Shown here: piece after piece, positions 1 to 64,000 of the stretch | Position numbering within the stretch: the stretch's first letter is position 1 | Layout: every line of letters begins with the position of its first letter | Notes under the pieces: model-generated | What the model was told of the DNA's origin: nothing | Database searches by the model: none | Seen by the model: the letters and a program-made list of their open reading frames with translations, nothing else | Made by a program: the position numbers and the translations under genes | NCBI RefSeq assembly: GCF_000612545.2 | Contig: NZ_CP097800.1 | Coordinates: 2,663,001-2,727,000, forward strand | Reading direction: 5' to 3' | Origin: Streptomyces sp. PCS3-D2 | Lineage (GTDB): Bacteria; Actinomycetota; Actinomycetes; Streptomycetales; Streptomycetaceae | Length of the DNA stretch: 64,000 nucleotides

Positions 1-967
1 CGAGGTTGGCCACGGAGGCCCCGCGCCAGCCGTAGATCGCCTGACAGGGGTCGCCGACGGCGGTGACCGCGTGGCCGGTGCCGGCTCCGAAGAGGCCGGA
101 CAGCAGCAGCCGCTGCGCGACCGAGGTGTCCTGGTACTCGTCGAGGAGAACCACCCGGAATTCCTCCCGCAGCAGCGCGCCGACCTCGGGCCGGGTCGTG
201 GCGAGCTGCGCGGAGAGGGCTATCTGGTCGCTGAAGTCGAACAGGTCGCGCGAGCGCTTGGCGGCCCGGTAGCGGCCGACGAGCTCCAGCAGTTCGAGGC
301 GGCCGCGCACGGCCTCGGGCACCTTGCGCAGGTCCTCGTTGGTCAGCCGGGTACCGGCGAGAACGTCCAGCAGCGCGGTGTCGTACCGGCGCAGATGCTC
401 GGGGTCGACCAGGTGCTCGGAGAGTTCCGCGTCGAGGGCGAGGAGGTCGCCGACGAGGTCGGGGACGGACTTGGTGAGCGCGGGGTACGGGCCAGGGGCG
501 TCGCGCAGCACCTTCGCGGCGAGCTGGAACCGGGTGGCGTCGGCGAGGAGGCGGGAGCTGGGCTCCAGGCCGATGCGCAGGCCGTGGTCCTTGAGGAGCT
601 GGCCGGCGAAGGAGTGGTAGGTGGAGATGCGCGGCTCGCCGCCGGCCGCCTCGGCATCGGCCGGGGAGGGGTCCGGGTCGGTGATGCCGGCCCGCGCCAG
701 GGCGGTGCGTACGCGCTCGGACAGTTCGCCGGCCGCCTTGTTGGTGAAGGTGAGGCCGAGGACCTGCTCGGGCGCGACCGCGCCGGTGCCGACGAGCCAG
801 ACGACGCGGGCGGCCATGACGGTGGTCTTGCCGGATCCGGCGCCGGCGACGACGACTTGGGGGGCGGGCGGGGCGGTGATGCAGGCCATCTGTTCGGGCG
901 TGAAGGGGATCCCGAGGAGCTCTTTGAGCTGCTCGGGATCGCTCAGTACGGACGCACGCGCGGACAC
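1..967 (-). CDS. AdnB-like UvrD-family DNA helicase (3' end beyond window)
   Basis: The first 322 codons of a superfamily 1A helicase are present; the rest lies beyond the left edge. The GTG start at 967 is preceded in frame by a TAG and has no clear ribosome binding site. Visible motifs are a Q-motif-like FTPEQ, Walker A (AGAGSGKTT), the motif Ia segment LTFTNKAAGEL, a DFSDQ segment and Walker B/motif II LLDEYQDT, followed by GDPCQAIYGWRGA (motif III). It lies 123 bases downstream of a second UvrD/nuclease gene on the same strand, the arrangement of the mycobacterial adnA-adnB pair. That pair forms a heterodimeric motor-nuclease that resects double-strand breaks. By gene order this is the AdnB position. 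The C-terminal nuclease domain expected of AdnB cannot be checked here, so PcrA/UvrD2 remains possible. Confidence 0.85.
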   Translation of the reverse strand, partial: MSARASVLSDPEQLKELLGIPFTPEQMACITAPPAPQVVVAGAGSGKTTVMAARVVWLVGTGAVAPEQVLGLTFTNKAAGELSERVRTALARAGITDPDPSPADAEAAGGEPRISTYHSFAGQLLKDHGLRIGLEPSSRLLADATRFQLAAKVLRDAPGPYPALTKSVPDLVGDLLALDAELSEHLVDPEHLRRYDTALLDVLAGTRLTNEDLRKVPEAVRGRLELLELVGRYRAAKRSRDLFDFSDQIALSAQLATTRPEVGALLREEFRVVLLDEYQDTSVAQRLLLSGLFGAGTGHAVTAVGDPCQAIYGWRGASVANL

Positions 968-1090
968 GTGAAAAGGCTAGCCGTCCCCACCGACAGCCCC
1001 GGACCGCCGAAGCGGCCACCGGGCGGGTCCGGGCACCGTCCGGAGCCGGCCGCCGGGCTGCCGGGCCGCCGGGCCGCCGGGCCGCCGGGC

Positions 1091-4000
1091 TCACTCGACG
1101 GTCTGGCGGCCCTCGGGGCGGGCACTGCACGAGCTGCGGAAGGAGCAGTGGTCGCAGTGGCGGCCCGTGGCGGGCGTGAAGCGTTCGTCCAGGACGCGGC
1201 TGGCGGCGGTGGCGAGCAGGTCGCCCACCCACTCCCCGTCGAGGGGCTCCTGGGCCTGGACCTTGGGGACCGTGCCGCCGCCGTCGCGCTGCGCGGCGCC
1301 CTGGCGGAGCTGGACGAGCTCGGCGCCGCCGGGGGCGGGACGCCGGCCGTCGAAGGCCTCGTCGACGGCGCCCTCGCGGACGGCGAGCTGGTAGACGGCG
1401 AGCTGGGGGTGGCGGGCGACCTCGTCCCTGCTGGGCGCGGACTTGCCGGTCTTGAAGTCGACGACGTACGCACGCCCCTGCGGATCCGCCTCGACGCGGT
1501 CCATGGAGCCGCGGACACGGACGGCGACGTCACCGGCTTCGAGCGTGACGTCGAACTCGTGCTCGGTCGCCACGGCCGTCCGGCCTCCGCGGTCGGTGGT
1601 GTGCCAGCGCAGGAAGCGTTCGAGGGCGGCGCGGGCGTTCTCCTTCTCCTGGGCCGACTTCCAGGGCGCGTCGAAGGCGAGGGCGTCCCACACCGAGTCG
1701 AGCCGTTCCATGAGGACGGCCAGGTCGGCGGGGGTACGGCCGGAGGCGACCTCGTCGGCGAGGACGTGGACGACGTTGCCGAAGCCCTGGGCCGCGGTGG
1801 ACGGGGCGTCGGCCTTGACCTCGCGGCCGAGGAACCACTGGAGGGAGCAGGTGTGCGCGAGCTGGTCCAGGGCGCTGCCGGAGAGGGCGACGGGCCGGTC
1901 CCGGTCGCGCAGCGGAACGCTACTGCGGGTGGGCTCGTACAGGCCCCACCAGCGCTGCGGGTGCGCGGCGGGGACCAGGGGGCGGTCCTCGTCGTCGGTG
2001 AGGGCGGCGAGGCGGGCGAGGCGGCGGGCGGCCGCGTCGCGCAGGGCGGGCGAGGCGTCCGGGTCGACGGTGGTGGCGCGCAGCTCCGCGACGAGCGCCG
2101 GTACGGCGAGCGGGCGGCGGGGCCGGCCCGTGACGTCCTTCGGGGTGACGCCGAGCTCGGTGAGGAGGCGGGAGGGCTGGTCGCCGTCCTCGGCGGGGGC
2201 TTTGACGGCGGTGACGACGAGGCGGTCGCGGGCGCGGGTGGCGGCGACGTAGAAGAGGCGCCGTTCCTCGGCGAGGAGGGCGCCGGGAGTGAGGGGCTCG
2301 GCCAGGCCGTCGCGGCCGATGCGGTCCGCCTCCAGGAGCGAGCCGCGGCGGCGGAGGTCGGGCCAGAGTCCCTCCTGGACGCCCGCGACGACGACGAGGG
2401 ACCACTCCAGACCCTTGGAACGGTGGGCGGTCATCAGCCTGACCGCGTCGGGGCGGGAGGTGCGGGCCGTCAACGTGTCGGCGGCGATGTCCTCCGCCTC
2501 CAGTTGTTCGAGGAAGTTGAGCGCGCCGCTGCCGCCGGTGCGCTCCTCGGCGCGGGCGGCGGTGTCGAAGAGGGCGCAGACGGCGTCGAGGTCGCGGTCG
2601 GCGTTGCGGCCGGCCGCGCCGCCGCGCCGGGCCTGGCGCTCCAGCCGGTCGGGCCAGGGGGTGCCGTCCCAGAGGATCCACAGGGCCTCTTCGGCGGTGC
2701 CGCCGCCCTGGAGGAGCTCGCGGGCCTTGCGCAGCAGCAGGCCGAGGCGCTGCGCGCCGCGGGCGTGGGCCGGGTCGTGCGCGGTGAGGCGCTCGGGCTC
2801 GGCGAGGGCGCGGGCGAGCAGGACGTCGGACGGTGCGGGCACCTTGACGCCCGCGGCCCGCTCCTCCTCGCGCAGGGCGCGGCCGAGCCTTCGCAGATCG
2901 GCGGCGTCCATCCCGCCGAGCGGCGAGGCGAGGAGCGTGAGCGCCGCTTCCACGCCCCCGTCACCGTCGGCGCCGTGTCCGCCCCCGACGACGGCCTCGT
3001 CGGCCGCGCCCGAGGACCCGTCGACGGGGTCCGCCGCCGCGACGGCCCCTCCTGCGGCAACCGGTGGGGCGGTGGCCTGGTGCGGTCCCGCGGGAGCCGT
3101 CCGCTCACCGGGCCCGCCGGGGACGGTGGCCGTCAGGCGGAGGGCCGTCAGGAGGGGGGCCACCGCCGGTTCGTGGCGCAGCGGGGTGTCCGTGCCGTCC
3201 GTCTCGACCGGGACCCCGGCGGCGACGAGGGCGCGGCGCATCACCGGGAGGGCGCGCCCGCCGGCCCGGACCAGGACGGCCATGTCCTGCCACGGCACCC
3301 CGTCCTCCAGGTGGGCCCGGCGCAGGATGTCGGCGATGTTGTCCAGCTCGGCGCCGGCCGTGGGGTAGGTGAAGACCTCCACCCGGCCGCCTTCCCGGGT
3401 GGCCCGCAGGGCGCGGTGCGCGCGGACCGCGGCCGCCGGCAGGCGGGGCAGCGGCATGCGGGTCGTCAGGAGCCGGGTCGCCTCCAGGAGGGCCGCGCCG
3501 GAGCGGCGGCCCGCCGTCAGGGCTTTCACCTGTGCGCCCGGGAAGGCGGTCTCGAAGTCGAGCACGTTGTTGATGTCGGCGCCGCGGAAGGCGTAGATCG
3601 ACTGGTCCGGGTCGCCGAAGGCGACCAGCGTGCCGCCGTGCCCGGTCAGCGCCCGCAGCAGCCGCAGCTGCGAGGCGTCCGTGTCCTGGTACTCGTCCAC
3701 GAAGATCGCGTCATAGGCCGAGGCCAACGACGGGGTCCGCTCCGCGAGGAGCACCGCCCGGTGCAGGAGTTCGGCGTAGTCCAGTGTGCCCTGCATGTCC
3801 AGGACGTCGAGGTACTCGGAGAGGAAGGCCGCCGCCGCCTTCCAGTCGGGACGGCCGATGCGGTCGGCGAAGCCGGCGAGGGACGCCGGGCCCAGGCCCA
3901 GCTCGCGGGCGCGGGCGAGGACCGCCCGGACCTCGTCGGCGAACCCGCGCGTGGTCAGCGCGGCCCGCAGGTCGTCCGGCCAGCGGATCGAGCGGATCCG

Positions 4001-4462
4001 GCGCTGGCCCTCCAGGAGGGTGCGGACCATCACGTCCTGCTCGGGGCCGGACAGCAGCCGCAGCGGATCGGCGAACAGGTCGGTGTCCTGGTGGGCGCGG
4101 ACCAGTCCGTAGCAGAACGAATGGAAGGTGGTGGCCTGTGGGGCGCGCGCCCCGCCGAGCCGCAGGGCGGCGCGGTCGCGCAGTTCGACCGCCGCCTTGC
4201 GGCTGAAGGTGAGGATCAGGATCCGGGAGGGGTCCGTACCCGCGTCCACGCGGGCGGCGACGGCTTCGACCAGCGTGGTCGTCTTCCCGGTGCCCGGTCC
4301 GGCCAGCACCAGCAGTGGTCCGCCGGGGTGGTCAACCACCGCCCGCTGCGCTGCGTCCAGCACAGGGGGATCCACCCGTTCCGGCCCGGTGCGCACGAGG
4401 CGGTACGCGTCGTAGGTCCGCGTACGCCGCCGTTCGGTGCGGTCCGAGGAAGAGGTGATCAC
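1091..4462 (-). CDS. AdnA-like helicase-nuclease (UvrD motor plus C-terminal RecB-type nuclease)
   Basis: The product has 1123 residues. Walker A (GPGTGKT) is at residues 55-61, followed by the UvrD motifs VDEYQDTD and GDPDQSIYAFRGAD, and motif VI-type FYVAATRARDRL. The C-terminal third carries a PD-(D/E)XK nuclease signature (YVVDFKTGK). It also has the four cysteines of an iron-sulfur-stabilised nuclease: one in the HTCSLQW segment and three at C1103, C1106 and C1112. This is the domain layout of actinobacterial AdnA/AdnB end-resection enzymes. A Gly/Ala/Pro-rich insertion of about 60 residues sits in the second helicase domain, near residue 460, and looks unstructured. The ATG start at 4462 follows AGGACC-like sequence only, so the start is less certain. 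The second subunit gene follows downstream. Confidence 0.9.
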   Translation of the reverse strand: MITSSSDRTERRRTRTYDAYRLVRTGPERVDPPVLDAAQRAVVDHPGGPLLVLAGPGTGKTTTLVEAVAARVDAGTDPSRILILTFSRKAAVELRDRAALRLGGARAPQATTFHSFCYGLVRAHQDTDLFADPLRLLSGPEQDVMVRTLLEGQRRIRSIRWPDDLRAALTTRGFADEVRAVLARARELGLGPASLAGFADRIGRPDWKAAAAFLSEYLDVLDMQGTLDYAELLHRAVLLAERTPSLASAYDAIFVDEYQDTDASQLRLLRALTGHGGTLVAFGDPDQSIYAFRGADINNVLDFETAFPGAQVKALTAGRRSGAALLEATRLLTTRMPLPRLPAAAVRAHRALRATREGGRVEVFTYPTAGAELDNIADILRRAHLEDGVPWQDMAVLVRAGGRALPVMRRALVAAGVPVETDGTDTPLRHEPAVAPLLTALRLTATVPGGPGERTAPAGPHQATAPPVAAGGAVAAADPVDGSSGAADEAVVGGGHGADGDGGVEAALTLLASPLGGMDAADLRRLGRALREEERAAGVKVPAPSDVLLARALAEPERLTAHDPAHARGAQRLGLLLRKARELLQGGGTAEEALWILWDGTPWPDRLERQARRGGAAGRNADRDLDAVCALFDTAARAEERTGGSGALNFLEQLEAEDIAADTLTARTSRPDAVRLMTAHRSKGLEWSLVVVAGVQEGLWPDLRRRGSLLEADRIGRDGLAEPLTPGALLAEERRLFYVAATRARDRLVVTAVKAPAEDGDQPSRLLTELGVTPKDVTGRPRRPLAVPALVAELRATTVDPDASPALRDAAARRLARLAALTDDEDRPLVPAAHPQRWWGLYEPTRSSVPLRDRDRPVALSGSALDQLAHTCSLQWFLGREVKADAPSTAAQGFGNVVHVLADEVASGRTPADLAVLMERLDSVWDALAFDAPWKSAQEKENARAALERFLRWHTTDRGGRTAVATEHEFDVTLEAGDVAVRVRGSMDRVEADPQGRAYVVDFKTGKSAPSRDEVARHPQLAVYQLAVREGAVDEAFDGRRPAPGGAELVQLRQGAAQRDGGGTVPKVQAQEPLDGEWVGDLLATAASRVLDERFTPATGRHCDHCSFRSSCSARPEGRQTVE

Positions 4463-4642
4463 GTGAGGTGCCGGTCCTGGTGGGTCTGCGGGGTGTGGCG
4501 GTGCTGCCGCGACGGCTCGCGTGGAAGCCGAAGAGGCAACGCTACGGCAACCGGCGCGTACCGCGCAGTCCCCCCGGGTACCCCGGACGGGGGTTCGCGC
4601 GGCCGCTCGATCGCCCGCCCCGGCGCCGCATGGCGGAAGCTG

Positions 4643-5032
4643 TCAGGTGTGAGCCTCGTCGCGTCCGTCGTCCCGTCCGGGGCCCGGTCCGCCGGTGTCC
4701 GGACCGCCCTCCGGCCCGGGGGACCCGTCCCAGCGTGCCCGGCGCATGTCCAGGCGCGGGTCGCCGCCGGCCGCCAGGCGCAGCGGCGTGGCCTCGATCC
4801 GGTAGTGCTCCAGGGCGCGCGCCTGGTGTCCGGGCAGCGGCAGCCCGTCCGCCCGCACCACGCGCCACCAGGGCACGGCTCCCCCGTACAGGGCCATGAC
4901 GCGCCCGACCTGGCGCGGCCCTCCCTCGCCGAGCCATTCGGCGACGTCCCCGTATGTCATCACCCGGCCGGGCGGAATACGCTCGACGGCCTCCAGTACG
5001 CGCTCCGCGTACGCGGGCAGCTCCTCACTCAT
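4643..5032 (-). CDS. Alkyltransferase-like protein (ATL, MGMT fold without catalytic Cys)
   Basis: The product has 129 residues. The N-terminal 85 match the DNA-binding domain of O6-alkylguanine-DNA alkyltransferases (IPPGRVMTYGDVAEWLG, then RQVGRVMA). The canonical PCHR active site reads PWWRVV, so the alkyl-acceptor Cys is Trp. ATL proteins bind O6-alkylguanine, flip it and hand the lesion to nucleotide excision repair instead of repairing it. The last 40 residues are Gly/Pro/Asp-rich and probably disordered. It is divergent from the flippase-like gene and upstream of the AdnA/AdnB-like pair, separated from them by 180 bases, so a shared DNA-repair context is plausible. The ATG start at 5032 gives the typical family N terminus. 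Confidence 0.9.
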   Translation of the reverse strand: MSEELPAYAERVLEAVERIPPGRVMTYGDVAEWLGEGGPRQVGRVMALYGGAVPWWRVVRADGLPLPGHQARALEHYRIEATPLRLAAGGDPRLDMRRARWDGSPGPEGGPDTGGPGPGRDDGRDEAHT

Positions 5033-5199
5033 TCAGCACATGGTGCAGTACACCGGCCACCCGCCGGTGGATGTTGTGGTTCCGGATCGGCGCGCACCCT
5101 GATGCCCCGGCGGCCCCTCGGTCCGTGCCACCATCTTCCGGGCGGTGACTGGTGATACGTGATCAAGAAGAGACGGATGTGACGACTAAGGAGCAGGGT
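5033..5199. promoter_or_regulatory. Divergent intergenic region between ATL and flippase-like genes
   Basis: This 167-base gap separates the start codons of two divergent genes, so it must hold promoters for both. I see no convincing -35/-10 pair. An AAGGAG ribosome binding site at 5188-5193 serves the plus-strand gene. Confidence 0.4.
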
Positions 5200-7944
5200 G
5201 TGAGCCCTCCGGAAGGCGCGGCGGGGGACGACGGCGCGCGCCCTGGCGACGGCCCCGCCTCCCGCCCGCAGAACCGCCCCGAGGACCTCGCCCCCGACCG
5301 CGCCCCCGACCTCCCGGCCGGCCGCGCCCCCGACGGCGACGCGCAGGCCCCGCACGGCCACGCCCCGACCGACGCCGACCGGGTCGAGGTCGACGAACCG
5401 CTGCTCGCCGCCCGCGTGCACCGGCCCTCCGACCTCGTACGCCTGCTCGTGGGCATCCTCGGCATCGCCGTCCTGCTCGGCATCGCCGCCTTCGCACACG
5501 GCACCACCGTCGGGCTGGAGGAGGACATCAGCAAGGGCACCGGCCAGGCGCCGGACCTGCTGATCAAGGTCGCGGCGCTGGTCTCCAGCATCGCGGTGCT
5601 GCTGCTCCCGGTCGCCTTCGCGATCGAGCGGCTGATCAAACGCGACGGGCTGCGCATCGCCGACGGCGTGCTCGCGGCCGTCCTCGCGCACGGCGTCACC
5701 CTGGCCACCGACCTGTGGGTCTCCCAGGCCGCCCCCGGCACCATCCAGGACGCCCTGACCCGTCCCGCGGGCGGCGGGACCCTCACCGATCCCGTGCACG
5801 GCTACCTCGCGCCCGTGATCGCGTACATGACCGCCGTCGGCATGACCCGCAGACCCCACTGGCGCGTCGCGCTGTGGGTGGTCCTGCTGCTCAACGCGTT
5901 CACGATGCTGGTCAACGGCTACACCACCCCCTTCTCGATCATCCTCACCGTGCTGATCGGCTGGAGCGTGGCCTACGGCACCCTGTACGCCGTCGGCTCC
6001 CCCAACGTGCGACCCACCGGGCAGAACCTCCTGGCCGGGCTCCGCCGGGTCGGTTTCCAGCCGGTCAGCGCGATGCGCGCCGAGACGGCCGAGGGCCCCG
6101 AGGCGTCCGAGGCGGGCGACCGCGGCCGGCGCTACCACGTCACCCTTGAGGACGGCCCTCCGCTCGACGTCACCGTCGTCGACCGGGAACAGCAGGCCCA
6201 GGGCTTCTTCTACCGCGTTTGGCGCCGTCTCACCCTGCGCGGCATCACCACCCGCCGCAGCCTGCAGTCGCTGCGGCAGGCCCTGGAGCAGGAGGCGCTC
6301 CTCGCGTACGCGGCCATCGCGGCCGGGGCGAACGCGCCGAAGCTGATCGCCACCTCGGAGCTGGGCCCGGACGCGGTGATGCTCGTGTACGAGCACCTGG
6401 GCGGCCGGCCCCTGGACTCCCTCCCCGACGAGGAGATCACCGACGAGCTGACCCGCAACGCCTGGGAGCAGGTGCACGCCCTGCAGTCACGGCGGATCGC
6501 CCACCGCAGGCTCACCGGGGACGCCTTGGTGGTGGATCGTTCCGGCAACGTCACCCTCACCGACCTGCGCGGAGGCGAGATCGCGGCCGGCGACCTGGTG
6601 CTCCGGATGGACGTGGCACAGCTGCTGGCCACGCTCGGCCTGCGGGTCGGCGCGGAGCGGTCGGTGGCCTCGGCGGTGTCGGTGCTCGGCCCGGACATCG
6701 TGGCGGACTGTCTGCCGCTGCTCCAGCCGATCGCGCTGAGCCGGTCCACCCGGGCGTCGCTGCGCAAGCTGGCCCGGGAGCGGGCGGAGCGCGAGCGGGA
6801 GGCCGTACTGGAGTCCTCGCGCGCGGCGAAGGCCGCGCGCGAGGCGGGCTCCGCGCCCCCTTCCGCGCCGACCTCGGCCGCCGCCGAACGCAAGGCCGAG
6901 AAGAAGGCCCTCGACGACGCGCTGGACGAGGCCCGCGAGGAGGACCTGCTGAGCCAGATCCGCCAGCAGGTGCTGCTGATCCGCCCGCAGGCGCCGGTGG
7001 AGCCGGCCCGGCTGGAGCGGATCAGGCCGCGCACCCTGGTGTCGTTCATCGCGGGCGCGTTCGGTGCGTACTTCCTGCTCACCCAGCTGGCGCACGTGGA
7101 CTTCGGGACGATCATCGCCGACGCGCAGTGGGGCTGGGTCGGGGCGGCGCTCGCCTTCTCGGCCCTCACCTACTTCGCGGCGGCGATGAGCCTGCTGGGC
7201 TTCGTGCCGGAGCGGGTGTCGTTCCTGCGGACCGTGGTCGCGCAGGTGGCCGGGTCGTTCGTGAAGCTGGTGGCCCCGGCGGCGGTCGGCGGTGTCGCGC
7301 TGAACACGCGCTTCCTCCAGCGCGCGGGCGTCCGGCCGGGTCTGGCGGTCGCGAGCGTGGGCGCCTCGCAGCTGTTCGGTCTGGCCAGCCACATCCTGCT
7401 GCTGCTGTCCTTCGGCTACCTGACCGGAACGGAGAAGACGCCGGAGATGACCCCGTCCCGGGCGGTCATCGCGGGGCTGCTGACCGTGGCGGTGCTGGTG
7501 CTGGTGGTCACGGCGGTCCCGTTCATGCGGAAGTTCGTGGTCACGCGGGTGCGGGCGCTGTTCGCGGGCGTGGTGCCGCGCATGCTGGACGTGCTCCAGC
7601 GGCCGAAGAAGCTGGTGACGGGCATCGGCGGGATGCTGCTGCTGACGGGCTGCTTCGTGATGTGCCTGGACGCGTCGATCAGGGCGTTCGGCGGCGGCGA
7701 GGCCATCAGCTACGCGAGCATCGCGGTGGTGTTCCTGGCGGGCAACGCGCTCGGTTCGGCGGCGCCGACGCCGGGCGGCATGGGCGCGGTGGAGACCACG
7801 CTGACACTGGGGCTGATCGCGGCGGGGCTGGAGAAGGAGGTTGCGATCTCGGCCGTGCTGCTGTTCCGCCTGATGACCTTCTGGCTGCCGGTGCTGCCGG
7901 GGTGGATCTCCTTCAACTTCCTGACCCGCAAGGAAGCGATCTGA
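5200..7944 (+). CDS. Flippase-like membrane protein (PF03706 type) with internal kinase-like domain
   Basis: About 914 residues. A GTG at 5200 is chosen because AAGGAG lies 6 bases upstream; in-frame GTGs at 5152 and 5179 lack a good site. The order is an acidic/Pro-rich N-terminal stretch, about five or six membrane segments, a soluble middle domain, then a C-terminal block of about eight membrane segments. The C-terminal block has the features of the lysylphosphatidylglycerol-synthase/AglD-type flippase family (KLVAPAAVGGVALNTRFL, ASQLFGLAS, GNALGSAAPTPGGMGAVE). The middle domain resembles an aminoglycoside-phosphotransferase/Ser-Thr kinase fold: LEQEALLAYAAIAAG, VMLVYEHLGGRPL, then IAHRRLTGDALVV at the catalytic-loop position and LTDLRGG at the DFG position. 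The catalytic Asp of HRD is absent, so it is probably a pseudokinase. The likely role is lipid or lipid-linked precursor translocation. The substrate is unknown. Confidence 0.8.
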   Translation: MSPPEGAAGDDGARPGDGPASRPQNRPEDLAPDRAPDLPAGRAPDGDAQAPHGHAPTDADRVEVDEPLLAARVHRPSDLVRLLVGILGIAVLLGIAAFAHGTTVGLEEDISKGTGQAPDLLIKVAALVSSIAVLLLPVAFAIERLIKRDGLRIADGVLAAVLAHGVTLATDLWVSQAAPGTIQDALTRPAGGGTLTDPVHGYLAPVIAYMTAVGMTRRPHWRVALWVVLLLNAFTMLVNGYTTPFSIILTVLIGWSVAYGTLYAVGSPNVRPTGQNLLAGLRRVGFQPVSAMRAETAEGPEASEAGDRGRRYHVTLEDGPPLDVTVVDREQQAQGFFYRVWRRLTLRGITTRRSLQSLRQALEQEALLAYAAIAAGANAPKLIATSELGPDAVMLVYEHLGGRPLDSLPDEEITDELTRNAWEQVHALQSRRIAHRRLTGDALVVDRSGNVTLTDLRGGEIAAGDLVLRMDVAQLLATLGLRVGAERSVASAVSVLGPDIVADCLPLLQPIALSRSTRASLRKLARERAEREREAVLESSRAAKAAREAGSAPPSAPTSAAAERKAEKKALDDALDEAREEDLLSQIRQQVLLIRPQAPVEPARLERIRPRTLVSFIAGAFGAYFLLTQLAHVDFGTIIADAQWGWVGAALAFSALTYFAAAMSLLGFVPERVSFLRTVVAQVAGSFVKLVAPAAVGGVALNTRFLQRAGVRPGLAVASVGASQLFGLASHILLLLSFGYLTGTEKTPEMTPSRAVIAGLLTVAVLVLVVTAVPFMRKFVVTRVRALFAGVVPRMLDVLQRPKKLVTGIGGMLLLTGCFVMCLDASIRAFGGGEAISYASIAVVFLAGNALGSAAPTPGGMGAVETTLTLGLIAAGLEKEVAISAVLLFRLMTFWLPVLPGWISFNFLTRKEAI

Positions 7945-8087
7945 GGCGTGATCTGCGGCGGGCGGCGTTCGCCGCCGGGCGCCGCCCGCGCCGCGGGTCC
8001 GTGCGGGTGCGGACGCGGGCCGTCCCCGGCCCACCCGAACGGGTCAGCGCGCGGGCGGGGGCGGACGGGGTCACGCACGATGGTGAC

Positions 8088-9698
8088 ATGCCCAAACACC
8101 TCCTGCGGGTCGCCGTCGCCGTCGCCCTCCTGGCCGGGGCGGCCAGTACCAGTGGCTGTTCCGGAGGCGGGGAGGAGAAGCCCCCCAAGGCCGGCGGCAC
8201 CGAGGGGGCGCCCCCGCTGAAATGGGGGGACTGTGAGCCTCCGACGGCCGCCGAGGGGGGCGGGCAGGCACCGCCCAAGGACTGGCAGTGCGCCACGCTC
8301 CACGTGCCGCTCGACTACGCGGATCCCGAAGGAGAAACGATTCCTCTGGCCCTGATCCGGGCGAAGGCCAGAAACCAGGACGAGCGCCTCGGCTCGCTCG
8401 TGTTCAACTTCGGCGGCCCCGGCGGGTCCGGCATCGCCACCCTGCCCGGCGCCGCCAAGGAGTACGAGGCCCTGCGCGAACGCTACGACCTGGTGAGCTT
8501 CGACCCGCGCGGGGTGGGCCGCAGCTCCCCCGTCCTGTGCCTGGACAACAGCCAGCTCGACGCCTACTACGCCTCGGACTCCTCCCCCGACACCCCGGAG
8601 GCGGAGAAGGCCTACCTCGACAACACCCGCAGGTACCAACAGGCCTGCGAGGCCAAGTCCGGAAAGGTGCTCCCCTACGTCGGCACCCGGAACGCCGCCC
8701 GCGACCTCGACCGGATCCGCCAGGCCCTCGGCGACGAGAAGCTCAACTACTTCGGGATCTCCTACGGGACCGAGCTCGGCGGGGTCTACGCCCACCTCTT
8801 CCCGGACAAGGTCGGCCGGGCCGTCTTCGACGCCGTCGTCGACCCGACCGCGACCGCCGAGGAAGGCGCGCTCGGTCAGGCCAAGGGCTTCCAGCTGGCC
8901 CTCGGCAACTTCGCGCAGGACTGCGTGGACCGCGGCGACGAGTGCCGGCTCCAGGGCAGCACCGCCAAGGAGATCGAGGACAACATCATCAAGCTCCAGA
9001 AGCGGCTGGCCGCCCAACCCGTCCCGGGGATCGGCGACCGGATGCTGACCGAGTCCGCGGCCACCAACGGCATCGCCCAGGCGCTCTACTCCGAGGAACT
9101 CTGGCCGCTGCTCGAACAGGGCCTGGACGAGGCCGAGGGCGGTCAGGGGCAGCTGCTGATGGCGCTGTCCGACGCCCTCAACGGCCGCGACCAGAACGGC
9201 GCCTACAGCAACATCGGCGCCGCCAACACCGCGATCAACTGCGTCGACTCCAAGGACCGCTACACCCTGGAGCAGACCAAGGCCAAGCTGCCCGCCTTCC
9301 GGGCCGCCTCACCGGTGTTCGGCGACTTCCTCGGCTGGGCCATGATGGGCTGCACCGGCTGGCCGGTCCCCGGCACGGCGTCCACCCCGGACGTCTCCGC
9401 CCCGGGGGCCGACCCGATCCTGGTGATCGGCAACACGGGAGACCCGGCCACCCCGTACGAGGGCGCCCGCAAGATGGTCGAGCGGCTCGGCCCCGGCGTC
9501 GGCGTGGAGCTCACGTACAAGGGCGAGGGGCATGGGGCCTACAACAGCGGCGACCCGTGCGTGCAGGGCGCCGTGAACTCCTACCTGCTGGACGGCAAGG
9601 TGCCGCCCTCGAACACCGTCTGCACCCCGCCCCCGGACCCCTCCCAGTCCCCCGCGCCACCGTCGGCCTCGGCCTCGGTGGAACCCCTCGGCGCCTGA
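8088..9698 (+). CDS. Secreted lipoprotein alpha/beta hydrolase with TAP-like C-terminal domain
   Basis: The product has 536 residues. The start at ATG 8088 gives a short basic N terminus, a hydrophobic segment and a lipobox-like TSGC with Cys near residue 23, so it should be a lipid-anchored exported protein. The catalytic elements are the oxyanion segment FNFGGPGGSG, the nucleophile elbow YFGISYGTELGG (G-x-S-x-G), an acid in the GNTGDPATPYEGA segment and the His in GEGHGAYN. This is the Streptomyces tripeptidyl-aminopeptidase (TAP/SlpD-like) family, whose C-terminal TAP domain ends in a Cys-containing GDPCVQGAVNSYL segment. The C terminus is Pro/Ser-rich. It probably hydrolyses peptides or esters at the cell surface. 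Its substrate cannot be read from sequence. Confidence 0.88.
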   Translation: MPKHLLRVAVAVALLAGAASTSGCSGGGEEKPPKAGGTEGAPPLKWGDCEPPTAAEGGGQAPPKDWQCATLHVPLDYADPEGETIPLALIRAKARNQDERLGSLVFNFGGPGGSGIATLPGAAKEYEALRERYDLVSFDPRGVGRSSPVLCLDNSQLDAYYASDSSPDTPEAEKAYLDNTRRYQQACEAKSGKVLPYVGTRNAARDLDRIRQALGDEKLNYFGISYGTELGGVYAHLFPDKVGRAVFDAVVDPTATAEEGALGQAKGFQLALGNFAQDCVDRGDECRLQGSTAKEIEDNIIKLQKRLAAQPVPGIGDRMLTESAATNGIAQALYSEELWPLLEQGLDEAEGGQGQLLMALSDALNGRDQNGAYSNIGAANTAINCVDSKDRYTLEQTKAKLPAFRAASPVFGDFLGWAMMGCTGWPVPGTASTPDVSAPGADPILVIGNTGDPATPYEGARKMVERLGPGVGVELTYKGEGHGAYNSGDPCVQGAVNSYLLDGKVPPSNTVCTPPPDPSQSPAPPSASASVEPLGA

Positions 9699-9739
9699 CC
9701 GACCGGGGCCGGGGCCGGGGCCGGGGACGCGCAGGCAGC

Positions 9740-9784
9740 GCGAAGGGGCTGTACCCGCTCGCAGAGCGGGTACAGCCCCTTCGC
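9740..9784. terminator. Perfect 21-bp hairpin terminator between convergent genes
   Basis: Positions 9740-9760 and 9764-9784 are exact inverse complements around a 3-base GCA loop. It lies between the ends of the TAP-like hydrolase (+) and moeZ (-), so it probably terminates both. No T-tract follows on either side, which is common in Streptomyces. Confidence 0.85.
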
Positions 9785-9791
9785 GGAAGGA

Positions 9792-10970
9792 TCAGTAGAC
9801 CGGCTTCTCGGGCTCGATCTGGTGGACCCAGCCGATGACGCCACCGCCGACGTGCACCGCGTCGGCGAAGCCCGCCGACTTCAGGACCGCCAGGACTTCC
9901 GCACTGCGGACACCCGTCTTGCAGTGCAAGACGATGCGCTTGTCCTGGGGCAGGTCCTGGAGGGCCGTGCCCATCAGGAACTCGCCCTTGGGGATCAGCT
10001 TCGCGCCGGGGATCGAGACGATCTCGTACTCGTTGACCTCGCGGACGTCGATGATCTCGATCAGCTCGTCGCCGTCGATCCACTCCTTGAGCTGCTTCGG
10101 AGTGATCGTGGAGCCGGCGGCCGCCTCCTGGGCCTCTTCCGAGACCACGCCGCAGAAGGCCTCGTAGTCGATGAGCTCCTTGACCGTCGCGTTCGGGCCG
10201 CAGACCGCGCAGTCGGGGTCCTTGCGGACCTTGACCTGGCGGTACTGCATCTCCAGGGCGTCGTAGATCATCAAGCGGCCGACCAGCGGCTCGCCGACAC
10301 CGGTGAGGACCTTGATGGCCTCGGTGACCTGGATGGAGCCGATGGACGCGCAGAGCACGCCGAGGACGCCGCCCTCGGCGCAGCTGGGCACCATGCCCGG
10401 CGGCGGGGGCTCCGGGTAGAGGCAGCGGTAGCAGGGGCCGTGCTCGGACCAGAAGACCGAGGCCTGGCCGTCGAAGCGGTAGATCGAACCCCAGACGTAC
10501 GGCTTGTTCAGCAGCACGCAGGCGTCGTTGACGAGGTAGCGCGTGGCGAAGTTGTCCGTGCCGTCGACGATCAGGTCGTACTGGCTGAAGATCTCCATCA
10601 CGTTCTCGGCTTCGAGCCGCTCTTCGTGGAGGACCACGTTCACGTACGGGTTGATGCCCAGCACGCTGTCGCGGGCGGACTCGGCCTTGGAGCGGCCGAT
10701 GTCCGACTGGCTGTGGATGATCTGGCGCTGCAGGTTCGACTCGTCGACCTCGTCGAACTCCACGATGCCCAGCGTGCCCACGCCGGCCGCGGCCAGGTAC
10801 ATGAGGGCGGGCGAGCCGAGGCCGCCCGCGCCCACGGCCAGCACCTTGGCGTTCTTCAGGCGCTTCTGACCGTCCATCCCGACATCCGGGATGATCAGGT
10901 GGCGGGAGTACCGACGGACCTCGTCAACGGTGAGCTCAGCAGCCGGCTCGACCAGGGGTGGCAGCGACAC
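9792..10970 (-). CDS. moeZ: MoeZ: adenylyltransferase/sulfurtransferase (MoeB-type plus rhodanese domain)
   Basis: The product has 392 residues, the family length. The GTG at 10970 has GGAG at 10976-10979 and gives the expected N terminus SLPPLVEPA. The N-terminal E1-like domain has the nucleotide loop GAGGLGSP, the DESNLQRQIIH segment and two zinc-binding CxxC pairs (CYRC, CAVC). The C-terminal rhodanese domain has the persulfide Cys in LHCKTGVRSAEV. In actinobacteria MoeZ adenylates and then thiocarboxylates sulfur-carrier proteins such as MoaD, ThiS and CysO-like partners for molybdopterin, thiamine and cysteine or secondary-metabolite sulfur supply. It starts 62 bases after the spherulin-like gene ends, on the same strand, so some read-through is possible. 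Confidence 0.95.
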   Translation of the reverse strand: MSLPPLVEPAAELTVDEVRRYSRHLIIPDVGMDGQKRLKNAKVLAVGAGGLGSPALMYLAAAGVGTLGIVEFDEVDESNLQRQIIHSQSDIGRSKAESARDSVLGINPYVNVVLHEERLEAENVMEIFSQYDLIVDGTDNFATRYLVNDACVLLNKPYVWGSIYRFDGQASVFWSEHGPCYRCLYPEPPPPGMVPSCAEGGVLGVLCASIGSIQVTEAIKVLTGVGEPLVGRLMIYDALEMQYRQVKVRKDPDCAVCGPNATVKELIDYEAFCGVVSEEAQEAAAGSTITPKQLKEWIDGDELIEIIDVREVNEYEIVSIPGAKLIPKGEFLMGTALQDLPQDKRIVLHCKTGVRSAEVLAVLKSAGFADAVHVGGGVIGWVHQIEPEKPVY

Positions 10971-11032
10971 GGGGACTCCGTAGATGTGACGACTTAACGG
11001 TGGTTCTCTCCGTAACACTGCCACGCCCGTCT

Positions 11033-11788
11033 TCATTCCAAGACACCTGTTCCGATACGTGAGACGATTTCGTCCCAGTAGCCGGGCATCGAGGCCCACG
11101 GGTCGCGGTCCCCGACGGCGCGCCGGTCGGTGAACCAGATCGTGCCGGCGCCCTGCCAGCGGGCGATCCGCATCGCCTCTTCCAGATGAGTGCGCGGGAC
11201 TCCGTGGACCAGGTGGCAGAACCGCTCCGGCGGGTACTCCGCCGTCCACTCCGCCACCTGCGACCAGCGGTAGTCGGTCCAGGCCCCGGAGAAGGTGACC
11301 AGCTGGTCGGCGGCCTCCGCGTAGCCCGCGTACGGGTGGGTGCCGTGGCCGAGGACGATCCGCAGGTCCTCGCCCAGGCTCCGCAGGGCGTCGACGACCC
11401 GGCGCACCGCGTCCAGGTCCGCCTTGTCGGCCGGGGCCTCGGCGAGGTAGAAGCCGCCGACGCCGTACCAGTCGCGGAAGCGGTGGGCGTCGGAGACCAG
11501 CTCACCGAAGGACCGCGCCCCGTCCCGCATCGCGAGATGGCCCAGGACCGTGCCGCCCGCGCGGTGCAGCTTGGCGGCCGCTTCGGTGCAGTGCGGGTCG
11601 GGCCGGCCTCCCGGGCCGTCCGTGACGTTCAGCACGGCCCAGTGCAGCGGGGTGCCCGGGCGGGTCAGCTCGGCCCACTCGACGGGGGCGAGCAGCGGGT
11701 GGGCGTAGCCGGGGATGCCCAGCCCGAGACGGCCCGCACCGGTCGCGGCTGCCGTCAGGGCGCCGGGCGGAGTGGTCAGATGCGGCAC
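11033..11788 (-). CDS. Spherulation-specific family 4 (spherulin-4) type glycoside hydrolase-like protein
   Basis: About 251 residues. The GTG at 11788 is preceded by GGAGG at 11793-11797, and the coding region overlaps the end of the epimerase gene by 13 bases, which suggests coupling. The sequence has the spherulin-4 pattern: LGIPGYAHPLL at the N terminus, VLNVTDGPGGRPDP, GYV-like GHLAMRDGARS, WYGVGGFYLAEAP (acidic residues of a TIM-barrel active site) and ERFCHLVHGV. Characterised relatives (Aspergillus Sph3 and Ega3) cleave galactosaminogalactan, a polymer close to bacterial Pel. No signal peptide is visible with this start, unlike most such hydrolases. It may act inside the cell or be exported by another route. 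Function is inferred from family and context. Confidence 0.8.
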   Translation of the reverse strand: MPHLTTPPGALTAAATGAGRLGLGIPGYAHPLLAPVEWAELTRPGTPLHWAVLNVTDGPGGRPDPHCTEAAAKLHRAGGTVLGHLAMRDGARSFGELVSDAHRFRDWYGVGGFYLAEAPADKADLDAVRRVVDALRSLGEDLRIVLGHGTHPYAGYAEAADQLVTFSGAWTDYRWSQVAEWTAEYPPERFCHLVHGVPRTHLEEAMRIARWQGAGTIWFTDRRAVGDRDPWASMPGYWDEIVSRIGTGVLE

Positions 11789-12786
11789 GCCGCCTCCATC
11801 CAGATGTCCGCGAGGGACTCTTCCAGGCCGATCCGGGGCCGCCAGCCGAGCCGGTCGCGGGCGGTTCGCACGTCCGCCTGCTGCCAGGCTCCGCATCCGT
11901 CCGGGTAGGGATACGACTGGGGAGCCGCTGCGGCCATCTGCTCGGCAGTGGCCTCGGAGCGGGGGCTCCCGATGGAGGCGAGCCCGGCCGGGCGGCCGGG
12001 GTGCCCGTGCGCCTGTTGGGAACCGCCGTGCGGCACGTCCAGCTCGTGCAGGGCTCCTCCGTAGCCGGCGACCCGTGCCAGGACGGCGGCCGCGTCGCGC
12101 AGCCGGACGGCACGGCCGGTGCCGATGTTGACCACGCCCTGGGCGGCGGACAGGGATGCCGCGTGCACGGCCCGCGCGACGTCCCGTACGTCGACGAAGT
12201 CGCGCTGCACGCCGAGCCCGCCGAGCTTGAGCTCGCCGTCGCCGGACTGCATCGCCCGGCGCATGGCCTCGGCCAGTCGGCCCAACGGGGATCCGGCAGG
12301 GGTGCCCGGGCCGACGGGCGAGAAGATCCGCAGCACGACGGCGTCCAGACCGGAGCCGAGCACCAGCTCGGTGGCGGCCAGTTTGCTGACGCCGTACGGT
12401 CCGCCGGGTCTCGGGACGGCGTCCTCGGCAGTGGAGGACCCCGGCTGGCTGGGCCCGTACTCGGCGGCGCAGCCGAGCTGTACGAGCCGGGCCCCGCAGC
12501 CGCTGCGGCGGAGTGACTCGCAGATCGTCGCGACGGCGACGGTGTTGTGCCGGGTGAGCTCGCGGGCCCCGCCCCGGGTCGCTCCGGCGCAGTTGATGAC
12601 GACGCCCGGGTGGACGGCGTCGAGGAAGCGGGTGAGCGCTCCGGGGCTACCGGTGGCGAGGTCGAAGCGGACGTCGGCGTCGTCGCCGCGGCCGAGTGCG
12701 GTGAGCTGCACGGCCGGGTCGGCGAGCAGCCGGTCGGCGACGTAGCGGCCGAGGTATCCGTTGGCTCCGATCAGCAGCACCCTCAT
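11776..12786 (-). CDS. NAD-dependent epimerase/dehydratase (extended SDR, nucleotide-sugar type)
   Basis: The product has 336 residues from ATG 12786. It shows the Rossmann dinucleotide loop GANGYLGRYV at the N terminus, a DVRFDLATG segment, VINCAGATRGG, the catalytic YGVSK (Tyr-x-x-x-Lys), and the substrate-side motif RDFVDVRDVARAV. These are typical of UDP-sugar C4-epimerases and dTDP-4-keto-sugar reductases. It sits between a membrane-protein gene (131-base gap) and the spherulin-4 gene (13-base overlap), downstream of a PelF-like glycosyltransferase. It is therefore a good candidate for supplying the sugar nucleotide that the glycosyltransferase uses, for example a UDP-GlcNAc/GalNAc epimerase. 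The exact substrate is inference. Confidence 0.85.
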   Translation of the reverse strand: MRVLLIGANGYLGRYVADRLLADPAVQLTALGRGDDADVRFDLATGSPGALTRFLDAVHPGVVINCAGATRGGARELTRHNTVAVATICESLRRSGCGARLVQLGCAAEYGPSQPGSSTAEDAVPRPGGPYGVSKLAATELVLGSGLDAVVLRIFSPVGPGTPAGSPLGRLAEAMRRAMQSGDGELKLGGLGVQRDFVDVRDVARAVHAASLSAAQGVVNIGTGRAVRLRDAAAVLARVAGYGGALHELDVPHGGSQQAHGHPGRPAGLASIGSPRSEATAEQMAAAAPQSYPYPDGCGAWQQADVRTARDRLGWRPRIGLEESLADIWMEAACRI

Positions 12787-12917
12787 CGCGCGACCCCTTG
12801 GTCGGTTGGCTGGCCGGTCATGTCTGTTTCTCCTTGCGGACGTGTGGATGGACGGGGCGGGGTACAGGCTGAGTGCCTCGGCGCCGGCTCCGAAGGGCTG
12901 TGGTGGTCCCGGGGGCG

Positions 12918-13895
12918 TCAGGTCCTCGCGTGCGCGCAGGCGCGGGACAGGGCGAGGACGGTGTGTACGAGGAGGGCGGCCGCGGCGGCGGTGGCCGCCG
13001 CCGGAGCCGGGACCAGAGCGACGGCGAGTGCGGCGGCGACGGGCCCCGGGCGGGTTCCGTGCCGAAGCTGGAGCCTGGTCAGGAAGAGCAGCAGGGCGAG
13101 CGGCACGGCCGCCGCGAGCGGTGTCCCGGCCAGGACCGCGGCCCCCGCGGCGGCCCCGGTGAAGACGCCGACGGACGCCAGCAGCAGGGGGCGCGCCCGG
13201 GCCGCGAAGTCCTCCAGGGCGCGGCTCCCGCCGAGCCGGGTCCGGGCCCCGGCGGCGAAGGCCGCAGCGAGCAGGTGCCCGGGGGCGACGGCCAGTGCGA
13301 GGCAGACCGCGAGGGCGGTGCCGTACCGGTACACGGCCCAGCCGGCGACGGCGGCGGCGAGCAGGTGCGCGAGCCAGGGGACGCGGCTTCCGGCGGCCCG
13401 CCCCGGCCACACCAGGGCGGCGACGATGGCGGCCACGGCGGCGGGCCCGGCCCATGCCTGGCCCGCACCGGCCGCGGCCGCGGCGAGGGCCCCGGGCAGC
13501 AGCGCGCAGCCGAACCGGCGGAAGGCGGACGGCCCGGCCGGGACCAGGGCCGGCGCGGCGGCGGGCGCCTCCCCGCGCGGGCTGCGGGCGTACAGCTCCT
13601 CGGCGAGGGAGAAGACGTCGCGGTGCCGGAAGCGGGCGGCGGTGCGGTCGGTGATGCCGTGCGCCTCCAGCCCGGCGGCGATCTCCAGCGGGTCCACGGC
13701 CCGCTCGCACAGCTCGCGGTGCCGGTGCAGCAGGGCCTTGACCGGATCCCCCGCGGCCCGCCGGCGGGCCTGGCCGGCGACCGGCGACGGCAAGGGTGCG
13801 GCCGGGACCGGGGCGTCGGGGCCGGGCGTCTCGGTGCGGACGGCCTCGGGGGCGACGGCTTCGGGGGCGACGGCTTCGGGGTCGACGGTGGTCAT
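12918..13895 (-). CDS. Ala-rich multipass membrane protein of the PelF-like locus
   Basis: The product has 325 residues. The ATG at 13895 overlaps the stop of the glycosyltransferase gene in an ATGA junction, so translation is probably coupled. Residues 1-40 are Pro/Ala-rich and begin with three copies of a five-residue unit (EAVAP). A soluble segment follows with a helical motif (RHRELCERAVDPLEIAAGL and ITDRTAARFRHRDVFSLAEELYAR). The last about 200 residues form around eight hydrophobic Ala/Leu/Val-rich segments. I do not recognise the family. By position it could help export or polymerise the product of the neighbouring glycosyltransferase, taking the place of PelE/PelG-type membrane proteins, but no sequence motif proves this. 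Confidence 0.75.
   Translation of the reverse strand: MTTVDPEAVAPEAVAPEAVRTETPGPDAPVPAAPLPSPVAGQARRRAAGDPVKALLHRHRELCERAVDPLEIAAGLEAHGITDRTAARFRHRDVFSLAEELYARSPRGEAPAAAPALVPAGPSAFRRFGCALLPGALAAAAAGAGQAWAGPAAVAAIVAALVWPGRAAGSRVPWLAHLLAAAVAGWAVYRYGTALAVCLALAVAPGHLLAAAFAAGARTRLGGSRALEDFAARARPLLLASVGVFTGAAAGAAVLAGTPLAAAVPLALLLFLTRLQLRHGTRPGPVAAALAVALVPAPAAATAAAAALLVHTVLALSRACAHART
13843..13887. repeat. Three 15-bp tandem repeats coding for EAVAP units
   Basis: Three near-identical 15-base units (13843-13857, 13858-13872, 13873-13887) lie at the 5' end of the membrane-protein gene on the minus strand. They encode a repeated five-residue unit in the disordered N terminus. Confidence 0.8.
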
Positions 13896-15520
13896 ACGGC
13901 GGCCTCCGCGGTCGGTTCCGGTGCGGGCTTCGCCCAGGTCGGGCTGGTCCAGTGCCCGGGTACCCGCGCCTCCGGGGGGCGGGCGAAGGGGACGCCGCCG
14001 TCGGGCCGTTCGGAACCCCTGGCGAGCAGCCGCAGGTAGATCTCCTGGAAGGCGGTGACGTTCTGCTCGACGGTGAACAGCTCCAGGGCCCGTGCCCGGG
14101 CGGCGGCTCCCAGGCGCTCCGCCCGCTCGGCGTCCCCGAGCAGGGACAGACAGGCTTCGGCGAGCGCCTTCGGGTTGCGCGGCGGGACGACCAGCCCGGT
14201 ACCTCCGATGACCTCGCGGACCGCGCCCACGTCGGTGGAGACGGTGGCGCGCCCGCAGAGCATCGCCTCGGCCAGGGCGAGGGGGAAGCCCTCGATCACG
14301 GAGGACAGCACGACGATCCGCCCGGCGCCGTAGGCCTCGGCCGTGGAAGGTGCCTCCGGTCCGCCGATCTGCTCGAAGGCGACCGGGTTCTCCCCGACGG
14401 TGACGCGGTCCGCGGCCTCATCGGGGAACAGCTGCGCGGCGAGGCTAAGGCAGTCGGCGAGGTAGCCGGGGTCCGCGGCCGTGGCGAAGATCCGCAGGCG
14501 GGTGCCCGGCTCGGCCCTTCTGATCTCGGCGAAGGCGTGCAGCAGTGCGATCAGGTCCTTGGCGGGCTCCACCCGGCCCACCCACACGAGCGTGTGGGGG
14601 TCCCCGCAGTCGGCGGACTCCCCCACGGTGGCGAATCGGTCCGCCTCCATCCCCGGGTAGACGGTCCGCAGCCGGTCACGGGTCGCGCCGCAGCGCTCCT
14701 GCCAGCGCCGGGCGTGAGCGTTGCCGGGGGTCAGGAAGTCGGCCCGGGCGTAGATCTCGCAGGCCAGCCGCAGGTGGAAGGCGGCGCGCAGGGCCCGTAC
14801 CGCGGGGCGGGGCTCCTCGCCCCCGCCCGCGCCGAGGTGGGACAGGTAGTGGGCGCGCAGCTGGACTCCGTACTCGGTGACCAGCAGCGGGACTCCGAAG
14901 AAGCGTTTGGCCAGTAGACCGGGGAGCGCCGCCACCCCACCCGCGCCGGCGTGGCAGACGTCGACGGCGCCGAGGCCCTCGCCCCGGGCGTCCTCCTCGT
15001 ACCAGTCGAGGGACAGCGGGCGCAGCATGCGCTCCAGTTCGTCCACGAACTCCAGCAGGTCCGCCACCTGGGCGACCTGCACGGTGCGACTCGCGCCCGG
15101 GGCCCGACAGGCGGCCTCCAGTGCCCGCACCGCGGACTCGGAGCGCAATGCCGCATACAGCCCGCCCTGTTCGCGGGCGAGGCCGGCGAGACCGTACAGA
15201 CCGGTGGCGAAGGGCTCCGGCGCGCCGGAGCAGACCCCGTGGACCAGTTGCTGGAAGCAGTCGGTGAACCGGCGGCGCTCACGCCGGGAGTAGCTGCGCC
15301 CGTCGTCGGCGGGGGCCCACAGGGGGGCCGTGCGGACGTGGGTGACGTGCTCGGGCAGCGGGACCCGGGCGCGCTCCTGCTCGGCGCTGCGGCTCAGCGC
15401 GTAGAGCTCGAACTCGTGCTGCGGGAGTCCGCGCACGAGCCGGTCGCACCACGGCGCGGCCTCGCCCGTGGCATACGGATAACCACCTTCTGTGAGCAGT
15501 CCGATCCGCACGAGCGGCAC
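13892..15520 (-). CDS. PelF-like GT4 glycosyltransferase with DUF3492 domain
   Basis: About 542 residues from GTG 15520, which has GGGAG at 15528-15532; an alternative GTG lies at 15511. The N-terminal half matches DUF3492 (EGGYPYATGEAAPWCDRLVR, then a CHAGAGG segment and VTEYGVQLRAHYL). The C-terminal half is a GT-B fold domain: WVGRVEPAKDL, SSVIEGFPLALAEAM with the E-x7-E signature, then DVGAVREV and GLVVPP. PelF adds N-acetylhexosamine units to the cationic exopolysaccharide Pel from UDP-sugars in the cytosol. This gene heads a run of four: glycosyltransferase, membrane protein, SDR epimerase and spherulin-4 hydrolase. Other Pel genes (pelA/B/C/D/G) are not in the window, so the polymer may differ from Pel. 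Confidence 0.88.
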   Translation of the reverse strand: MPLVRIGLLTEGGYPYATGEAAPWCDRLVRGLPQHEFELYALSRSAEQERARVPLPEHVTHVRTAPLWAPADDGRSYSRRERRRFTDCFQQLVHGVCSGAPEPFATGLYGLAGLAREQGGLYAALRSESAVRALEAACRAPGASRTVQVAQVADLLEFVDELERMLRPLSLDWYEEDARGEGLGAVDVCHAGAGGVAALPGLLAKRFFGVPLLVTEYGVQLRAHYLSHLGAGGGEEPRPAVRALRAAFHLRLACEIYARADFLTPGNAHARRWQERCGATRDRLRTVYPGMEADRFATVGESADCGDPHTLVWVGRVEPAKDLIALLHAFAEIRRAEPGTRLRIFATAADPGYLADCLSLAAQLFPDEAADRVTVGENPVAFEQIGGPEAPSTAEAYGAGRIVVLSSVIEGFPLALAEAMLCGRATVSTDVGAVREVIGGTGLVVPPRNPKALAEACLSLLGDAERAERLGAAARARALELFTVEQNVTAFQEIYLRLLARGSERPDGGVPFARPPEARVPGHWTSPTWAKPAPEPTAEAAV

Positions 15521-15923
15521 CCCCGATCTCCCGTTCAGGCGGTCGCCGTCGGTCAGGCGACCCGCTGCGGGAGAACTCAAGCGGATGGACCGGAGGCGCG
15601 ACGGACGGTTGTCCGTCGCGCCACCGGAAGGGGTGAAGAGTCGTAACTTTCCCGTACGGTTCGCGTTCGAGCACGCTAGAAGTACAGCCTCGGACGGCCT
15701 TGCGCCCGGCGGGGGCGAGGAGCTTCCGGCGCTACCGGATCCGGTGTCCGGCCGGCTCCGGATCCAGGGTGTACCGGGACGGGGGTCACGTGTCGGGGGG
15801 AGAGGGGGCGCCGCGCGGTCGGCCGGTGTCGGCGCCGAAGGATGTCGGCCACGCCGGGGCGGCCGCACCGCGGTGAGCGGACGCCGTGCCGGGGCGGCCG
15901 CCACCCGCCCACCGGGCTCCGGG
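15521..15923. promoter_or_regulatory. Leader/promoter region of the PelF-like operon
   Basis: This 403-base gap lies between the end of the DUF3152 gene and the start of the PelF-like gene, both on the minus strand. It holds no plausible gene. It contains the strong inverted repeat at 15595-15622 and must carry the promoter of the polysaccharide-like operon. I could not assign reliable -35/-10 boxes. Confidence 0.45.
15595..15622. promoter_or_regulatory. Perfect 12-bp inverted repeat upstream of the PelF-like gene
   Basis: GGCGCGACGGAC at 15595-15606 is exactly mirrored at 15611-15622 around a GGTT centre, 75 bases upstream of the chosen start. It could be a regulator-binding palindrome, a leader hairpin (attenuator), or a late terminator for the upstream DUF3152 gene. 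No T-tract follows it on the minus strand, which weakens the simple terminator reading. Confidence 0.5.
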
Positions 15924-17366
15924 TCAGTTCCCCGGGAACGCCCAGGGGTTGGGCTTGCACTCGATGCCGTTGATGTTGAGGGACTTGGTCTGCTGCTGCA
16001 TGACCGGGGCGAGGGCGCCGGGGGTGCGGCAGTTGACGTGGCCGTTGCCGAGCCGGTGGCCGACCTCGTGGTTGATGAGCATCTGGCGGTAGGCGGCCAT
16101 CTGGTCCGGACCGTAGGTCTCGGAGCCCTGGGCCCACCGGAAGGCGTTGATCATCACGCGCTCGGTCTGGGCCGAGTCGCAGGAGACGTTGCCGACGACG
16201 GTGTCGAGGTTGGACTTGGCGCACCAGACCCCGGTGGTGCCGGGGCTGGCCAGGGTGATCACGAAGTCGGACTCGCCGCCTGGCACCCGCTCGAAGGTCT
16301 TCGTACCGCCGTGGCCCCAGCTCCGGTCGTCGTTGAGGGTGCGGTGGACGGCCTCGGCGAAGAACATCGGGTCCAGGCCCAGGCCCTGCTCGACGTCGAC
16401 GCGATAGCGCACCACCCTGCCCTTGCCGGGAGCCTTGGCCACCCCGGGCACGGTGTCGAAGGTGCCGGGACCGGTGAGTTTCGGATCGATGGGGAGCTGC
16501 GCGGCCAGCTGCTGCTCGTACGTCAGCTCGGGCGCGGGAGCGTCGGCCGACGGCGCGACGGGGGCGGCCACGCCGCCGTTCGGGGTGGGCCGGCCGTCCG
16601 AGCGGGACGCGGCCGTGTCGCTGCGGTCCTTGCCGGTGGCGGTGGGCGCGCCGGCCCTGGTCTCGTCGGCGTCCGGGTCGAGGAACCCCTGGCCGGCGAC
16701 GACCACCGCGAGGACGGTGGTGACCGCGGCCGCTGCCATGCCGGTGTAGGCGAGGGCCTTCTTGCCGCGGCCGGAGGCGGGCCGCTCCTCGACCGGATCG
16801 GCCGGCACCCGGGGGCCGGGCACGAGGCGGTGCGGGCCGGCCGAGGTGACGGGGGCCGGCCCGGGCGCGGTCGCGGGCTCGGACGCACGGGGAGCCGGCT
16901 CTTCGAGCGTGACCTGCGGGAAGCCCACCGCGGGCGTGCCGAAGGCCGGGGTGTCGTAGTCCCTCGGGGTGGCGGGGGACCCGGCCCGTGCCGCGGGGGC
17001 GGGACGGTCGCCGGAGCGCGGGCGGGGTACGCCCCGCCAGTCCCCGTACACGGAGTCGGGTCCGACGCCGGGGGCGCCGCCCTCGTACTGCTGGGGGTGG
17101 CCGCCGGCCCGCGCACCGTCGGCGGGCCGGTCCTGGGCCACGTATCCGTGGTGGGTGACGGTCGACTCGGGCCACCCGGCGAACGGGTCGCGGCCGCCGA
17201 AGCCGTCGCCGCCCGGGACGTCGTTGCCGAACGCGTCGTAGGCGTACCCGCCCCCGTCCCCGTGCCCGTCGGGATCCGGCTGCGCCTGCGGGCGCACCGC
17301 GGCAGGCGCCGGCGCCGGAACGGACTCCGGAGCGGGCGCCCCGGATTTTCGACTGTGTCGTCCCAC
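15924..17366 (-). CDS. Membrane-anchored DUF3152 protein with metzincin-like zinc site
   Basis: About 480 residues from GTG 17366, six bases after the hydrolase stop codon, so the two are probably one operon. Residues 1-240 are Pro/Gly/Ala-rich and look disordered. One membrane segment follows (ALAYTGMAAAAVTTVLAVVVAG). The C-terminal about 200 residues match DUF3152. They contain HEVGHRLGNGH, a full HExxHxxGxxH zinc-protease motif, with a downstream Met in APVMQQQT that could be the metzincin Met-turn. The topology (single N-terminal helix) puts this domain outside the membrane. The M. tuberculosis relative is Rv3207c, which is also beside moeB1 and a TetR gene. Peptidase activity is suggested by motif but, as far as I know, not shown. 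Confidence 0.85.
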   Translation of the reverse strand: MGRHSRKSGAPAPESVPAPAPAAVRPQAQPDPDGHGDGGGYAYDAFGNDVPGGDGFGGRDPFAGWPESTVTHHGYVAQDRPADGARAGGHPQQYEGGAPGVGPDSVYGDWRGVPRPRSGDRPAPAARAGSPATPRDYDTPAFGTPAVGFPQVTLEEPAPRASEPATAPGPAPVTSAGPHRLVPGPRVPADPVEERPASGRGKKALAYTGMAAAAVTTVLAVVVAGQGFLDPDADETRAGAPTATGKDRSDTAASRSDGRPTPNGGVAAPVAPSADAPAPELTYEQQLAAQLPIDPKLTGPGTFDTVPGVAKAPGKGRVVRYRVDVEQGLGLDPMFFAEAVHRTLNDDRSWGHGGTKTFERVPGGESDFVITLASPGTTGVWCAKSNLDTVVGNVSCDSAQTERVMINAFRWAQGSETYGPDQMAAYRQMLINHEVGHRLGNGHVNCRTPGALAPVMQQQTKSLNINGIECKPNPWAFPGN

Positions 17367-17371
17367 GGCTC

Positions 17372-18367
17372 TCAGCCCCTGCCGTCTTCGGTGTCCCGGT
17401 CCGCAGCCCCCGCGCCGGTGTCGCGCAGCAGCTCCGTGAAGGCGGCGGCCACCACCTCGGGGTACTCCATCATCGCCACGTGCCCGGCCTCGGGCAGGCT
17501 CAGCAGCCGCGAACCGCGGAAGGCGGCGGCGGCCTTGTGCGCCATACGGTACGAGACCAGCTGGTCCCGGCCGCCGTAGACCAGCAGGGTCGGGGCGAGC
17601 ACCCGCTGTGCCTGCCGCCACAGTCCGTGCTGGCCGCCGAGGGTGTAGGCGTCGACGATGCCGCGCGAGGTGCGGGTCATCACGTCCCAGAAGTACGGGA
17701 GCGCCATCCGGCGCTCCATCTCCTCGACGGCGTTGCGGAACCCTTCGGGAGTCACCCGGGAGGGGTCTCCGTAGCAGAGGTCCGTCACCCCCCGGGTGCG
17801 CTGTTCGGCGCTGAGACCCCGGGTCATCCGGCTGAAGAGCCCGGCCACCCCCGGCAGGGCCAGGAGGGCGGTCGGCACGGCCGACCGCTGCACGCGCAGC
17901 TCGGGAAGGGCGGGTGAGACGAGCGTCAGGGTGCGGACGAGGTCGGGACGGACGGCCGCGACCCGGGTGGAGACGGCGCCGCCGAGGGAGTTCCCGAAGA
18001 GGTGGACCGGCCCGCGCCCGGCGGCGTCGAGGTGGCGGATGACGGCGCGGGCGAACGCGGTGACGGAGTAGTCGCGGTCGGCGGACGGCGGGGACCAGCC
18101 GAAGCCGGGCAGGTCCACCGCCTCCGCGTCGACGGTGTCCGCCAGCTGCTCCATGAGCGCCGACCAGTTCTGCGAGGAGCCGCCCAGGCCGTGCACGAAG
18201 AGGGCGGGCGGCAGGCCGTCACGCCGGGGCGGGCGGACCCGGACGGCCAGTTCCAGCCCGGGCAGCGCGGCGGTGCGCAGCTGCTCCCCGTCGGCCAGCC
18301 GGACCGCTCCGGCGGGGGAGGACGGTTCGGCGCTGGACCGCACGCCCGGCAGCTCGGTCGAAGACAT
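17372..18367 (-). CDS. Alpha/beta-fold hydrolase
   Basis: The product has 331 residues. The classic elements are FVHGLGGSSQNW (oxyanion hole), FGNSLGG (nucleophile elbow, Ser in G-N-S-L-G), YGGRDQLVS (acid) and EAGHVAMMEYP (His). The length and cap region fit the epoxide hydrolase/haloperoxidase-like group. No signal peptide is present, so it is probably cytosolic. It lies directly upstream of the DUF3152 gene with a 5-base gap and is divergent from a small acidic protein gene. The substrate is unknown. Confidence 0.88.
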   Translation of the reverse strand: MSSTELPGVRSSAEPSSPAGAVRLADGEQLRTAALPGLELAVRVRPPRRDGLPPALFVHGLGGSSQNWSALMEQLADTVDAEAVDLPGFGWSPPSADRDYSVTAFARAVIRHLDAAGRGPVHLFGNSLGGAVSTRVAAVRPDLVRTLTLVSPALPELRVQRSAVPTALLALPGVAGLFSRMTRGLSAEQRTRGVTDLCYGDPSRVTPEGFRNAVEEMERRMALPYFWDVMTRTSRGIVDAYTLGGQHGLWRQAQRVLAPTLLVYGGRDQLVSYRMAHKAAAAFRGSRLLSLPEAGHVAMMEYPEVVAAAFTELLRDTGAGAADRDTEDGRG

Positions 18368-18499
18368 GCGGGCAATGTTACGAGACGATCACGTTCCACT
18401 TGTTGTGTTCGCGGTCACAGTCTCATCGCGGATCCGCATAGCGGCGCCCCCGCGATCCTCCTAGGCTCGTAAGTGACACAAGGAAGCGAGGGGAGCGGC
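18368..18499. promoter_or_regulatory. Divergent promoter region, hydrolase/DUF3152 operon and small acidic gene
   Basis: This 132-base gap between divergent starts must hold both promoters. A ribosome binding site, GAGGGGAG, ends at 18495, just before the plus-strand start. I see no confident hexamer pair. Confidence 0.35.
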
Positions 18500-18715
18500 A
18501 TGACTGTCGACCCTGCGGAGCCGGACACCTTCCGGGAGCGGTTTCCGGAATCCCTCGATCCTGAGGCACCCGAGGCTGATGTGGCGGAGCAGCAGGCCGA
18601 TCTCCGGCCCGGCGACGACGACCCCGACTCCGGCCGCGAGGCGGGCCAGGCTGCGGACGGCGACGCCGCCGAGCAGGCGCGCGTGGTGCAGCTGGACGAG
18701 GACGACTACCGCTGA
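18500..18715 (+). CDS. Small acidic protein, unknown function
   Basis: The product has 71 residues, starting at ATG 18500 with GGGAG four bases upstream. It is rich in Asp, Glu, Ala and Pro with a very low predicted pI and no hydrophobic segment, so it is likely a disordered cytosolic protein. It ends in VVQLDEDDYR. It lies upstream of the TetR gene on the same strand, 147 bases away. I do not recognise a family. Confidence 0.65.
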   Translation: MTVDPAEPDTFRERFPESLDPEAPEADVAEQQADLRPGDDDPDSGREAGQAADGDAAEQARVVQLDEDDYR

Positions 18716-18791
18716 CCGACCGTCGACCGACCGCTGACCAGCGCCTCCGGGCCGTCCGTACCGCGAGAAAAGTCGGCTCGAACCCTCCAGA

Positions 18792-18804
18792 TTCGGTTAC
18801 CGAA
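18792..18804. promoter_or_regulatory. Candidate palindromic operator upstream of tetR
   Basis: TTCGG-TTA-CCGAA is a perfect palindrome 58 bases before the TetR start. A TACGAT hexamer at 18808-18813 could be the -10 box, which would place the palindrome in the spacer. TetR regulators often bind such sites to control themselves. This is inference. Confidence 0.35.
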
Positions 18805-18862
18805 AAGTACGATGGCGGCGCGGCGCAGAGCGCCTGTGTTCTGAGAGAAAGTGGGAGGCGGC

Positions 18863-19501
18863 GTGACAGCCATCGAGCAGACCGAGGCAGCGCGTCCGCG
18901 GGGCACGCGACTGCCGCGCCGAGCCCGGCGCAATCAGCTGCTGGGCGCGGCCCAAGAGGTCTTCGTCGCCCAGGGCTACCACGCGGCCGCGATGGACGAC
19001 ATCGCCGAGCGTGCCGGGGTGAGCAAGCCGGTGCTCTACCAGCACTTCCCGGGCAAGCTCGACCTGTATCTGGCCCTGCTGGACCAGCACTGCGAGGCGC
19101 TGCTGCTGGCGGTGCGCACCGCGCTCGCCTCGACGACGGACAACAAGCTGCGCGTGGCCGCCACGATGGACGCCTACTTCGCGTACGTGGAGGACGAGGG
19201 CGGCGCCTTCCGACTGGTGTTCGAGTCCGACCTGACGAACGAGCCCGCGGTGCGCGAGCGCGTCGACCGCGTCTCGCTCCAGTGTGCGGAGGCCATCTCC
19301 GACGTCATCGCCGAGGACACGGGCCTGTCCAAGGACGAGTCGATGCTGCTGGCCGTGGGCCTGGGCGGGGTCTCGCAGGTGGTGGCCCGCTACTGGCTCT
19401 CCAGCGAGAGCCCGGTCGCCCGTGAGACGGCGGTCGGGCTGCTGACCTCGCTCGCCTGGCGCGGTATCGCCGGCTTCCCGCTGCACGGCGCGGAGTCCTG
19501 A
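18863..19501 (+). CDS. TetR-family transcriptional regulator
   Basis: The product has 212 residues. The GTG at 18863 has GGGAGG close upstream; an alternative GTG lies at 18851. The N-terminal helix-turn-helix is clear: RRNQLLGAAQEVFVAQGYHAAAMDDIAERAGVSKPVLYQHFPGKLDLYLALLD read across the domain. The C-terminal ligand domain includes a DAYFAYVEDEGGAFRLVFESD segment seen in the Rv3208 group. In M. tuberculosis the same regulator precedes the DUF3107 gene, as here. The ligand and targets are unknown; the nearby palindrome suggests autoregulation. Confidence 0.92.
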   Translation: MTAIEQTEAARPRGTRLPRRARRNQLLGAAQEVFVAQGYHAAAMDDIAERAGVSKPVLYQHFPGKLDLYLALLDQHCEALLLAVRTALASTTDNKLRVAATMDAYFAYVEDEGGAFRLVFESDLTNEPAVRERVDRVSLQCAEAISDVIAEDTGLSKDESMLLAVGLGGVSQVVARYWLSSESPVARETAVGLLTSLAWRGIAGFPLHGAES

Positions 19502-19661
19502 CGCCGTCCGGGCGGTGACGCGGCGGGGTCCTCGACGGATCCCCGCCGGTGTTCGCTGCCAGCGTGTCCGCTCCGCGCGGTCCGCATCCCCTCTCCGGGC
19601 TAATGTGGACCGCGTACGGCGCGGCTGATCGCGCGAACCGGATCGTCGGAGGGACAAAGCC

Positions 19662-19889
19662 GTGGAGGTCAAGATCGGCGTGCAGCACGCACCCCGGGAG
19701 ATCGTGCTGGAGAGCGACCTGAGCGCCGAGGAGCTGGAGGGCATCGTCGCCGCCGCGCTGTCCGGCCAGGCGCCGCTGCTGAGCCTCACCGACAGCAAGG
19801 GCCGCAAGGTCCTGGTGCCGTCCGACCGCCTGTCGTACGTCGACCTGGGTGAGCCGACCACGCGCAAGGTCGGTTTCGGGGCGCTCTGA
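19662..19889 (+). CDS. DUF3107 family small protein
   Basis: The product has 75 residues from GTG 19662, with GGAGG about 10 bases upstream. It matches the actinobacterial DUF3107 family (M. tuberculosis Rv3208A): MEVKIGVQHAPREIVLES, a DLSAEELEGIVAAAL helix, and a C-terminal KVLVPSDRLSYVDLG segment. It is predicted cytosolic and compact, possibly binding a partner. It follows the TetR gene by 160 bases and ends at a strong hairpin. Its biochemical role is not known. Confidence 0.88.
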   Translation: MEVKIGVQHAPREIVLESDLSAEELEGIVAAALSGQAPLLSLTDSKGRKVLVPSDRLSYVDLGEPTTRKVGFGAL

Positions 19890-19898
19890 GAACTGTCC

Positions 19899-19934
19899 GA
19901 AACGGCCCGGTGGTTGATTCCGCCGGGCCGTTTC
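19899..19934. terminator. Hairpin terminator after DUF3107 gene
   Basis: A 12-bp perfect stem (19899-19910 with 19923-19934) with a 12-base loop is followed by a T-rich stretch, TTTCCGTTTCTTCC, on the plus strand. It fits a rho-independent terminator. Confidence 0.8.
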
Positions 19935-19998
19935 CGTTTCTTCCGCTTCGGGTAGGACCGCAGTGACCCGGTTTGCCCTGACGTATGGGAGAGACCTG

Positions 19999-20301
19999 AT
20001 GCTGCTGTTGGAAGTGCTCGGCTCCGCGCTGCTGGGGCTCGCCCTGTCCGCCGCAGCCGTCCGAGGGTTCGCGCCCCGGCTTCCTTCTCGGTGGGTGGTG
20101 CTGGTCAGCGGAGTGCTGGGAGCGCTGTTCGGGGCCTATCTCACCCACTTCGCGCTGGGCCCGGGACACAACACGCTGCTGGCGACGTTCATCGGCTCGG
20201 TGCTGGTGTCGGCCGTGGTGCTGTCGCTGCTGCTCCGTCCGGCCCGCGGGCCCCGCAGGCGTCCCCACAGGACTCCGTTTTCGCTCCCGTCGCGGGGATG
20301 A
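19999..20301 (+). CDS. Small membrane protein, unknown function
   Basis: The product has 100 residues from ATG 19999, chosen for GGGAGAG six bases upstream; a GTG at 19963 is an alternative. Three hydrophobic segments are seen (LLEVLGSALLGLALSAAAV, WVVLVSGVLGALFGAYL, LLATFIGSVLVSAVVLSLLL), then a basic Arg/Pro-rich tail expected in the cytosol. It follows the DUF3107 terminator and converges on the ferritin-like gene. No family was recognised. Confidence 0.7.
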   Translation: MLLLEVLGSALLGLALSAAAVRGFAPRLPSRWVVLVSGVLGALFGAYLTHFALGPGHNTLLATFIGSVLVSAVVLSLLLRPARGPRRRPHRTPFSLPSRG

Positions 20302-20351
20302 CCCCTGAAGCGGGCCCATGAGGCCCGTCTCGGAGGCCTCCGCACGGCATA

Positions 20352-20390
20352 CGTCGGCCCCGGCGCGCACATGGCGCGCCGGGGCCGACG
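20352..20390. terminator. Perfect 17-bp hairpin terminator between convergent genes
   Basis: Positions 20352-20368 and 20374-20390 are exact inverse complements around ACATG. It separates the plus-strand membrane gene from the minus-strand ferritin-like gene and probably serves both. Confidence 0.85.
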
Positions 20391-20409
20391 GCGTTCGGGG
20401 ACCGCCCGG

Positions 20410-21168
20410 TCAGGCGGCGAGGCCGAGGGCCGCCATCCGCTTGGTGTGGGCCTTGGTGATCCGGGTGAACATCTCACCGACCGCCGCGAGGTCGAAGCCC
20501 GCCGCCATCCCGTCGACGCCGCCCACCAGCATGGTGGAGAGCGCGTCGCGCTCGGCGACCACGCGCTGTGCCTGCGAGAGGGCCTCGCCCATCAGGCGGC
20601 GGGCCCACAGGGCGAGCCGGCCGCCGCAGCGGGGGTCGGCCTCGATCGCGGCGCGCACCTTCTCGACGGCGAAGTTGCCGTGGCCGGTGTCGTCGAGCAC
20701 ACCGAGCACGAGGGCGCGGGTGTCGGTGTCCAGGTGGGAGGCGACCTCGCGGTAGAAGTCACTGGCGATGGAGTCGCCGACGTACGCCTTGACCAGGCCC
20801 TCCAGCCAGTCGGACGGGGCCGTCTGGCGGTGGAAGGCGTCAACGCCCCGGGCGAAGGGCTCCATGGCGGCCGTGGGCTCGGCGTCGATCGTCGTGAGGC
20901 GGTCGCGGAGCCGCTCGAAGTGGTGGAACTCGGCGGAGGCCATCGCGGCGAGCTCGGCCTTGTCGTCCAGGGTGGGCGCGAGCTTCGCGTCCTCCGCGAG
21001 GCGCTCGAAGGCCGCGAGCTCCCCGTAGGCGAGCGCACCGAGCAGGTCCACGACGGCGGCCCGGTACTGCGGCGAGGCAGATGCGGTCGCCCAGTCCTGC
21101 GAGGCGATCCCGGTGGCCTCGGCGGGGCTGCTGTCGTCGGCGGGCGAGGCGTTTTCTACGGTCGGCAT
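20410..21168 (-). CDS. Ferritin-like fold protein (Rv3210c / MiaE-like group)
   Basis: The product has 252 residues from ATG 21168. The core has two ferritin-type helical pairs, with ALAYGELAAFERLAEDA and ASAEFHHFERLRDRL supplying Glu and ExxH-type metal ligands, and a later DTGHGNFAVEKVRAAI segment. It resembles tRNA-(ms2io6A)-hydroxylase-like and other di-iron ferritin-like proteins. The M. tuberculosis counterpart Rv3210c also lies beside the DEAD-box gene rhlE. A di-iron oxygenase or storage role is possible; activity is not established. Confidence 0.82.
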   Translation of the reverse strand: MPTVENASPADDSSPAEATGIASQDWATASASPQYRAAVVDLLGALAYGELAAFERLAEDAKLAPTLDDKAELAAMASAEFHHFERLRDRLTTIDAEPTAAMEPFARGVDAFHRQTAPSDWLEGLVKAYVGDSIASDFYREVASHLDTDTRALVLGVLDDTGHGNFAVEKVRAAIEADPRCGGRLALWARRLMGEALSQAQRVVAERDALSTMLVGGVDGMAAGFDLAAVGEMFTRITKAHTKRMAALGLAA

Positions 21169-21548
21169 GCTCCGCACAATAGCCCGCCGAATGCCACCTC
21201 AAAGCACCACGTCTACTCACCGACTGTCCACCTAAACGCACCTACCCGGTGAATTCACCCGACACACCTGCGCGATTCCGGGGTACAGTGGTAATGCGCC
21301 TGCCGAATACTCGGCGGGCCATCCGAATGAGGATGCCCGGTCGGTGGCCCGATCGGCTCCAACCGACCGCCCTCGGTGTGGTGCGTACGTCCATGCGTAC
21401 CGCCTCCCACGAGGGGCCCCCTCAGCGGCAGAGCGCTTGAGCGAAGGCCAGTGGTCCCGCGCAGCTTCGTACGTGGCAGTACTGCAAGCACAGCACGGTA
21501 GGACCCCCATCGCCGCCTCGCGCCGCGTCTCACAGAAGAGGCAGCACC
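21169..21548 (+). promoter_or_regulatory. Divergent region and long 5' leader of the DEAD-box helicase gene
   Basis: This 380-base gap between the ferritin-like and DEAD-box genes holds no supported gene. A TACAGT hexamer at 21284-21289 is a candidate -10 box for the helicase; if used, the leader would be about 255 bases. The leader has several short self-complementary stretches, for example around 21297-21320 and 21411-21424. Long structured leaders are known to give autoregulation in several bacterial RNA helicase genes. The assignment is tentative. Confidence 0.4.
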
Positions 21549-23531
21549 CTGACTACGTTCCGAGACCTCGGGATCTTTCCCGAGACCGCCGAAGCCCTTG
21601 AAGCCGTCGGCATTGTGTCCCCCTTCCCCATCCAGGAGATGACCCTCCCCGTCGCCCTTTCCGGCACGGACGTCATCGGCCAGGCCAAGACCGGAACCGG
21701 CAAGACGCTCGGTTTCGGCCTTCCCCTGCTGGAGCGGGTCGTCGTCCCCGCCGACGTCGAGGCCGGGCGGGCCACGCCCGACCAGCTGACCGACGCCCCG
21801 CAGGCCCTCGTGGTGGTTCCGACCCGCGAGCTGTGCACCCAGGTCACCAACGACCTGCTGACCGCCGGCAAGGTCCGCAACGTCCGCGTCCTGGCCATAT
21901 ACGGCGGCCGGGCCTACGAGCCCCAGGTCGAGGCGCTCAACAAGGGCGTCGACGTGATCGTCGGCACCCCGGGCCGTCTGCTGGACCTGGCCGGGCAGCG
22001 AAAGCTCGACCTGTCGCGCGTGCGCGCCCTGGTCCTGGACGAGGCCGACGAGATGCTCGACCTGGGCTTCCTGCCCGACGTCGAGAAGATCATGGCCTAC
22101 CTGCCCGCGAAGCGTCAGACGATGCTGTTCTCGGCGACCATGCCGGGCGCGGTCATCGGCCTCGCCCGCCGGTACATGACGCAGCCGACGCACATCCGCG
22201 CCGTCTCCGAGGACGGCGAGGGCGCGACCGTCGCCAACATCACGCAGCACGTCTTCCGTGCACACAACATGGACAAGCCGGAGCTGGTCTCCCGCATCCT
22301 GCAGGCCGAGGGCCGCGGCCTGGCCATGATCTTCTGCCGCACCAAGCGCACGGCGGCCGACATCGCCGAGCAGCTGGAGCGGCGCGGCTTCGCATCCGGC
22401 GCCGTCCACGGCGACCTGGGCCAGGGCGCGCGCGAGCAGGCCCTGCGGGCGTTCCGCAACGGCAAGGTCGACGTGCTGGTGTGCACCGACGTCGCCGCGC
22501 GCGGCATCGACGTCGAGGGTGTGACGCACGTCATCAACTACCAGACGCCGGAGGACGAGAAGACCTTCCTGCACCGTGTCGGCCGTACCGGCCGCGCGGG
22601 CAACAAGGGCACCGCCGTCACCCTCGTCGACTGGGACGACATTCCGCGCTGGCAGCTGATCAACAAGGCGCTGGGGCTGGACTTCCACGATCCGGTCGAG
22701 ACCTACTCCACGTCGCCGCACCTGTTCGAGCAGCTGAACATCCCGGCCGGCACCAAGGGCGTCCTGCCGCGCGCCGAGCGCACGCGGGCCGGCCTGAAGG
22801 CCGAGGAGCTCGAGGACCTGGGCGAGACCGGCGGCCGCGGTGGCCGCGGCGGCCGGGCCGCCAAGGCCGCCGCGGTGGTCGAGGAGCGTCCGGCCCGTAC
22901 CCGCACGCCGCGCCAGCGTCGCCGTACGCGGGGCGGGGCCGAGGTCGGCGCCGAGGCCGCAGCCGTGTCCCCGGTGGTCGAGGAGGCGCAGGCACCGGCC
23001 GGTGACGAGCCGCGCAGGCCGCGCCGCCGCCGGACCCGGGTGGGTGCGGTACCGGTGCAGTCCGCCCCGGCGGCGGTGGCCGAGGCCCCGGTGGCCGAGG
23101 CCCCCGCGGCGGCGGTGACCCCGGTCGCCGAGGAGGCCCCGGCCAGGCCGAGGCGCACGCGCACCCGCAAGGCCGTCGAAACGGCCCCGGAGCCGGACTT
23201 CCAGATGGCCCCCCTCGTCGAGCCGGCGCCCGTCCGGGCGCGCCGCCCGCGCAGGGTCGTCGAGACGACGCCGGAGCCGGACTTCCAGATGGCTCCGCCC
23301 GTCGAGCCGGTTCGGGCGCGCCGCCCGCGCAGGGCCGCGGCCGCTCCGGTGACCCCGGCCGCCGAGGCCCCGGCGGTCGCCGTGGCCGAGGAGGCTCCGG
23401 CCAAGCCGAAGCGCACCCGCACCCGCAAGACCGCCGAAGCCGCCCCGGCCGCCACCGCCGTGGCCGAGGAGGCCCCGGCCAAGCCGAAGCGCACCCGCAC
23501 CCGCAAGACCGCGGCCGCGCCCGAGGCATAG
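21549..23531 (+). CDS. DEAD-box RNA helicase with basic repeat tail (RhlE-like)
   Basis: About 660 residues. The motifs are Q-motif PFPIQ, motif I AKTGTGKT, II LDEADEML, III SATMPG, IV IFCRTKR, V VCTDVAARGID and VI HRVGRTGRAG. The conserved Phe 17 residues before the Gly of the Q-motif (TTFRDLGIF) lies upstream of the first GTG (21615). The only start that includes it is CTG at 21549, with GAGG seven bases upstream and no ATG, GTG or TTG between it and the in-frame TGA at 21438. The C-terminal about 220 residues are Ala/Pro/Arg-rich, with repeated KPKRTRTRK and RARRPRR blocks suited to binding RNA. A role in ribosome assembly or RNA turnover, especially in the cold, is expected. If CTG is not used, the protein would lack its Q-motif Phe. 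Confidence 0.9.
   Translation: MTTFRDLGIFPETAEALEAVGIVSPFPIQEMTLPVALSGTDVIGQAKTGTGKTLGFGLPLLERVVVPADVEAGRATPDQLTDAPQALVVVPTRELCTQVTNDLLTAGKVRNVRVLAIYGGRAYEPQVEALNKGVDVIVGTPGRLLDLAGQRKLDLSRVRALVLDEADEMLDLGFLPDVEKIMAYLPAKRQTMLFSATMPGAVIGLARRYMTQPTHIRAVSEDGEGATVANITQHVFRAHNMDKPELVSRILQAEGRGLAMIFCRTKRTAADIAEQLERRGFASGAVHGDLGQGAREQALRAFRNGKVDVLVCTDVAARGIDVEGVTHVINYQTPEDEKTFLHRVGRTGRAGNKGTAVTLVDWDDIPRWQLINKALGLDFHDPVETYSTSPHLFEQLNIPAGTKGVLPRAERTRAGLKAEELEDLGETGGRGGRGGRAAKAAAVVEERPARTRTPRQRRRTRGGAEVGAEAAAVSPVVEEAQAPAGDEPRRPRRRRTRVGAVPVQSAPAAVAEAPVAEAPAAAVTPVAEEAPARPRRTRTRKAVETAPEPDFQMAPLVEPAPVRARRPRRVVETTPEPDFQMAPPVEPVRARRPRRAAAAPVTPAAEAPAVAVAEEAPAKPKRTRTRKTAEAAPAATAVAEEAPAKPKRTRTRKTAAAPEA
23382..23512. 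repeat. 53-bp direct repeats (78-bp period) in the helicase tail
   Basis: 23382-23434 and 23460-23512 differ at a single base and are offset by 78 bases (26 codons), encoding the repeated EEAPAKPKRTRTRKT block. A second pair of longer imperfect units (23175-23255 and 23259-23333) encodes the EPDFQMAP...RARRPRR block. Confidence 0.85.
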
Positions 23532-23545
23532 GACCCGGCACCTGC

Positions 23546-23589
23546 GCGGACGGCCCCGGCCCCCTTCCGAGGAGGCCGGGGCCGTCCGC
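23546..23589. terminator. 16-bp hairpin terminator after the DEAD-box gene
   Basis: 23546-23561 pairs perfectly with 23574-23589 around a 12-base loop, 15 bases after the helicase stop codon. Confidence 0.8.
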
Positions 23590-23633
23590 GTACCCGGGCC
23601 GCGCCGGTATCTACGGACCGGTAACCTCGGGCC

Positions 23634-24491
23634 ATGAGCAAGCCCCCGCGCCTCACGCTGCCGTCCGCCGCCCGTGCGTACCGCCTGTCCACCGACCGCG
23701 GACCCTTCGCCGTGCACGAGGCCGGCGAGCCGGTCCGCGGCACCGCCCTGCTGGTCCCCGGCTTCACGGGCAGCAAGGAGGACTTCATCGCCCTGCTGGA
23801 ACCGCTGGCCGCCGCCGGCTACCGGGTGATCGCCGTGGACGGACGCGGCCAGTACGAGACGCCCGGCCCGCGTGAGGAGGCGGCGTACGGCCTGGAGGAG
23901 CTGGCGGGCGACGTCCTCGCGCAGGCCGGCGCCCTGGGCGCGGGCCGCGTGCACCTCGTCGGCCACTCACTCGGCGGGCTGATCGCGAGGGCCGCCGTGC
24001 TGCGCGACCCGTCGCCCTTCGCCTCGCTCACCCTGCTGAGCAGCGGTCCGGCGGCGATCGCCGAGGAGCAGCAGGCGCGGACGAAGTTGCTGGTCGCGGC
24101 ACTGGAGGCGATGGGCGACGACATGCCGGGGATCTGGGCGGCGATGCGGGCGGCCGACCCCCAGGACGCCGCCGGGGACTCGCCCGAGCTGACGCGCTTC
24201 CTGCGCGCGCGGTGGCTGGCCACCGTCCCCGAGCAGCTGATCGTCACGGGCCGGGCGCTGATCTGCGAGCCCGACCGGGTAGACGAGCTGAGCCGGGTGG
24301 CGCTGCCGAAGCTGGTGCTGTCCGGGGCCGTGGACTACGCCTGGCCGGTCCCGCTGATGGACGCCATGGCCGAGCGGCTCGGTGCACTGCGGGTGGTCGT
24401 CCCGGGAACCGAGCACTCCCCGAACGCCGAGGATCCGGCGGCGACGGCCGCCGCGCTGGTCTCGTTCTGGGAATCCACCCCCCGCGTATAG
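23634..24491 (+). CDS. Alpha/beta-fold hydrolase
   Basis: The product has 285 residues from ATG 23634. It has LVPGFTGSKEDF (oxyanion), VHLVGHSLGGLIARA (nucleophile Ser in GHSLGG), a late acid in SGAVDYAWPVPLMD and the catalytic His in VPGTEHSPNAED. No export signal is present. It stands alone between the helicase terminator and a small gene. Specificity is unknown. Confidence 0.88.
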   Translation: MSKPPRLTLPSAARAYRLSTDRGPFAVHEAGEPVRGTALLVPGFTGSKEDFIALLEPLAAAGYRVIAVDGRGQYETPGPREEAAYGLEELAGDVLAQAGALGAGRVHLVGHSLGGLIARAAVLRDPSPFASLTLLSSGPAAIAEEQQARTKLLVAALEAMGDDMPGIWAAMRAADPQDAAGDSPELTRFLRARWLATVPEQLIVTGRALICEPDRVDELSRVALPKLVLSGAVDYAWPVPLMDAMAERLGALRVVVPGTEHSPNAEDPAATAAALVSFWESTPRV

Positions 24492-24587
24492 TTAGCCAGT
24501 GAAAAAATTTCCTTAGCGTAGGGAATGATTGCGGCTTACACTTCGTTGACCCAGTGCAAGGAGAACACTGACGAAGGGAGAAGCCCC
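24492..24587 (+). promoter_or_regulatory. AT-rich promoter region of the 50-residue gene
   Basis: Unusually AT-rich for this window (GTGAAAAAATTTCC around 24499). A TTACAC hexamer near 24535 could be a -10 box, and a GGGAGAA ribosome binding site lies at 24576-24582. Confidence 0.4.
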
Positions 24588-24740
24588 GTGCGCTTCGAGA
24601 TTCTGCGCCTGGACGACGTCGACGGGACCGCCGTGGACAGCACCGTCGTGGACGCGGCCTCCGTCAACCGGATCGTGCAGCAGGCCGCGTCGATCGGCCA
24701 GCGCATCCTGATCCGACCGGCCGAGAGCGCGTCCGTCTGA
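24588..24740 (+). CDS. Conserved small protein, 50 residues
   Basis: The GTG at 24588 has GGGAGAA six bases upstream. The product (RFEILRLDDVDGTAVDSTVV then a helix ASVNRIVQQAASIGQRI and ILIRPAES) looks like a small folded beta-alpha-beta protein. I recall similar short proteins in other Streptomyces but know no function. It has its own AT-rich promoter region and a strong terminator, so it is a single-gene unit and probably well expressed. Confidence 0.75.
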   Translation: MRFEILRLDDVDGTAVDSTVVDAASVNRIVQQAASIGQRILIRPAESASV

Positions 24741-24759
24741 CGCTCCGCGCGAAACGTCC

Positions 24760-24791
24760 ACGCCTCCGCACCGGAACCGGTGCGGAGGCGT
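24760..24791. terminator. 15-bp hairpin terminator between convergent genes
   Basis: 24760-24774 and 24777-24791 are perfectly complementary around AA. It lies between the small plus-strand gene and marC-like minus-strand gene. Confidence 0.82.
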
Positions 24792-24815
24792 TCGCGTGCG
24801 TAGGGCAACGTGCGG

Positions 24816-25421
24816 TCAGGCTCCCTGGACGACCTGGAGCACGCCGTTGATGATCTGCTGGACGGCGATCGCCGACAGCATCATGCCGGCGAGCCGGGTC
24901 ACCAGGACGACGCCGCCGTCCTTGATGACGCGAATGATCACCAGCGAGTAGCGCATGGTGACCCACAGCACGACGTGCATGGCGATGATCGCGGCCCAGA
25001 CCGAGATCTGGCCGGCCGGCCCGTCCGCCTTCTGGACGGCCAGGATGACGGAGACGATCGCACCGGGCCCGGCGAGCAGCGGCATGCCGAGCGGAACCAG
25101 GGCGACGTTCACGTCCTTGGTCTGCTTGGGCTCATCGGTCTTGCCGGTGAGCAGGTCGAGCGCGATGAGCAGGAGCAGCAGACCACCGGCGATCATCAGT
25201 GCCGGGACGGAGACGTGCAGGTAGTCGAGGATCTGCTGACCGCAGATGCCGAAGACGGCGATGACGCCGAAGGCCACGCAGACGGCCTGCCAGGCCATGC
25301 GGCGCTGCACCTTGACGGGACGGCCAGAGGTCAACGCCAGGAAGATCGGCGTGATCCCCGGCGGGTCCATAATCACAAAAAGGGTGAGAAAAAGGGATCC
25401 GAAGACGGCGAAGTCGAACAC
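24816..25421 (-). CDS. MarC family integral membrane protein (UPF0056)
   Basis: The product has 201 residues with six membrane segments. Family signatures are visible: the N-terminal FVIMDPPGITPIFLALT and the half-repeat VPLGMPLLAGPGAIVSVI. MarC proteins are inner-membrane proteins of unknown transport function; the old link to multiple antibiotic resistance was withdrawn. The GTG at 25421 has only a weak AAGG upstream. It is followed by a convergent hairpin. The PHP gene lies 76 bases upstream on the same strand. Confidence 0.9.
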   Translation of the reverse strand: MFDFAVFGSLFLTLFVIMDPPGITPIFLALTSGRPVKVQRRMAWQAVCVAFGVIAVFGICGQQILDYLHVSVPALMIAGGLLLLLIALDLLTGKTDEPKQTKDVNVALVPLGMPLLAGPGAIVSVILAVQKADGPAGQISVWAAIIAMHVVLWVTMRYSLVIIRVIKDGGVVLVTRLAGMMLSAIAVQQIINGVLQVVQGA

Positions 25422-25497
25422 AGTGATGCCTTGCAGGAGAGAGGGGTGTCACGAAGAAGAAGTCAGGGACGGGTCGAGCGGGCCGGGCAGCGGCCGG

Positions 25498-26361
25498 TCA
25501 GCGCTCGCGTCCGCCGGCGCCCGGCACGGGGAAGGCCCCGGTCGCGCGGCGCGTGATCTCGCCGTAGACCTCGGGGTCGGTCGTGTACTCGCCCAGGCGG
25601 CAGGTCTTGCGGCTGCCGTGGTAGTCGCTGGAGCCGGTGGTCAGCAGCCCGAGGTCCGCCGCCAGAGCACGCAGGCGCGCCCGGGTGTCGGTGTCGTGGT
25701 CCATGTGGTCCACCTCGATGCCGTCCAGTCCCGCTGCCGCCAGCTCGGCTATCGCGGACTCCGGCACGCACCGGCCGCGCTTGACGGCAGCGGGGTGCGC
25801 GAAGACGGTGACACCGCCGGCCGCCTTGACCAGGCGTACGGCGTCGAAGGGGTCGAGCTCGTGCTTCTCGGCGTACGCCCGGCCGCCGTCGGCGAGCCAG
25901 TCCGGCGTGAAGGCGTCCGAGACGGTGGCCACGACGCCCAGCTCGACGAGGGCGGTGGCGATGTGCGGCCGACCGACCGAACCGTCACCGGCGATCCGCG
26001 CCACCTGGTCCCAGGTGACATCCACGCCGAGGGCTTGGAGTTTGCCGACCATGGTGCGGGCCCGCGGGACCCGGTCGTCGCGGACGAGTTCGCGCTCGCG
26101 GGCGAGCTCGGGCTCCTCGGGGTCGAAGAGGTAGGCGAGCATGTGCAGGCCGATCCCGTCGAGCCGGCAGGAGAGCTCGGCGCCGGTCACCAGCGTCAGC
26201 CCGGCCGGAAGGGCGGCGAGGGCCTCGCGGTACCCGCCCACGGTGTCGTGGTCGGTCAGCGCAACCACGTCGAGCCCGGCAGCGGCGGCGTTGCGCACCA
26301 GCTCGGCGGGGGTGTCCGTGCCGTCGGAGGCCGTGGAGTGGGCGTGCAGGTCGATGCGCAC
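25498..26361 (-). CDS. PHP-domain phosphoesterase (TrpH / RNase AM type)
   Basis: The product has 287 residues from GTG 26361, with GGAG seven bases upstream. The PHP metal motifs are complete: RIDLHAHSTASDG, ALTDHDTVGG, TGAELSC, FAHPAAVKRG, GIEVDHMDHD and TGSSDYHG. This group includes E. coli YciV/RNase AM, a 5'-to-3' exonuclease acting on short RNA and DNA, and 3',5'-nucleotide bisphosphatases. It likely trims nucleic-acid 5' ends or hydrolyses pAp-like nucleotides. Exact substrate is not determined. Confidence 0.9.
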   Translation of the reverse strand: MRIDLHAHSTASDGTDTPAELVRNAAAAGLDVVALTDHDTVGGYREALAALPAGLTLVTGAELSCRLDGIGLHMLAYLFDPEEPELARERELVRDDRVPRARTMVGKLQALGVDVTWDQVARIAGDGSVGRPHIATALVELGVVATVSDAFTPDWLADGGRAYAEKHELDPFDAVRLVKAAGGVTVFAHPAAVKRGRCVPESAIAELAAAGLDGIEVDHMDHDTDTRARLRALAADLGLLTTGSSDYHGSRKTCRLGEYTTDPEVYGEITRRATGAFPVPGAGGRER

Positions 26362-26462
26362 AGCCGAGCTCCATGGGTCGTACGGGCGGGGGACACCCCA
26401 GGATAACCGGGTAGAAGAGCCGGTTTCGCCGGAAGGGTCCGCGCCGGGACGCCCGGAGCGGT

Positions 26463-27107
26463 CTACACGGGACCCAGGATGCGCGGGCTCAGAGCTCCGC
26501 ACGGGAGGAGTTCGACCTCGGCGCCGCCTTCGCGTAGGTCCGTCAGGACCAGCTCGTCGTACAGCAGGAGACCGGACTGCTGCGGCCAGACGATCGCCCA
26601 CAGCCACAGGCCGCGCGCCTCGCCGGCGAAGACGGCCCGGTCGTCCGGGCCCCCGCCCACGTGCCACAGCGGTGTCGGCCGGCCCGCCGCGACCACCTTG
26701 GTGTGGGGCGGGCCGGCCATGTTGATGGACCGGCCCGGGTCGAGGCCGTCGATCCCGGCATAGCGCGCACCGAGGCCGACGCCGAGCTCCTCCGCGATCA
26801 GCAGCAGCTCCCCCATGCCCCCCACTGGTCCGGGGCCCGAGCAGGCGACCACCGTCGCCCGGCCCCCACTGCGGTCATCGCCTGCGGAGGCCACCCCGGT
26901 GAACAGCCATCCGAGCGGCAGCGGCCACGGCATCCACACCGGCACGCGCGCCCGGTGCACGACCACGCCCAGGCCCTCCACGCTCGGCGGGAGGACGGGT
27001 TGCAGGGGGTGGACGGCGCCGTGCACCGCGCACTGCCAGGAGTCGGAGAAGAGTCCGGGCGCCCTGACCCGGCCACCGCACTTCGGGCAAGTTGGTTCAC
27101 CCCTCAT
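26463..27107 (-). CDS. DUF6758 family protein with N-terminal zinc ribbon
   Basis: The product has 214 residues from ATG 27107. It opens with TCPKCGGRVRAPG, half of a zinc ribbon, and a second Cys in SWQCAVHG. The rest is beta-rich with LGWLFTGVASAGDD, CSGPGPVGGMGELLLIAEELGVGLGARYAG and a C-terminal LPCGALSPRILGPV. It matches a Streptomyces-specific hypothetical family. It lies between the PHP and SUFU-domain genes on the same strand. Function unknown. Confidence 0.8.
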   Translation of the reverse strand: MRGEPTCPKCGGRVRAPGLFSDSWQCAVHGAVHPLQPVLPPSVEGLGVVVHRARVPVWMPWPLPLGWLFTGVASAGDDRSGGRATVVACSGPGPVGGMGELLLIAEELGVGLGARYAGIDGLDPGRSINMAGPPHTKVVAAGRPTPLWHVGGGPDDRAVFAGEARGLWLWAIVWPQQSGLLLYDELVLTDLREGGAEVELLPCGALSPRILGPV

Positions 27108-27167
27108 AGGTAGCCACGCTCCTCCCCGCCCGGCCGCCCGTCAAGGCATGGTCACCCGTCCGGGCTG

Positions 27168-27752
27168 TCAGTCCAGCGCGACAGCGGCGCGCAGGGGGTC
27201 GCGCAGGTCCGTTCCGCGCGCGAGCCAGCGCTCCTGAAGGGCGGCCGCGCCGTGGACCCGCTTCCAGGCGGCTTCGTTCGCCGTCATGGGCAGCAGCGGC
27301 AGGAACCGCACCGGTTCCAGGGGCTGGTCGAGCTCCAGGTCCTCCACCAGACCGCCCGGTTCCGCCACGAGGACGGAGCTGAACGGTGCTCCCTCCCACA
27401 GCGGCTCGCCGACGTCGAGCGAGGCCCCCGGGGCCACGACCAGTCCCTCGACCTGCGGCGAGGCGGCCAGCACCGCGAGCGGCCGGAGCAGTTTGTCGGT
27501 GTCCGCAAGGCCTCCCCGCACGGTCAGCACCAGTTCGGCGCGCGGGCCCCGTACGGGGTCGGCCACCACGGCGGTCGGATCGGTCATCGGATGCGCGGAC
27601 ATCCCGAGGGTTGCGTACCGCACGAGGTCGCCCTCGGCGAAGCGGAGTACCTCGATGCGGTCGGTGCCCAGGAAGGTGACGGCGGCGCGGGCGTCGGGTT
27701 CACCGAACGCGGTGCGCAGCCGGGCCTCGACGAGGGCCAGAATTTCTGCCAT
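27168..27752 (-). CDS. Suppressor-of-fused (SUFU) domain protein
   Basis: The product has 194 residues from ATG 27752. Bacterial SUFU features are seen: VEARLRTAFGEPDARAAVTFLG, a central RYATLGMSAHPM segment, GPRAELVLTVRGGL, and the C-terminal FLPLLPMTANEAAWKRVHGAAALQERW. Bacterial SUFU domains often occur as immunity proteins in polymorphic toxin systems, but stand-alone actinobacterial copies like this have no known role. No toxin gene is adjacent. It is divergent from corA. Confidence 0.85.
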   Translation of the reverse strand: MAEILALVEARLRTAFGEPDARAAVTFLGTDRIEVLRFAEGDLVRYATLGMSAHPMTDPTAVVADPVRGPRAELVLTVRGGLADTDKLLRPLAVLAASPQVEGLVVAPGASLDVGEPLWEGAPFSSVLVAEPGGLVEDLELDQPLEPVRFLPLLPMTANEAAWKRVHGAAALQERWLARGTDLRDPLRAAVALD

Positions 27753-28129
27753 GAAACGAGCATAGAACTCGTATCAGCCGGGTAAAGGGCGGGTCTTGAC
27801 CATCCGTCGGCTGATAGTGTTGACAGCTGTTCGGGGCCGCACGCAGAAGCGTTGTTTCAAGGCCCCGGAGACAGGACGTCCCCTACGGGGGACCGGCCGG
27901 AGGAGGTGGGGCTGCGGTGGACCGAAGTCGATCGTGCAGTACCAATCGCTCTTCCGCTCCTCCGGCGGGCGCTTCCCGCCCTCTGTGATCTTCTGATCAG
28001 TAGAAGAGCGACGGCAGAACGCTTGTCCTCCCGTCCTGTTCCCTCCCGTCCGTACGGTGCTGCCCGCGCGCGGTGGTGGAGGGTCTCCCACCCGCACGGT
28101 CCGCAGCCGTGCGTGCGAAGGAGCCTGCC
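27753..28129 (+). promoter_or_regulatory. Divergent region and structured leader of corA
   Basis: This 377-base gap contains a TTGACA at 27822-27827 and an overlapping TAGTGT hexamer at 27817-27822, then several potential stems: GGGGCC near 27834 with GGCCCC near 27860, GTCCCC with GGGGAC around 27878-27892, and GGCGGG with CCCGCC around 27964-27980. Two short frames with PP codons lie inside. No match to the M-box magnesium riboswitch consensus was found. It may be a magnesium- or translation-responsive leader. Confidence 0.4.
27917..27988 (+). CDS. Candidate leader peptide upstream of corA
   Basis: A 23-codon frame starts at GTG 27917, preceded by AGGAGG at 27901-27906 (10-base spacing), and encodes a peptide with a central APPAG. 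An alternative 20-codon frame (GTG 27934 to 27996) ends RFPPSVIF. In enterobacteria the corA and mgtA leaders contain short ORFs, and the mgtA one is proline-rich; translation of these controls the transporter. Whether either frame is translated here is unknown. Confidence 0.3.
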   Translation: MDRSRSCSTNRSSAPPAGASRPL

Positions 28130-29245
28130 ATGTCGATGCTGCCCTACCTGCGTGCGGCCGTGCGCCCGTCCCTGCGCAGGTCCACCCCCGTACAGCCCGG
28201 CTACGACGCCACCCGCGACCCGTCGGCGAGCAGCGCGGTGGTCGACTGCGCCGTGTACCGCGACGGCCGCCGGGTCCTGGGGCCGGCGTGCCTGACGCCC
28301 CGTGAGGCGATCCGCCGGGTCCGCGAGGACGGCGGCTTCGCCTGGATCGGGCTGCACGAGCCGACGGAGGACGAGTTCGCGGGAATCGCCGCCACCTTCG
28401 GCCTGCACCCCCTGGCCGTGGAGGACGCGGTGCACGCGCACCAGCGGCCGAAGCTGGAGCGGTACGACGACACCCTCTTCACCGTCTTCAAGACCATCCA
28501 CTACGTGGAGCACGCTGAACTGACCGCCACCAGCGAGGTGGTGGAGACGGGCGAGGTGATGTGTTTCACCGGCCCCGACTTCGTCATCACCGTCCGGCAC
28601 GGCGGCCAGGGTTCACTCAAGGGGCTGCGCCACCGCCTCCAGGACGACCCCGAGCTGCTGGCGAAGGGGCCCTCGGCGGTCCTGCACTCCATCGCCGACC
28701 ACGTCGTCGACGGCTACATCGCGGTCGCGGCGGCGATGCAGGACGACATCGACGAAGTCGAGAGCGACGTCTTCGCGGCTCCCGCCAAGGGCCGTGCGCG
28801 CGGCGGCGACGCCGGACGCATCTACCAGCTCAAGCGCGAGGTCCTGGAGTTCAAGCGGGCGGTCTCGCCGCTCCAGCGTCCGATGGAGCTGCTCAGCGAG
28901 CGGCCGATGCGGCTGGTGGACCCGGACATCCAGAAGTACTTCCGCGACGTGGCCGACCACCTCGCGCGGGTGCACGAGCAGGTCGTGGGCTTCGACGAGC
29001 TGCTGAACTCGATCCTCCAGGCCAACCTCGCGCAGGCGACGGTCGCCCAGAACGAGGACATGCGCAAGATCACCTCCTGGGCGGCGATCATCGCCGTGCC
29101 GACGATGATCTGCGGCGTGTACGGGATGAACTTCGAGCACATGCCCGAGCTCCGCTGGGAGTACGGCTACCCCATGGTGATGGCCACGATCTTCGGCGCC
29201 TGCTTCACCATCCACCGGGCGCTGCGCCGCCACGGCTGGCTGTAG
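28130..29245 (+). CDS. corA: CorA family magnesium/cobalt transporter
   Basis: The product has 371 residues from ATG 28130, with AAGGAG six bases upstream. The soluble N-terminal domain is followed by a long helix (AVSPLQRPMELLSER...FRDVADHLARVHEQVVGFDELLNSILQANLAQ) and two C-terminal membrane helices joined by the signature YGMNFEHMP (GMN motif). CorA forms a pentameric divalent-cation channel gated by intracellular magnesium. The C terminus is basic (RALRRHGWL). A nearby MgtE_N/CBS protein gene suggests a magnesium homeostasis neighbourhood. M. tuberculosis corA (Rv1239c) lies in a similar block. Confidence 0.95.
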   Translation: MSMLPYLRAAVRPSLRRSTPVQPGYDATRDPSASSAVVDCAVYRDGRRVLGPACLTPREAIRRVREDGGFAWIGLHEPTEDEFAGIAATFGLHPLAVEDAVHAHQRPKLERYDDTLFTVFKTIHYVEHAELTATSEVVETGEVMCFTGPDFVITVRHGGQGSLKGLRHRLQDDPELLAKGPSAVLHSIADHVVDGYIAVAAAMQDDIDEVESDVFAAPAKGRARGGDAGRIYQLKREVLEFKRAVSPLQRPMELLSERPMRLVDPDIQKYFRDVADHLARVHEQVVGFDELLNSILQANLAQATVAQNEDMRKITSWAAIIAVPTMICGVYGMNFEHMPELRWEYGYPMVMATIFGACFTIHRALRRHGWL

Positions 29246-29288
29246 GGGGTCCCCGCAGGTCCGGCCCGAGCCGGCCCGACGCGCGGGA

Positions 29289-29311
29289 CGCCCCGCACGG
29301 CCCGCGGGGCG
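29289..29311 (+). terminator. Hairpin terminator after corA
   Basis: CGCCCCGC (29289-29296) pairs with GCGGGGCG (29304-29311) 44 bases after the stop codon. No clear T-tract. Confidence 0.45.
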
Positions 29312-29329
29312 ACCCCCTACCCTGTCGGC

Positions 29330-29845
29330 ATGACTCTCAGCGCGCTCGACCTGGCCCTCGTCGAGGAGGCCACCAAGAAGTCCGGCCTGATCTGGGTCCG
29401 CGGCGCCGGGGCCGACCGCGCCCTGTGGCACGCCTGGGTGGACGGCGCGGCCCACGTGCTGGGCGACGGGCCGGGCGAGCAGCCGTTCCCGGGGCTGGCG
29501 GACGGCGCGAGCGCCGAGGTGACCGTGCGGAGCAAGGACAAGGGCGGCCGGCTGGTGGCCTGGACGGCGACCGTACGGGAGCTCCCGCCCCGCGGCGAGG
29601 AGTGGCAGGCCGCCGTCGCCGAGCTCAAGGGCAAGCGGCTGAACGCGCCCGACTCCGAGGCCATGACCGAGCGGTGGGCCCGGGAGTGCCGGCTGCTGCG
29701 CCTGGAGCCGGAGTCGGTGCGCGGGTCCCTGCCGGACGGATCGCTTGCCGCGGTCCCGCTGGGCTCTCCGGCGGTCACCCGCCGCCCGGTCCCGGCGGCC
29801 CTGCCGAAGCTCCTGCTCAAGCGCGGGAAGGCGGCCCGGGGCTGA
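29330..29845 (+). CDS. Conserved hypothetical protein, possibly split-barrel fold
   Basis: The product has 171 residues from ATG 29330. The N-terminal about 110 residues (LIWVRGAGADRALWHAWVDGAAHVL, then SAEVTVRSKDKGGRLVAWTATVREL) look like a small beta barrel reminiscent of FMN-binding pyridoxamine-oxidase-like proteins, but I see no decisive motif. The C-terminal part is basic, ending LPKLLLKRGKAARG. It follows corA by 84 bases on the same strand and converges on the lipoprotein gene. Confidence 0.7.
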   Translation: MTLSALDLALVEEATKKSGLIWVRGAGADRALWHAWVDGAAHVLGDGPGEQPFPGLADGASAEVTVRSKDKGGRLVAWTATVRELPPRGEEWQAAVAELKGKRLNAPDSEAMTERWARECRLLRLEPESVRGSLPDGSLAAVPLGSPAVTRRPVPAALPKLLLKRGKAARG

Positions 29846-29858
29846 CCGGCCGGGGTCC

Positions 29859-30650
29859 CTAGGGTGTCGCGGGGTTCGCGCCCTGGCCCGAGCCCTTGGC
29901 GGGAGCCGGGGCCCCATCGCCGCCCTCCCCCTTGGTCGTCGGCAGCTGGCTGCCGTAGTCGACCGTCTGCTCCTGCGCCGGCGGGTCCAGCTGGAACGGC
30001 TTGCCCCACTCGGCGAGTTCCACCCGGCCGGCGCCGCCGGCCCGCTCCATCAGCAGTGGGTACGGGGGCCCCTCCAAGGACACCGAGAGCTTGCCGCCCT
30101 TGCCCTCGTCCGCCGTGACCTGGACCGCGCGGGTGGGCCCGACCTTGATGTAGGAACCCTTGGCCAGCTCGCCCTCCAGACCCAGCAGCCCGTCCAGCAG
30201 GACGTCCATGTCGGTGAAGCCGCGGAACTGCTTGTAGGAGGGGTCGCCTTCGGGCACCTTGACGTACTTGTCGCCGAGCTTGCCCGCCGAGTCGGTCTGG
30301 CCCCAGAACGCCGCGCTGGCCTTCAGGTAGAGCTGCTCCCCCACGCGCAGCAGCTGGAAGGTGTCGTCCTTGGACTTCACCTCGCCCGAGCCGCCATCGG
30401 CCTTCAGCCGCATGTCGAGGCTGAAGGCCTTGCCGCCGCTGACCAGCGTGCCGGACAGGTGTACCGATTCGGCTTCGCCGGCGGCCGCCTTCGCCTTCGC
30501 CTCGATCTTGTCGGCGGAGAGCTTGCCAACTCCGTTCGTGCCCTCGTCCGGGTCCTCCCCGCAACCCGTACCGGTCACGGCGAGACCCGCGCACAGCACA
30601 CCGATGAAGGCGGCCCGGCGCAGCCGCGCGGCGGGGAAGTAGGCGGTCAC
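29859..30650 (-). CDS. Lipoprotein, LppX/LprG-like family
   Basis: About 263 residues from GTG 30650. The N terminus has basic residues, a hydrophobic stretch (AAFIGVLCAGLAVTGTGC) and a lipobox Cys, so it is a secreted lipid-anchored protein. The mature part begins acidic and contains DKIEAKAKAAAGEAESVHLSGTL, FSLDMRLKADGGSGEV and LYLKASAAFWGQ, the pattern of LppX_LprAFG proteins. Members fold as a half-barrel with a hydrophobic pocket and ferry lipids across the cell wall. The C-terminal 40 residues are Gly/Pro/Ala-rich. It is divergent from the MgtE_N/CBS gene. Confidence 0.8.
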   Translation of the reverse strand: MTAYFPAARLRRAAFIGVLCAGLAVTGTGCGEDPDEGTNGVGKLSADKIEAKAKAAAGEAESVHLSGTLVSGGKAFSLDMRLKADGGSGEVKSKDDTFQLLRVGEQLYLKASAAFWGQTDSAGKLGDKYVKVPEGDPSYKQFRGFTDMDVLLDGLLGLEGELAKGSYIKVGPTRAVQVTADEGKGGKLSVSLEGPPYPLLMERAGGAGRVELAEWGKPFQLDPPAQEQTVDYGSQLPTTKGEGGDGAPAPAKGSGQGANPATP

Positions 30651-30837
30651 GGGCAGATGCCTCTCGTCGTTCGTCTGCGGGCAGCAGGCAGCGTACCCGT
30701 CCGTGTGCCGCGGCCCGCGACCGCTCCCCGGGGTCCGCGGGGCCCCGGGCGGACCTCCCCACCAGGACGCTTGCCCGCGGCACGGGCTAGCCTGAGGGGC
30801 GGCACGACGGTGGATCGACGCTCTAGGAGGCGCTCGG

Positions 30838-32109
30838 ATGGTTGCAGGCGCCCCGCGGATCTTCGTCTCGCATCTGTCGGGTGTGCCCGTCTTCGACCCC
30901 AACGGCGACCAGGTCGGCCGGGTCCGCGACCTCGTCGCGATGCTGCGGGTCGGCGGCCGCCCGCCGCGCCTGCTGGGCCTGGTCGTCGAGGTGGTCAGCC
31001 GGCGCCGGATCTTCCTGCCGATGACCCGCGTCACGGGGGTCGAGTCCGGGCAGGTCATCACCACCGGCGTCGTCAACATGCGCCGCTTCGAGCAGCGCCC
31101 GACCGAGCGGCTGGTCCTGGGCGAACTGCTGGACCGACGGGTGACCCTGGTCGCCAGCGGCGAGGAGGTCACCGTCCTGGACGTGGCCATCCAGCAGCTG
31201 CCGGCCCGCCGGGACTGGGAGATCGACCGGATCTTCGTACGCAAGGGCAAGTCCGGTGCGCTGCGCCGGCGCGGCGAGGCCCTGACGGTGGAGTGGTCCG
31301 CGGTGACGGGCTTCTCGCTGGAGGAGCACGGCCAGGGCGCCGAGAACCTGGTGGCCACCTTCGAGCAGATGCGGCCGGCCGACGTGGCGAACGTCCTGCA
31401 CCACCTGACGCCGAAACGGCGGGCCGAGGTGGCCAACGCCCTCGACGACGACCGGCTGGCGGACGTGCTGGAGGAGCTGCCCGAGGACGAGCAGGTGGAG
31501 ATCCTCGGCAAGCTCAAGGAGGAGCGCGCCGCCGACGTCCTGGAGGCCATGGACCCGGACGATGCCGCCGACCTGCTCTCGGAGCTGCCCGAGGACGACA
31601 AGGAGCGGCTGCTGACGCTGATGCGGCCGGACGACGCGGCCGACGTGCGCCGCCTGCTGTCCTACGAGGAGAACACCGCGGGCGGTCTGATGACCACCGA
31701 GCCGATCGTGCTGCGCCCGGACGCGACGGTCGCGGACGCGCTGGCCCGGGTACGGCAAGCCGACCTGTCACCGGCGCTGGCGGCTCAGGTGTACGTGTGC
31801 CGCCCGCCGGACGAGACACCGACGGGCAAGTACCTGGGCATGGTGCACTTCCAGCGGCTGCTGCGGGACCCTCCCTTCACGCTGGTCAGCTCGATCGTGG
31901 ACACGGACCTGCCGCCGCTGCGGCCGGACGCCTCCCTGCCGTCGGTGACCACGCACCTGGCCGCCTACAACATGGTCGCGGTGCCCGTCGTCGACGAGAG
32001 CGGATCGCTGCTGGGCGCGGTGACGGTGGACGACGTACTGGACCACCTCCTGCCGGACGACTGGCGCGAGACGGAATTCCACTCCGAGGAGGCGCTGCGT
32101 GGCCACTGA
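30838..32109 (+). CDS. Soluble MgtE N-domain and CBS-pair protein
   Basis: The product has 423 residues from ATG 30838, with AGGAGG seven bases upstream. The first about 150 residues look like a PRC-barrel-type beta domain (VFDPNGDQVGRVRDLV and a second copy LLDRRVTLVASGEEVTVLDVAIQ). A MgtE_N helical superhelix of acidic repeats follows (LADVLEELPEDEQVEIL, AADVLEAMDPDDAADLLSELP), then two CBS motifs (AGGLMTTEPIVLRPDATVADAL and MVAVPVVDESGSLLGAVTVDDV). The five-helix magnesium channel domain of true MgtE is missing. It may be a cytosolic magnesium sensor. It overlaps the DUF1003 gene by 11 bases. M. tuberculosis Rv1232c is the likely counterpart. Confidence 0.88.
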   Translation: MVAGAPRIFVSHLSGVPVFDPNGDQVGRVRDLVAMLRVGGRPPRLLGLVVEVVSRRRIFLPMTRVTGVESGQVITTGVVNMRRFEQRPTERLVLGELLDRRVTLVASGEEVTVLDVAIQQLPARRDWEIDRIFVRKGKSGALRRRGEALTVEWSAVTGFSLEEHGQGAENLVATFEQMRPADVANVLHHLTPKRRAEVANALDDDRLADVLEELPEDEQVEILGKLKEERAADVLEAMDPDDAADLLSELPEDDKERLLTLMRPDDAADVRRLLSYEENTAGGLMTTEPIVLRPDATVADALARVRQADLSPALAAQVYVCRPPDETPTGKYLGMVHFQRLLRDPPFTLVSSIVDTDLPPLRPDASLPSVTTHLAAYNMVAVPVVDESGSLLGAVTVDDVLDHLLPDDWRETEFHSEEALRGH

Positions 32110-32779
32110 GCGGGGGCGCGGCGAGCAGGGACGCGAGCGGCGCCGGGAGCAGATCCGGGAGCGGCGCGAACAGGCGCGGCCGCATGCGGCACGTGAGCAC
32201 GGTCCGTTGGCGGACACGGCGGACCGTTCCGCCGCGTCCGCGGCGAAGTCCGCGCCCGCCGGGGCGAGCGCGCTGACGCGTCCTCGGGTCCGCCTGGACC
32301 TGCCGCGCGCGCCGCGCCGGTCGCTGCTGCCCGAATACGACCCGGAGGCCTTCGGGCGGCTCTCCGAGCGGGTGGCGCGCTTCCTGGGCACGGGCCGGTT
32401 CATCGTCTGGATGACCCTGGTCATCATCGTCTGGGTGCTGTGGAACGTCTTCGCGCCGGACGAGCTGCGCTTCGACAAGTACCCCTTCATCTTCCTGACG
32501 CTGATGCTGTCGCTGCAGGCCTCCTACGCCGCTCCGCTGATCCTGCTCGCGCAGAACCGGCAGGACGACCGCGACCGGGTCACCCACGAGCAGGACCGCA
32601 AGCAGAACGAGCGGTCCATCGCCGACACGGAGTACCTGACCCGGGAGATCGCGGCCCTGCGCATGGGCCTCGGCGAGGTCGCCACCCGTGACTGGATCAG
32701 GTCGGAGTTCCAGGACCTGATCAAGGAGATGGACGAGCGGCGCCTATTCCCGGCGGAACGTGATGAAGGCGACCGCTGA
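32099..32779 (+). CDS. DUF1003 family membrane protein
   Basis: The product has 226 residues from GTG 32099, overlapping the previous gene by 11 bases, so translation is coupled. Residues 1-80 are Arg/Ala-rich and disordered. The DUF1003 core has two membrane helices (FIVWMTLVIIVWVLWNVF and FIFLTLMLSLQASYAAPLILLAQNRQ). A charged amphipathic helix with DRDRVTHEQDRKQNERS, the family signature, follows. Function is unknown; pairing with the MgtE_N/CBS protein suggests they act together at the membrane. Confidence 0.9.
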   Translation: MATERGRGEQGRERRREQIRERREQARPHAAREHGPLADTADRSAASAAKSAPAGASALTRPRVRLDLPRAPRRSLLPEYDPEAFGRLSERVARFLGTGRFIVWMTLVIIVWVLWNVFAPDELRFDKYPFIFLTLMLSLQASYAAPLILLAQNRQDDRDRVTHEQDRKQNERSIADTEYLTREIAALRMGLGEVATRDWIRSEFQDLIKEMDERRLFPAERDEGDR

Positions 32780-32821
32780 ACGGCTTTCCTGAGGCGTGCT
32801 ACCGAGCCGTACCATCAGGGC

Positions 32822-33982
32822 ATGGCTACCGACACAAGCTCCGCCGCCGTGCCTGAGCAGGACGCGATCCTGGACGCTCTGGCGACGGTGAACGACCCCG
32901 AGATCCACCGGCCGATCACCGAGCTCGGCATGGTCAAATCGGTGGAGATCGGTGACGGCGGCGCCGTCGCCGTCACGGTCTACCTGACCGTGTCGGGCTG
33001 TCCCATGCGCGAGACGATCACCAGGAACGTGACCGAGGCGGTCGAGAAGGTCGCCGGTGTCACCTCCGTGTCGGTGTCGCTGGACGTGATGAGCGACGAG
33101 CAGCGCAAGGAGTTGGCGGCCACGCTGCGCGGCGGTACCGCCGAGCGCGAGGTGCCCTTCGCCAAGCCGGGCTCGCTGACCCGCGTGTACGCGGTCGCCT
33201 CCGGCAAGGGCGGTGTCGGCAAGTCCTCGGTCACGGTCAACCTGGCCGCGGCGATGGCTGCGGACGGCCTGAAGGTCGGCGTGGTCGACGCGGACATCTA
33301 CGGCCACAGCGTGCCGCGCATGCTGGGCGTGGACGGCCGCCCCACCCAGGTCGAGAACATGATCATGCCTCCGTCGGCGAACGGTGTGAAGGTCATCTCC
33401 ATCGGCATGTTCACGCCGGGCAACGCGCCGGTCGTGTGGCGCGGGCCGATGCTGCACCGGGCCCTCCAGCAGTTCCTGGCCGACGTCTTCTGGGGCGACC
33501 TGGACGTGCTGCTGCTGGACCTGCCGCCGGGTACGGGCGACATCGCCATCTCCGTGGCACAGCTCGTGCCGAACGCGGAGATCCTGGTCGTCACCACCCC
33601 GCAGCAGGCCGCGGCCGAGGTGGCCGAGCGGGCCGGCTCGATCGCCGTGCAGACCCACCAGAAGATCGTCGGCGTGGTGGAGAACATGTCGGGCCTGCCG
33701 TGCCCGCACTGCGACGAGATGGTGGACGTCTTCGGCTCGGGCGGTGGGCAGAAGGTCGCCGACGGGCTGACGAAGACGGTCGGCGCGACGGTGCCGGTGC
33801 TGGGCCAGATCCCGATCGACGTCCGGCTGCGCGAGGGCGGCGACGAGGGCAAGCCCGTCGTCCTGTCCGACCCGGACTCGCCGGCCGGCGCGGCCCTGCG
33901 GTCGATCGCGGGCAAGCTGGGCGGCCGGGCCCGGGGCCTGTCGGGCATGTCCCTGGGCATCACCCCGCGCAACAAGTTCTAG
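32822..33982 (+). CDS. Mrp/NBP35-family P-loop ATPase (iron-sulfur carrier)
   Basis: The product has 386 residues from ATG 32822. The N-terminal MIP18/DUF59 domain (LATVNDPEIHRPITELGMVK, SGCPMRETI) precedes an ATPase with the deviant Walker A SGKGGVGKSSVTVN, DADIYGHSVPRMLG and LDLPPGTGD. The CxxC at LPCPHCDEM binds a bridging Fe-S cluster in this family. It probably assembles and delivers Fe-S clusters. M. tuberculosis mrp (Rv1229c) is in the same gene block. It ends at a very long hairpin. Confidence 0.95.
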   Translation: MATDTSSAAVPEQDAILDALATVNDPEIHRPITELGMVKSVEIGDGGAVAVTVYLTVSGCPMRETITRNVTEAVEKVAGVTSVSVSLDVMSDEQRKELAATLRGGTAEREVPFAKPGSLTRVYAVASGKGGVGKSSVTVNLAAAMAADGLKVGVVDADIYGHSVPRMLGVDGRPTQVENMIMPPSANGVKVISIGMFTPGNAPVVWRGPMLHRALQQFLADVFWGDLDVLLLDLPPGTGDIAISVAQLVPNAEILVVTTPQQAAAEVAERAGSIAVQTHQKIVGVVENMSGLPCPHCDEMVDVFGSGGGQKVADGLTKTVGATVPVLGQIPIDVRLREGGDEGKPVVLSDPDSPAGAALRSIAGKLGGRARGLSGMSLGITPRNKF

Positions 33983-33992
33983 GCCCTCCGGG

Positions 33993-34075
33993 GTACGCGA
34001 GAGGGGGGCACCGCCGGTCGGGACGCTGTTGGTTAACCAACAGCGTCCCGGTCGGCGGTGCCCCCTCTCGCGTAC
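33993..34075. terminator. 83-base near-perfect palindrome, bidirectional terminator
   Basis: 33993-34034 pairs with 34035-34075 around the centre GGTT/AACC. The arms are interrupted only by one extra G in the left arm and two positions that form G-U pairs in RNA. It sits between mrp (+) and the next minus-strand gene, both of which end nearby. Confidence 0.85.
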
Positions 34076-34102
34076 CGGTGCCGGTGTCGGGCCGCTTGCC
34101 GG

Positions 34103-34855
34103 CTACTCGTACGTGCCGAGGTCCGAGATGGCCGCGAAGCCGAGGCCGTAGGCGCTCATGCCGCGGCCGTAGGCGCCCAGGTGGACACCGCTGCCGGTGG
34201 AGCCGGCCAGCACCCAGCCGAACTCGGACTCGCGGTAGTGGAAGGTCGTCGGCTCCCCGTCCACGGGCAGCGACAGCGTGGACCAGTCCTCGCCGTCGAG
34301 GTCGTCGGCGAGCTCCCAGGCGGCCTCGGTCTGCTGGTCGAGCCAGTCGTTGCGCAGGGCGTGGTCCATCTGCCCGGGCCAGCTGTAGGCCAGCAGCCCC
34401 GAGCCGGCCAGCCAGGCGGCCGAGGAGACCGAGGTGGCCTCCAGGACGCCGGTGCCGTCGCCACTTCGGCGCAGCGGGCTGCTCGCCACGGTGATGACCA
34501 CCGCGAAGCGCTCCTTCTCGCCGGTCGCGATCTCGCCCCGGGCGGAGGGCTCGTCGCCGTGGCCGGTGGAGCCGTGCTCCACCGTTCCGTCGGCCGCGGT
34601 GCCGACCTGCATCAGCCAGCGGCGGCCGGTGAAGGCTCCGTCCAGCCCGTACCAGGGGAAGTCGGCTGCCAGGAAGCCCTCGGCCGTCCGGCGGGCCGCC
34701 GGTACGGGTGCGGCGGCCTGCGGCTGCTGCTCCCCGGCCGGGGCGCCGGTATGCGGACTCCCGTGCGGGCTGGTATGGGGTTCCTGCACGGCGTCCGCGG
34801 CGGCGGGTGCCTCGGCGGTGTGCGCCCCTGCCATGCTGCTGCTCGTCGTCTCCAT
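34103..34855 (-). CDS. Hypothetical protein with disordered N terminus
   Basis: About 250 residues from ATG 34855 (GAGAGG eight bases upstream); ATG 34876 is an alternative. Residues 1-65 are Ala/Pro/His-rich and disordered. The remaining part is one globular domain (FLAADFPWYGLDGAFTGRRWLMQVG, AVVITVASSPLRRSGDGTGVLEATSVSSAAWL, SEFGWVLAGSTGSGVHLGAYGRGM). No signal peptide or membrane helix is present. Family not recognised. It is upstream of the long palindrome, which terminates it. Confidence 0.72.
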   Translation of the reverse strand: METTSSSMAGAHTAEAPAAADAVQEPHTSPHGSPHTGAPAGEQQPQAAAPVPAARRTAEGFLAADFPWYGLDGAFTGRRWLMQVGTAADGTVEHGSTGHGDEPSARGEIATGEKERFAVVITVASSPLRRSGDGTGVLEATSVSSAAWLAGSGLLAYSWPGQMDHALRNDWLDQQTEAAWELADDLDGEDWSTLSLPVDGEPTTFHYRESEFGWVLAGSTGSGVHLGAYGRGMSAYGLGFAAISDLGTYE

Positions 34856-34890
34856 CTGGGCGGCCTCTCGTTCCATGGGGTCCGGAACGG

Positions 34891-34930
34891 CCCTCCCCCT
34901 CGCTGCGCTGGGGGGACCCCCTCCCTCGGG
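34891..34930. repeat. Low-complexity C/G palindromic element
   Basis: CCCTCCCCCTCGCTGCGCTG followed by a G6 run and GACCCCCTCC resembles short C/G-rich elements I have seen scattered between Streptomyces genes. Only one copy is seen in this window, so the repeat call is weak. Confidence 0.3.
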
Positions 34931-34992
34931 CGTCCCGCGATCCGGACAGATGGAGGATAGCCATCGGACCCCGGATCGCCGGGCAGGCTGCG

Positions 34993-35457
34993 TCAGGTGG
35001 CGTCGGCGTCGAAGCGCACGCGCTGTTCGGCGGCCGGGGCCGCGGGCTTCTTCAGCAGGTCCGGACCGGCGGCGGACGGGGTGGCCGCGGCGGCCTCAGC
35101 GTCCTGGGCGGGCGGGGAGGCCGGGGCGGGGTCGGGCTCCGGGTTCTTGACGGCGTCCGAGACCTCGTTCAGCTCCTTGCGGAGATCGAAGCTGCTGCGG
35201 ATCTCCTTGAGGTCCTCGTTCTCCGAGAGCTGCTTGCGGATGAAGGTCTTCGGATTCAGGTCCTCGAACTCGAAGTCCTTGAAGTCCGGTCCGAGTTCGG
35301 AACGGATGTCGTTCTTGGCGCTGTCGGAGAACGCACGGACCTTGCGGATGAAGCTCGTGACGTCCTGGATCACCTTGGGCAGCTTCTCCGGGCCGAAGAC
35401 GAGAACGGCCAGAACCACGATCGTGACGAGTTCGAGTGCGCCTATGTCGTTGAACAC
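34993..35457 (-). CDS. tatB: TatB, twin-arginine translocase subunit
   Basis: The product has 154 residues from GTG 35457, with GAGGAG seven bases upstream. One N-terminal membrane helix (LELVTIVVLAVLVFGPEKLPKVI) has the FGP hinge, then an amphipathic helix (FIRKVRAFSDSAKNDIRSELG), a charged region and an Ala/Pro-rich tail. The acidic residue of GALELV matches TatB better than TatA. TatB with TatC forms the receptor for twin-arginine signal peptides. It lies 118 bases downstream of htrA in the sigE locus, as in mycobacteria. Confidence 0.93.
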   Translation of the reverse strand: MFNDIGALELVTIVVLAVLVFGPEKLPKVIQDVTSFIRKVRAFSDSAKNDIRSELGPDFKDFEFEDLNPKTFIRKQLSENEDLKEIRSSFDLRKELNEVSDAVKNPEPDPAPASPPAQDAEAAAATPSAAGPDLLKKPAAPAAEQRVRFDADAT

Positions 35458-35575
35458 CTTGCCGCTCCTCGGCTCTCTGTCACTTCGGGCCCGAACACAC
35501 GGTACCCGGCCTTGCCCGCGGGCCCGTACACGCGGTCCGGACCCGTGAGGGTTTCACCACCCGGCCACCCCATGA

Positions 35576-36919
35576 TCATGAGCCGTTCGCCGACCCGAGG
35601 ACGACGCCCAGCGTGCGTTCCCGGCCGTCCCGCAGCACGGTGAGCGTGAGCGGGTCGCCAGGGCGGTGGGCCCGGATCTTGATGATCAGCTCGTCGCCGC
35701 CACGGACCCGCTGTCCGTCCACCTTGGTGATCACGTCACCGGGCCTGATGCCGGCGCGGGCACCCGGCCCGCCGGGGGTCACGGACGGCTTGCCGTCCTC
35801 GCCCTCGGCTCCCACCCGGGCTCCGTCGCCGGTGTAGTCCATGTCGAGGGTCACCCCGATGACCGGGTGCGTGGCGTGACCGGTGGCGATGAGCTCCTCG
35901 GCGACGCGCTTGCCCTGGTTGATGGGAATGGCGAAGCCCAGGCCGATGGAACCGCCCTGCCGGTCCGGGTCGTTCTTGTCGGCGCCACGGATCGCGCTGT
36001 TGATGCCGACGACGTGCGCCCTGGCGTCCAGCAGGGGGCCGCCGGAGTTCCCGGGGTTGATGGGGGCGTCGGTCTGGAGCGCGTCGACGTAGCTGATGTC
36101 GCTGCCGTCCCCCTTGTCGCCACCCGCGGTCACGGGCCTGCCCGTGGCGCTGATGATGCCCGCGGTGACCGTGTTGGAGAGGTCGAAGGGCGCGCCGATG
36201 GCGACGACCGGGTCGCCGACCCGCACGTTCTCGGAGTTGCCCAGGCTGAGCGGCCGCAGTCCGCGCACCCCGCTGACCTTGACCACGGCCAGGTCGTAGC
36301 CGGAGTCGCGACCGACCAGCTCGGCGGTGACGCTCTCGCCGGTACTGAAGGTGACCGCTATCTCCCTGGCGTCGGCGACCACGTGGTTGTTGGTCAGGAT
36401 GTGCCCCTGCGGGTCGAGCACGAAGCCGGTGCCCGTGCCGCTGCTCTTGGCGCCCCTCACGTGCAGCGTGACCACGCCGGGCAGCGCGGCGGCCGCGATC
36501 CCGGCCACGCTGTCGGGCGCCCGGCCCGTGTCCGCGACGGCCGCCTGAGGCAGTTCCAGCCGGGTGCTGCTCCGCCGCTCGGCGAGCACGCCGACGTAGC
36601 CCCCGATACCGCCGGCGAGCAGCGCCGCGGCGGCGGCGAGGGCGGCCGCCTGCCACAGGCGCAGGCCTCGCCGGTCATGGCCCCGGTCCACGACCTGGAG
36701 GGGCTGCGCACCCCAGGGGTCGTAGCGGGCCTCGACGGCCGGCGGCTCTTCGGCGGGGGCCGCCGGCCCGGCCGCGCCGTCCGCCGCAACACCGCCGTCC
36801 CCCTTGGCGTCGCCCGTCTCGGGGCGCGGGGCCGGAAGCCCGTCACGACGGCTGTCCGCCGTGCCCTCGGGCCGGCTCCACCACTGTGGAGCCGGGTCGG
36901 TCTGCTGCCTGTCGGCCAT
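35576..36919 (-). CDS. htrA: HtrA/DegP-type membrane-anchored serine protease
   Basis: About 447 residues from ATG 36919, with GGGAG six bases upstream. The N-terminal about 100 residues are cytosolic and disordered. One membrane helix follows (LWQAAALAAAAALLAGGIGGYVGVL), then the trypsin-like domain with the triad in TNNHVVADA, GYDLAVVKV and NPGNSGGPL. A PDZ domain (PGARAGIRPGDVITKVDGQ) ends the protein. It should degrade misfolded exported proteins at the outer face of the membrane. It sits downstream of the sigma/anti-sigma pair, so it is a probable SigE-regulon member. Confidence 0.93.
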   Translation of the reverse strand: MADRQQTDPAPQWWSRPEGTADSRRDGLPAPRPETGDAKGDGGVAADGAAGPAAPAEEPPAVEARYDPWGAQPLQVVDRGHDRRGLRLWQAAALAAAAALLAGGIGGYVGVLAERRSSTRLELPQAAVADTGRAPDSVAGIAAAALPGVVTLHVRGAKSSGTGTGFVLDPQGHILTNNHVVADAREIAVTFSTGESVTAELVGRDSGYDLAVVKVSGVRGLRPLSLGNSENVRVGDPVVAIGAPFDLSNTVTAGIISATGRPVTAGGDKGDGSDISYVDALQTDAPINPGNSGGPLLDARAHVVGINSAIRGADKNDPDRQGGSIGLGFAIPINQGKRVAEELIATGHATHPVIGVTLDMDYTGDGARVGAEGEDGKPSVTPGGPGARAGIRPGDVITKVDGQRVRGGDELIIKIRAHRPGDPLTLTVLRDGRERTLGVVLGSANGS

Positions 36920-36973
36920 CGGCGCTCCCCGCGTACCTGTGCGCATGTCCGGCCGATTCAACCAGGTCCCGGG

Positions 36974-37642
36974 TCAGCGCAGCAGGGACACCGGCCGGGC
37001 CGAAGCCGGTGGGGAGGGCGGGGGCGGCGGCAGAGGGCTCCCGACGGCCGTCAGGAGGCTCGGTACGGCCGCGGGGGTGGGCAGCCGGTCGCGGACCGCC
37101 GCATCGGTCACGGGCAGGGCGGGGCCGGGCCGGGAGGCGGGCGCCGGAGCATCACCCCGGACGTTCGGTTCCGTGACCTCCTGCGGCAGCGTGCCGCCCA
37201 GCGCGAGCGCGGCCAGCGACACCGCGCCGGCGGCGACGAAGGCGAACCTGCGACGCGGGCGGCCCACCTCGTGGACGGGGAAGCCCTCCTGCCGCGGCCG
37301 GGCGCCCGCGGCTGCGGGCAGTCCGTAGGCGAAGGCCTCGAAGGGGTCGGGCCGGTCGGCTCCCGGTCCCGGCGGGGCCACGGGGCCGGCCGGGGCGTCG
37401 AGACCGCCTCCCGGCAGCCCCTGCAGGCGCGCGAGCAGGCCCGCCGACAGCGGCGGCGGGGCGCTTTCCACGAACATGGTCTTCAGACGGCGCTGGGCGT
37501 CGGCCTCGGCCTTGCACCGGGCGCAGGTCGCCAGGTGGGCCAGGACCCGCTCACGGGCGTCGTGCTTGAGCTCCCCGTCCACCAGGGCGGCGAGCCGGTC
37601 GCCCAGGTGCTGTTCGGCGGGGGAGGGACTGGCTCCGGTCAC
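36974..37642 (-). CDS. Anti-sigma factor with zinc-finger (ZAS) domain, RseA-like
   Basis: About 222 residues. The GTG at 37642 overlaps the sigma-factor stop (GTGA, 4 bases). The N-terminal ZAS motif is [35 protein letters not shown], read as His plus CxxC zinc ligands. One hydrophobic segment follows ([18 protein letters not shown]), then a Pro-rich C terminus. The layout is that of a membrane anti-sigma factor that holds the upstream ECF sigma factor. Co-translation keeps the two balanced. In M. tuberculosis RseA is released by phosphorylation and Clp proteolysis; whether that holds here is unknown. Confidence 0.9.
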
Positions 37643-38418
37643 TCGGCTCCGCCCTCTCTCCCGGCGCCCGGCGCGCCCGTCGCGACTCCGGCCAGTGCCC
37701 GCTGTTCGGCCCGGGCCGACGGAGACCGGTGCTTGAGCGCCTTGCGCAGGTGCGAGCGGCCCCGGTGGATGCGGCTGCGCACGGTGCCGAGCTTCACGCC
37801 GAGCGTCGCGGCGATCTCCTCGTAGGACAGGCCCTCGATGTCGCACAGCACCACGGCCGCGCGGAACTCGGGGGCGAGGGTGTCCAGCGCCTGTTGGACG
37901 TCCGCGTCGAAGTGGGTGTCGTGGAGGACCTGCTGGGGGGACGGCTCACGGCTCGGCAGCCGCTCGGCGGCGTCGTCGGCGAGCGCGTCGAAGCGGATCC
38001 GCTGCTTGCGGCGGACCATGTCCAGGAACAGGTTGGTGGTGATGCGGTGCAGCCAGCCCTCGAACGTGCCGGGGGTGTAGGTGGACAACGAGCGGAAGAC
38101 GCGGACGAAGACTTCCTGGGTGAGGTCCTCGGCGTCGTGCTGGTTGCCCGTCAGACGGTAGGCGAGGCGGTAGACCCGCGCGCTGTGCGTGCTGACGATC
38201 TCCTCCCACGAGGGAGGGGTCCACGCCTGCGATCCCGCATCTGCGGCAAAGGTCGCGGTGGTTGCGGTGTCTGTGGTGTGGAAGCGGTCAGCAGTGTAGG
38301 TCACGGATTTCGGCTCACCCGCCGACCAGAAGAGGCGTCTGAACACGCCTCCACGATCCACAGGCGCAGCCGCACCTCCCCTGTCGGCTCTGGTGGTGTC
38401 CAGTGGAGTCCCTACCAT
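37639..38418 (-). CDS. sigE: ECF RNA polymerase sigma factor, SigE (M. tuberculosis type)
   Basis: About 259 residues from ATG 38418; GTG 38424 is possible, and a shorter start at an internal GTG (SVTYTADRF) cannot be excluded. Region 2 has [33 protein letters not shown] and [20 protein letters not shown]. Region 4 has [48 protein letters not shown]. An extended N terminus of about 70 residues precedes region 2. The neighbours are the mycobacterial sigE set, so it probably governs envelope stress. Note that S. coelicolor uses the name sigE for a different gene. Confidence 0.9.
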
Positions 38419-38595
38419 AGCCACCCCCTCTGTCAGCTCCGGATAAGGGTTTTTGCAGTATCTTTACGCAAGCCTTAGGCCGCGGGGCGGTACCCGCCGC
38501 CGATCTGCCCGGCGCCGTCCTTCTCGTCCCGCCTCCACCCCTCACAACGCCCGGTCCCATCTGCGGGTTCCCGACGTCAACGGATACAGTCACCG
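38419..38595. promoter_or_regulatory. Divergent promoter region, sigE and O-methyltransferase
   Basis: This 177-base gap must hold both promoters. On the minus strand TTGCGT near 38474 with TTATCC 18 bases on is a weak pair. On the plus strand TACAGT at 38585-38590 lies six bases before the TTG at 38596, compatible with a leaderless transcript. Confidence 0.35.
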
Positions 38596-39258
38596 TTGCG
38601 CCAACTATGGGGACAGGAGAGGGTCATTACCGGCAACCGGCAGACGAGCTGGGCGTTCGCCGACGCGTTTGTCGCCGAGGACGACGCTCTGCGATGGGCC
38701 CGCGACCGGTCCAGGGAAGCGGGCCTGCGCTCCGTCTCCCCCGGGACCGGCGCCGCGCTGCGCCTGCTGGCCGCCACCGCGGACGCCAAGGCGGTCGCCG
38801 AGATCGGCACGGGCACCGGCGTCTCCGGCATCCACCTGCTGCACGGCATGCGGCCCGACGGGGTGCTGACCACGGTGGATCCCGAAGCCGACCGGCAGGC
38901 GTTCGCCCGCCAGGCCTTCCGCGCCGCCGGTTTCGCGGGCAACCGCGCCCGCTTCATCCCCGGCCGCGCCCTCGACGTCCTGCCCCGCCTCGCCGACGGC
39001 GGCTACGACCTCGTCTTCTGCGACGGGGACCCGGCCGAGTCCCTCGACTACCTCGCTGAATCGTTGCGCCTGCTGCGCCCCGGGGGGCTGGTGTGCTTCG
39101 AGGGGGTTTTCTCCGACGGCCGTACCGTCGACTCCGCGGCCCAGCCGGTGGAGGTGCTCCGCGTCCGTGAGCTGCTGCGCAGCGTCCGGGAGAGCCCAGC
39201 GCTGGAGGCTGCGCTGCTCCCGGTGGGCGACGGCCTGCTGTGCGCCGTGCGCCGCTGA
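38596..39258 (+). CDS. O-methyltransferase (SAM-dependent, Rv1220c-like)
   Basis: About 220 residues. The SAM-binding fold is clear: AVAEIGTGTGVSGIHLLHGM (motif I), TTVDPEADRQAFARQAF, FIPGRALDVLPRL, YDLVFCDGDPAESLDYLAESLRLLRPGGL. It belongs to the caffeoyl-CoA/catechol O-methyltransferase-like family 3. The start is uncertain. TTG 38596 includes the whole frame. A GGAGAGG at about 38624 lies so close to an ATT codon (ITGNRQTSW) that an unusual start is conceivable. It is divergent from sigE, as in M. tuberculosis. Substrate unknown. Confidence 0.88.
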   Translation: MRQLWGQERVITGNRQTSWAFADAFVAEDDALRWARDRSREAGLRSVSPGTGAALRLLAATADAKAVAEIGTGTGVSGIHLLHGMRPDGVLTTVDPEADRQAFARQAFRAAGFAGNRARFIPGRALDVLPRLADGGYDLVFCDGDPAESLDYLAESLRLLRPGGLVCFEGVFSDGRTVDSAAQPVEVLRVRELLRSVRESPALEAALLPVGDGLLCAVRR

Positions 39259-39281
39259 CCGCCGTACGCGACCGGGCCGGG

Positions 39282-39947
39282 TCAGCCCAGGAGTGCGAAG
39301 GTGAGGGCCGCCGTACCGCCCAGGGCGGTGCCGGCGAGCAGCTGGGCCGGGGTGTGGGCCCGCAGCTCCAGGCGGGACCAGCCGACGGCGGCTGCGACCG
39401 CGACCGCGGGGAGGACGGCCGGGCCGAAGACGAGCAGCAGGATCATCACGGTGCCGCCGGCCACCGACATGTGGAGGGATATCTGCCAGCCCACCGTGAC
39501 CAGCAGGGACGAGACCAGCCCCACGAGCATCGCGACGACGAGCGCGAAGACCGCGGCCGGGGCGCCGAGTACGCGCAGCAGGGTGACGCCGGCGAGGACG
39601 GAGACCAGGCTCAGCGCCATCGGCACCACCCGCTGGCGCCTCACCCGGATGTGCTGGTCGGTCAGCGACCCGCGCCTGACCCCGACGGCGATGATGCCGA
39701 TCGGGACGACCCCGCAGAAGAGGGCGGCGAGCAGCCCCCAGCCGAGCCCCGTCCACGACCCCGTGCTGTGCCACCCGACGAGCAGCAGGAGGGCGACGAC
39801 CAGGTTCGCCGGGGCCAGCACGTCGGACAGGAGGCGGGCGGCCTTCTGGCGCGGAGTGCAGTCGGCGAAGGCCGGGGGCGCGGGCGGGGAGAAGGGCACG
39901 TGCGGCTCCGCTGGGTCGCCGGGGACAGGGGTCCTCGGACACGGCAC
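39282..39947 (-). CDS. PAP2-like membrane phosphatase, partly degenerate
   Basis: About 221 residues from GTG 39947, with about six membrane segments. Two PAP2-type motifs remain recognisable: SLHMS where PSGH is usual, and SRLELRAHTPAQLLAG, matching SRxxxxxHxxxD but with Gln for the last Asp. The first phosphatase motif appears as RVRRQRVVP. The active site may be altered or lost. Family relatives dephosphorylate undecaprenyl-pyrophosphate or lipid phosphates. It converges on the O-methyltransferase gene with a 23-base gap. Confidence 0.75.
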   Translation of the reverse strand: MPCPRTPVPGDPAEPHVPFSPPAPPAFADCTPRQKAARLLSDVLAPANLVVALLLLVGWHSTGSWTGLGWGLLAALFCGVVPIGIIAVGVRRGSLTDQHIRVRRQRVVPMALSLVSVLAGVTLLRVLGAPAAVFALVVAMLVGLVSSLLVTVGWQISLHMSVAGGTVMILLLVFGPAVLPAVAVAAAVGWSRLELRAHTPAQLLAGTALGGTAALTFALLG

Positions 39948-40025
39948 AACACTGCCCCGGTCGCGGATCGCGGCCGGGGCAGCGCAGAGAATGCGAAAGC
40001 AGAAGGTGGAAGTGCTGTCAGCGGG

Positions 40026-40193
40026 TCAGCCGACGACCTTCTTCAGGGCGTCACCCAGGGCGTCCGCCTCGTCGGGGGTCAGCTCGACGACAAGCCGACC
40101 GCCGCCCTCGAGCGGTACGCGCATGACGATGCCCCGCCCCTCCTTGGTGACCTCGAGCGGGCCGTCGCCCGTCCGCGGCTTCATGGCCGCCAT
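40026..40193 (-). CDS. DUF3117 family small protein
   Basis: The product has 55 residues from ATG 40193 (AAGGGG eight bases upstream). The sequence MAAMKPRTGDGPLEVTKEGRG and VELTPDEADALGDALKKVVG matches the conserved actinobacterial DUF3117 family (Rv1211 in M. tuberculosis). It is a tiny cytosolic beta-rich protein with a C-terminal helix. High conservation suggests an important but unknown role. Confidence 0.92.
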   Translation of the reverse strand: MAAMKPRTGDGPLEVTKEGRGIVMRVPLEGGGRLVVELTPDEADALGDALKKVVG

Positions 40194-40526
40194 GCTCGTT
40201 CCCCTTCCTGAAACCAGCTCATCGTCAGCCGACGGCCCCATTCAGGCGCCTAGTACCCGGCATCGAACACATTGCTTCCCGGCCATTATCCCGCATGTCA
40301 GGACCCGATGACCAACATCACCCGGGAACGCTTGGGCAACGCGCTCGGCCAAAACCACTCATTTCGGGGATCCGCCTGCGATACTTCGCCGCCGCACCTG
40401 GGGAACGGCCGCGGCTTTCTTTGACACACATCACATGTGCGCTCCCCCTCCGGTCCGCCATGCTGACCCTTGGACCGGCCGGTACCGACCGGTAGCCAAG
40501 CCCGCGACGAAGGGGGACCCCCTGCC
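40194..40526. promoter_or_regulatory. Divergent intergenic region, DUF3117 and enoyl-CoA hydratase
   Basis: These 333 bases hold no supported gene. On the plus strand a TTGACA is at 40421-40426 followed by a CACATGTG palindrome, but no clear -10 follows at normal spacing. On the minus strand GGTACTAGG near 40246 could supply a -10 (TACTAG) for the DUF3117 gene. A symmetric element lies at 40470-40499. Confidence 0.4.
40470..40499. promoter_or_regulatory. Candidate operator upstream of the enoyl-CoA hydratase gene
   Basis: A near-palindrome centred on GGTACC (40481-40486), with flanking ACCGG and CCGGT and outer TTGG (40470-40473) and CCAA (40496-40499), lies 27-57 bases before the start. The form suits a TetR/PaaR-type dimer site. 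No regulator gene is adjacent. Confidence 0.35.
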
Positions 40527-41330
40527 ATGGCCGACAGTGTGCTCTACGAAGTGACCGACGGACTCGCGACCATCACGATCAACCGTCCCGACGCGATGAA
40601 CGCGATGAACACCGAGGCCAAGGTCGCCCTGCGCGACGCTGCTCTGGCGGCGGCCGCGGACACCGCGGTCCGGGCGGTCCTGCTGACCGCCGCCGGGAAC
40701 CGGGCCTTCTGCGTGGGCCAGGACCTCAAGGAGCACATCGGCAACCTCGCCGCGGACCGCGAGAGCGGCTCCTCGCTGACCATGAACACGGTCAAGGAGC
40801 ACTACAACCCGATCGTGCGGGCGCTCACCGAGATGCCGAAGCCGGTGGTGGCGGGCGTCAACGGGGTCGCGGCCGGCGCCGGATTCGGATTCGCGCTGGC
40901 GGCCGACTTCCGGGTGGTGGCCGACACCGCCTCCTTCAACACCTCGTTCGCCGGTGTGGCCCTGACCGCCGACTCCGGGGTCTCGTGGACCCTGCCCCGT
41001 CTGATCGGCGCCTCGCGCGCCTCGGACCTGCTGCTCTTCCCCCGTTCGGTCAAGGCGCAGGAGGCGTACGAGCTCGGCATCGTCAACCGCCTGGTGCCCT
41101 CGGACTCCCTGCACGCCGAGGCCGAGGCCGTCGCCCGCGCACTGGCCTCGGGCCCGACGGTCGCCTACGCCGCGCTGAAGGAGTCCCTCGCGTACGGGGC
41201 CTCCCACCCGCTGGCGGAGTCCCTGGTCCACGAGGACGTCCTGCAGACCCGCGCCGGAGCCTCCGAGGACCACTCCATCGCCGTCCAGGCCTTCCTGTCG
41301 AAGCAGCCTCCGAAGTACCTGGGGCGCTGA
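40527..41330 (+). CDS. Enoyl-CoA hydratase/isomerase family protein
   Basis: The product has 267 residues from ATG 40527. Crotonase-fold features are seen: ITINRPDAMNAMN, GNRAFCVGQDLKEHI (oxyanion loop), PKPVVAGVNGVAAGAGFGFALAADFRV, and FAGVALTADSGVSWTLPRLIG. The residue pattern DSGVSW with Asp rather than Glu at the catalytic loop is closer to PaaG-type 1,2-epoxyphenylacetyl-CoA isomerases than to classic hydratases. The C terminus FLSKQPPKYLGR is typical. No other paa or fad genes are next to it, so its pathway is unclear. Confidence 0.9.
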   Translation: MADSVLYEVTDGLATITINRPDAMNAMNTEAKVALRDAALAAAADTAVRAVLLTAAGNRAFCVGQDLKEHIGNLAADRESGSSLTMNTVKEHYNPIVRALTEMPKPVVAGVNGVAAGAGFGFALAADFRVVADTASFNTSFAGVALTADSGVSWTLPRLIGASRASDLLLFPRSVKAQEAYELGIVNRLVPSDSLHAEAEAVARALASGPTVAYAALKESLAYGASHPLAESLVHEDVLQTRAGASEDHSIAVQAFLSKQPPKYLGR

Positions 41331-41353
41331 GCCGCGGGCCCCGCGCGGCCCGG

Positions 41354-41941
41354 TCAGGCCGGGTCGCGCAGGGCGCAGGCGGCAAGGTGGTCGTTGACCA
41401 GTCCGCACGCCTGCATCAGGGCGTAGGCGGTGGTCGGGCCCACGAAGCGGATGCCGGCCTTCTTGAGGGCCTTGGCGAGGGCGGTCGACTCCGGGGTGAT
41501 CGCCGGGACCTCGGTGACCGTGCGCGGGGCCGGGCCCGGCTCGCCCGGGGCGTGGGACCAGATCAGTGCGTCCAGCTCGCCGGGCTCCCAGCCGGCGAGG
41601 AGCTTGGCGTTGGCCAGGGTCGCCTCGATCTTGGCCCGGTTGCGGATGATCCCCTCGTCGGCCATCAGCCGCTCCGCGTCCGCCGCCCCGAACTCCGCGA
41701 CCGCCGCGATGGAGAAGTCGCCGAAGGCCTTCCGGAAGCCCTCGCGGCGGCGCAGGATCGTCAGCCAGGACAGCCCCGACTGGAAGGCCTCCAGGCACAG
41801 CCGCTCGTAGAGGGCGTCGTCGCCGTGGACCGGGCGGCCCCATTCCGAGTCGTGGTACGCGACGTACTCGCCGGTGGAACCCGTGGACAGCGCCCACGGA
41901 CAGCGCAGCAGCCCGTCCGCGCCCGCCACCGGCCCGCTCAC
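41354..41941 (-). CDS. DNA-3-methyladenine glycosylase I (TagA)
   Basis: The product has 195 residues. The GTG at 41941 overlaps the stop of the DivIVA-like gene (GTGA). TagA signatures: RCPWALS, EYVAYHDSEWGRPVHGDDALYERLCLEAFQSGLSWLTIL, and the C-terminal FVGPTTAYALMQACGLVNDHLAAC with zinc ligands. The enzyme excises 3-methyladenine from DNA, starting base excision repair. The M. tuberculosis gene (Rv1210) lies next to the Rv1209 DivIVA-like gene, the same order as here. Confidence 0.94.
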   Translation of the reverse strand: MSGPVAGADGLLRCPWALSTGSTGEYVAYHDSEWGRPVHGDDALYERLCLEAFQSGLSWLTILRRREGFRKAFGDFSIAAVAEFGAADAERLMADEGIIRNRAKIEATLANAKLLAGWEPGELDALIWSHAPGEPGPAPRTVTEVPAITPESTALAKALKKAGIRFVGPTTAYALMQACGLVNDHLAACALRDPA

Positions 41942-42264
41942 CGCTCACCCGCCTTGTTCAGGTCGACCCGGCTGCCCACGTCCGCGGCGGCCGTCAGCTG
42001 GGCGATCCGCGCGTCCCGCTCGGCGAGCTCCGCGGCCAGCCTCTCCAGTACGTCGTCCACCTCGGCCATCCGGTAGCCGCGCGGCGCCACCGGCAGCCGC
42101 AGCGCGTCGATGTCCCCCCGCACCACCGGGCGACTCTCGGGCAGCCCGTCCGCCACCCGGTCCGGCTCCGCTTCCGGCAGGACGGCCTCCGAGCCGCCGC
42201 CGATCACGGCGAGGGTGACCGCTGCCACGACCACGACCAGCGCGATCATCAAGAAGAAGAACAC
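41938..42264 (-). CDS. DivIVA-domain small membrane protein
   Basis: About 108 residues from GTG 42264 (GGGGAG six bases upstream; TTG 42270 is an alternative). One N-terminal membrane helix (FFFLMIALVVVVAAVTLAVIGGG) is followed by a DivIVA-type segment (LRLPVAPRGYRMAEVDDVLERLAAELAERDARI) with the GYR motif and a short coiled coil. It is likely membrane-bound, in the cytosol, and possibly related to polar growth, but it is much shorter than DivIVA itself. It resembles Rv1209. Confidence 0.85.
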   Translation of the reverse strand: MFFFLMIALVVVVAAVTLAVIGGGSEAVLPEAEPDRVADGLPESRPVVRGDIDALRLPVAPRGYRMAEVDDVLERLAAELAERDARIAQLTAAADVGSRVDLNKAGER

Positions 42265-42346
42265 GATCAACTCCCCTGAGAGACTCCGGCCACCAGGTTA
42301 AGGTCGCTGGCGAGGCGCGAGGGCCGCCGAAGGAGGAAAGACCAGC

Positions 42347-43207
42347 ATGCTGCGACTGGGCAGGCGCGAGTTCGACACCCACGAGCCGGTGATCATGGCC
42401 ATCGTGAACCGGACTCCGGACTCCTTCTACGACCAGGGCGCCACCTTCCGCGACGAGCCCGCCCTGGACCGGGTCGAGCAGGCCGTGGCCGAGGGCGCCG
42501 CGATCATCGACATCGGCGGGGTCAAGGCAGGACCGGGCGAGCACGTGGACGCGGCCGAGGAGGCGCGGCGCACGGTCGGTTTCGTGGCCGAGGTCCGGCG
42601 CCGCCACCCGGACGTGGTGATCAGTGTGGACACCTGGCGGCACGAGGTCGGCGAGGCCGTGTGCGAGGCCGGGGCGGACGTGCTGAACGACGCCTGGGGC
42701 GGGGTGGACCCCCGGCTGGCCGAGGTCGCGGCGCGCCACGGCGTCGGCCTGGTCTGCACGCACGCCGGCGGGGTCGAGCCGCGGACCCGGCCGCACCGGA
42801 TCGCGTACGAGGACGTGATGGAGGACATCCTGCGGGTCACGGTCGGCCTCGCCGAACGCGCCGCGGCCCTCGGTGTCCGCCGGGACGCCATCATGATCGA
42901 CCCGGGTCACGACTTCGGGAAGAACACCCGCCACTCGTTGGAGGCGACCCGGCGGCTGGAGGAGATGACGGCGACGGGCTGGCCGGTCCTGGTCTCCCTG
43001 TCGAACAAGGACTTCGTCGGCGAGACCCTCGACAAGCCGGTCAAGGAACGGCTGCTCGGCACCCTGGCCACCACCGCCGTCTCGGCCTGGCTGGGCGCCC
43101 AGGTCTACCGCGTCCACGAAGTCGCGGAGACCCGTCAGATCCTGGACATGGTCCGCTCCATCCAGGGCCACCGGCCCCCGGCGGTCGCCCGCCGCGGCCT
43201 GGCCTGA
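42347..43207 (+). CDS. Dihydropteroate synthase homologue, FolP2 type
   Basis: The product has 286 residues. The TIM-barrel fold of DHPS is clear (VIMAIVNRTPDSFYDQGATF, VISVDTWRHEV, VLNDAWGG, IMIDPGHDFGKNTRHSLE, RVHEVAETRQILDM). The loop that in active DHPS reads STRPG is here GGVKAGPG, the signature of the actinobacterial FolP2 group. M. leprae FolP2 was reported to lack DHPS activity. A true folP (FolP1) is presumably elsewhere in the genome. It may act on a related substrate. It is divergent from the DivIVA-like gene. Confidence 0.88.
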   Translation: MLRLGRREFDTHEPVIMAIVNRTPDSFYDQGATFRDEPALDRVEQAVAEGAAIIDIGGVKAGPGEHVDAAEEARRTVGFVAEVRRRHPDVVISVDTWRHEVGEAVCEAGADVLNDAWGGVDPRLAEVAARHGVGLVCTHAGGVEPRTRPHRIAYEDVMEDILRVTVGLAERAAALGVRRDAIMIDPGHDFGKNTRHSLEATRRLEEMTATGWPVLVSLSNKDFVGETLDKPVKERLLGTLATTAVSAWLGAQVYRVHEVAETRQILDMVRSIQGHRPPAVARRGLA

Positions 43208-43229
43208 GGCCCGGCGCGCGGAGACCGGC

Positions 43230-43278
43230 GCGCCCGGTCCCGCGGGCCGACCGCGGGGCCGGGCGCGGGACCGGGCGC
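43230..43278. terminator. 15-bp hairpin terminator between convergent genes
   Basis: 43230-43244 and 43264-43278 are exact inverse complements with a 19-base GC-rich loop. It lies between folP2 (+) and the LOG gene (-). Confidence 0.75.
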
Positions 43279-43287
43279 GAAAGCGGC

Positions 43288-44046
43288 CTACTTCCCGACT
43301 TCCTTCGTCACCAGGGCGATCGCCTCGTCCACGTCGTCGGTGACGTGGAAGAGGTAGAGGTCCTTCTCCGAGGCCTTGCCCTGGGCGATCACCGTGCCCC
43401 GCAGCCAGTCGACGAGGCCGCTCCAGTACTCCGTGCCGAACAGCACGATGGGGAAGCGGGTGATCTTCTGGGTCTGGACCAGGGTCAGCGCCTCGAACAG
43501 CTCGTCCAGCGTGCCGAGACCGCCGGGCAGCACGACGAAGCCCTGGCTGTACTTCACGAACATCGTCTTGCGGACGAAGAAGTACCGGAAGTTCAGCCCC
43601 AGGTCGACGTGCTGGTTGAGCCCCTGCTCGAAGGGGAGCTCGATGCCGAGGCCGACCGAGATCCCGTTCGCCTCGCGGGCGCCCTTGTTGGCCGCCTCCA
43701 TCGCTCCCGGACCACCGCCGGTGATCACCGCGAACCCGGCGTCGACGAGCGCACCGCCGATCCGCACCCCCGCCTCGTACTCGGGCGAGCCCTCCGGGGT
43801 GCGGGCAGAGCCGAACACGCTGATCGCGGGGGGCAGCTCGGCCAGCGTGCCGAAGCCCTCGATGAACTCCGACTGGATGCGCAGGACCCGCCAGGGATCG
43901 GTGTGCACCCACTCGGAGGGCCCGGCGGTGTCCAGCAGCCGCTGGTCCGTCGTACTGCCCGCCTGCACCTGGCCGCGCCGCCTCAGCACCGGCCCGAGCT
44001 GCTGCTCCTCGGGCCGACGACGAGCGTTGCCTTCGGGGTTGCCCAT
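43288..44046 (-). CDS. LOG family protein (TIGR00730 Rossmann fold)
   Basis: The product has 252 residues from ATG 44046, with GGAGG upstream. It has ISVFGSARTPEG, the nucleotide-binding VITGGGPGAMEAANKGA, and the LOG signature FVVLPGGLGTLDELFE, where PGGxGTxxE carries the catalytic Arg/Glu region. LOG proteins release free cytokinins or hydrolyse nucleoside 5'-monophosphates (phosphoribohydrolase). The M. tuberculosis homologue Rv1205 makes cytokinins and its accumulation has toxic effects when proteasomal turnover fails. It lies downstream of dapE. Confidence 0.92.
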   Translation of the reverse strand: MGNPEGNARRRPEEQQLGPVLRRRGQVQAGSTTDQRLLDTAGPSEWVHTDPWRVLRIQSEFIEGFGTLAELPPAISVFGSARTPEGSPEYEAGVRIGGALVDAGFAVITGGGPGAMEAANKGAREANGISVGLGIELPFEQGLNQHVDLGLNFRYFFVRKTMFVKYSQGFVVLPGGLGTLDELFEALTLVQTQKITRFPIVLFGTEYWSGLVDWLRGTVIAQGKASEKDLYLFHVTDDVDEAIALVTKEVGK

Positions 44047-44110
44047 GATGTGCTCCCTCCTGCTGATCGTTGGATCAGGGTAGGCGCACAAAGGTGACGG
44101 GAAGCGGAAT

Positions 44111-45190
44111 TCAGGAGGTCAGCCAGGCGCGGAGTCGTTCCTCGCAGTGCAGGATCGCCTTCGTCTCCACCCGCTCGTCCACCTTGTGGGCCAGCAGGGC
44201 GTCGCCCGGGCCGTAGTTCACCGCGGGAACGCCCAGAGCGCTGAAGCGGGATACGTCCGTCCAGCCGAACTTCGGCATCGCCCGGCCTCCGACCGCCTCC
44301 ATGAACGCGGCCGCGGCCGGGTGGGAGAGGCCGGGGAGGGCCCCGCCGGAGAAGTCGTCGATCACGAACTCTTCGACGCCGCAGTCCGCGAAGACCTCCC
44401 GGACGTGGGCGATCGCGTCGTCCATGCTGCGGTCCGGGGCGAAGCGGAAGTTGACCGTCACGGTGCAGGCGTCGGGGATGACGTTGTTGGCGACGCCACC
44501 CTCGATGCGGACCGCGTTGAGCCCCTCGTGGTACTCCAGGCCGTCGATGACGGGCCTGCGGGCCTCATACGCGGCGAGCCGGGCGAGGATCGGGCCGGCG
44601 GCGTGGATGGCGTTGGAGCCCATCCAGCTGCGGGCGGAGTGGGCGCGCTCGCCGGAGGTGCGCAGCAGCACCCGCAGGGTGCCCTGGCAGCCGCCCTCGA
44701 CCTCGGCGTTCGAGGGCTCCAGCAGGACCGCGAAGTCGCCCGTGAGCCAGTCGGGGTGGGCCTCGGCGACCTTGCCGAGGCCGTTGAGGTCGGCGGCGAC
44801 CTCCTCCTGGTCGTAGAAGACGAAGGTGAGGTCCCGGTTGGGCTCGGGCACGGTCGCGGCGATGCGCAGCTGCACGGCGACGCCGGACTTCATGTCGGTG
44901 GTGCCGCAGCCCCACAGGACGCCGTTCTCGTCGAGGCGCGACGGGACGTTGTCGGCGATCGGCACCGTGTCGAGGTGGCCGGCCAGTACGACGCGCTCGG
45001 CCCGGCCGAGGTGCGTACGGGCGACGACGTTGTTGCCGAAGCGGTCCACGGTGAGGTGGGGCAGGCCGCGCAACGCGTGTGCCACGAGGTCGGCGAGTAC
45101 CTTCTCGTCGCCGCTCACGGACGGGATGTCGACGAGCCGGGCGGTCAGCTCGGCGGCGTCGAGGGTGAGGTCCAGCTCGGATTCGGACAT
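44111..45190 (-). CDS. dapE: Succinyl-diaminopimelate desuccinylase
   Basis: The product has 359 residues from ATG 45190. The M20 metallopeptidase motifs are AGHLDTVPIADN (metal His), GCGTTDMKSGVAV (bridging Asp), YDQEEVAADLNGLG (catalytic Glu pair) and LEPSNAEVEGGCQG. A dimerisation domain is inserted between (SARSWMGSNAIHAA). It hydrolyses N-succinyl-LL-diaminopimelate in lysine and peptidoglycan precursor synthesis. DapC, the transaminase of the preceding step, is encoded 2.8 kb away on the same strand. Divergent from the exported protein gene. Confidence 0.95.
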   Translation of the reverse strand: MSESELDLTLDAAELTARLVDIPSVSGDEKVLADLVAHALRGLPHLTVDRFGNNVVARTHLGRAERVVLAGHLDTVPIADNVPSRLDENGVLWGCGTTDMKSGVAVQLRIAATVPEPNRDLTFVFYDQEEVAADLNGLGKVAEAHPDWLTGDFAVLLEPSNAEVEGGCQGTLRVLLRTSGERAHSARSWMGSNAIHAAGPILARLAAYEARRPVIDGLEYHEGLNAVRIEGGVANNVIPDACTVTVNFRFAPDRSMDDAIAHVREVFADCGVEEFVIDDFSGGALPGLSHPAAAAFMEAVGGRAMPKFGWTDVSRFSALGVPAVNYGPGDALLAHKVDERVETKAILHCEERLRAWLTS

Positions 45191-45277
45191 GGAACTGACC
45201 CTAACGCCCCGGGGTGTGGCGAAGCGTCCCTCGTCCGGCCGGTGGACGCGCCATATGCCTCAAGTACGGTGGGCCGC

Positions 45278-46261
45278 GTGTCCGAGTTCCGTGTTCCCCG
45301 CTCCCGCCGCCGCAGGCTGCCGCGTGTGGTCGTCGGCCTGCTCGTTCTCCTGTCGGTGATCGGGTACTTCGCCGTGCAGCGCGCCTCGGTCGGCGGTGGC
45401 GCGCCCTTCTGCGTCGCCAGTGCGGACGCGTCCGACCGTGACGGCCAGTCCGAAAAGTACGAGATGTCTCCCGAGCAGGCGGCGAACGCGGCGACGATAG
45501 CCTCCGTCGGCATCGCCAAGGGGCTGCCCGACCGGGCGGTCACGATCGCTCTGGCGACCGCCATGCAGGAGTCCGCCCTGCGCAATCTCGACCACGGCGA
45601 CCGGGACTCGCTGGGCCTGTTCCAGCAGCGGCCTTCGATGGGATGGGGTACGCCGGAGCAGATCACCGACCCGGTCTACTCGGCGGGGATCTTCTACGAC
45701 CACCTCGTCGACGTGCCGGGGTACTCGCGGCTACCGCTGACGGTGGCCGCGCAGAAGGTGCAGCGCAGCGGCTACCCGCAGGCCTACGCCAAGCACGAGC
45801 CGGACGCGACCGTGCTGACCGCCGCGTTCGCCGGCGGCGGCAGCCTGGACTGCGGCGGTCCGGCGCCCACGCAGCCCGGTGACCCGGAGAAGGTGCGGGA
45901 GGGCCTGGTGCGGATCTTCGGCAAGGACGGGATGCACACCTTCGGCCCGCAGGGCGGCCAGGCCGGCCAGGCCGGCCGCAACGGCGGCGGTGGCCGGGCC
46001 GTCCCGGAGCCCGAGATCACGATGGTGGAGAAGCAGGAGGCGGGCGAGGCCGCGACGCGCCGCAGCCGGGCGATGGCCCACTGGGCGGTGGCCAACTCCC
46101 GTGAGATGGGCATCGCCAGGGTGTCCTACGACCTGCGCGGCTGGGTCGCGGGCAAGGACCGGGGCCGCTGGCAGGACCAGGGAGAGGCCGACGCCAAGAA
46201 CGGCGACGGTGCCCCCTACGGTGCGGCCCGCGGCGAGGTGCGGATCTTCATGGCCCGCTGA
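45278..46261 (+). CDS. Membrane-anchored extracellular protein with lysozyme-like core
   Basis: About 327 residues from GTG 45278. A basic N terminus (RSRRRRLPR) and one hydrophobic helix (VVVGLLVLLSVIGYFAV) anchor it with the body outside. The core has ALATAMQESALRNLDHGDRDSLGLFQQRPSMGWGTPEQITDP, which looks like a lytic-transglycosylase-type helix-loop with a Glu (MQES) in the catalytic position. A Gly-rich linker and a second small domain follow. Streptomyces copies are often labelled heavy metal transporter, with no support that I can see. A cell-wall role is more likely. Confidence 0.72.
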   Translation: MSEFRVPRSRRRRLPRVVVGLLVLLSVIGYFAVQRASVGGGAPFCVASADASDRDGQSEKYEMSPEQAANAATIASVGIAKGLPDRAVTIALATAMQESALRNLDHGDRDSLGLFQQRPSMGWGTPEQITDPVYSAGIFYDHLVDVPGYSRLPLTVAAQKVQRSGYPQAYAKHEPDATVLTAAFAGGGSLDCGGPAPTQPGDPEKVREGLVRIFGKDGMHTFGPQGGQAGQAGRNGGGGRAVPEPEITMVEKQEAGEAATRRSRAMAHWAVANSREMGIARVSYDLRGWVAGKDRGRWQDQGEADAKNGDGAPYGAARGEVRIFMAR

Positions 46262-46340
46262 TCGGCACGGCCGCCCGGCCCCGACGGCCGGGTCGAACGG
46301 GGTCGGCCGGGGCAGCCGGGAGCACCCGGCCGCGTGTACG

Positions 46341-46368
46341 GGTGATCACCCCCGCGGGGGTGGTCACC
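46341..46368 (+). terminator. Hairpin after the exported-protein gene
   Basis: GGTGATCACCCCC (46341-46353) pairs with 46356-46368 with one mismatch. It lies 80 bases downstream of the stop codon and before the next gene. Confidence 0.5.
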
Positions 46369-46546
46369 GACCCCCCTGCAGCCCCCGCGACGGGACGGAT
46401 TCCCTGGTGGGTGCGCATCCAATGCTCTTGTCGCGGAAGCCGATTAAACGATGCGTTGCCGATTCTTTACCCGGCGGCGCCGCAACTCCACCCGCCCCGT
46501 GAGCGGTTAGTCAGGCCGTACTCAGCCGCTACCGCTTAGGAGCATC

Positions 46547-46867
46547 ATGTCCCTCCCCCTGACCCGTCGGATCGCCCGTGCCGCGCTGCTCGTCGCAGCC
46601 GGGGCAGCGCCCGTGGTCGGTGCGGCCGGCGCGGCCAGCGCCGCCGGTCTGGAGTCCGTGCCGCAGCTGGGCGCACTCACCGCCCCGGACGCCCTCGGCG
46701 ACGCGGGTGCCGCCACCACGGCCCTGCCGGCCCCCGCCTCCGACCTGGCCGGCCAGGCGGGCGGCCTGCTCGGCGGACTGCCCACCGCACAGGAGCTGCC
46801 GGTCTCCGCGCTGCCCGTGGGCGGTGTCCTGCCGGCGGGACTGCCCGGCGGCGCGCTGCAGGGCTGA
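46547..46867 (+). CDS. Small secreted hydrophobic protein, unknown
   Basis: The product has 106 residues from ATG 46547 (AGGAG five bases upstream). A Sec-type signal peptide of about 33 residues (RRIARAALLVAAGAAPVVGAA then ASAAG cleavage) leads to a mature chain of about 73 residues rich in Ala, Gly, Leu and Pro, without Cys. The composition recalls small secreted or surface-active proteins of Streptomyces, but it lacks chaplin or rodlin motifs. It is a single-gene unit bounded by a strong terminator. Confidence 0.75.
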   Translation: MSLPLTRRIARAALLVAAGAAPVVGAAGAASAAGLESVPQLGALTAPDALGDAGAATTALPAPASDLAGQAGGLLGGLPTAQELPVSALPVGGVLPAGLPGGALQG

Positions 46868-46880
46868 CGCCCGGGGAACA

Positions 46881-46919
46881 CCGAGGGGGCCGGGAGTTTC
46901 GCACTCCCGGCCCCCTCGG
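46881..46919. terminator. Perfect 17-bp hairpin terminator between convergent genes
   Basis: 46881-46897 and 46903-46919 are exact inverse complements around TTCGC. Serves the secreted-protein gene (+) and dapC (-). Confidence 0.87.
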
Positions 46920-46934
46920 GCTGTCACGGAACGG

Positions 46935-48053
46935 TCAGCCGAGGCGCTTGACGGCCGCCTCCACGCGCTCGTCGGTGGCGGTGAACGCCACCCGTACGAA
47001 GCGTGCGCCGGCCTCGCCGTAGAAGTCCCCCGGAGCGACCAGGATGCCCAGGTCGGCGAGGTGGGCGACGGTGTCCCAGCAGGGCTCGTCGCGGGTCACC
47101 CACAGGTAGAGGCTCGCCTCGCTGTGCTCGACGCGGAAGCCGTGCGCCTCCAGGGCCGTGCGGAGCGCCGCCCTACGGGCCGCGTAGCGCTCGCGCTGCT
47201 CCGCCACGTGCAGGTCGTCGCCGAGCGCCGCCACCGTGGCCGCCTGCACCGGGGCGGGGGTCATCATGCCGCCGTGCTTGCGGATCTCCAGCAGCTCGCC
47301 GAGCACGTCCGCGTCACCGGCGATGAAGGCCGCCCGGTAGCCCGCCAGGTTGGAGCGCTTGGAGAGCGAGTGGACCGCGACGATCCCCTCGTAGGAGCCG
47401 CCGCACACGTCGTCGTGGAGCACGGAGACGGGCTCGGCCTCCCAGCCCAGCTCCAGGTAGCACTCGTCGCTGAAGAGCAGGATGCCGTGCTCGCGCGCCC
47501 AGGCCACGATTCGTACGAGCTCGTCCTTGCCGAGGACGCTGCCGGTGGGGTTGGACGGGGAGTTGAGCCACAACAGCTTCACGCCGGCCGGGTCGAGCCC
47601 GGCCCCCGCGGGGTCACTCGCAAAGGTCTCGGCGTCGTAGACCACCGCCTCGGCGCCGCACAGCCGGGCGCCGACCTCGTACGTCGGGTAGGCGAGCCGC
47701 GGGTAGGCGACCTTGTCACCGGCGCCGAGCCCGAGCTGGGTCGGCAGCCAGGCCACCAGCTCCTTCGAACCCACGACCGGCAGGACGTTGCGATGCCCGG
47801 CAGCGCCGGCGCCGAGCCGGCCGCGCAGCCAGCCCGTGATGGCGTCGCGCAGGGCCTCCGTGCCCCACACGGTCGGGTAGCCCGGGGAGTCGGCGGCGTC
47901 GATCAGGGCCTGCCTGATCAGCTGCGGGACCGGGTCCACGGGCGTGCCGACGGACAGGTCGACGATGCCGTCCGGGTGGGCCGCCGCCGTCTTCTTGTAC
48001 GGCTCCAGCTTGTCCCAGGGGAAGGCGGGAAGACGGTCGGATACTGCGGCCAC
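46935..48053 (-). CDS. dapC: N-succinyldiaminopimelate aminotransferase
   Basis: About 372 residues from GTG 48053, matching the family start (VAAVSDRLPAFPWDKLEPYK). Class I PLP aminotransferase features: DLSVGTPVDPVP, YPTVWGTEALRDAITGWL, NSPSNPTGSV, FSDECYLELGW and the PLP-Lys in VHSLSKRSNLAGYR. It converts N-succinyl-2-amino-6-ketopimelate to the substrate of DapE. It follows the ferredoxin gene, as M. tuberculosis dapC (Rv1178) follows fdxC. Confidence 0.94.
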   Translation of the reverse strand: MAAVSDRLPAFPWDKLEPYKKTAAAHPDGIVDLSVGTPVDPVPQLIRQALIDAADSPGYPTVWGTEALRDAITGWLRGRLGAGAAGHRNVLPVVGSKELVAWLPTQLGLGAGDKVAYPRLAYPTYEVGARLCGAEAVVYDAETFASDPAGAGLDPAGVKLLWLNSPSNPTGSVLGKDELVRIVAWAREHGILLFSDECYLELGWEAEPVSVLHDDVCGGSYEGIVAVHSLSKRSNLAGYRAAFIAGDADVLGELLEIRKHGGMMTPAPVQAATVAALGDDLHVAEQRERYAARRAALRTALEAHGFRVEHSEASLYLWVTRDEPCWDTVAHLADLGILVAPGDFYGEAGARFVRVAFTATDERVEAAVKRLG

Positions 48054-48096
48054 GTGGTCTCTGCTCTCTTCCGGGTACTGGCTGGTAGCGGGTCGG

Positions 48097-48141
48097 AAAA
48101 ACACCGCGGTCCCGTGCGGCGGGAAAGGCCGTACGGGACCG
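48097..48141 (-). terminator. Rho-independent terminator after the ferredoxin gene
   Basis: CGGTCCCGT (48107-48115) pairs with ACGGGACCG (48133-48141). On the minus strand the stem is followed after six bases by five Ts (A5 at 48097-48101). It would end the ferredoxin transcript before dapC, possibly with partial read-through. Confidence 0.65.
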
Positions 48142-48162
48142 GGGCGCTTCTGCCGTGAAGGG

Positions 48163-48492
48163 TCAGTGCTCGCCGTTGATGCCGGCGGGCAGCCCCGCGA
48201 CGAAGGGGTGGTCACGCTCGATCAGGCCCAGCTTGGAGGCACCACCGGGCGAACCGAGCTCGTCGAAGAACTCGACGTTCGCCTTGTAGTAGTCCTTCCA
48301 CTCCTCCGGGGTGTCGTCCTCGTAGAAGATGGCCTCGACCGGGCAGACCGGCTCACACGCACCACAGTCGACGCATTCGTCCGGGTGGATGTACAGGGAC
48401 CGCTGGCCCTCGTAGATGCAGTCGACGGGGCACTCTTCGATGCATGCCTTGTCCTTGACGTCGACACAAGGCTCCGCGATGACGTAGGTCAC
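48163..48492 (-). CDS. fdxA: 7Fe ferredoxin (FdxA/FdxC type)
   Basis: The product has 109 residues from GTG 48492. Two cluster motifs: PCVDVKDKACIEECPVDC (one 3Fe-4S and part of a 4Fe-4S ligand set) and CVDCGACEPVCP (4Fe-4S). The length and the C-terminal EWKDYYKANVEFFDELGSPGG match actinobacterial seven-iron ferredoxins. It shuttles electrons to cytochromes P450 and other redox enzymes. Divergent from the GNAT gene. Confidence 0.95.
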   Translation of the reverse strand: MTYVIAEPCVDVKDKACIEECPVDCIYEGQRSLYIHPDECVDCGACEPVCPVEAIFYEDDTPEEWKDYYKANVEFFDELGSPGGASKLGLIERDHPFVAGLPAGINGEH

Positions 48493-48609
48493 GCTCTCGT
48501 TCCTCCTCGGTAGGGCTTTCCATATCGCGCGGGAGCGCGGCGTCGTCGATGCCCGCCCCTAGTATCTCCGTTCCCGGGCACGATCCGAACAGGAGGGGCG
48601 GACAGAGCT

Positions 48610-49596
48610 GTGGAAATCACTGCCGGAGGGCTGCTGGAGGTCCGAATCACCCCGGCTGACGTGGGTAAACGTGTCTCTGTACGACGGGTGGAGACCGGAC
48701 TGAGCGGATCACCCGAGTTCACGGACACGGTCGGCGTTCTCACATCCTGGGATCAGGGTGTGCTGCTGATCACAAAGAAGAACGGACAGTCCGTCCGCAT
48801 CCCGGAATCCTCGCTGGTGGCGGGCAAGACCGTACCCGCGGCGCCGGCCCGGCGGCGGGGGCCGGCAGCCTCCTTCGAGGAGCTGACGAGGGTCTCGGCG
48901 CGGGCCTGGCAGCCGCTGGAGAGCGAGTCGCTGGGCGGGTGGACCCTGCGGGCCGCCGCCGGGTTCACCCGGCGGGCCAACTCCGTGCTGCCGCTCGGCG
49001 ACCCGGGGACACCGCTGGACGATGCACTCGCGCGAGTGACCTCCTGGTATGCGGCGCGAGGACTTCCGGCCTATGTGCAGGCCGCCACCGGGGCCGCCGG
49101 CACGCAGGAGCTGCTCTGCGCCGAGCTGGAGCGCCGGAACTGGGTGCCCGAGGCATCGGCGGAGGTACGGATCGGGGCGCTGGCCCCGGTGGGTGACATG
49201 GACGCGCCCGCGAGCGGGGCCGTGGCCCTGACCCGTGTCCCGGACGGGGAGTGGCTCGGGCGCTACGGCAGGGTCTCCGACCCGGACGTGGCCCGGCGGG
49301 TGCTGGTGGAGGGGCCGTCGGTCTGGTTCGCCTCGTTGTACGGCGGGCGGGCGATCGGCCGGTGCGTGGTGGACGGCCGGTGGGCCGGCTTCGCGGCGGT
49401 GACGGTCGATCCGGGGCACCGGCGGGAAGGACTCGCAACGGCGGTGATGGCCGCCCTGGCCCGGCGCGCGCTGGAAGAGGGCGCCTCGGCGGCGTGGCTG
49501 CAGGTCGAGACGGACAATCCGGGGGCGCTGGCCCTCTACGACCGGCTGGGGTTCGCGACGCACCACACCTACCACCACTTCCGGGCGGCCCCGTGA
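48610..49596 (+). CDS. GNAT N-acetyltransferase of the Rv0428c type
   Basis: The product has 328 residues from GTG 48610. An N-terminal SH3-like barrel (LLEVRITPADVGKRVSVRRV, WDQGVLLITKKNGQSVRIPES) precedes the acetyltransferase part. The acetyl-CoA loop reads VTVDPGHRREGLATAVMAAL (R/Q-x-x-G-x-A), and the C-terminal LQVETDNPGALALYDRLGF is the GNAT motif B. The combination matches the Rv0428c/cg3035 family. Its stop overlaps the next gene start (GTGA). The acceptor is unknown. Confidence 0.9.
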   Translation: MEITAGGLLEVRITPADVGKRVSVRRVETGLSGSPEFTDTVGVLTSWDQGVLLITKKNGQSVRIPESSLVAGKTVPAAPARRRGPAASFEELTRVSARAWQPLESESLGGWTLRAAAGFTRRANSVLPLGDPGTPLDDALARVTSWYAARGLPAYVQAATGAAGTQELLCAELERRNWVPEASAEVRIGALAPVGDMDAPASGAVALTRVPDGEWLGRYGRVSDPDVARRVLVEGPSVWFASLYGGRAIGRCVVDGRWAGFAAVTVDPGHRREGLATAVMAALARRALEEGASAAWLQVETDNPGALALYDRLGFATHHTYHHFRAAP

Positions 49597-50387
49597 GCAC
49601 GCAGGCCCGGCGGGAGCAGTTCGCGGCGGAGGCCCGGGCGGAGCGGCCCGATCTGGCGCTGATGTGCCTGCTGCTGGCGGCGGAGGCGGATCCCGAACTG
49701 GACGAACGCGTCATGGACTGGGCGCAGATCGAACTGGACCGGCTGGCCGGGATGCTGCCGTACGGCCTGCGCGGCGGGCAGGCGTGGGCGTCTGCGGTGA
49801 CGGAACTGCTGGGCGGACGCCTCGGTTTCCACGGCACCCCGGCGGACTACGAGCGGCTTGCGTCCTCGCTGCTGCACGAGGTGCTGCGGCGCCGGCGCGG
49901 CCTGCCGATCCTGCTGTCGGTGGTGTGGCTGGAGGTCGCCCGGCGGGCGGGCGCGCCGGTGTACGGGCTGGGGCTGCCGGGTCACTTCGTGGTGGGCTTC
50001 GGCGACCCGGAGGAGAACGTGGTGGTGGACCCGTTCGCGGCCGGCGCCTCCCTGGGCACTGGTCCGGCGGAGCTGGCGGCGGGTCCCCGTACCCCGGCCA
50101 GGACGCTGGACATCGTGCTGCGGATCCTGACCAATATCCGGGCGTGGGCCTCGACCCGCCCGGAGCAGTCGGGCGTGGCCCTGTGGGCGCTGGAGCTGTC
50201 GCTGCTGCTGCCGTCGCACCCGGCGTCGCTGCGCTACGAGCGGGCGCGGCTGCTGGTGGAGCGGGGTTCCTTCCGGGAGGGCGCGGCGGAGCTGGAGGCG
50301 TACGCAGAGGTGGTGTCGGTGGTGGACACCGGCGCTGCGGCCCGCATCCACGCCGAGGCCGTCTCGGCCCGCGCCCTGCTGAACTGA
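49593..50387 (+). CDS. SirB1/transglutaminase-like family protein
   Basis: The product has 264 residues from GTG 49593, coupled to the GNAT gene. SirB1 features: DWAQIELDRLAGML, RLGFHGTPADYERLASSLLHEVLRRRRGLPILLSVVWLEVARR, GLGLPGHFVVGF and VVVDPFAAG, resembling a transglutaminase-like core. The Cys of the usual catalytic triad is not evident, the position reading LPILLSV. TPR-like helices follow (ALWALELSLLLPSHPASLRYERARLLVERG). The function of this family is not settled. Confidence 0.85.
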   Translation: MSTQARREQFAAEARAERPDLALMCLLLAAEADPELDERVMDWAQIELDRLAGMLPYGLRGGQAWASAVTELLGGRLGFHGTPADYERLASSLLHEVLRRRRGLPILLSVVWLEVARRAGAPVYGLGLPGHFVVGFGDPEENVVVDPFAAGASLGTGPAELAAGPRTPARTLDIVLRILTNIRAWASTRPEQSGVALWALELSLLLPSHPASLRYERARLLVERGSFREGAAELEAYAEVVSVVDTGAAARIHAEAVSARALLN

Positions 50388-50443
50388 CCCAGGACGGGGG
50401 GGTGCGTGCCGGATCCCGGACACCGTGCGGCGGACCCGACGGC

Positions 50444-50471
50444 GCCCCCGCCCGGAAGTCCGGACGGGGGC
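50444..50471. terminator. Hairpin terminator between convergent genes
   Basis: GCCCCCGCCCGG (50444-50455) pairs with 50460-50471 with one mismatch around AAGT. It separates the SirB1-like (+) and PG-binding (-) genes. Confidence 0.65.
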
Positions 50472-50487
50472 ACCCCGCTGCCGTGGT

Positions 50488-52569
50488 TCAGCTCGGGTCG
50501 GTGTCGATGACCACGGTCCGCTCCGCCGTGGTCTTGCCGCGCAGGGCCTTGCCGAGCGCGCCGGCGACGTCCTGCGGGGTGACCGCCGTCCTGGCGCCGG
50601 TGCCGCGGGTGATCAGGACGCCGTCGAAGGTGTTGCCGTAGGTCGCCCTGAGGGCCTCCAGGTCGAACCGCTCCGTGAGACGGCCGTCCACGGGCTGCAT
50701 GCTGAGGATCTTGGGCAGCGACAGCTTGCCGAACGCGATGGACTTGGTGCCCGCCTTGACCGTGGCGTTGGCGGACATCGCCGGCTCGGCGAACTCCTTC
50801 ATCGCTCGGTCGAGTTCGGCCTGGCCCACGACCGGTTCCCGAGTGACCGTCGGCAGTTCCACGACGGCCGCCCTGCCGGTGCCGACCTGGTCGCGGAACG
50901 CCTTGGTGACGAGGTCGACGGATCCGTCCACGTCCAGGGCGGTGCCCGCCTTGCCGGGGACGGCGACGGCCTTGCCGCCGTCGAACGTGATCGTGCCCTC
51001 GGTGACGGAACCAGCCGCACCTGCGAGCTCCTGGAGCGCGACCTGGAGCTTCTCCTCGTCGACGGGCATCACGGCGTCGGCGACCCGCTCGTTGCCGAGG
51101 AGCGAGCCGATGACCGTCACGGGGTTGTAGTCACTGCCCGCCGCGTTGCGGACGGTGGTCTGGGCGTCCAGGGTCAGGCCGGCCTTGTCGGGCTTCAGCT
51201 CGACCGGCTTGCCTCCGACGCTCAGCTGCAGGGGGGCCGCGGCACGGGTGCCGAAGGCGGTCTGGAGCTTCGCGACGGCGTCGTCGCGGCTGCCGCTGAT
51301 GTCGACGCCGAGGACGGTGGTGCCCTTGGGGACGTCGGAGTGGTTCAGGAGCAGTCCGGCGCCGTAGGCCACGCCGATGAGCGCCACGATGCCGCCGCCG
51401 ACCAGGACCAGCTTGGAGCGGCCCTTCTTGGCGGGCTTCGCGGCGGCCTTCCCCTCCGCGGGCTGCGCGGGCCGCGGGGCGGCCGGCGCGGGCGCCGGCA
51501 CCGGGGGCGGCAGCGGGCCGTCCAGGTCGGGGCCGGGCCAGCCCGCGGCCTGCGCGGCAGACGGGGCGGCGGGGCCGGAGCCGGGGCCGCCGGTGGTGGG
51601 GCCGACGGGACCGGCGGACTGGCTGTCGTAAACGGGGAACGCCTCGGTGGACGGGCCGCCGTCGCTCTGGCCGGTCCCGTACGGCGGGAGGCCCTGGGCG
51701 GCTCCGCCGCCGGGGCCGCCGGACATCGGGGTCGCCGGGGCGGGCGCCTGCGGCGGGGCGTAGCCGGAACCGTACTCGGGGACGGGCGGCGGCGGAGTAC
51801 GCGGCGGCGCGTATCCGGCGTCGGGCGCCGGCGGCGCGTACCCGGCGTCGGGCGCCGACGGGGCGTACCCGGCCTCGGACGCCGACGGGGCGTACCCGGC
51901 CTCGGGCGCAGGCGGGGCCTGTACGTGCGGCGCGGGCGGGAAGCCGGCTCCGCGCGCGGGCCGCGGGGCCGGTGTCCCGCCGGGCGGCGGGGTCGGCGTC
52001 GCGCCGGGCACCCGCTTGGCGAGCGGCGGCGGGGCGGCCTGCGGCATCTGCGCGGCGGCGGGCGCCGCGGGTGCGGGCGTGGGGGTGGGAGGCTTGCGCG
52101 GCGCGAACCAGTTGCTCGCGGCGGGTTCCTCGGCCTGCGCCGGAGCCGGGTCCGGGTCCGGCGCTGCCTCGACACGGGTCGGCCGGGGCCCCGGCCGCTG
52201 TGCGAGCGGGGGCTTGTCCTGCGGCTCGGGCCCCTGCTCCGGCTCCTGGGCGGGGTGCGTTCCGCCGCCGGACGTGCCGGAGTTGGTGCCCATCGACTTG
52301 CGCACGACCACCGGGGGGATGGGCCGCGAGCCGGGGATGTTGATCCGGATCCGGGTCGTCAGGGTCGTCTCGGTCTTGGGCCCGTCGGATTCGGGCGTGG
52401 ACGGATTCGAGGTCACAGCGTTCTCCTCCGGGGCGGTCGCCGCGCCAGACCCGGGTGGCACAGTCGTCGACGGGTACTGGCCGGTTCCGTACGGCGGTGT
52501 ACCCGAGGGGTAAGCGGCTCCACCGTGCCCCTTGGGCCCGGAGGACGAACTGTCGGTTTCACGACTCAA
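50488..52569 (-). CDS. Membrane-anchored protein with PG_binding_4 (YoaR/VanW-type) domains
   Basis: About 693 residues. The TTG at 52569 gives the likely N terminus (SRETDSSSSGPKG) with GGGAGAA upstream. Residues 1-400 are a very long Pro/Ala/Gly-rich cytosolic region with short tandem repeats (AGYAPSAP-type units). One membrane helix follows (LVLVGGGIVALIGVAYGAGLLL). The about 260-residue exterior part contains two PG_binding_4-like modules (TVLGVDISGSRDDAVAKLQTAF, and AVVELPTVTREPVVGQAELDRAM then FDLEALRATYGNTF). The C terminus ends in a YkuD-free form, so no L,D-transpeptidase domain. It likely binds cell wall and signals or scaffolds. Confidence 0.82.
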   Translation of the reverse strand: MSRETDSSSSGPKGHGGAAYPSGTPPYGTGQYPSTTVPPGSGAATAPEENAVTSNPSTPESDGPKTETTLTTRIRINIPGSRPIPPVVVRKSMGTNSGTSGGGTHPAQEPEQGPEPQDKPPLAQRPGPRPTRVEAAPDPDPAPAQAEEPAASNWFAPRKPPTPTPAPAAPAAAQMPQAAPPPLAKRVPGATPTPPPGGTPAPRPARGAGFPPAPHVQAPPAPEAGYAPSASEAGYAPSAPDAGYAPPAPDAGYAPPRTPPPPVPEYGSGYAPPQAPAPATPMSGGPGGGAAQGLPPYGTGQSDGGPSTEAFPVYDSQSAGPVGPTTGGPGSGPAAPSAAQAAGWPGPDLDGPLPPPVPAPAPAAPRPAQPAEGKAAAKPAKKGRSKLVLVGGGIVALIGVAYGAGLLLNHSDVPKGTTVLGVDISGSRDDAVAKLQTAFGTRAAAPLQLSVGGKPVELKPDKAGLTLDAQTTVRNAAGSDYNPVTVIGSLLGNERVADAVMPVDEEKLQVALQELAGAAGSVTEGTITFDGGKAVAVPGKAGTALDVDGSVDLVTKAFRDQVGTGRAAVVELPTVTREPVVGQAELDRAMKEFAEPAMSANATVKAGTKSIAFGKLSLPKILSMQPVDGRLTERFDLEALRATYGNTFDGVLITRGTGARTAVTPQDVAGALGKALRGKTTAERTVVIDTDPS
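51806..51913. repeat. Four 27-bp tandem repeats in the proline-rich region
   Basis: Units at 51806-51832, 51833-51859, 51860-51886 and 51887-51913, differing at a few bases, encode a nine-residue unit with the core AGYAP on the minus strand. Confidence 0.88.
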
Positions 52570-52786
52570 GGCAGGTTCTCCCGGTTGGCTCCGCCGCCCG
52601 TCATACCGTGCGCGGGCAGCTCGGCGGCCCGTCCACCATACTGGCCGCCGCCCGCCCGCAACTGTCCGCGGTGAATCAGGGGTTCCGCACGGGGCCCGCC
52701 AAACCCCCCTGAAACGCCCCGGCAGGCCCCGACCGTCCGCCTCGGCCGGACTCCCTACGGGGTCCGACACCACGTCACTTGACGGG
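52570..52786. other. Intergenic region without recognised features
   Basis: 217 bases between the PG_binding_4 gene start and the end of the DUF6113 gene (both minus). It must carry the promoter of the former; I see no clear boxes, operator or RNA structure. Confidence 0.4.
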
Positions 52787-53158
52787 CTATCCGGCCGAAA
52801 TCCGCCGATCCGGCGAAAGGGTGACCGTGGCACACATCACAGCCACCACCGCTCCCCCCAAAAGGTAGGCGTACATGCCGATTCCGGACGAACTGAGCAG
52901 GAAGTCCCCTTCGGGGCGCGGGACGGTGAGCATCACGTAGGTGAGGAACCAGCCGGCCGCGGCCGCGCCCACCCCGAGGCCCGCCCCCAGGGCGATCCGG
53001 CCGCCGAGGAACAGCCCGAAGAGGGCCAGCAGCGCGAGCAGCAGCCCGCCGGGGAACCACAGGTCCACGACGAGCCAGCCGGCCCCTCCGGTCAGCACGC
53101 CCAGGACCAGCAGGCCCAGGCACCCGGCGATCCGGCCCGCCGTCAGGGTGCCGGTCAC
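52787..53158 (-). CDS. DUF6113 family membrane protein
   Basis: The product has 123 residues. The GTG at 53158 overlaps the mshB stop (GTGA). Four membrane segments: [57 protein letters not shown], and [17 protein letters not shown]. It matches a Streptomyces family found next to mshB. The coupling suggests a role connected to mycothiol metabolism or membrane integrity, but none is established. Confidence 0.8.
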
Positions 53159-54051
53159 GCCTCCACCCCCGCGAAGAGGTCGTGTTCGCGCTCGCCCGCC
53201 GCCGTACCCGGCCGGCCCTCGACCAGTTCGTAGTACTCGCGCGCGAACAGCGGCTGTGCCAGGTCGTTGGAGAGCGCGAAGAAGGACCCGTCCACGGCGA
53301 TCTGCGTGGCGTGGGCGCGCATGGCGGCCGTCTTGGCGGCCACGAGGGCCTCGTCGGCGTCGATCTCGGCGGTGATCCGCTCGTCGTCGACGACCCCCGG
53401 CACGTCCGCGGGCGAGGCCAGCCCCGGGAAGGACACCGCGGCCCCGGCGGCATCCAGCCGGGCGAAGCCCTCCTCGACCACCGAGAGCGGAACCCGGTTC
53501 CAGTAGATCTTCCCGATGGTGTGGGGGTCCCCGAGGTCGCGCCGGTACGCGGTCTCCGCGGCCAGTTCGGCGGCGCGCATGGCGACCCGGTGGGCCTGGA
53601 TGTGGTCCGGGTGCCCGTAGCCGCCGTTCGGGTCGTAGGTGACGAGCACCTGCGGGCGCAGTTCGCGGATCACCTCCACGAGGTACCCGGCGGCCTCGTC
53701 CACGTCGGCGGACCAGAAGGACTCGGGGCGGCGGTTCTGCGGGGCGCCCATCATCCCGGAGTCGCGGTAGCGGCCGGGGCCGCCGAGGAACCGGTGGTCA
53801 TGGACGCCCAGTTCGGACATGGCGGCGGCGAGCTCGCCGATCCGGTGGGCGCCGAGGGTGTCGTCGCGGTCGGCCGCCAGGTGGGCGAGGCCGGGCGGGA
53901 TGACCTCGCCCTCCTCGCCCAGGGTGCAGGTCACCAACGCGACGTGGGCGCCCTGGGCCGCGTACTTGGCCATGGTGACGCCGTTGTTGATCGACTCGTC
54001 GTCGGGGTGCGCGTGCACGAAGAGCAGACGACGGGCGGGAAGACCGTTCAT
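53155..54051 (-). CDS. mshB: MshB, GlcNAc-inositol deacetylase of mycothiol synthesis
   Basis: The product has 298 residues from ATG 54051. Zinc site: [14 protein letters not shown] (His-x-Asp-Asp) and the later His in [14 protein letters not shown]; catalytic Asp in the PDDE motif. Other family features: [36 protein letters not shown]. It removes the acetyl group from GlcNAc-inositol in the mycothiol pathway. M. tuberculosis mshB is Rv1170. Upstream lies a small membrane protein gene on the same strand. Confidence 0.95.
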
Positions 54052-54123
54052 GGCCCTAGCGTAGGGGGTTCCCCGCGCCGCCCCCGGCCCGCCCGCTCCG
54101 CCCGGCGGGGCCCGGGACCGACC

Positions 54124-54318
54124 CTAGAACTTGATGCCGCTGATCATGCTCGCCACGTTCGAGGTGAGCTGGCTGAGGGTCGGGGCGATGGTGGAACTCG
54201 CCAGATAGAAACCGAGCAGCACACAGACCACCGCGTGCCCTGCCTTCAGGCCCGCCCGGCGGACCAGCAGGAAAACGATGATCGCCAGCAGCACCACGGC
54301 AGAGATCGAGAGTGCCAC
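54124..54318 (-). CDS. Small membrane protein, 64 residues
   Basis: The GTG at 54318 has GGAGG nine bases upstream. The product has two hydrophobic segments (SISAVVLLAIIVFLLVRRAGL and AGHAVVCVLLGFYLASSTIA) and a C-terminal LSQLTSNVASMISGIKF. No signal peptide cleavage site is obvious, so it probably stays in the membrane. It precedes mshB by 72 bases. Function unknown. Confidence 0.78.
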   Translation of the reverse strand: MALSISAVVLLAIIVFLLVRRAGLKAGHAVVCVLLGFYLASSTIAPTLSQLTSNVASMISGIKF

Positions 54319-54677
54319 GGCGTTTCACCTCCACGTCGAGCGGACATCGGTACGCGCATTCGTGCTCGGCGAGAGTCATACCCACCGTGCGCTACGGATC
54401 ATAACTATCCGTGCCAGCGCATCGATCGAAATCCGGCAGCACGAGGGGCGCATGCCGCGCACGGCCGGGGTCACGGAGAGGCCGACCGGGGAACGACTGC
54501 GCCCCCCGGCCGGCTGTCGGCACCCGCACGGCCGCACAACACCCAGGCTGCATGCCCCAGATCTCGGGGCAGAAACGGTCAAGTTGCCCGCAGGTAAACC
54601 GCCTTGGGAAAAGGCGGCCGCTCCCGCGGCAGCACGCGAGGGGTGGCCGGAAATCGTCGGTCGGTGGGTAAACCGTC
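54319..54677. promoter_or_regulatory. Intergenic region: promoter of the small gene and dppF1 terminator
   Basis: 359 bases without a supported gene. On the minus strand TATGAT (plus 54398-54403) is a good -10 box for the small membrane gene, with TCGATG 17 bases upstream. It lies inside an inverted repeat, ACGGAT (54394-54399) and ATCCGT (54407-54412). The remaining stretch is the downstream side of the transporter operon, and holds its candidate terminator at 54599-54617. Confidence 0.5.
54599..54617 (-). terminator. Terminator of the first oligopeptide transporter operon
   Basis: CCGCCTT (54599-54605) pairs with AAGGCGG (54611-54617); on the minus strand the stem is followed by TTTACC. 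Confidence 0.5.
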
Positions 54678-55742
54678 TCAGCCCGCGGCCTGTCCCCCCG
54701 GTGCGTCGCGCTCGTCCGGCGGCAGGCGCGGGACCACCCGCTTCTCCGCCGCGAAGTGGCACGCCGAAGGGTGCGCCGCCGGTCCGGAGGCGAACACCTC
54801 CGGAACGGCGAGCAGCGGGACCTCCACCGTGCAGCGGTCCTGGGCCTTCCAGCAGCGGGTGCGGAAGCGACAGCCCGACGGCGGGTTGGCCGGCGACGGG
54901 ACGTCACCGGTGAGGATGATGCGCTCGCGGTGGGCGCGGGCCTGCGGGTCCGGCACCGGCACGGCCGAAAGCAGCGCCTGCGTGTACGGGTGGGTCGGGT
55001 GCTCGTAGATCTGGCTGTCGGAGCCGATCTCCACGATCCGGCCGAGGTACATGACGCCGACCCGGTCGGAGATGTGTCGGACGATCGAGAGGTCGTGCGC
55101 GATGAAGACATAGGACAGGTTGAACTCGTCCTGGAGCTTCTCCAGCAGGTTGACGACCTGCGCCTGGACGGAGACGTCCAGGGCGGAGACCGGCTCGTCG
55201 GCGACGATCACCTCGGGCCGGAGGGCCAGGCCGCGGGCGATGCCGATGCGCTGGCGCTGACCGCCGGAGAACTGGTGCGGGTACCGGTTGATGTACTCCG
55301 GGTTCAGGCCCACGACGTCCAGGAGCTCCTGGACCTTGCGGCGCCGGTCGCCCTTCGGGGCCACCTCGGGGTGGATCTCGTACGGCTCCCCGATGATGTC
55401 GCCGACCGTCATGCGCGGGTTCAGCGAGGTGTACGGGTCCTGGAACACCATCTGGATGTTGCGGCGGACGGCCTTCAGCGCGCGACCCGAGAGCCGGCTG
55501 ATGTCCTCGCCCTTGTACGCGATCGAACCCGCGGTCGGCCGTTCCAGGTTGACCAGCATCTTGGCGACGGTGGACTTGCCGCAGCCGGACTCTCCCACGA
55601 TGCCCAGGGTCTCACCGGCCCGCAGTCCGAAGGAGACCCCGTCGACCGCCTTGACCGCACCCACCTGCTTCTTGAACAGGATGCCCTGGGTCAGCGGGTA
55701 GTGCTTGACCAGGTCCGTCACTTCGAGGAGGGACTCAGCCAT
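54678..55742 (-). CDS. Oligopeptide ABC transporter ATP-binding protein (OppF/DppF), copy 1
   Basis: The product has 354 residues from ATG 55742, overlapping the upstream ATPase gene by 8 bases. Walker [10 protein letters not shown], signature [18 protein letters not shown], Walker [15 protein letters not shown] and the H-loop [12 protein letters not shown] are complete. The C-terminal oligopeptide-transporter extension carries four Cys ([16 protein letters not shown] and SACHF) that in DppD/DppF-type ATPases bind a 4Fe-4S cluster. It is the last gene of operon 1: SBP - permease - permease - ATPase - ATPase. It shares long identical DNA stretches with copy 2. Confidence 0.93.
55228..55484. 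repeat. Near-identical DNA shared by the two dppF genes (copy 1 side)
   Basis: 55228-55367 is identical over 140 bases to 61094-61233, and 55386-55484 over 99 bases to 61252-61350, both at a constant offset of 5866. Identity extends through wobble positions. Confidence 0.92.
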
Positions 55743-56718
55743 GGAGGCACTCCTTCCAGAAGTGGCAGGCGCTGGCCCTGGCCACGGGCGACTCCGTCAC
55801 CGGGTACAGCGGCGGGACGTCACTGCGGCAGACCTCCTGGGCCATCGGGCAGCGCGGGTTGAAGGCGCAGCCGCGCGGGATGCGGAGCAGGTTGGGCGGC
55901 AGGCCCTTGATCGCGTACAGCTCCTGGCCCTTCTGGTCCAGGCGCGGGATCGAGTCCAGCAGACCCCGGGTGTACGGGTGCGCCGGCGACCGGTAGATCT
56001 CGTGGACGGGCGCCGCCTCGACGATCCGGCCCGCGTACATGACCGCGATCTTGTCCGCGACGTCGGCGACCACGCCGAGGTCGTGGGTGATCAGGATCAG
56101 ACCCATGTTGAGCTCCCGCTGGAGCTCGGCCAGCAGGTCCATCACCTGGGCCTGGACGGTCACGTCGAGAGCCGTGGTGGGCTCGTCGGCGATGATCAGG
56201 TCCGGCTCCAGGGCCAGCGCCATGGCGATCATGATGCGCTGGCGCATACCGCCGGAGAACTGGTGCGGGTAGTCCCCCACCCGTTGTCCCGCCGCCGGGA
56301 TCCTGACCCGGTCCATCAGCTCGACCGCCTTGGCCCGGGCGTCCTTGCGGGACATCCCCCGGTGGACCTCGTACATCTCGCCGAGCTGCTTGCCGACGGT
56401 CAGCACCGGGTTCAGGGAGGACAGCGCGTCCTGGAAGATCATCGCCATCTCGGCGCCGCGGATCCTGCGCCGCTCGTCCTCCTTCATCTTCAGCAGGTCG
56501 CGGCCCTTGAACAGGATCTCCCCGCCGGCGACACGGCCCGGCGGAACGTCCAGGATCCCCATCACCGCCTGGGCGGTCACGGACTTGCCGGACCCGGACT
56601 CGCCGAGCACGGCCAGGGTCTCGCCCTCGTCCACCGCGTAGTCGACGCCGTTGACCGCCTTCGCGACTCCGTCGCGCGTCGTGAATTCCACGTGCAGGTC
56701 GCGGACTTCCAGCAGCAT
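55735..56718 (-). CDS. Oligopeptide ABC transporter ATP-binding protein (OppD/DppD), copy 1
   Basis: The product has 327 residues from ATG 56718 (GAGGAG eight bases upstream; GTG 56727 possible). Walker [14 protein letters not shown]-loop [14 protein letters not shown], signature [18 protein letters not shown], Walker [15 protein letters not shown] and H-loop [12 protein letters not shown]. The C-terminal [15 protein letters not shown] and SACHF segments supply Fe-S cysteines. It pairs with copy 1 of DppF to drive uptake. Confidence 0.93.
55876..56274. repeat. Near-identical DNA shared by the two dppD genes (copy 1 side)
   Basis: Three blocks match copy 2 exactly at a constant offset of 5905: 55876-55982 (107 bases), 56033-56109 (77 bases) and 56144-56274 (131 bases). 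Confidence 0.92.
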
Positions 56719-56730
56719 GTGCGGCACTCC

Positions 56731-57750
56731 TCAGCGCAGCTTGGGGTCGAGGGCGTCGCGCACCGCGTCGCCGAGCATGATGAAGGCGAGCACCGTGATG
56801 CTCAGCGCGCCCGCGGGCCACAGCAGCATGTGCGGGGCGTTGCGGATCTGCGAGGCCGCGTTGGAGATGTCGATGCCCCAGGAGACCGTGGGCGGGCGCA
56901 GGCCGACGCCGAGGAAGGACAGGGTCGCCTCCAGGGCGATGTACGTGCCGAGCGCGATCGTGGCGACGACGATGACGGGCGCGACGGCGTTGGGCGCCAC
57001 GTGCCGCAGCAGCATCCGGGCGTTCCCGGCGCCCAGGGCCCTGGCGGCCTGGACGTAGTCGTTCTGCTTGGCGGTGATCACCGAGCCGCGGGCGATGCGG
57101 GCGATCTGCGGCCAGCCCAGCAGCACGATGAATCCGACCACGGGCCAGACGGTGGTACTGGTGACGACCGACAGGAAGACCAGCCCGCCGAGGACGACCG
57201 GGATGCCGAAGAAGATGTCGGCGACCCGGGAGAGCAGGGAGTCCCCCCAGCCGCCGAAGAAGCCGGCGAGGCCGCCGAGGGCGGAGCCGAGCAGGGCGGC
57301 GCCGAGGGTGGCGCAGACGCCCACGGTGATGGAGGCGCGGGCTCCGTAGACGGTGCGGGTGTAGACGTCGCAGCCCTGGGTGTCGTAGCCGAAGGGGTGG
57401 CCGGGGGCGGAGCCCTGTTGGGACTTGGAGAGGTCGCACTGCAGGGGGTCGCCGCTCGCGATGAGCTGCGGCCAGATCGAGATGACGACGAGGAAGAGGA
57501 TCAGAGCTGCCGAGATGACGAAGACGGGATTGCGGCGCAGCTGGTGCCAGGCGTCGGACCACAGGGAGCGGGCCCGCTCGCCGGGGCCGGCGGCGCCCGG
57601 TCCGGCGTTCTTCTCGATGCCTTCGACGCTCTCGGCCTCGTCCAGTGCGAGATCCATGGGTCCCCCCTGGCCGGTGGGCGCGACCGCCTCCTTCGGGCGG
57701 GGGCCCACCGGGTCGTAGCCGCCGGGTTCGGGGCGCTCGGGATCAGGCAT
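56731..57750 (-). CDS. Oligopeptide ABC transporter permease (OppC/DppC), copy 1
   Basis: The product has 339 residues from ATG 57750, overlapping the upstream permease gene by 8 bases. An N-terminal cytosolic stretch of about 75 residues rich in Pro/Gly/Glu precedes six membrane segments. The EAA loop is visible as YVQAARALGAGNARMLLRHVAPNAVAPVIV. The characteristic OppC features are FGYDTQGCDVYTRTVYGARASI and the C-terminal MLGDAVRDALDPKLR. It forms the channel with the DppB-like subunit. Confidence 0.93.
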   Translation of the reverse strand: MPDPERPEPGGYDPVGPRPKEAVAPTGQGGPMDLALDEAESVEGIEKNAGPGAAGPGERARSLWSDAWHQLRRNPVFVISAALILFLVVISIWPQLIASGDPLQCDLSKSQQGSAPGHPFGYDTQGCDVYTRTVYGARASITVGVCATLGAALLGSALGGLAGFFGGWGDSLLSRVADIFFGIPVVLGGLVFLSVVTSTTVWPVVGFIVLLGWPQIARIARGSVITAKQNDYVQAARALGAGNARMLLRHVAPNAVAPVIVVATIALGTYIALEATLSFLGVGLRPPTVSWGIDISNAASQIRNAPHMLLWPAGALSITVLAFIMLGDAVRDALDPKLR

Positions 57751-58666
57751 AACGGATCCTCGGGTCCAGGACCGCGTAGAGCAGGTCGACGAGCAGGTTC
57801 GCCAGCAGGAAGACGATGACGAGGATGGTCACGAAGCCGACGACCGTGGGCGAGTTGTTGCGCAGGATGCCCTGGTAGAGCTGGTATCCGACACCGTGGA
57901 TGTTGAAGATCCGCTCGGTGACGATGGCGCCGCCCATCAGGGCGCCGATGTCGGTCCCGATGAAGGTGACGACCGGGATCAGGGAGTTGCGCAGCAGGTG
58001 GCGGGTGACGACCCGGCTGCGGGGCAGGCCCTTGGCGGTGGCGGTGCGCACGTAGTCGGCCCTGACGTTCTCGGCGATGGAGGTGCGGGACAGGCGCGTG
58101 ACGTAGGCGAGGGAGACCAGCGCGAGGACGATGCCGGGCAGGATCAGCTCGTTCAGCGGTGCGTCCGGGGAGACGGTGGGCCTCACCCAGCCCCATTTGA
58201 CGCCGAAGAGGTACTGGAGCAGGTAGCCGGTGACGAAGGTGGGCACCGAGATGACCACGAGGGTGAGCACCAGCACGGAGGTGTCGACGGTCTTGCCTCG
58301 GCGCAGTCCGCTGACCACGCCGAGGGTGATGCCGATGACGATCTCGAAGAAGATCGCGACGAGGGTCAGGCGCAGGGTGACGGGGAAGGCGCTGGCCATC
58401 AGCTCGGTGACGGACTGTCCGTTGAAGGCGGTGCCGAAGTCGCCCTGGAAGATCTGGCCCATGTAGTGGAGGTACTGCTTCCACAGGGGCTGGTCGAGGT
58501 AGAGGTCCTTGCGGATGCGTGCGGCGGTGGCGGGGTCGGGGGCCTTGTCACCGAAGAGGGCCGCGACCGGGTCACCGAGCGCGTACACCATGAAGAAGAT
58601 CAGGAACGTGCTGCCGATGAACACCGGGATCATCTGGAGCAGCCGCCGGATCACATAACGTCCCAT
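57743..58666 (-). CDS. Oligopeptide ABC transporter permease (OppB/DppB), copy 1
   Basis: The product has 307 residues from ATG 58666 (GGAG six bases upstream; ATG 58678 possible). Six membrane segments. The N terminus YVIRRLLQMIPVFIGSTFLIFFMVYALGDP and the EAA loop YVRTATAKGLPRSRVVTRHLLRNSLIPVV are typical. The C terminus VDLLYAVLDPRIRYA is the OppB signature. It follows the binding-protein gene by 70 bases. Confidence 0.93.
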   Translation of the reverse strand: MGRYVIRRLLQMIPVFIGSTFLIFFMVYALGDPVAALFGDKAPDPATAARIRKDLYLDQPLWKQYLHYMGQIFQGDFGTAFNGQSVTELMASAFPVTLRLTLVAIFFEIVIGITLGVVSGLRRGKTVDTSVLVLTLVVISVPTFVTGYLLQYLFGVKWGWVRPTVSPDAPLNELILPGIVLALVSLAYVTRLSRTSIAENVRADYVRTATAKGLPRSRVVTRHLLRNSLIPVVTFIGTDIGALMGGAIVTERIFNIHGVGYQLYQGILRNNSPTVVGFVTILVIVFLLANLLVDLLYAVLDPRIRYA

Positions 58667-58736
58667 GGAGTGCTCCATGCTGTTGGCGGGGCGCGGCGGG
58701 CCCCCGCGAGGCGGGGGCCCGGGATCCGGGTGGGGG

Positions 58737-60365
58737 TCAGTTCACCTTGATCTGGTCGTAGACCGGGACGCTGAACTGGTTGAGGGCCACGTCCTCAAGG
58801 CGCTCGGAGTAACCGGCGCTGCCGTTCTGGTACCAGAGCGGGACGGACGGCATCTGCTCGGCGAGGATCTTCTCCGACTCCTGGAAGCTGGCGATCGCCT
58901 TGGCCGGGTCGTTCTCCCGGTTCGCCTGGTCGACGAGGGCGTCGAACTCCTTGTTGCTGAACTTCCCGTAGTTGGAGGAGGCGCCGGTGTAGTAGAGCGG
59001 CTGCAGGAAGTTCTGGATCAGCGGGTAGTCGGCTTGCCAGCCGGAGCGGAAGGGGCCGGTCAGCCGGTAGCTGCTCTGCTGGTTGCGGAAGTCGGCGAAG
59101 GTGCCGACCGGGTTGACCGTACAGACCGGGCCCTCCCCCAGCGCGTTGTTGACGCTGTTGCACACGGCGTCCATCCAGTCCCGGTGCGATCCGGTGTCCA
59201 CGTTGGAGGTCAGCGTGACCTTGCCGCCGGGGAGCCCGCCGCCCTCCTGGATGAGCTTCTTGGCCTCGGCCGGGTCGTAGACGCAGGCGTCGCCGCAGGC
59301 CGTGGCGGAGAAGCCGCCCTTCTCGCCGAGGGCGGGTGAGGTCCAGTCCTTGGCGGGGGTCCGGGTCTCCCGGAAGATCTGCCGGGTGATCTCGTCCCGG
59401 TTGATGGCCCGCGAGATGCCCTGGCGGACCTTCTCCATGCCCGGCTTGTTCCACTGCGGGTCGTACAGCGGGAAGGTGAGCGTCTGGATGATGAGGGCCG
59501 GCTGGTTGATGTACCGGTCCCCGAGGTCGTTCTTGACGTTCTTCAGCTGCTGTGCGGGGACGTCGTCGACGAGGTCGAGGTTGCCGGAGATCAGGTCGGT
59601 GTAGGCGGTGTTGTTGTCGGTGTAGACCTTCAGATCCACGCCGCCGTTCTGCGCCTTGTCCTCACCGGGGTAGCCGTCCCACGTCCGCAGCTTCATGCCG
59701 GTGCCCTTGGTGTACGAGTCCACCGTGTACGGGCCGTTGCCGATCGGCTTGTCCAGCCATCCGGCGCGGTCGGTGAAGAAGGCCTTGGGCAGCGGGGAGA
59801 AGGCCTGGTAGCCGAGGGTCTCCGGCCAGGTGGAGAACGTGTCCTTGAGGGCGACGGTGAAGGTCCTGGGGTCCTTGACCACCAGTCCGGACATCGTCGT
59901 GGCCTTGGGCTCCCCGGACGCCGGGTGCACGTCGTCGTAGCCGACGATGTCGGAGAAGAACGGCGAGTTGTTCTGCTTGTTGCGCACGTCCGCGCCGTAG
60001 TTCCAGGCGTCCACGAAGGACTGCGCGGTGACCGGCTCGTCGTTGCTGAACGTCCAGCCGTCCTTCAGCGTGACGGTGAAGTTCCGGCTGTCCGTCGTCT
60101 GGATGGACTCGGCGAGCATGTTCTTGGCCTCGCCGGTCTTGGGGTCGTAGCGCTTGAGGCCGCGGAAGAGCATGTCGAGGACCTTGCCGCCCTGCACCTC
60201 GTTGGTGTTGGCGGGCTCCAGCGGGTTCTGCGGGTCACCCCACGACGAGCTGATGATTCCCGCCTCGCCGCCTCCGCCGCTGTCGCTCCCGCCGCCGCAG
60301 GCCGTCGCCGCGAGGGCGACGGCCACCGCACATGCGGCCCATTTGGCGTGGGTGGCTCCGCGCAT
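58737..60365 (-). CDS. Oligopeptide-binding lipoprotein (solute-binding protein family 5)
   Basis: About 542 residues from ATG 60365 (GGAGG eight bases upstream). A lipoprotein signal (AACAVAVALAATAC with lipobox Cys, then a Gly/Ser linker) anchors it outside. SBP_bac_5 features: GKVLDMLFRGLKRYDPKTGEAKNMLAESI, FTVTLKDGWTFSNDEPVTAQSFVDAWNYG, VRQGISRAINRDEITRQIF and the C-terminal VPLWYQNGSAGYSERLEDV. It is the first gene of operon 1 and hands peptides to the permeases. In Streptomyces such peptide uptake systems include BldK, which takes up a developmental signal; this may be a paralogue. Confidence 0.93.
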   Translation of the reverse strand: MRGATHAKWAACAVAVALAATACGGGSDSGGGGEAGIISSSWGDPQNPLEPANTNEVQGGKVLDMLFRGLKRYDPKTGEAKNMLAESIQTTDSRNFTVTLKDGWTFSNDEPVTAQSFVDAWNYGADVRNKQNNSPFFSDIVGYDDVHPASGEPKATTMSGLVVKDPRTFTVALKDTFSTWPETLGYQAFSPLPKAFFTDRAGWLDKPIGNGPYTVDSYTKGTGMKLRTWDGYPGEDKAQNGGVDLKVYTDNNTAYTDLISGNLDLVDDVPAQQLKNVKNDLGDRYINQPALIIQTLTFPLYDPQWNKPGMEKVRQGISRAINRDEITRQIFRETRTPAKDWTSPALGEKGGFSATACGDACVYDPAEAKKLIQEGGGLPGGKVTLTSNVDTGSHRDWMDAVCNSVNNALGEGPVCTVNPVGTFADFRNQQSSYRLTGPFRSGWQADYPLIQNFLQPLYYTGASSNYGKFSNKEFDALVDQANRENDPAKAIASFQESEKILAEQMPSVPLWYQNGSAGYSERLEDVALNQFSVPVYDQIKVN

Positions 60366-60582
60366 GGAGTGCCTCCTATGGCTCCCAAGACTCACTTAGG
60401 GGCCAATGTCACCCTATGAGGGGTGTCGCACACGCACGGTTGGACCGATTGCACCGGCGCGTCCCGCCCCTGTCACCCCTGGGGGTGCAAAGCCGGCGGG
60501 GGTGGCGGCGCGGCGTACGCAAAAGGGCCGGCCCCCGGCGCTGTGAGGCGCCGGGGGCCGGCCGTGGGGTCGAGCGGGTGCG
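60366..60582. promoter_or_regulatory. Promoter region of operon 1 binding-protein gene
   Basis: 217 bases between the end of operon 2 and the start of operon 1. It holds the terminator at 60526-60563 and must hold the operon 1 promoter in the remaining 160 bases. On the minus strand TCATAGGGT near 60413 is only a weak -10 candidate. Confidence 0.35.
60526..60563. terminator. 16-bp hairpin terminator of the second transporter operon
   Basis: 60526-60541 pairs perfectly with 60548-60563 around a six-base loop; on the minus strand the stem is followed by TTTTGCG (A4 at 60521-60524). It ends operon 2 upstream of the binding-protein promoter. Confidence 0.82.
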
Positions 60583-61635
60583 TCAGACGGCCAGAATGGC
60601 CTTCTCCTCGGCGAAGTGGCACGCGGACTCGTGCGCCGCCAGGCTGTCGACGCCCTTGAAGCGCTCCGGGATCGCCAGCAGCGGCTCCTCGGTGGAGCAC
60701 TTGTCCTGGGCCTTCCAGCAGCGGGTGCGGAAGCGGCAGCCCGACGGCGGGTTGGCCGGGGACGGGACGTCACCGGTGAGGATGATGCGCTCGCGGGACT
60801 CGCGGACCTCCGGGTCCGGGACCGGGACCGCCGACAGCAGCGCCTGGGTGTAGGGGTGCGTCGGGTGGTCGTAGATCTGCGCGTCGGTGCCGATCTCGGC
60901 CATCTTGCCGAGGTACATGACGCCGACCCGGTCGGAGATGTGCCGGACGATCGAGAGGTCGTGCGCGATGAAGATGTAGGACAGGTTGAACTCGTCCTGG
61001 AGCTTCTCCATCAGGTTGATGACCTGCGCCTGCACCGACACGTCGAGCGCGGACACCGGCTCGTCGCAGATGATGATCTCCGGGTTGAGCGCGAGGCCGC
61101 GGGCGATGCCGATGCGCTGGCGCTGACCGCCGGAGAACTGGTGCGGGTACCGGTTGATGTACTCCGGGTTCAGGCCCACGACGTCCAGGAGCTCCTGGAC
61201 CTTGCGGCGCCGGTCGCCCTTCGGGGCCACCTCCGGGTGGATCTCGAAGGTCTCCCCGATGATGTCGCCGACCGTCATGCGCGGGTTCAGCGAGGTGTAC
61301 GGGTCCTGGAACACCATCTGGATGTTGCGGCGGACGGCCTTCAGCGCGCGCCCGGACAGCTTGGTGATGTCCTGGCCCTTGTAGAAGACCTCGCCCGCGG
61401 TGGCGCGCTCCAGGTTCATCAGGAGCTTGGCGACCGTGGACTTGCCGCAGCCGGACTCGCCCACGATGCCCAGGGTCTCGCCCTGGTACAGGTCGAAGGA
61501 CACGCCGTCGACGGCCTTGACCGCGCCGACCTGCTTCTTGAACAGGATGCCCTGGGTGAGCGGGAAGTGCTTGACCAGGTTGCGGACCTGGAGGATCGGC
61601 TCGCGCTCGGTGTTCGTCTTGCTGAGCTCAGCCAT
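60583..61635 (-). CDS. Oligopeptide ABC transporter ATP-binding protein (OppF/DppF), copy 2
   Basis: The product has 350 residues from ATG 61635, overlapping the upstream ATPase by 8 bases, exactly as in copy 1. Walker [10 protein letters not shown], signature [18 protein letters not shown], Walker [16 protein letters not shown]-loop [12 protein letters not shown]. The Cys residues for an Fe-S cluster are in [16 protein letters not shown] and SACHF. It differs from copy 1 mainly at both ends of the protein; the middle is nearly identical at DNA level. Confidence 0.93.
   Translation of the reverse strand: MAELSKTNTEREPILQVRNLVKHFPLTQGILFKKQVGAVKAVDGVSFDLYQGETLGIVGESGCGKSTVAKLLMNLERATAGEVFYKGQDITKLSGRALKAVRRNIQMVFQDPYTSLNPRMTVGDIIGETFEIHPEVAPKGDRRRKVQELLDVVGLNPEYINRYPHQFSGGQRQRIGIARGLALNPEIIICDEPVSALDVSVQAQVINLMEKLQDEFNLSYIFIAHDLSIVRHISDRVGVMYLGKMAEIGTDAQIYDHPTHPYTQALLSAVPVPDPEVRESRERIILTGDVPSPANPPSGCRFRTRCWKAQDKCSTEEPLLAIPERFKGVDSLAAHESACHFAEEKAILAV
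61094..61350. repeat. Near-identical DNA shared by the two dppF genes (copy 2 side)
   Basis: 61094-61233 and 61252-61350 match 55228-55367 and 55386-55484 exactly. Confidence 0.92.
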
Positions 61636-62719
61636 GGATCTGGTCCTTCCAGAAGTGGCACGCGCTCCCGCGGCCGGGCAGTTCGGTGCCGTCCTGCTCG
61701 GTGACCGGGTGCAGGACCGGGATCTCCGTACGGCAGATGTCCTGCGCCTTGGGGCACCGGGGGCTGAAGGCACAGCCCGTCGGGATGCGGAGCAGGTTGG
61801 GCGGCAGGCCCTTGATCGCGTACAGCTCCTGGCCCTTCTGGTCCAGGCGCGGGATCGAGTCCAGCAGACCCCGGGTGTACGGGTGCGAGGGGCGCTTGTA
61901 GATCTCGTGGACCGGAGCGGTCTCGACGATCCGGCCGGCGTACATGACCGCGATCTTGTCCGCGACGTCGGCGACCACGCCGAGGTCGTGGGTGATCAGG
62001 ATCAGACCCATGTTCATCTCGCGCTGGAGCTCCGCGAGCAGGTCCATGACCTGGGCCTGGACGGTCACGTCGAGAGCCGTGGTGGGCTCGTCGGCGATGA
62101 TCAGGTCCGGCTCCAGGGCCAGCGCCATGGCGATCATGATGCGCTGGCGCATACCGCCGGAGAACTGGTGCGGGTAGTCGCCCACGCGCGCCTTCGCGGC
62201 GGGGATCTTCACGCGGTCCATGAGCTCGATGGCCTTGGCCTTCGAGTCCTTCTTGGACATGCCGCGGTGGACCCGGAACATCTCGCCGAGCTGGTCGCCC
62301 ACCGAGTAGACCGGGTTCAGGGAGGACAGCGCGTCCTGGAAGATCATCGCCATCTTGTCGCCGCGGAGCTTGCGGCGCTCCTCGTCGGACATCTTGAGGA
62401 TGTCCCTGCCGTGGAAGCGCACCTCGCCGCCCGCTACGCGCCCGGGCGGGCTGTCGAGGATGCCCATGATCGCCTGCGCGGTGACGGACTTGCCGGAGCC
62501 CGACTCGCCGAGCACGGCGAGGGTCTCGCCGGCGCTGACGCTGTAGCTCACGCCGTTGACGGCCTTGGCGACCCCGTCACGGGTCTTGAACTCGACCTGG
62601 AGGTTGTCCACCTCCAGCAGCGGCGTTGCGGACCCGCCGCCCGTCTCCGCAACGCTGAGAATCTCCGACGTCGTCACGCCGCCACCTTCGTCCTGCTTGC
62701 TGATGTTGTCTCGGAGCAT
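61628..62719 (-). CDS. Oligopeptide ABC transporter ATP-binding protein (OppD/DppD), copy 2
   Basis: About 363 residues from ATG 62719; a GTG at 62677 with AAGG upstream is an alternative that removes 14 residues. Walker [14 protein letters not shown]-loop [14 protein letters not shown], signature [18 protein letters not shown], Walker [15 protein letters not shown]. Compared with copy 1 it has an additional N-terminal about 25 residues. Cysteines in GCAFSPRCPKAQDIC and SACHF match the Fe-S pattern. It lies nine bases downstream of the permease gene. Confidence 0.93.
   Translation of the reverse strand: MLRDNISKQDEGGGVTTSEILSVAETGGGSATPLLEVDNLQVEFKTRDGVAKAVNGVSYSVSAGETLAVLGESGSGKSVTAQAIMGILDSPPGRVAGGEVRFHGRDILKMSDEERRKLRGDKMAMIFQDALSSLNPVYSVGDQLGEMFRVHRGMSKKDSKAKAIELMDRVKIPAAKARVGDYPHQFSGGMRQRIMIAMALALEPDLIIADEPTTALDVTVQAQVMDLLAELQREMNMGLILITHDLGVVADVADKIAVMYAGRIVETAPVHEIYKRPSHPYTRGLLDSIPRLDQKGQELYAIKGLPPNLLRIPTGCAFSPRCPKAQDICRTEIPVLHPVTEQDGTELPGRGSACHFWKDQIHG
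61781..62179. repeat. Near-identical DNA shared by the two dppD genes (copy 2 side)
   Basis: 61781-61887, 61938-62014 and 62049-62179 match 55876-55982, 56033-56109 and 56144-56274 exactly. Confidence 0.92.
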
Positions 62720-62728
62720 CGGGCGGCC

Positions 62729-63652
62729 CTACCGCAGCTTCGGGTCGAGCGCGTCGCGCAGGCCGTCGCCGACGAAGGCGAAGCCGAGCACGGTGACGAC
62801 GACGAAGAGGCTCGGGTACAGCCACAGGTAGTCGTGGACCCCGATGAAGGCCTGCCCGGCCGCCAGCATGTTGCCCCACTCCGGCACGTCGACCGGGACA
62901 CCGGCGCCGAGGAACGAGAGCGCCGCGACACCGATGATCGTGGTACCGACGTTGAACGTCGCGTAGACCAGGACCGGGGTCAGCGAGTTGGGCAGGATGT
63001 GGGTGCGGACGATCCGGCCGCCGCTGGCGCCGAGCGCCTTGGCCGCGTGGACGTAGTCCATCTCGCGCACCGACAGGATCGAGCTGCGCAGCAGTCGGGA
63101 GACGGTCGCCCACGAGAAGACCGCGAGCGAGATGATCACCGGGGTGATGCCGCGACCGGTGACGAGGATGATGACGACGGCGCCGATCATCAGCGGGAAC
63201 GCGAGGAAGACGTCCGCGACGCGCATGACGAGGGTGTCGGCGAAGCCGGCGAAGTAGCCGGCGATGGCGCCGAGGGCGACACCGATCAGCACGGCGAAGA
63301 AGATCGAGGCGAGGCCGACGAACATGGCCACGCGGGTACCGGCGATGAGGCGCGAGAACATGTCGCGGCCCAGGGCGTCGGTGCCCATCCAGTGCGTGCC
63401 GTTGGGCGACGCGAGGGTGTTCTCCAGGTCCTGCGCACCGGGGTCGAACGGCGTGAACATGTTGCCGAAGATCGCGGTGATGAACAGCAGACAGATGATC
63501 ACGAGACCGACGACGGCCAGCTTGTTCTGGACGAAGCGGTGGCGGATCTCGCCCCACTGGGTGAGCTGCTTGGGGGTTGCTTCGGGGGCGGCCGGGGTGG
63601 CCGGCACGGGGCTCTCGTCCCCGATCGCCGGGCTCTTGACGAGCTCAGACAT
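62729..63652 (-). CDS. Oligopeptide ABC transporter permease (OppC/DppC), copy 2
   Basis: The product has 307 residues from ATG 63652. A short cytosolic Pro/Ala-rich N terminus, then six membrane segments. Family features: WMGTDALGRDMFSRLIAGTRVAM, the EAA loop YVHAAKALGASGGRIVRTHILPNSLTPVLVYA, and the C-terminal FVGDGLRDALDPKLR. It lacks the long N-terminal extension of copy 1 and is clearly divergent from it, unlike the ATPase pair. Confidence 0.93.
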   Translation of the reverse strand: MSELVKSPAIGDESPVPATPAAPEATPKQLTQWGEIRHRFVQNKLAVVGLVIICLLFITAIFGNMFTPFDPGAQDLENTLASPNGTHWMGTDALGRDMFSRLIAGTRVAMFVGLASIFFAVLIGVALGAIAGYFAGFADTLVMRVADVFLAFPLMIGAVVIILVTGRGITPVIISLAVFSWATVSRLLRSSILSVREMDYVHAAKALGASGGRIVRTHILPNSLTPVLVYATFNVGTTIIGVAALSFLGAGVPVDVPEWGNMLAAGQAFIGVHDYLWLYPSLFVVVTVLGFAFVGDGLRDALDPKLR

Positions 63653-63675
63653 GAGGAAATCCTCCTTGGGGGCGG

Positions 63676-64000
63676 TCAGCTGAGGCGGATACGCGGGTCG
63701 AGGGCCGCGTACAGCAGGTCCACGATGAGGCTGAGGACGACGAAGATGGCGACGCTGTAGGTCACCACACCGATCACGATCGGGTTGTTCTGCTGCTGGA
63801 TCGCCTGGACCAGTGCCAGACCGACACCGTCCCAGTTGAAGATCGCCTCGGTGATGAGCGCGCCACCGAGAAGTGCGCCGAACGAGATGCCCAGGTAGGT
63901 GACGACCGGGATGGAGGAGTTGCGGAGCACGTGCTTGAAGAGCACGCGGCGGCGCGGAAGTCCCTTGGCCACGGCGGTCTTCACGTAGTCGGCGCGCAGC
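63676..64000 (-). CDS. Oligopeptide ABC transporter permease (OppB/DppB), copy 2 (5' end beyond window)
   Basis: Only the last 107 codons plus the stop lie in the window; the start is beyond the right edge. The EAA loop (KTAVAKGLPRRRVLFKHVLRNSSIPVV) and the C-terminal VDLLYAALDPRIRLS are clear. It precedes the DppC-like gene by 23 bases. The binding-protein gene of this operon is presumably further upstream. Confidence 0.93.
   Translation of the reverse strand, partial: LRADYVKTAVAKGLPRRRVLFKHVLRNSSIPVVTYLGISFGALLGGALITEAIFNWDGVGLALVQAIQQQNNPIVIGVVTYSVAIFVVLSLIVDLLYAALDPRIRLS

Follow-up and report, generated by a model that had tools for sequence, protein, structure and literature searches.

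The closest described relatives of the locus studied here are the bacterial agd3 (CE18) operons together with the Aspergillus GAG cluster, and the Gram-positive pelDEADAFG loci. According to the part of Bamford 2020 (PMC7229062) drawn on here, a GH114 gene adjoins bacterial agd3, and in some operons of Actinobacteria spherulin-4 genes do so too; complete clusters of this kind are already known in outline from that work. In pelDEADAFG a PelF-type glycosyltransferase (GT) lies beside a multi-spanning membrane protein, and the SDR (epimerase) domains that PelD carries in streptococci, clostridia and actinobacteria seem to be without catalytic activity, as described in the sections of Whitfield 2020 (PMC7112168) that we used.

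The window analysed is a stretch of 64,000 nucleotides from Streptomyces sp. PCS3-D2. The original prediction had described a compact cassette of four co-directional genes, and these genes were found in place, all on the minus strand: a PelF-type GT4 glycosyltransferase (13892..15520), a membrane protein (12918..13895), an extended SDR (11776..12786) and a spherulin-4 or Sph3-fold protein, GH135-like and here termed Sph (11033..11788). The GT and membrane protein genes share an ATGA overlap at 13892-13895, and the SDR and Sph genes overlap by 13 bases at 11776-11788. The context is given by two neighbours on the same strand, moeZ downstream (adenylyltransferase/sulfurtransferase, 9792..10976; NF005902, 748 bits) and a DUF3152 protein upstream (longest open frame 15924..17621; PF11350, 176.1 bits). 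The view that the cassette is inserted beside moeZ fits, because moeZ and the DUF3152 gene lie on the same strand, with a gap below 200 bp and no space for the cassette, in 6 of the 60 genomes of the class in which both were sought.

Within a sample of 150 genomes of the family, the coordinates show that 35 of 38 Streptomyces have a window-type Sph no more than 3 kb away from the membrane protein gene, and given this number the arrangement of the cassette is not due to chance. The remaining three Streptomyces (G203, G329 and G344; loci L063-L065) keep GT, membrane protein, SDR and moeZ without Sph. Co-conservation across the genus is supported, except that Sph is gone from the cassette in these three and in several other genera.

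Compared with pelDEADAFG, the cassette likewise has a PelF-type GT beside a multi-spanning membrane protein. In contrast to that locus, as outlined in the same sections of Whitfield 2020 (PMC7112168), it has no PelA, PelD or PelE gene, its SDR is a separate protein, its barrel is of the Sph3 and not the PelA type, and its membrane protein is without a family match. Scans of the four genes and of three neighbouring ones named none of the Pel locus partners PelA, PelD, PelE and PelG.

The glycosyltransferase (542 aa, GTG start) carries DUF3492 (PF11997, 103.9 bits, cut-off 23.3) and GT4 domains in the Pfam scan. Against the NCBIfam PelF model NF038011 it reached 106.2 bits, barely above the cut-off of 100; the four complete-cluster GTs tested scored 162-173. 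With both thresholds passed, the assignment as PelF-type GT was upheld. The EX7E motif and the donor-site Arg/Lys have roles in GT4 enzymes; all four residues are present in the window protein, and a catalytic role in glycan synthesis is therefore conceivable in this genome. In some cassette copies of other genera the motifs are lost, the GT gene itself is absent at L076, and GT and membrane protein are both absent at L108. These findings bear on the reading that the cassette is an aminosugar-polymer system, minimal but active: PelF would polymerise, the membrane protein export, the epimerase feed the precursor and Sph trim the product. The PelF equivalog threshold and the intact motifs speak in its favour, as do the Sph3 fold, the synteny and the MOP-like full-length relative of the membrane protein, which is what would be expected for a PelG-type exporter.

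The membrane protein (325 aa) matched nothing in Pfam or NCBIfam up to E 1 and had been taken for an eight-helix protein of unknown family. Eight helices are obtained by alignment to a 12-helix relative, but the hydropathy count gives only five strong segments, and profile and fold searches link the protein to this full-length relative of MOP type, by which an unrelated family was ruled out. The full-length relative shares the fold of the MOP superfamily (MATE, WzxE, MurJ), whereas the window protein is without the TM2-TM5 stretch in the profile alignment and does not have the 12-helix fold of MOP superfamily transporters; short and full-length forms both add a conserved N-terminal helical domain. 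By alignment, the compact membrane proteins are shorter by about 120 residues, or four helices in the TM2-TM5 region, in 42 of 43 cases, a count from which rows below 290 aa as well as L152 and L070 were dropped and which includes some loci twice (e.g. L053 and L109), as do the counts of cluster content, Sph N-termini and upstream elements. The exception, L039, shows a long landmark distance. In the hydropathy count over the loci some starts of the membrane protein gene are wrong (e.g. L039, L075 and L100). From these alignments the protein seems to have a MOP-type fold from which four helices are missing. PelG is itself a member of the MOP superfamily, and the protein may have a PelG-like role despite having no PelG match.

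The SDR (PF01370, 129.1 bits; 336 aa) had been named a nucleotide-sugar epimerase. The family holds, but epimerase is a name based on the fold: the best solved relatives are GDP-4-keto-6-deoxyhexose reductases, headed by GDP-6-deoxy-D-lyxo-4-hexulose reductase (2pk3, 75.9 bits), and 4zrm, the highest-ranking entry with the name UDP-glucose 4-epimerase, reaches 49.9. As reductases outscore epimerases among the solved relatives, a plain PelX-type epimerase was rejected. Tyr and Lys of the Ser-Tyr-Lys triad are kept and a Cys occupies what we take, by the example of GalE, to be the Ser position, so that the Ser/Thr-Tyr-Lys triad of UDP-hexosamine 4-epimerases (PelX/GalE type) is incomplete. The same exchange is found in 34 of 46 compact SDRs, the other 12 keeping Ser. 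The enzyme might retain activity with Cys in this place. By analogy, an SDR partner without a catalytic function would have its precedent in the inactive-looking PelD domains, as far as the sections used of PMC7112168 describe them. The SDR is the only protein present in every compact locus fetched.

For Sph (251 aa; PF12138, 75.9 bits against a cut-off of 30.2) the structural comparison agreed with the prediction: the AlphaFold model (pLDDT 91.2) is a TIM barrel of the Sph3 type and matches Sph3 (5d6t) at TM 0.78. Domain and barrel are thus those of the GH135 (Sph3) endo-alpha-1,4-N-acetylgalactosaminidases, but unlike in Sph3 of Aspergillus both catalytic residues are replaced, the nucleophile Asp166 by Ala116 (codon 11441..11443, minus strand) and the acid/base Glu222 by Ser167 (codon 11288..11290, minus strand). 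In the parts of the two papers drawn on here, the Sph3 variant D166A is inactive (PMC8546845) and Glu222 is catalytic (PMC12054363, where the Asp is printed as 196). An active hydrolase was rejected on account of the missing residues, and of the name spherulin-4 hydrolase only the fold stands. The acid/base Glu is absent in all 43 compact Sph copies, and 85 of the 86 full-cluster copies that could be scored retain it; for these site counts identical-core rows were dropped and the full-cluster rows L138, L157 and L182, without letters at the sites, left out. The catalytic Asp is kept in 34 of the 43 compact copies, the window copy having lost it too, and the residues around the lost Glu are invariant in 43 of 43. 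A retaining hydrolase without its acid/base can still turn over substrates whose leaving group is good, as myrosinase does. The protein was predicted to be without a signal peptide, and no hydrophobic N-terminus was seen, in difference to Aspergillus Sph3 with respect to signal peptide or membrane anchor; among the rows scored, in which some loci count twice, such an N-terminus is likewise missing in all 29 compact and all 96 full-cluster ones. A PF12138 search over 197 class genomes misses the window's own copy, and its zeros were therefore not used for window-type Sph.

Since Sph, membrane protein and SDR have lost catalytic or structural parts, we do not call the cassette a minimal working Pel system. 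The distinct, working aminosugar-polymer system that had been proposed was not supported, as Glu is gone from Sph in 43 of 43 copies, four helices are missing by alignment, the SDR carries Cys for Ser, the cassette has no deacetylase or GH114, in kin of the cassette GT motifs or the whole GT are gone, and elsewhere the genome has a second cluster, whose Sph is intact; we regard an active polymer system as very unlikely. For a tie to aerial growth or spores, also suggested, we found nothing in the literature searched.

A complete actinobacterial GAG-type cluster consists of a CE18-like deacetylase, PelF, a MOP-fold membrane protein, a LegB-type dehydratase, a nucleotidyltransferase, an SDR, Sph and GH114. 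Set against the agd3 operons and the Aspergillus GAG cluster, as covered by the sources in the part used, the cassette shares a homologous spherulin-4 protein, a GT and a multi-spanning membrane protein, but it lacks CE18, GH114, dehydratase and nucleotidyltransferase, its Sph is without catalytic residues and its membrane protein is shortened. By tblastn, CE18 and GH114 are absent from 47 compact-labelled loci and from the window cassette genes, leaving the set of CE18, GT, GH135 and GH114 incomplete there; both occur at L078 and at the majority of 80 loci. At L078 a complete cluster adjoins moeZ, and in the GT tree, from which 45 of 128 GT rows were excluded as short or in excess of the set sizes, the GT of L078 branches as the sister of all compact GTs included, 42 in number. 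The predicted kinship to aminosugar-polymer systems is supported. From gene content and tree, the cassette looks like a reduced, moeZ-linked descendant of a complete GAG-type cluster. We found no description of a degenerate moeZ-linked module in the literature searched. A further treatment of bacterial agd3 and the Aspergillus GAG cluster is reportedly that of Bamford from 2015. The complete state beside moeZ was seen at the single locus L078, where the CE18-like gene scores weakly in Pfam; CE18-like matches fall below the Pfam cut-off, and phmmer with the CE18-like protein of L051 gave no solved relative up to E 1.

Upstream of the GT gene, a conserved element (15592..15647, minus strand) consists of GTTACG, the core TTCACCCCTTCCGGTGG (15621-15637) and then an inverted repeat (15592-15625). 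It has exactly one match per genome in the six genomes searched and is kept across genera. The element folds well as RNA (z -4.66), but we do not call it an RNA because a DNA inverted repeat explains the good fold equally. Rfam gave nothing at gathering score in the window and five sub-threshold matches in the stretch, so a known RNA was discarded. A PHO, GlnR or AfsQ1 box was likewise set aside, no second PHO unit being visible by eye at the spacing given in the part used of PMC6988585. The TTCACC within the element is similar to a portion of a PHO unit. In the upstream stretches, a few sigma-factor and BldD patterns had only two scattered matches.

We considered whether the cassette is simply a dying operon, without function and kept by chance beside moeZ. 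The parts lost differ between lineages and several catalytic sites are gone; the absence of Sph or GT in some genera (GT at L076, GT and membrane protein at L108) and an in-frame stop in the membrane protein gene of G258 also fit slow decay. Against this, for the genes compared all twelve locus pairs gave dN/dS values under 1 (0.01-0.74 with adequate alignments; a Nei-Gojobori estimate, rough in very GC-rich genomes, with two membrane protein pairs of about 20 codons not used), and that of the SDR was near that of moeZ in most pairs. Furthermore, the residues around the lost Glu and the upstream element are kept, and among the matches listed, some of them partial or in two pieces, there were no stops in window-type Sph (35 of 38 Streptomyces) or in the membrane protein (38 of 38). 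Plain decay is on this evidence unlikely. The cassette is still preserved by evolution, and a new job is therefore possible.

Such a job could lie in trans. The second cluster of this genome (L051) is of the agd3-gt-mem-sph-GH114 type with an intact Sph, GH114 and a CE18-like gene, and 30 of 80 loci have exactly this content without an SDR of their own; the SDR of the cassette could make a precursor for it, or the pseudo-Sph tune its machinery. It fits that the genome has no close LegB relative (best 38% identity). However, of the 35 Streptomyces with window-type Sph, 12 or more lack any second Sph match, so the cassette is maintained in genomes where the Sph of another cluster is unseen, and in other families complete clusters occur without moeZ-linked genes in the stretches examined. 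Service to the other cluster is thus hardly probable.

We consider it rather probable that the cassette is a degenerate GAG-type operon remnant which now forms a membrane assembly around the SDR and makes no polymer. A complete GAG-type operon would have sat between moeZ and the DUF3152 gene in an ancestor of the Streptomycetaceae. The genes for deacetylase, GH114, dehydratase and nucleotidyltransferase, absent from the sequences, would then have been lost; the MOP-type protein would have lost TM2-TM5, the Sph barrel its catalytic acid, and most SDR copies their Ser, all changes seen in the sequences, as are the purifying selection on the remaining genes and the retention of their own upstream element. 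Polymer making and export would no longer be performed by the cassette. Instead, a putative membrane-anchored cytoplasmic assembly would be built around the SDR, with the shortened MOP protein as its anchor and the Sph barrel as a non-catalytic subunit, perhaps binding a glycan or a partner. In most sampled Streptomyces including this one, the PelF-type GT is predicted to be catalytically competent still, and at the inner face it may transfer a sugar onto an acceptor, either lipid or protein, or make a short glycan. On sequence grounds we infer a repurposed, largely non-catalytic membrane module. A more far-reaching version, which we hold to be possible but doubtful, is that the whole operon became a conserved pseudoenzyme module with no polymer role, in which SDR, short flippase, dead Sph and, in several genera, dead GT would form a scaffold or regulatory complex under one unique element across the Streptomycetaceae.

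Annotation by homology would name the cassette a PelF/epimerase/hydrolase operon and so lead one to expect an aminosugar polymer in almost all Streptomyces; this prediction is better assigned to the other, complete cluster where one is present. The Sph of actinobacterial GAG-type clusters, being without a signal peptide, raises the question whether trimming by GH135 is intracellular in these clusters, and the set of loci allows the roles of Sph and PelF to be compared across genera. The moeZ-linked module forms a graded series, complete (L078), hydrolase-dead, GT-dead and GT-less, in which the takeover of a biosynthetic operon is testable.

The four genes on the minus strand between moeZ and the DUF3152 gene, coding for a PelF-type glycosyltransferase (GT), a membrane protein, an SDR protein and a spherulin-4 protein (Sph), form a compact cassette. 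Its kind of Sph is present in 35 of 37 Streptomyces genomes (the own genome and 36 others); the remaining two contain only an Sph paralogue (37 and 42%). In a sample of 150 genomes of the family, 35 of the 38 Streptomyces have this Sph, each at most 3 kb from the membrane gene. The order of the GT, Sph and moeZ matches is constant in all 20 fetched Streptomyces loci, and matches to the membrane protein and the SDR lie between GT and Sph in 19 of them; in L039 the membrane protein matches only in part. In the locus L049, which has runs of N, only an SDR fragment is present and the membrane match is absent. Fetched loci of the order GT-membrane-SDR-moeZ, devoid of Sph, were found in three Streptomyces and in the genera g96, g97, g104, g105, g107, and g109. 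The locus L076 consists of membrane-SDR-moeZ without the GT, and L108 (Mangrovactinospora gilvigrisea) of SDR-Sph-moeZ. The SDR is the sole member common to every compact locus fetched (a fragment in L049).

The original prediction that the cassette had been inserted between moeZ and the DUF3152 gene was supported: in 6 of 60 class genomes searched for both genes (G054, G057, G058, G080, G081, and G099) they lie on one strand less than 200 bp apart. Because the two genes adjoin in these genomes, an ancestral moeZ-DUF3152 neighbourhood probably received the cassette by insertion. In the class genomes G059, G061, G084, and G102 the gap is 1.9 to 2.9 kb, and this site may there have taken up other genes. 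The DUF3152 gene sits between the GT gene and an alpha/beta hydrolase gene in some other genera, unlike genus g107 (L066-L069), where it was not found at this position (tblastn, 80 bits).

As paralogues of the four cassette genes pointed to a larger system, we searched for it. An alignment of ten Sph relatives led to 548 encoding stretches in genome contigs, and 80 loci were kept. By tblastn, 30 of these show the arrangement agd3-GT-membrane-sph-GH114 and 29 the arrangement agd3-GT-membrane-legB-nucleotidyltransferase-SDR-sph-GH114; the others are variants or are ended by contig limits. Carriers of either arrangement include Streptomyces, Actinomadura, Longimycelium, Crossiella, and Demequina. 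The GH114 identity was confirmed in the three loci tested (271-285 bits). The agd3-like proteins score below the cut-off of the Pfam Agd3 models (best E 2.8e-05, in L088; CBM87 match only, E 0.058, in L078), and the dehydratase of L053 reaches a LegB score of 451.5 with a cut-off of 475. Agd3 operons of bacteria are on record from Bamford and colleagues (PMC7229062): they encode a cytoplasmic GT, a multi-spanning membrane protein and GH114, and in some Actinobacteria also spherulin-4, so the complete cluster is already known in outline. In L052, L053, L088-L090, L092, L093, L098, and L102, where the complete cluster includes a LegB-type dehydratase, a nucleotidyltransferase and an SDR of its own, the product may be a 6-deoxy amino sugar and not plain GalNAc.

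The own genome harbours such a second cluster (L051, ~5.545-5.552 Mb), comprising an agd3-like protein, PelF, a MOP-type membrane protein, an Sph with intact acids and GH114. A third spherulin-4 gene at ~6.89 Mb (L096:6920-7915) encodes both catalytic acids and, by eye, a signal-peptide-like N-terminus. In the compact membrane proteins (window gene 12918-13895) residues 50-108 form a strongly conserved N-terminal helical domain (DPVKALLHRHRELCERAVDPLEIAAGLEAHG...LYARSPR), which also occurs in the long-form membrane protein; the only other clear copy in this genome lies in the second cluster.

In L078 (genome G260, another genus of the family) the cluster agd3-GT-membrane-legB-nucleotidyltransferase-SDR-sph-GH114 is situated directly beside moeZ. 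A maximum-likelihood GT tree (quick method, midpoint root, 83 of 128 GT rows) unites the 42 compact GTs in a single group (SH-aLRT 99), whose sister is L078 (SH-aLRT 99); the remaining 40 rows belong to complete clusters at other sites and fall on the opposite side. Because its complete cluster adjoins moeZ and its GT is sister to the compact ones, the compact cassette looks, from this single locus, like a reduced form of a cluster once complete at the moeZ site.

A conserved noncoding element is located upstream of the cassette (window 15592-15647; core TTCAC-C-TT--GGTGG). Of 26 compact loci with 330 or more upstream bases, 24 contain the core (L067 and L087 lack it), and it also occurs in L078 and L108. 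None of 96 loci with complete clusters elsewhere showed it, some of the searched stretches ending before the region upstream of agd3. Each of six genomes searched has a single match to a longer form of the element, reversed-pattern controls giving zero. An inverted repeat around GGACAACCGTCC is present in 16 of 29 rows, its four innermost pairs being invariant; no Rfam match was obtained at the gathering score.

It had been proposed that the cassette may be an active minimal system for an aminosugar polymer. Profile alignment to Sph3 placed the nucleophile at FFD and the acid/base at VVFE, and as the spacing of 56 residues fits, we equate these with Asp166 and Glu222. The D166A form of Sph3 is catalytically inactive (PMC8546845); Glu222 is named in PMC12054363, where the Asp is printed as 196, taken here as a slip. 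Of 43 compact Sph copies, 34 have the Asp and none has the Glu; in the window copy Ala116 and Ser167 take their places. Letters at the sites are available for 86 of 89 full-cluster rows: Asp in all 86, Glu in 85, and an Asp instead in one. L078 also keeps both acids, as do all 8 relatives for which no cluster was recognised. Within the compact set the Glu column varies (2.17 bits), ranking 27th in variability among 242 columns; around it positions Q, L, V, G, W, Y, and R are invariant in 43 of 43, some unlike the complete clusters. Judged from the alignment, the compact Sph is a constrained barrel with a gap at the catalytic acid.

None of the 29 compact and 96 full-cluster Sph rows has a hydrophobic N-terminus, and by the same measure 3 of 8 others have one; the Sph of both kinds of locus therefore appears to be cytosolic. 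Complete clusters including L055, L058, and L051 combine an Sph of this type with GH114 neighbours, several of which look lipoprotein-like by eye, which suggests that the GH135 of actinobacterial GAG-type clusters acts inside the cell.

The compact SDR retains Tyr in 45 and Lys in 46 of 46 rows, with Ser changed to Cys in 34; Ser is present in 44 of 44 full-cluster rows. Among 42 compact GTs, 27, including that of the window, retain the full set of the Arg, the Lys and both Glu of EX7E, and each of these residues is found in 85 of 85 full-cluster GTs. All 11 rows from g96, g97, g104, and g107 have other residues in place of the Arg, the Lys and the first Glu, and some motif residues are also gone in L070 and two Streptomyces (L047, L050). 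Of three motif-less GTs tested against the PelF model, one scored 57.3 bits and two had no match at E 1e-14 or better. Such losses could reflect plain decay of the cassette, but its genes continue to evolve under selection. By the Nei-Gojobori method, whose values are rough in GC-rich genomes, dN/dS between the window and L031 is 0.09 for the SDR, 0.24 for Sph, 0.30 for the GT, 0.43 for the membrane protein and 0.09 for moeZ, and it stays below 1 throughout twelve pairs, motif-less GTs too (0.20-0.50 in g96, g104, and g107). As a further alternative, the cassette could help the second cluster of the same genome in trans; this is made less probable by the lack of a second Sph match in at least 12 of the 35 Streptomyces that carry a window-type Sph.

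The sequence losses and the constraint are seen directly, and the tree fits an origin from a complete cluster. Neither the moeZ-linked cassette nor an Sph pseudoenzyme in operons of this type was seen described in the papers searched, which include few subscription journals. An inactive SDR as a partner has a precedent, since Whitfield and colleagues report that PelD bears SDR domains that look catalytically inactive in streptococci, clostridia and actinobacteria (PMC7112168). We propose that the compact cassette alone would neither synthesize nor export a polymer and would form a membrane-anchored assembly centred on the SDR, in which Sph would be a noncatalytic subunit; in most sampled Streptomyces the GT would still be competent and may target a putative acceptor.
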